A stretch of DNA of 10,703 nucleotides, from assembly GCA_947302065.1 (NCBI GenBank), contig CAMYUO010000026.1, positions 1 through 10,703 of the forward strand, given 5' to 3'. Position 1 is the stretch's first letter. The number at the start of each line of letters is the position of its first letter. Positions 1 through 10,703 of the stretch are shown here, in pieces. The notes below the pieces were generated by a model. The model worked only from the letters and a program-made list of their open reading frames with translations, was not told the origin of the DNA and did no database searches. The position numbers were made by a program, and so were the translations under genes. The DNA is from an uncultured Clostridia bacterium (GTDB lineage: Bacteria > Bacillota > Clostridia > Oscillospirales > Ruminococcaceae).

Positions 1-202
1 TGAGCACAAACGGCTGATACTGTGTGAGCACGCCCACCGTATCTATGCCCGAGTTTACGCAGTTTGAAAGCGGAAAGTCGATGATCCTGTACTTTGCGCC
101 GAAAGGAACTGCCGGTTTTGCGACTGTCTGTGTCAACGCATACAAACGGCTGCCTTGTCCGCCTGCAAGAAGCATTGCCACACATTCTTTCTTGTTGAAC
201 AT
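1..202 (-). CDS. glgC: Glucose-1-phosphate adenylyltransferase (ADP-glucose pyrophosphorylase), N-terminal part
   Basis: The first 67 codons of a gene that runs off the left edge. The translation has the nucleotidyltransferase signature [14 protein letters not shown] (residues 11-24), then [20 protein letters not shown] (29-48) and [14 protein letters not shown], which is the diagnostic start of bacterial GlgC. GlgC makes ADP-glucose from glucose-1-phosphate and ATP, the committed step of glycogen synthesis in the cytoplasm. The ATG at 202 is preceded by a GGTGGG ribosome binding site about 9 nt upstream and lies 27 bp after the glgB stop, so the two are probably co-transcribed. The usual Pro of LYPLT is Ala here, a minor change. 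The catalytic and allosteric parts lie outside the window, so activity and any glgD partner cannot be judged. Confidence 0.93.
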
Positions 203-229
203 AATTATTCACCCACCAATTAAAGTTTT

Positions 230-2263
230 TTAATTCTCAGCTTTTTTAGCTGTTTTTGTTGTTTTCTTTGCTGCGGATTTTGCAGCTGTTTTTGCCGCAG
301 GCTTTGCTGCCTTTGCCGATGTTTTCTTTTCGGTCTTTTTCACAGCGGTCTTCTTTGCGGCCTTTTTCTTTTCTTTTTCAACGGTGAAATACATCACGCT
401 GAACGCAGGTATATCAATGCATATCGACTGCTCAAAGCCGTGCATTGCCTGCTCGACGCTCTTGACGGTGCCGTTTGTAACGGGCTTGCCGTCAGGCGAA
501 GATGAATTGAACACCTCGGTATATTTGCCCTTGTACGGAACGCCGAAGCAATAGGACTTTCTCTCAACGGGAACGAAGTTGCACACAGCGATGATCTCGT
601 TTCCGTCGTTGTCAAAGCGTCTGAAGATTATGATGCTCTGACGGAAGTCGTCGTTGGATATCCAGCTGAAGCCTTCCCAGCTGAAATCTCTCTGCCACAT
701 TGCAGGGGTGTTCTTATAGAAGTTGTTGAGGTTCTTGGTGAACTGCTGGAAATTGCGGTGGTTCTCATACTCATCAACGAGGAACCATTCAAGTCCGTTC
801 TCGTAGTCCCACTCTCTGAACTGTGCAAAATCAGCGCCCATAAAGGTGAGCTTTTTGCCGGGGTGAGCCATCATATACGCCATGAACAGCTTACACTGAG
901 CGAACTTGCCGTCAATATCACTGCCGTGCATCTTGTTGACCAGCGATGCCTTTCCGTGAACGACCTCATCGTGCGAGATCGGCAGGATAAAGTTCTCGCT
1001 GAACGCATAGAAGAACGAGAATGTCAGCATATCGTGGTGGAAGGATCTGTCGATCGGGTCATACTGCATATACTTGAGCATATCGTTCATCCAGCCCATG
1101 TTCCACTTGAAATTGAATCCAAGTCCGCCGTCCGAGACAGGCTTTGTGACCATAGGCCATGCGGTCGATTCTTCGGCGATCATAAGCGCATTGGGCACTC
1201 TTGAGAACACTGCAGAATTGAGTTTTTGCAGGAACTCGACTGCCTCGAGGTTATGATTTCCGCCGTCCTTGTTCGGAGTCCATTCTCCGTCACGTCTGTC
1301 ATAGTCAAGATAGAGCATCGAAGCCACGGCATCAACTCTGAGTCCGTCAACGTGGTACTGTTCGAGCCAGTACAGCGCATTGGAGATAAGGAAGCTCCTT
1401 ACCTCGTTTCTTCCGTAGTCGAAAACTCTTGTTCCCCATGTTAAATGGTCTCTCTTTTTGGGGTCTGTATATTCGTAAGCGGCGCCGCCGTCCCACTCGA
1501 AAAGTCCTGCCTCGTCTCTCGGGAAATGTGCAGGCACCCAGTCAAGTATAACAGCTATGCCTGCCTGGTGGAACTTGTCGATCATACGCATGAATTCGTG
1601 CGGTGTGCCGAAGCGTGATGACGGTGCGAAATATCCGATATCCTGATATCCCCACGAGCCGTCGAACGGGTGCTCGGCAAGCGGCATGAACTCGATATGT
1701 GTATAGCCCATTTCGGACATATAAGGGATTATTGCGTCCGCAAACTTTGTATAGGAATAATACTTTCCGTCGGTGCAGGTCTTCCAGCTGTTGAGATGCA
1801 CCTCATAGATGTTCATCGGAGCATTGTAGATATCCTTGGTCTTTTTCTCGTCCTGCCACTTGGTATCGCCCCACTCATAGCCGCCGATCTCATAGACCTT
1901 CGATCCCGTATTCGGAGCGACCTCCATATGTGTGCCGTAAGGGTCGCACTTCATGTGCTTTTTGCCGTCGCAGCCGAAAACGCAGTATTTGTAGGTATCA
2001 AATCTCTTGAGCCCTTCAACGAACGTTTCCCATATTTCTGTGTCTGCGATGAGCGTCATCGGGTTTGCTGTCTCGTCCCAGTTGTTGAAATCGCCGACGA
2101 GCGAGATAGCCTTTGCGTGAGCTGCCCATACTCTGAAAAAGTATCCTTCCTTGCCCATCATGCTTCCCTTGTGACAGCCGAGGAACTTGTAAGTTTCCAT
2201 ATTTGTGCCGTCGTGGAAAAGATAGAGCGGCAGCTCGTAATCCTTAGGTATATTATTTGCCAT
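230..2263 (-). CDS. glgB: 1,4-alpha-glucan branching enzyme (GH13) with a Lys/Ala-rich C-terminal tail
   Basis: A 677-residue glycogen branching enzyme that cuts alpha-1,4 glucan chains and rejoins them in alpha-1,6 linkage. Domain order: N-terminal CBM48 (about 38-130; FFRVWAAHAKAISLVGDFNNW), GH13 barrel (about 150-500), C-terminal beta domain (about 540-628). Catalytic motifs are intact: region I DWVPAHF (241-247), nucleophile Asp311 in DGLRVDAVASM, acid/base Glu364 in MIAEEST, and Asp432 in ISHDEVVHGK. Residues 630-677 form an added tail with 19 Lys, 14 Ala and 7 Thr, including four tandem x-Ala-Ala-Lys units (651-666). This tail is not part of the usual family fold. The start at 2263 is fixed by AGGAGG at 2270-2275. 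glgC follows 27 bp downstream. A promoter candidate lies about 75-100 bp upstream, so the gene is probably expressed separately from spoIIE. Confidence 0.97.
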   Translation of the reverse strand: MANNIPKDYELPLYLFHDGTNMETYKFLGCHKGSMMGKEGYFFRVWAAHAKAISLVGDFNNWDETANPMTLIADTEIWETFVEGLKRFDTYKYCVFGCDGKKHMKCDPYGTHMEVAPNTGSKVYEIGGYEWGDTKWQDEKKTKDIYNAPMNIYEVHLNSWKTCTDGKYYSYTKFADAIIPYMSEMGYTHIEFMPLAEHPFDGSWGYQDIGYFAPSSRFGTPHEFMRMIDKFHQAGIAVILDWVPAHFPRDEAGLFEWDGGAAYEYTDPKKRDHLTWGTRVFDYGRNEVRSFLISNALYWLEQYHVDGLRVDAVASMLYLDYDRRDGEWTPNKDGGNHNLEAVEFLQKLNSAVFSRVPNALMIAEESTAWPMVTKPVSDGGLGFNFKWNMGWMNDMLKYMQYDPIDRSFHHDMLTFSFFYAFSENFILPISHDEVVHGKASLVNKMHGSDIDGKFAQCKLFMAYMMAHPGKKLTFMGADFAQFREWDYENGLEWFLVDEYENHRNFQQFTKNLNNFYKNTPAMWQRDFSWEGFSWISNDDFRQSIIIFRRFDNDGNEIIAVCNFVPVERKSYCFGVPYKGKYTEVFNSSSPDGKPVTNGTVKSVEQAMHGFEQSICIDIPAFSVMYFTVEKEKKKAAKKTAVKKTEKKTSAKAAKPAAKTAAKSAAKKTTKTAKKAEN

Positions 2264-2336
2264 TTGTGACCTCCTGACAATTTAGATTTTGTATGAAGCA
2301 AGAAAAACCTCAAAGGGACATTCTTCCTCAACATAT

Positions 2337-2365
2337 ATTTTAACCTTTTTTAAACAATAATGCAA
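2337..2365 (-). promoter_or_regulatory. Candidate sigma-A promoter of glgBC
   Basis: On the minus strand, TTGCAT (2360-2365) and TAAAAT (2337-2342) are separated by exactly 17 bp. The -10 matches the consensus at 5 of 6 positions; the -35 matches at only the first three. Transcription would begin near 2330, giving a leader of about 65 nt before the glgB start. This is a sequence match only. The surrounding gap (2276-2468) is very AT-rich, so chance -10 matches are easy to find, including a TATAAT at about 2452-2457 that lacks a good -35. Confidence 0.45.
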
Positions 2366-2433
2366 GAGTTTTAGTTAATGATTTCAGTATCACACATATT
2401 TCGCACGTTTTCTTTATGCAGTTTGCACAAAAG

Positions 2434-2442
2434 TTATCCACA
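2434..2442 (+). promoter_or_regulatory. Consensus DnaA-box-like 9-mer
   Basis: TTATCCACA is an exact match to the DnaA-box consensus TTATNCACA. It lies in the AT-rich spoIIE-glgB gap, next to the T/A-only stretch at 2443-2458. It is alone: no second exact copy was found within the gap, so it is not an origin by itself. It could be a DnaA titration or regulatory site, or chance. Confidence 0.4.
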
Positions 2443-2468
2443 ATTTATTTATTATAAAGTTTAAATAA

Positions 2469-4772
2469 TTATTTTTTCGCCAATTGTGTTTGTTTTTTTA
2501 CTATTTTTGCAAGAATAATAGTGATGTCATCTCTCGGCTGTTCGCTCTTTGATGTACACATCGACCCGAGCCGTGCGGCAAGTTTTGCGACAGGCTCCCC
2601 TTTTCTCGACAGCGAAGCGAGCTTTCGTGCGATGTCGACATCGACGCCGTCGGATGCGAGCATAATTATATCGCCGTCGAACAGTTTGAGGTCTGCAACA
2701 TCGGGGACGCAGTTTGCGAGAATGCCAGCGGGCAGTGCATCTGATGCGAATATCTTCAGTCCGCCGTCACGGCACATATAGCTCGCCGCAGCACCCGATT
2801 TCATAAGACTTGCGCTGCCCGAGAACAAGTCGAGCCGCAGGATATCCAGCGTTGCGAATGACTCTTCCCAGCCCTTGACACGCATCATCGAGTTGACCAT
2901 TTTGTGTGCGGTGGTCACCGACATTCCGCAGCGAAGCAGCCGTGAAACAAGGCTGACCGAGAACACCGAGTCGAGCCGTGCACGCTTGCCTGTGCCCATG
3001 CCGTCGGAGAGGACTATATATTTCTCGGCGGCGCTCGTGTCGAAGATATCATATGTATCGCCCGAATACTCACCGCTGCGTGAGGCACAAAAAGCTGCCG
3101 TTTCGACGGCGAACGCAGGCGATTCGCAGAAAGACATTCTCGTCAGGTTACCAGTTTTGTCGATGACGGGGATATCAAGCTCACTGCCGACCACGTCGGA
3201 GACTTTTGATGTGAGCCTGACAAGCTCGCCGCAGAACTGTGCGGTCAGATATATCTCGACACGCTGGCACATATTCTCGTCGACAAAGACACAAGCCTTT
3301 GCGTTGGGATAACCGAGTGAGTCGAGCGCCGCTGTGACCTGTGAGGACAGAGCTGCATCGGTGTTTTTGACCCTGCACACACGGCAGGACAGGTCGCTGA
3401 GCATATCCTGCATAGAGGAAAGCTGTTCGCCGAGGAAATCACGCATTTCCGCAATGCGTATGTCGCTTGCTTTTTCGGATATCATAACGGCAAAACAGCG
3501 GTTGAACTGCTCGGTCATATGCTCGGGTCTGCGGCAGAGCGAAAACTGCGACTTGATATCCTCTGCGCTGACGCAGTTATACTTTGCGCCGATGTGTTCG
3601 AGCTTGCCGAGCGACCAGCGCAGCTGCTGCACCTGTTCAAAACAGCTTGTCCTGAACGGACAGTCAAGGCAGGCAGACCTGATGACAGTTTCGCAAAGGT
3701 CGGTGCTGCGTGCTCTGCGGCGCATAGTCGCACTGACCTGTGCAAGCTGGGAACGTATCTCGCCGAGCGTGCCCGAGGCAAAGCTGAGCTCGGCAGAGGT
3801 CGCACGGCTGACAATATCGACAGGGCTGCGCAGACCGCTGAGATGCTTGGTCAGCTTTTTGACAGCGGGAAGCGGTATCATGATGAAAGCAAGGCTGCCG
3901 AGCAGCATATCGGCAAGCATCGTGAATGTGTCGGAATTGGTGCCGACAGCGACAAGGCTGAGCAGTGAAACGCCGAGGAAAACGAGGACGGTGACGGTCA
4001 GTCCTATCGGGTAGAACACGCCGCAGATAAGTCCCGAGGTCGCAAGCAGCAGGCTGTTTTTTGCAAGCGCAGGAGAGCACATCAGCACGCCGCAGGTGGT
4101 CAGCGCACCGAGCACTGCTCCGCCCGTCTGATGATACCGCCTGACCGCCATGAGCATACACAGGCAGCCGAATGCTCTGCCGAGATTTATAACGCCGAGC
4201 GGAAGCGATGTCAGGACGGATATCACGATGACGTAAAGCATAGCCGTGTACATTCCGTTTATGCCGCCAAGGTCAAAGCAGCCGCTGACGGCACGGCTGT
4301 GCATCACGGTCATTGCGCAGAACACTGTGCAGCCGCAAAGCAGAGCGCCTATCATCCGCATAGACGCGCTGAACGCATCGGTGGGCGATGCCACCGACAT
4401 CACGCAGCCGAACAGCATAAGCACGGCGGTCGTCATAAGCGCTGTCACGGCAGGCTCACTGCGGCGTCCGAAAACATGCAGTCTGTCCATCGGGAGAATG
4501 CTGCGCAGACCTGCTATCACAAGCATTGCGCACAGCTGTATCATGCCTGCAGAGAGCATTCCCGACAGAGCATATGAAATTGCCGAGCCTGCGAACACAG
4601 GCAGTATGTATCCGCCCGACACAACGGCGAGCGCAACGTTTATCTGAGACGGCATTCCGAGCAGCCTGCCGAAGCCCGAAACAAAGCCCGCAAGCGCCAT
4701 TGCAAACGCAATAAAAAGCCTGCGCTCACCTGTGCCGAGGCGGTTTTTGACAAGGGTAATCATCTTTTGCAT
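2469..4772 (-). CDS. spoIIE: Stage II sporulation protein E: membrane-anchored PP2C-type Ser/Thr phosphatase
   Basis: A 767-residue protein with SpoIIE architecture (B. subtilis SpoIIE is about 827). Residues about 19-303 contain around ten hydrophobic membrane segments. A cytosolic linker follows (about 305-550), and then a PP2C domain. The phosphatase motifs are visible: GDTYD (571-575), SDGMGTGKRA (589-598, Asp590), SDGVDVD (707-713, Asp708) and RDDITIILAK (747-756), which carry the metal-binding aspartates known for the family. In B. subtilis the enzyme dephosphorylates SpoIIAA to release sigma-F in the forespore and helps with polar septation. The linker has a Cys cluster (C360, C368, C371, C377). 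The first ATG (4772) is preferred because AAAGGTGA precedes it at about 9 nt; a second ATG at 4763 is possible. Its presence implies a sporulation programme or a relict of one. Confidence 0.95.
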   Translation of the reverse strand: MQKMITLVKNRLGTGERRLFIAFAMALAGFVSGFGRLLGMPSQINVALAVVSGGYILPVFAGSAISYALSGMLSAGMIQLCAMLVIAGLRSILPMDRLHVFGRRSEPAVTALMTTAVLMLFGCVMSVASPTDAFSASMRMIGALLCGCTVFCAMTVMHSRAVSGCFDLGGINGMYTAMLYVIVISVLTSLPLGVINLGRAFGCLCMLMAVRRYHQTGGAVLGALTTCGVLMCSPALAKNSLLLATSGLICGVFYPIGLTVTVLVFLGVSLLSLVAVGTNSDTFTMLADMLLGSLAFIMIPLPAVKKLTKHLSGLRSPVDIVSRATSAELSFASGTLGEIRSQLAQVSATMRRRARSTDLCETVIRSACLDCPFRTSCFEQVQQLRWSLGKLEHIGAKYNCVSAEDIKSQFSLCRRPEHMTEQFNRCFAVMISEKASDIRIAEMRDFLGEQLSSMQDMLSDLSCRVCRVKNTDAALSSQVTAALDSLGYPNAKACVFVDENMCQRVEIYLTAQFCGELVRLTSKVSDVVGSELDIPVIDKTGNLTRMSFCESPAFAVETAAFCASRSGEYSGDTYDIFDTSAAEKYIVLSDGMGTGKRARLDSVFSVSLVSRLLRCGMSVTTAHKMVNSMMRVKGWEESFATLDILRLDLFSGSASLMKSGAAASYMCRDGGLKIFASDALPAGILANCVPDVADLKLFDGDIIMLASDGVDVDIARKLASLSRKGEPVAKLAARLGSMCTSKSEQPRDDITIILAKIVKKQTQLAKK

Positions 4773-4799
4773 TTTATCACTTCACCTTTCGTATTCCCT

Positions 4800-4822
4800 G
4801 ATATTTTGCGGCATAAAATATC
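4800..4822. repeat. Perfect 8-bp inverted repeat over the spoIIE start-of-transcription region
   Basis: GATATTTT (4800-4807) and AAAATATC (4815-4822) are perfect reverse complements separated by 7 bp. The repeat overlaps the candidate -10 and start site of spoIIE. One arm lies in the -10, so it would be at most partly in the transcript, which makes a protein-binding operator more likely than an RNA hairpin. Confidence 0.5.
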
Positions 4823-4853
4823 ATACCAAAAGGTGTGTGAAAAATCTGTCGAT
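4820..4853 (-). promoter_or_regulatory. Candidate Spo0A-activated sigma-A promoter of spoIIE
   Basis: On the minus strand, TCGACA (4847-4852, 5 of 6 to TTGACA) is followed after 21 bp by TATGAT (4820-4825, 5 of 6 to TATAAT). B. subtilis spoIIE and spoIIG use sigma-A promoters with this unusually long 21-22 bp spacer, activated by Spo0A~P at 0A boxes near the -35. Here the plus-strand sequence TGTCGAT (4847-4853) overlaps the -35 and matches the 0A box TGTCGAA at 6 of 7. The predicted start, near 4813, gives a leader of about 40 nt before the ribosome binding site and ATG at 4772. No better 17-bp-spaced -35 was seen. Confidence 0.55.
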
Positions 4854-4866
4854 TCGGCGCACAGAC

Positions 4867-4896
4867 AAAAAGAGAGCCGGCGCTTATGCCGACTCT
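4867..4896 (-). terminator. Rho-independent terminator after rsmA
   Basis: Reading the minus strand just after the rsmA stop, AGAGTCGGC (4896-4888) pairs with GCCGGCTCT (4881-4873) over 9 pairs with one G-U, around a 6-nt loop. C and then TTTTT (4871-4867) follow. This separates rsmA from spoIIE and agrees with a separate spoIIE promoter. Confidence 0.88.
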
Positions 4897-4900
4897 TCGT

Positions 4901-5761
4901 TCATATCAGTTGTCTTAGTTTTTCCGAAAAGCAGATGAGCTGCTGCATTGAGAGTTTTTCGGGACGGACATTTGCATCGAGCGATGCCTGCTCTATTGCC
5001 TTTGCAACAGTCTGTTTGTCTATCGCAAGTGCCGAGGATACCGAATTGCAAAGCGTTTTTCTGCGCTGTGAGAACGCTCCCCTTGCGACCTTGAAAAAGA
5101 ACGCTTCATCAGTAACGCCCTCGGGTGTTTTATCACGCAGTTCAAACTGCACCACGCAGCTGTCAACGTTCGGCGGCGGCATGAAACTGCCTCGTGAGAC
5201 GTTGAAAAGCACTTTTGCTGTCGCAAAATAGTTTATCGCGACGGTGACTGCGCCCATTTCACGAGTGCCCATTTTTGCGCAAAGGCGTGTGCCTGCCTCT
5301 TTCTGCACCATGACGGTTATCGTTTTTATCGGCAGACGCTGTTCAAGCAGGGTCATTATCACGGGCGATGTGATGTAGTAAGGCAGGTTTGCGCAGACGG
5401 CGACATCGAGCCCTGCGAACTCGTCCTCAATGAGCTTTGCAAGGTCAACTTTCATGACGTCGTCGTTGATTATCTTCACGTTGTCGTATTCGGCGAGCGT
5501 TTCGTTCAGAACGGGTATCAGACGCTCGTCTATCTCGACCGCCACGACCTTGTCCGCACGCTTGGCAAGCTCGTTCGTCAGCACGCCTATTCCCGTGCCT
5601 ATCTCAAGCACGCCGAAGCCTTTTTTTGCGTTGCCCATTTCGGCTATTTTCGGGCAGACGGACGGATTGACAAGAAAGTTCTGTCCGAGCGCCTTTGAAA
5701 ACGTAAAGCCGTGTCTTTCCATGACAGACTTTATCGTGCCTATATTCCACAAATTATCCAT
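4901..5761 (-). CDS. rsmA: 16S rRNA (adenine(1518)-N6/adenine(1519)-N6)-dimethyltransferase
   Basis: A 286-residue RsmA/KsgA. It dimethylates two adjacent adenines in the 3'-end hairpin of 16S rRNA, using S-adenosylmethionine, late in small-subunit assembly. Motifs: ALGQNFLVNP (24-33), SAM motif I VLEIGTGIGVLT (51-62), acidic motif II VAVEID (73-78), and the catalytic NLPYYITSP (125-133). The C-terminal helical domain includes ARGAFSQRRKTL (226-237). Length is typical. The open frame extends 14 codons further upstream, but the start at 5761 is preferred: GGAGGG lies at 5769-5774 with 7-nt spacing, and the protein then starts at the conserved N-terminus. It has its own strong promoter and a terminator, so it is probably monocistronic. 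Confidence 0.97.
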   Translation of the reverse strand: MDNLWNIGTIKSVMERHGFTFSKALGQNFLVNPSVCPKIAEMGNAKKGFGVLEIGTGIGVLTNELAKRADKVVAVEIDERLIPVLNETLAEYDNVKIINDDVMKVDLAKLIEDEFAGLDVAVCANLPYYITSPVIMTLLEQRLPIKTITVMVQKEAGTRLCAKMGTREMGAVTVAINYFATAKVLFNVSRGSFMPPPNVDSCVVQFELRDKTPEGVTDEAFFFKVARGAFSQRRKTLCNSVSSALAIDKQTVAKAIEQASLDANVRPEKLSMQQLICFSEKLRQLI

Positions 5762-5793
5762 TGAATGACCCTCCGAAAATACTAACTGTATTG

Positions 5794-5822
5794 AGTATAT
5801 CAAAATGCGCTGCCACTGTCAA
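5794..5822 (-). promoter_or_regulatory. Sigma-A promoter of rsmA
   Basis: On the minus strand, TTGACA (5817-5822, perfect -35) is followed after exactly 17 bp by TATACT (5794-5799, 5 of 6). The predicted start is near 5787, about 26 nt before the rsmA ATG. This promoter lies inside the long upstream reading frame of rsmA, which further supports the shorter start at 5761. Confidence 0.82.
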
Positions 5823-5921
5823 CATATCATTTGCACAGTTATGTGTAAAACGAACGCTGCGTGGGCATAATAAGCAATGCGGAAAGTGATTTCCGAGGAA
5901 ATACGAAAGGAGACAAAATCT

Positions 5922-6158
5922 ATGAAAAAGATAAAGCCCGTTTACTCGCCGCAGGATATACCTCTCGGGCTGTCGATGGCGATGGCACAGAACGTTCTGG
6001 CTTTTGACGTGTTTGCAAAGCTGTCGCCCGTGCAGAAACAGCAGCTGATAAAAGACAGTGCAAACGCCCATTCTGCGCAGGAGATGCAGCAGCTGGTGGA
6101 CAGCATGGCGAGCGCAGGTACGCTGCCCGGCGCACCCCATATCAACCAATTCTTGTGA
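5922..6158 (+). CDS. Small protein of unknown function (78 residues)
   Basis: I do not recognise this gene. The ATG at 5922 has AAAGGAGA about 8 nt upstream, a strong ribosome binding site. An in-frame ATG at 5877 has none, so the shorter start is chosen. The product is soluble-looking, with no signal peptide or membrane segment. It begins MKKIKPVYSPQDIPLGLSMA, then appears helical, with LSPVQKQQLIKDSANAHSAQ (residues 34-53) followed by EMQQLVDSM, and ends with a Gly/Pro-rich tail. It is transcribed divergently from rsmA and lies upstream of the purE promoter. I saw no terminator after it, so its transcript might enter the purE leader. No good promoter was found in 5823-5921; a CATAAT at 5866-5871 lacks a convincing -35. 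Confidence 0.75.
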   Translation: MKKIKPVYSPQDIPLGLSMAMAQNVLAFDVFAKLSPVQKQQLIKDSANAHSAQEMQQLVDSMASAGTLPGAPHINQFL

Positions 6159-6242
6159 CAAAAATACAAGCGGTATACAAGCCGTAGTTAAAATTCACAA
6201 TTCTGTCGAAAGAAATTGACATAAATTTTATATGCTCGGGTG

Positions 6243-6271
6243 TTGAAATTTAAGCTCAAATATTGTACAAT
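6243..6271 (+). promoter_or_regulatory. Sigma-A promoter of the purine operon leader
   Basis: TTGAAA (6243-6248) and TACAAT (6266-6271) are separated by 17 bp, with 4 of 6 and 5 of 6 matches to consensus. Transcription would start near 6278, about 235 nt before the purE ATG, leaving room for the leader ORF and terminator. A perfect TTGACA at 6216-6221 was also seen but has no -10 at a suitable distance. Confidence 0.6.
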
Positions 6272-6280
6272 TATATTGTA
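6262..6280. repeat. Triple ATTGTA symmetry element over the purE leader promoter
   Basis: ATTGTACAAT (6262-6271) is a perfect 10-bp palindrome containing the -10. TACAAT (6266-6271) also forms a second inverted pair with ATTGTA (6275-6280) across 3 bp. Three half-sites in 19 bp at the -10 and start site could be an operator, but no known regulator is assigned and AT-rich promoters produce such symmetry easily. Confidence 0.4.
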
Positions 6281-6342
6281 AATCATTCTGCGGCGCATAT
6301 GCGTACTTGCGGACGCAAAAAACAACGTGCGGAGGGCTTTTC

Positions 6343-6459
6343 ATGGAGAAATTCATTTTATCAACCCCATACGCTTTCGGCGGAAGCTGCTGTCACGGCA
6401 ATTACCGCTTTGCTTTTGCGCACTCAATTATGCCTGCACGCACACACAAACACGGGTAA
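6343..6459 (+). CDS. Putative leader peptide upstream of purE (38 residues)
   Basis: A short ORF with GGAGGG (6331-6336) 6 nt before its ATG, a strong initiation site. The product begins MEKFILSTPYAFGGSCCHGN and ends MPARTHKHG, with four His and two adjacent Cys. There is no signal peptide or membrane segment. Its TAA (6457-6459) ends 5 nt before the terminator stem, so a ribosome sitting at the stop codon would cover the stem's 5' arm. This suggests ribosome-coupled attenuation, in which translation to the end favours purE expression; this is inference. The ORF is in the same frame as purE, separated from it by this single stop codon. It could instead be an accidental ORF within a structured RNA. 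I do not recognise a family. Confidence 0.5.
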   Translation: MEKFILSTPYAFGGSCCHGNYRFAFAHSIMPARTHKHG

Positions 6460-6464
6460 AGTAT

Positions 6465-6498
6465 AACTGCAACGGTCAAGTTGCAGTTTTTTGTTTTT
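6465..6498 (+). terminator. Intrinsic terminator/attenuator before purE
   Basis: AACTGCAAC (6465-6473) and GTTGCAGTT (6480-6488) form a perfect 9-bp stem around a 6-nt loop, followed by TT, TT, G, TTTTT to 6498. The purE ribosome binding site (GGAGG, 6501-6505) starts 2 nt later. No complete gene other than the short leader ORF lies between the promoter and this terminator, so it most likely regulates read-through into purE. Confidence 0.85.
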
Positions 6499-6513
6499 AC
6501 GGAGGTAATGAAA

Positions 6514-7011
6514 ATGAAAAAAGTTGCTGTAATCATGGGTTCGGACAGCGATCTGCCGGTCGTTAAAAAGGCTATCGCAGAGCTGAAAAACTACGGTGTG
6601 CCTTATGAGTGCCACGTTATGAGCGCTCACAGAACGCCCGCACTCGCAAGCGAGTTCGCTGCAAATGCAAAAGCAAACGGATTCGGCGTTATCATCTGTG
6701 CCGCAGGTATGGCTGCGCACCTTGCAGGTGTTATCGCAGGTCACACAACGCTGCCTGTTATCGGTATCCCCTGCAAATCCGCCGCACTTGACGGAATGGA
6801 CGCTCTGCTGGCTACCGTTATGATGCCGTCGGGCATCCCTGTTGCAACTGTCGCTATCGACGGTGCAAAGAACGCTGCTATCCTCGCAGTTCAGATGCTG
6901 GCTCTCTCGGATGAGGGACTTGCAGAAAAGCTCGAGGCTGAAAAGCAGAACATGATAAGCGGCGTAAAGGCTAAAGATGCTGCTCTTCAGGAGACACTGA
7001 AGGATATCTAA
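6514..7011 (+). CDS. purE: N5-carboxyaminoimidazole ribonucleotide mutase / AIR carboxylase, catalytic PurE
   Basis: A 165-residue PurE, the usual length. Motifs: MGSDSDLP (8-15), SAHRTP (37-42, His39) and [10 protein letters not shown] (63-72, His69), followed by [10 protein letters not shown] and [13 protein letters not shown]. These are the class I signatures and carry the two active-site histidines. Class I PurE normally converts N5-CAIR, made by PurK, to CAIR. Here purK is not next to purE, so the N5-CAIR source is elsewhere or the enzyme works with AIR and CO2 directly. The usual GGAAHLPG reads GMAAHLAG. The start at 6514 is chosen because GGAGG (6501-6505) is 8 nt upstream; an ATG at 6508 is only 2 nt from it. 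purF follows 29 bp downstream. Expression is probably set by the leader terminator. Confidence 0.95.
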
Positions 7012-7040
7012 TAATTGAAAAGGGATCAGGTGAAATACTA

Positions 7041-8477
7041 ATGGGTGGTTTTTTCGGAGCAGTTTCAGCTAATGACTGCATTCAGGACGTATTTTTCGGA
7101 ACGGATTATCATTCACATCTGGGAACAAGAAGAGGCGGTATGACATCATACTCCGCTGAGCTCGGTTTCCAGAGAAATATCCACAGCATAGAGAATTCTC
7201 CGTTTCGTACCAAGTTTGAAAAAGATGTTGAGGCTATGCGAGGCAAGGTGTGTGTCGGCTGTATCAGCGATACCGACCCGCAGCCTATCATGGTGCGCTC
7301 AAAGCTCGGGCTGTACGCTATATGCTCGATAGGTGTGATACATAATGCCGAGGCTCTCTCAAACGAGCTTCTGCACAGCGGCTGTGCGAACTTTGAAACT
7401 ATGAGCAGCGGCTCGATAAACTCGGCAGGACTTATCGGTGCGCTCATCGCACAGAAGGATAATTTCGTTGACGGCATCAGATATGCGCAGAGCAAGATAG
7501 AGGGAACGATGTCCCTGGTCATCATGCTCAAGGATTCCGTTATCTGCGCAAGGGACAAAAACGGCAAGCTGCCGATAGTCATAGGCAAGCGCTCGGACGG
7601 CTTCTGCTTCTCGTTCGAGGACTTCGCTTACATGAAGCTCGGCTATACGACATGCCACGAGATGAAAGCAGGCGAGATACTCAAGCTGACAAAAGACGGC
7701 TATGAGATACTTGCCGAGGGTACAGACGAAATGAGTATCTGTACATTTTTATGGACTTATTACGGTTACCCCAACGCAACCTACGAAGGCAAGAACGTTG
7801 AGGTCATGAGAATAAGAAACGGAATGATAATGGCGGAGAACGACATCAAAAACGGCAGGCTGCCCGATGTTGACTACGTCTGCGGCGTTCCTGATTCGGG
7901 CACTCCGCATGCGATAGGCTATGCCAACCGCAGCGGTATCCCGTTTGCAAGACCGTTCATCAAGTACACTCCGACCTGGCCGAGAAGCTTTATGCCGACC
8001 AACCAGTCGATGAGAAACAAGGTCGCAAAGATGAAGCTGATACCCGTTCACGACCTGATCAAAGGCAAAAAGCTGCTGTTTGTCGACGACAGTATCGTAA
8101 GAGGAACACAGATGAGAGAAACTGTTGAGTTCCTTTATGAGAACGGCGCAAAGGAAGTTCACATGCGCTCTGCATGTCCGCCGATAATGTACGGCTGCAA
8201 GTACCTCAATTTCTCACGCAGCAATTCCGAGCTCGAGCTTATCGCAAGACAGATAATCGACGAGCACGAGGGCGTTGAGGGCGTTAAATACATCAGAGAG
8301 TACAGCGATTCCAACACAGAGCGAGGCAGGCTGCTCAGAGATGAGATTTGCCGCAGACTTGAGCTGACATCGCTTGAATTCCAGACACTCGAAGGCACTG
8401 TCAAGGCAGTTGAGCTTGAAGGCTGCAAGCTGTGCTCATACTGCTGGAACGGAAAAGAAAATGCAGCAGCTAAGTAA
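7041..8477 (+). CDS. purF: Amidophosphoribosyltransferase-like protein (PurF) lacking the glutaminase nucleophile
   Basis: A 478-residue PurF homologue with an N-terminal Ntn-glutaminase-like domain (about 1-225) and a C-terminal phosphoribosyltransferase domain. PurF makes phosphoribosylamine from PRPP and glutamine-derived ammonia, the first purine step. The PRPP loop LFVDDSIVRGTQ (346-357) and GVPDSGTPHAIGYA (282-295) are intact. C234, C386, C462 and C465 fit the Fe-S ligand positions of B. subtilis PurF, plus C468. The start is firm (AGGTGA 7 nt upstream), yet the protein begins MGGFFG where canonical forms expose CGxxG, so Cys1 is Gly. The GHxRYST segment reads GCISDTD and the NGNLxN loop reads IGVIHN, so the glutamine-binding Arg and Asn are also gone. 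It probably uses free ammonia or a separate glutaminase. It sits between purE and purM, the normal operon place. Confidence 0.9.
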   Translation: MGGFFGAVSANDCIQDVFFGTDYHSHLGTRRGGMTSYSAELGFQRNIHSIENSPFRTKFEKDVEAMRGKVCVGCISDTDPQPIMVRSKLGLYAICSIGVIHNAEALSNELLHSGCANFETMSSGSINSAGLIGALIAQKDNFVDGIRYAQSKIEGTMSLVIMLKDSVICARDKNGKLPIVIGKRSDGFCFSFEDFAYMKLGYTTCHEMKAGEILKLTKDGYEILAEGTDEMSICTFLWTYYGYPNATYEGKNVEVMRIRNGMIMAENDIKNGRLPDVDYVCGVPDSGTPHAIGYANRSGIPFARPFIKYTPTWPRSFMPTNQSMRNKVAKMKLIPVHDLIKGKKLLFVDDSIVRGTQMRETVEFLYENGAKEVHMRSACPPIMYGCKYLNFSRSNSELELIARQIIDEHEGVEGVKYIREYSDSNTERGRLLRDEICRRLELTSLEFQTLEGTVKAVELEGCKLCSYCWNGKENAAAK

Positions 8478-8510
8478 CGTAACATCACATATAACGAAAG
8501 GATAAGTCAT

Positions 8511-9557
8511 ATGAACACTAACAGCTATTCAAACAGCTACAAGGACGCAGGAGTTGACGTAACAGCAGGATACAAGGCAGTAGAGCTGATGAAGCAGTAC
8601 GTTGCGAGAACTGTAACAAAGGGAGTTCTCGACGGCATCGGCGGATTCGGCGGTCTGTTCGAGCTTGATGTTACAGACATCAAAAAGCCTGTTCTCGTTT
8701 CGGGCACAGACGGCGTCGGCACAAAGATCAAGATCGCTTTCCTGCTCGACAAGCATGACACGGTCGGCATCGACTGCGTTGCAATGTGCGTAAACGACAT
8801 AATCTGCTGCGGTGCAAAGCCGCAGTTCTTCCTTGATTACATCGCCTGCGGCAAGAACTATCCCGAGAAGATAGCTCAGATCGTATCGGGCGTTGCAGAG
8901 GGCTGCGTTCAGGCAGGCTGTGCGCTCATCGGCGGTGAGACTGCCGAGCATCCGGGTCTTATGCCTGATGAGGATTATGACCTTGCAGGTTTCTCTGTCG
9001 GCGTTGTTGACAAGGACAAGATCATCGACCCGAGCAAGCAGAAAGAGGGCGACGTTATGATCGCCATCAAGTCAAGCGGCGTTCACTCTAACGGTTTCAG
9101 CCTCGTAAGAAAGGTGTTCGACGTGAGCGAACAGAGTCTTGCAAAGACTTATGACGAGCTCGGCGGAAAGACACTCGGCGAAGTTCTGCTGACACCGACA
9201 AGAATTTATGTAAAGGCAATAATGAGCCTGCTCGATGCTGTCAACGTAAAGAGCATCTCTCACATCACAGGCGGCGGATTCTATGAGAACATCCCACGTT
9301 CTCTGCCAAAGGGACTTTCTGCAAAGATCTCAAGAAAAGACGTTCAGGTACTGCCTATCTTCGATCTTATCGCCAAGACAGGAAATATCCCCGAGAGAGA
9401 TATGTTCAACACCTTCAACATGGGCGTCGGCATGACGGTAGTTGTTGATAAGGCGGACGCTGACAAGGCTGTTGAGGCTATCAAGGCAGCAGGCGAAGAC
9501 GCTTATATCCTCGGCGAGCTTATCGCAGGCGATTACGGCGTAGTGATAACCGAGTAA
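8511..9557 (+). CDS. purM: Phosphoribosylformylglycinamidine cyclo-ligase (AIR synthetase)
   Basis: A 348-residue PurM of typical length. It closes formylglycinamidine ribonucleotide to aminoimidazole ribonucleotide with ATP. Motifs of the family run through the protein: [15 protein letters not shown] (10-24), [13 protein letters not shown] (64-76), [11 protein letters not shown] (92-102), [11 protein letters not shown] (139-149), [13 protein letters not shown] (188-200), [13 protein letters not shown] (251-263) and FNMGVGM (302-308). No key element is missing. AAAGGA lies 8 nt before the ATG, and purF ends 33 bp upstream, so the two are co-transcribed. The AIR it makes is the direct precursor of the PurE step encoded at the front of the operon. 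Its stop codon lies within the left arm of a 9-bp inverted repeat that brackets the following spacer. Confidence 0.98.
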
Positions 9558-9729
9558 TTGGGGAAAACCCTTTTCCTAAACCTCTTAATATGTTTTCTTG
9601 CTATGGGATAAACCCACAGCAAGAAAACAGACTGAAAGTTCAAGAGAGAGTTCAGAGAACAACTCTTTTCAATAGAGTCTCCACAACTATTCGGCTATAT
9701 AACACCAAAAATACCAGTTACCAATTACT
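9553..9729 (+). other. Structured purM-purN intercistronic element
   Basis: AGTAATTGG (9553-9561, including the purM stop) and CCAATTACT (9721-9729) are perfect 9-bp inverted repeats bracketing the whole spacer. Inside are GGAAAA-CCC-TTTTCC (9562-9576), the long hairpin at 9591-9629, and overlapping alternative short stems at 9632-9691 (CTGAA with TTCAG, AGAGTT with AACTCT, ACTCT with AGAGT, AATAG with CTATT). The right arm ends 3 nt before GAGG of the purN ribosome binding site. In RNA this could be a closed multi-branched domain; in DNA it could be a small mobile element with terminal repeats. No ORF or convincing promoter was seen in it. Confidence 0.5.
9591..9629 (+). repeat. Long hairpin in the purM-purN spacer
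   Basis: TGTTTTCTTGCT (9591-9602) and AGCAAGAAAACA (9618-9629) form a perfect 12-bp stem. After one A-C mismatch the helix continues with TGGG/CCCA (9604-9607 with 9613-9616) around a 5-nt loop. No U-run follows on either strand, so it is not a standard terminator. It might stabilise or mark processing of the polycistronic mRNA. Confidence 0.85.
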
Positions 9730-9744
9730 TATGAGGTTTTAAAA

Positions 9745-10368
9745 ATGAAAAATATAGTTGTGCTCGTTTCGGGCGGCGGAACGAACCTGCAGGCGCTTAT
9801 CGACTCGCAGGCAAGAGGCGAGATAAAAGGCGGCAGGATAACCTGCGTCATCTCGTCAAAAGACGGCGTTTTCGCACTTGAAAGAGCAAAGAAAGCGGAT
9901 ATACCGACTGTGGTCATCCCGAGGAAAGAATATACTGACAGCAAGAGCTACAGCGAGGCTATCCTTGCAGAGCTGGACAGGCAGAAAGCCGACCTCATCG
10001 TGCTTGCAGGCTTTATGACCATTCTTGACGAGTGCGTGACCAAGGCTTATGATTACAGGATAATCAACGTTCACCCGGCACTTATCCCGAGCTTCTGCGG
10101 TGAGGGATTCTACGGACTTAAAGTTCACGAAAAGGCGCTTGAATACGGCGTGAAGGTATCGGGTGCTACGATACATTTCGTAAACGAGAAGGCTGATGCA
10201 GGTGCGATAATCCTGCAGGGCGTTGTAAACGTCGAGAATGATGACACGCCTGAGATACTCCAGCGCAGGATAATGGAAAACGTTGAATGGAAGCTGCTGC
10301 CGAAAGCTGTTTCGCTTTTCTGCGAGGACAGGATAGAAATAAAAGACGGCAAAGCTTATGTGAAATAA
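9745..10368 (+). CDS. purN: Phosphoribosylglycinamide formyltransferase (GART)
   Basis: A 207-residue PurN, the family's usual length. It transfers a formyl group from 10-formyltetrahydrofolate to glycinamide ribonucleotide. Visible signatures: the nucleotide-binding VLVSGGGTNLQALID (6-20); LAGFMTIL (87-94); INVHPALIPSF (107-117) with catalytic Asn108 and His110; and GATIHFVNEKADAGAIILQ (140-158) with the catalytic Asp151. The segment after the catalytic pair reads CGEGFYGLKVH rather than the PGLxAH type of E. coli; this appears to be a lineage variant and does not affect the catalytic residues. GAGG (9733-9736) is 8 nt before the ATG. It is the last recognised pur gene in the window and is separated from purM by the structured 187-bp spacer. 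The GNAT gene begins 25 bp after it with no terminator between. Confidence 0.97.
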   Translation: MKNIVVLVSGGGTNLQALIDSQARGEIKGGRITCVISSKDGVFALERAKKADIPTVVIPRKEYTDSKSYSEAILAELDRQKADLIVLAGFMTILDECVTKAYDYRIINVHPALIPSFCGEGFYGLKVHEKALEYGVKVSGATIHFVNEKADAGAIILQGVVNVENDDTPEILQRRIMENVEWKLLPKAVSLFCEDRIEIKDGKAYVK

Positions 10369-10393
10369 GAGAACATAGCAAGAGGAGAACAAA

Positions 10394-10703
10394 ATGATAA
10401 GGTTAAGACCGTATAAAAAGTCGGACAGCGAGATAATAGCAGGCTGGCTGACAGATGAAAAGGGCTTTATGAAATGGTGTGCGGGAATGTACAGATACCC
10501 AATGACCGCACAGCAGCTCAATGAAAGATATGACGAGTTCTGCAAAGACGAGAATGCGTGGTTCATGACTGCGCTCGATGAAAGCGGAAAGGTCTGCGGA
10601 CATTTCATTTTCCGCAAAGCCGACTGTGAAAACAACAGCATACACATGGGCTTTATCATCATCTCGCCCGATATGCGAGGCAAGGGACTCGGAAAACAGA
10701 TGC
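10394..10703 (+). CDS. GNAT-family N-acetyltransferase, N-terminal part
   Basis: The first 103 codons of a gene cut by the right edge. The ATG at 10394 has AGAGGAG about 7 nt upstream. The translation starts MIRLRPYKKSDSEIIAGWL, the usual beta1-alpha1 opening of GNAT acetyltransferases, and ends in motif A, IISPDMRGKGLGKQM (89-103), whose Arg95-Gly-x-Gly-x-Gly100 binds the acetyl-CoA pyrophosphate. It probably acetylates an amine, possibly a ribosomal protein N-terminus or a small molecule; the substrate cannot be read from this part. It lies 25 bp after purN in the same direction and is probably co-transcribed, but nothing in the sequence ties it to purine synthesis. Confidence 0.85.
   Translation, partial: MIRLRPYKKSDSEIIAGWLTDEKGFMKWCAGMYRYPMTAQQLNERYDEFCKDENAWFMTALDESGKVCGHFIFRKADCENNSIHMGFIIISPDMRGKGLGKQM

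Follow-up and report, generated by a model that had tools for sequence, protein, structure and literature searches.

A PurF homologue with a lost glutaminase site, widespread in gut anaerobes, is a probable ammonia-dependent PRPP aminotransferase

In textbooks, the step that commits a cell to purine synthesis draws on glutamine, and AsnA and the ammonia-dependent NAD synthetase are known as ammonia-only counterparts of amidotransferases. Those enzymes share with the family described here the logic of replacing glutamine by ammonia, although they have other folds or lack the glutaminase domain, whereas PurF2 (our working name for the PurF homologue encoded at positions 7041-8477 of the window and for its relatives) keeps the whole relic domain. 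Exchange of the catalytic Cys1 for Ala or Ser in Escherichia coli PurF is described as eliminating glutamine-dependent activity while ammonia-dependent activity is kept (PMC3261824, citing Mei and Zalkin); this is a single laboratory change, whereas PurF2 is a family that arose in nature and has a remodelled pocket. PPAT is described as using ambient NH3, and a proposal cited alongside has external NH3 entering via the glutamine site (PMC12017579). The nearest precedent is crenarchaeal PurF', a PurF paralogue without Cys1 that lies near purine genes, carries Ala or Val at the Cys1 position in many cases, accompanies PurF in each Crenarchaeon studied and was proposed to be an ammonia-dependent PRPP aminotransferase (PMC3261824). 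Likened by description, PurF2 shares the missing Cys1, the location and the hypothesis, but it is bacterial, has lost more residues and can be the sole PurF found. No title or abstract start describing a bacterial PurF2 variant was found in a literature search whose coverage leaves out most subscription journals. This analysis adds a loss that is uniform across a broad family, a clade of bacterial members and, chiefly, genomes with PurF2 as the only PurF found.

The window, that is, the whole 10,703-nt stretch of DNA analysed, belongs to a contig of an uncultured Clostridia bacterium (CAMYUO010000026.1, assembly GCA_947302065.1) in which purF2 lies among other pur genes (Table 1). The initial annotation had pointed to positions 7041-7360, a span limited to the N-terminal part of purF2. 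Against TIGR01134, the PurF equivalog profile, the window protein scored 187 bits, below the curated cut-off of 350 bits. No riboswitch or other known RNA matched within the window at gathering score. A 93-aa ORF upstream of purE (5877-6158, forward strand) has no Pfam match, and the minus strand between 230 and 5773, divergent from the pur operon, holds ordinary genes (glucan branching enzyme-like, SpoIIE-type and rRNA adenine dimethylase-like).

Table 1. Coordinates of purF2, its diagnostic sites and the neighbouring pur genes in the window.
Feature	Position	Strand	Basis and conservation
purE	6514..7011	+	TIGR01162 above cut-off; start picked by eye from the ribosome-binding site (ORF list: 6481)
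purF2 (478 aa, starts MGGFFG), coding for a PurF homologue whose glutaminase site is dead	7041..8477	+	ORF
Gly2, in place of catalytic Cys1	7044..7046	+	structure alignment; among 172 rows, Gly (163), Ser (8) or Lys (1, a fragment) at residue 2
DYHSHLGTRRGGM, in place of LQHRGQESAG	7104..7142	+	R26 (HRGQ motif) replaced by Leu in 180/180
GCISDTD, in place of GHVRYST	7257..7277	+	Ser in 174, Asn in 5 and Cys in 1 at the R73 position; Asp at Y74 in 180/180
IGVIHN, in place of NGNL (oxyanion loop)	7329..7346	+	N101 replaced by Val, Ile or Thr in 180/180
Fe-S-type ligand Cys234	7740..7742	+	Cys in 180/180
PRTase flexible loop, new KYTPTWxRSF form	7962..8036	+	K326, Y329, R332, K349 in 180/180; model weak here (311-320 mean pLDDT 58)
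PRPP-binding loop DDSIVRGT (window: VDDSIVRGT)	8085..8108	+	alignment
Fe-S-type ligand Cys386	8196..8198	+	Cys in 180/180
Fe-S-type ligands Cys465 and Cys468	8433..8444	+	Cys in 180/180 at both
purM	8511..9557	+	TIGR00878 above cut-off
purN	9745..10368	+	TIGR00639 above cut-off

To score conservation, we aligned 180 distinct full-length PurF2 sequences, the window protein included (186 rows less two fragments, with four duplicates merged), alongside 34 canonical rows, two of which are the same gene of genome G247 and one E. coli PurF. Compared with canonical PurF of the B. subtilis type (EC 2.4.2.14, with Fe-S cysteines), Cys1, R26, R73, N101 and D127 are absent from all 180, the D127 column of the TSD motif holding Asp in none of them. 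The replacements of GHxRYST (GCISD, with a deletion, in the window protein) and of NGNLxN by IGVIHN had been correctly read by the initial annotation, to whose list the alignment adds the change of R26 to Leu in the HRGQ motif and the disappearance of D127. When an AlphaFold model was superposed on the B. subtilis (1ao0) and E. coli (1ecb) structures, the aligned range opened with residue 2 of the model against residue 1 of the solved chains, so that Gly2 sits at Cys1; the sequence alignment program had put Met1 in that column, the structural alignment being the better register. No Cys occurs within residues 1-4 in any of 172 PurF2 rows. We ruled out a Cys exposed through an upstream start or a propeptide, since the ORF begins at the first ATG, GTG or TTG past the upstream in-frame stop and no such start can therefore expose one; the N-terminus MGGFFG, without an exposed Cys, is thus supported by both ORF start and structure. 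Cys13 was also discarded as a hidden nucleophile because only 128 of the 180 sequences have Cys at that place.

On the PRTase side, K326, Y329, R332, K349, D367, S368, V370, R371 and G372 are kept in every PurF2 of the alignment and D366 in 179. The four Fe-S ligand cysteines typical of B. subtilis-type PurF are, by sequence, equally universal, which extends to all 180 sequences the earlier statement that the PRPP loop and these cysteines remain, and the predicted model displays the two-domain Ntn plus type I PRTase fold of the PurF superfamily. Differences from canonical PurF are found in this half as well: T374 is changed to Gln and the K-N-R-Y loop to KYTPTW in all sequences, and there is an extra segment near 403-435. 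Furthermore, a new conserved set (D22, H26, L27 and D77 in 180/180; Y23 and S25 in 179) has arisen. These newly conserved features occupy the places of the lost residues, a pattern that indicates selection for a second function rather than decay. Glutaminase losses and PRTase and Cys retention, both in 180/180, are compatible with neither chance nor decay, and a decayed gene copy was rejected on these grounds; this supports the proposal, made from the window protein alone, that the coordinated loss marks a selected variant.

A PurF2 protein search returned at least 8000 matches, possibly including canonical PurF, and a genome scan at least 597 matching stretches. A Bacteroides-like probe retrieved actual Bacteroides proteins with the MGGFFG start, which shows that gut anaerobes of other groups do have it, as the initial annotation had suggested; records of a plasmid collection add PurF2 in Parabacteroides, Phocaeicola and Peptoclostridium acidaminophilum. 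The suspicion that the variant is widespread is confirmed by these occurrences together with those in our order sample, 84 of whose 148 genomes carry it. In a tree of 24 PurF2 and 33 canonical PurF proteins, a branch with support 100 separates the PurF2 proteins from the canonical ones. The source names of PurF2 proteins read 'amidophosphoribosyltransferase', the 'amido' part of which is probably wrong.

Judged from its sequence and genomic setting, PurF2 is likely an ammonia-dependent PRPP aminotransferase, since a dead glutaminase, an intact PRTase and solitary occurrence in the pathway make ammonia use the simplest reading. The enzyme would convert PRPP and NH3 into phosphoribosylamine and PPi at the intact C-terminal PRTase site, without glutamine hydrolysis. 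The former glutaminase domain, kept folded and strongly conserved, would probably act as a port for external ammonia and a channel to the PRTase site, and probably also supplies oligomer contacts. The ammonia would be free rather than passed on by a glutaminase encoded elsewhere.

The order sample divides into the 84 genomes with PurF2 (the window's own included), 59 with only canonical-range matches and five without any PurF-type match, which are perhaps purine auxotrophs. Among the 84, a further PurF-type match exists in 52 (51 and the window's own), and in 32 PurF2 stands alone, which makes ammonia use the best inference. These 32 assemblies are each at least 95% complete, though not closed. 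In none was the TIGR01134 cut-off passed, and the listed matches other than PurF2 span only the glutaminase part of the profile. PurD, the sole other pathway gene checked genome-wide in this set, scored above cut-off in 31 of the 32 and is missing along with PurF1 in one; PurF2 is thus the sole PurF found in 31 organisms with PurD, with the reservation that the assemblies are non-closed. Fourteen further genomes, reached via named loci, include three without a match above the PurF cut-off, all in assemblies that come without a completeness figure: Evtepia gabavorous KLE1738, which is recorded as a strain and carries no metagenome-assembly mark, and whose only PurF found is a PurF2 inside a pur cluster (locus L066 of genome G394), and the MAGs of an Intestinimonas sp. 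and of Candidatus Alectryocaccobium stercorigallinarum. Many assemblies are probably metagenomic, so that a PurF1 may have been missed in single cases. On the PurF2 tree, the PurF2-only and two-gene states are separated by at least 18 changes of unpolarised direction, at least 13 of them forced by well-supported (starred) branches, a pattern as for exchangeable enzymes.

What counts against the ammonia reading is that 51 genomes and the window's own keep both genes, and PurF2 could therefore have another role there. The initial annotation had allowed for a second, Cys1-containing purF in the window genome, and one was indeed found, so that PurF2 is not the sole PurF of this 70% complete assembly: the copy at C25:3628-4971 scored 508.5 bits, has Cys1, HRGQ, GHVRYST, NGNL and TSD, and adjoins an AsnB-like gene. 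Canonical copies retrieved from 15 of the 51 two-gene genomes all start with Cys, and in a phylum sample of 249 genomes PurF2 appeared in the window's own and 14 others, every one with a further PurF-type match. PurF2 could accordingly partner canonical PurF in a non-catalytic or regulatory capacity, for instance in a mixed tetramer sensing PRPP or nucleotides, a role with which the occasional adjacency of the two genes (F2-F1 or F1-F2) and the constant company of PurF' and PurF in the Crenarchaea studied (PMC3261824) would agree. We nevertheless regard this as unlikely, given that 32 near-complete genomes, all but one of which have PurD, carry PurF2 alone, and that a non-catalytic subunit need not keep PRTase residues that are invariant in 180/180.

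Another pur gene was present in the fetched region at 58 of 83 PurF2 loci (24/32 PurF2-only, 34/51 two-gene); none was seen at the other 25, some of whose regions end at contig ends, and this counts against the ammonia reading, as do the carB and pepT contexts described below. These neighbourhoods bear on a less probable alternative, in which PurF2 would be fed by a separate docking glutaminase, as PurL is by PurQ. Retention of a GATase-type fold in the model and the presence of further amidotransferase-type proteins in these genomes speak for such an arrangement, but a scan of the PurF2 neighbourhoods of the 32 PurF2-only genomes, 192 non-pur ORFs in all, turned up neither the class I elbow nor the class II CG-start motif, both of which serine-type glutaminases lack. 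Nor does any family of non-pur neighbours appear at more than six of the 83 loci. The same scan of PurF2 neighbourhoods in two-gene genomes yielded three of 311 ORFs, one TrpG/PabA-like and two chance-like. Thus, of the two ammonia sources originally suggested, free ammonia stands as the best inference, whereas a dedicated glutaminase nearby did not materialise. The glutaminase loss is, on sequence evidence, specific to PurF2: PurL at PurF2 loci has intact glutaminase Cys and His motifs (GxCNGFQ and HGEG) in 22/22, and in the window genome two proteins assigned by eye as AsnB-like and GlmS-like begin with MCG. In another set of regions, mostly ending inside PurL, there was one long PurL (939 aa, itself cut) without the motif. 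The GlmS-like frame of the window genome (L003:1498-3329) is interrupted by an in-frame stop in the assembly.

Two contexts emerged away from the pur genes; one reading of 38 orphan-type loci covered the neighbours of all but five, where the simple ORF picker had dropped PurF2. The first is carB, a gene whose product alone can use ammonia, placed 31-91 bases ahead of PurF2 at five loci (L253, L254, L255, L259 and L261) in four f18 genomes, with the pair occurring twice in G194. Each of these four genomes has a single carA above cut-off, beside a different carB, to which the solitary type is 47-48% identical. In a family sample of five genomes, the solitary carB type and PurF2 occur together in four and are both absent from one. 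In the phylum sample, the carB type (at least 1500 bits; best three or fewer candidates per genome scored, counted by hand) was found in 9 of 15 PurF2 genomes, the window's own included, versus 22 of 234 others (Fisher p 7e-6, uncorrected for relatedness). Given these 22 genomes with the carB type but no PurF2, and four with the converse (the window genome, G065, G247 and G021), the association is partial and only suggestive. The second context is pepT, adjacent to PurF2 in all three Bacteroidota records and in Peptoclostridium (L246, L247, L248 and L274), as purF2-pepT-gcvT in Bacteroides, Parabacteroides (annotation) and Phocaeicola (tblastn) and as purF2-pepT in Peptoclostridium; this may be an operon that connects PurF2 to the breakdown of peptides and glycine. 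Two Bacteroidota 'plasmid' records (L247 and L248) bear eno, nusB or ribosomal protein genes and may therefore be chromosome pieces closed in error. Both contexts fit the ammonia theme.

The pepT linkage also invites the idea that PurF2 joins PRPP to another amine, either an amino acid or a small amine, or makes another phosphoribosyl compound in connection with peptide or amino-acid catabolism, and the altered yet invariant PRTase loop would suit it, since the universal T374 to Gln change and KYTPTW could mean a different nucleophile, a point that also counts against the ammonia reading. We deem this alternative quite improbable, because in 24 of the 32 PurF2-only genomes PurF2 occupies the position within the pur genes where purF is usually found, pepT occurs at none of 176 PurF2 loci in Clostridia, and peptide and glycine breakdown also simply give ammonia. 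That PurF2 is an artefact, whether a decayed copy or the remnant of incomplete assemblies in which a true PurF1 was missed, is very improbable, for although many genomes are probably metagenome assemblies and the window's own is incomplete, conservation over 180 sequences already contradicts decay, and PurF1 is missing in 32/32 versus PurD in 1/32 of the same genomes, a comparison with PurD and not with chance alone, the 32 having been chosen for a single PurF-type match.

Returning to ammonia-dependent PRPP amination, a broader reading is plausible but tentative. Gut anaerobes may have split the first purine step into a glutamine enzyme, PurF1, and an ammonia enzyme, PurF2 (compare GS/GOGAT with GDH), with PurF2 repeatedly as the sole enzyme; the old glutaminase pocket, with its near-invariant D-Y-x-S-H-L and an Asp at former glutamine-ligand places, would now be an ammonium-binding gate, and in Bacteroidota and one Lachnospirales-like lineage PurF2 would be accompanied by genes that yield ammonia (pepT-gcvT) or use it (solitary carB). 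There are thus bacteria, the gut strain E. gabavorous KLE1738 among them, whose sole PurF found is not expected to use glutamine. If confirmed, purine supply in the gut and rumen would be linked directly to ambient ammonia, metabolic models listing glutamine as the donor would change, and the question on PurF' left open in 2011 would become testable in a cultured bacterium.

The usual gene order at the pur-linked loci, with labels checked on one member each, is purE-(purC)-PurF2-(PurF1)-purM-purN-IMP cyclohydrolase-AICAR transformylase-purD-purL. PurH is split at L081:13823-15007 and L103:8353-9072 into a stand-alone AICAR transformylase and an IMP cyclohydrolase-like protein of the PF07826 type, which is usually linked to archaea.
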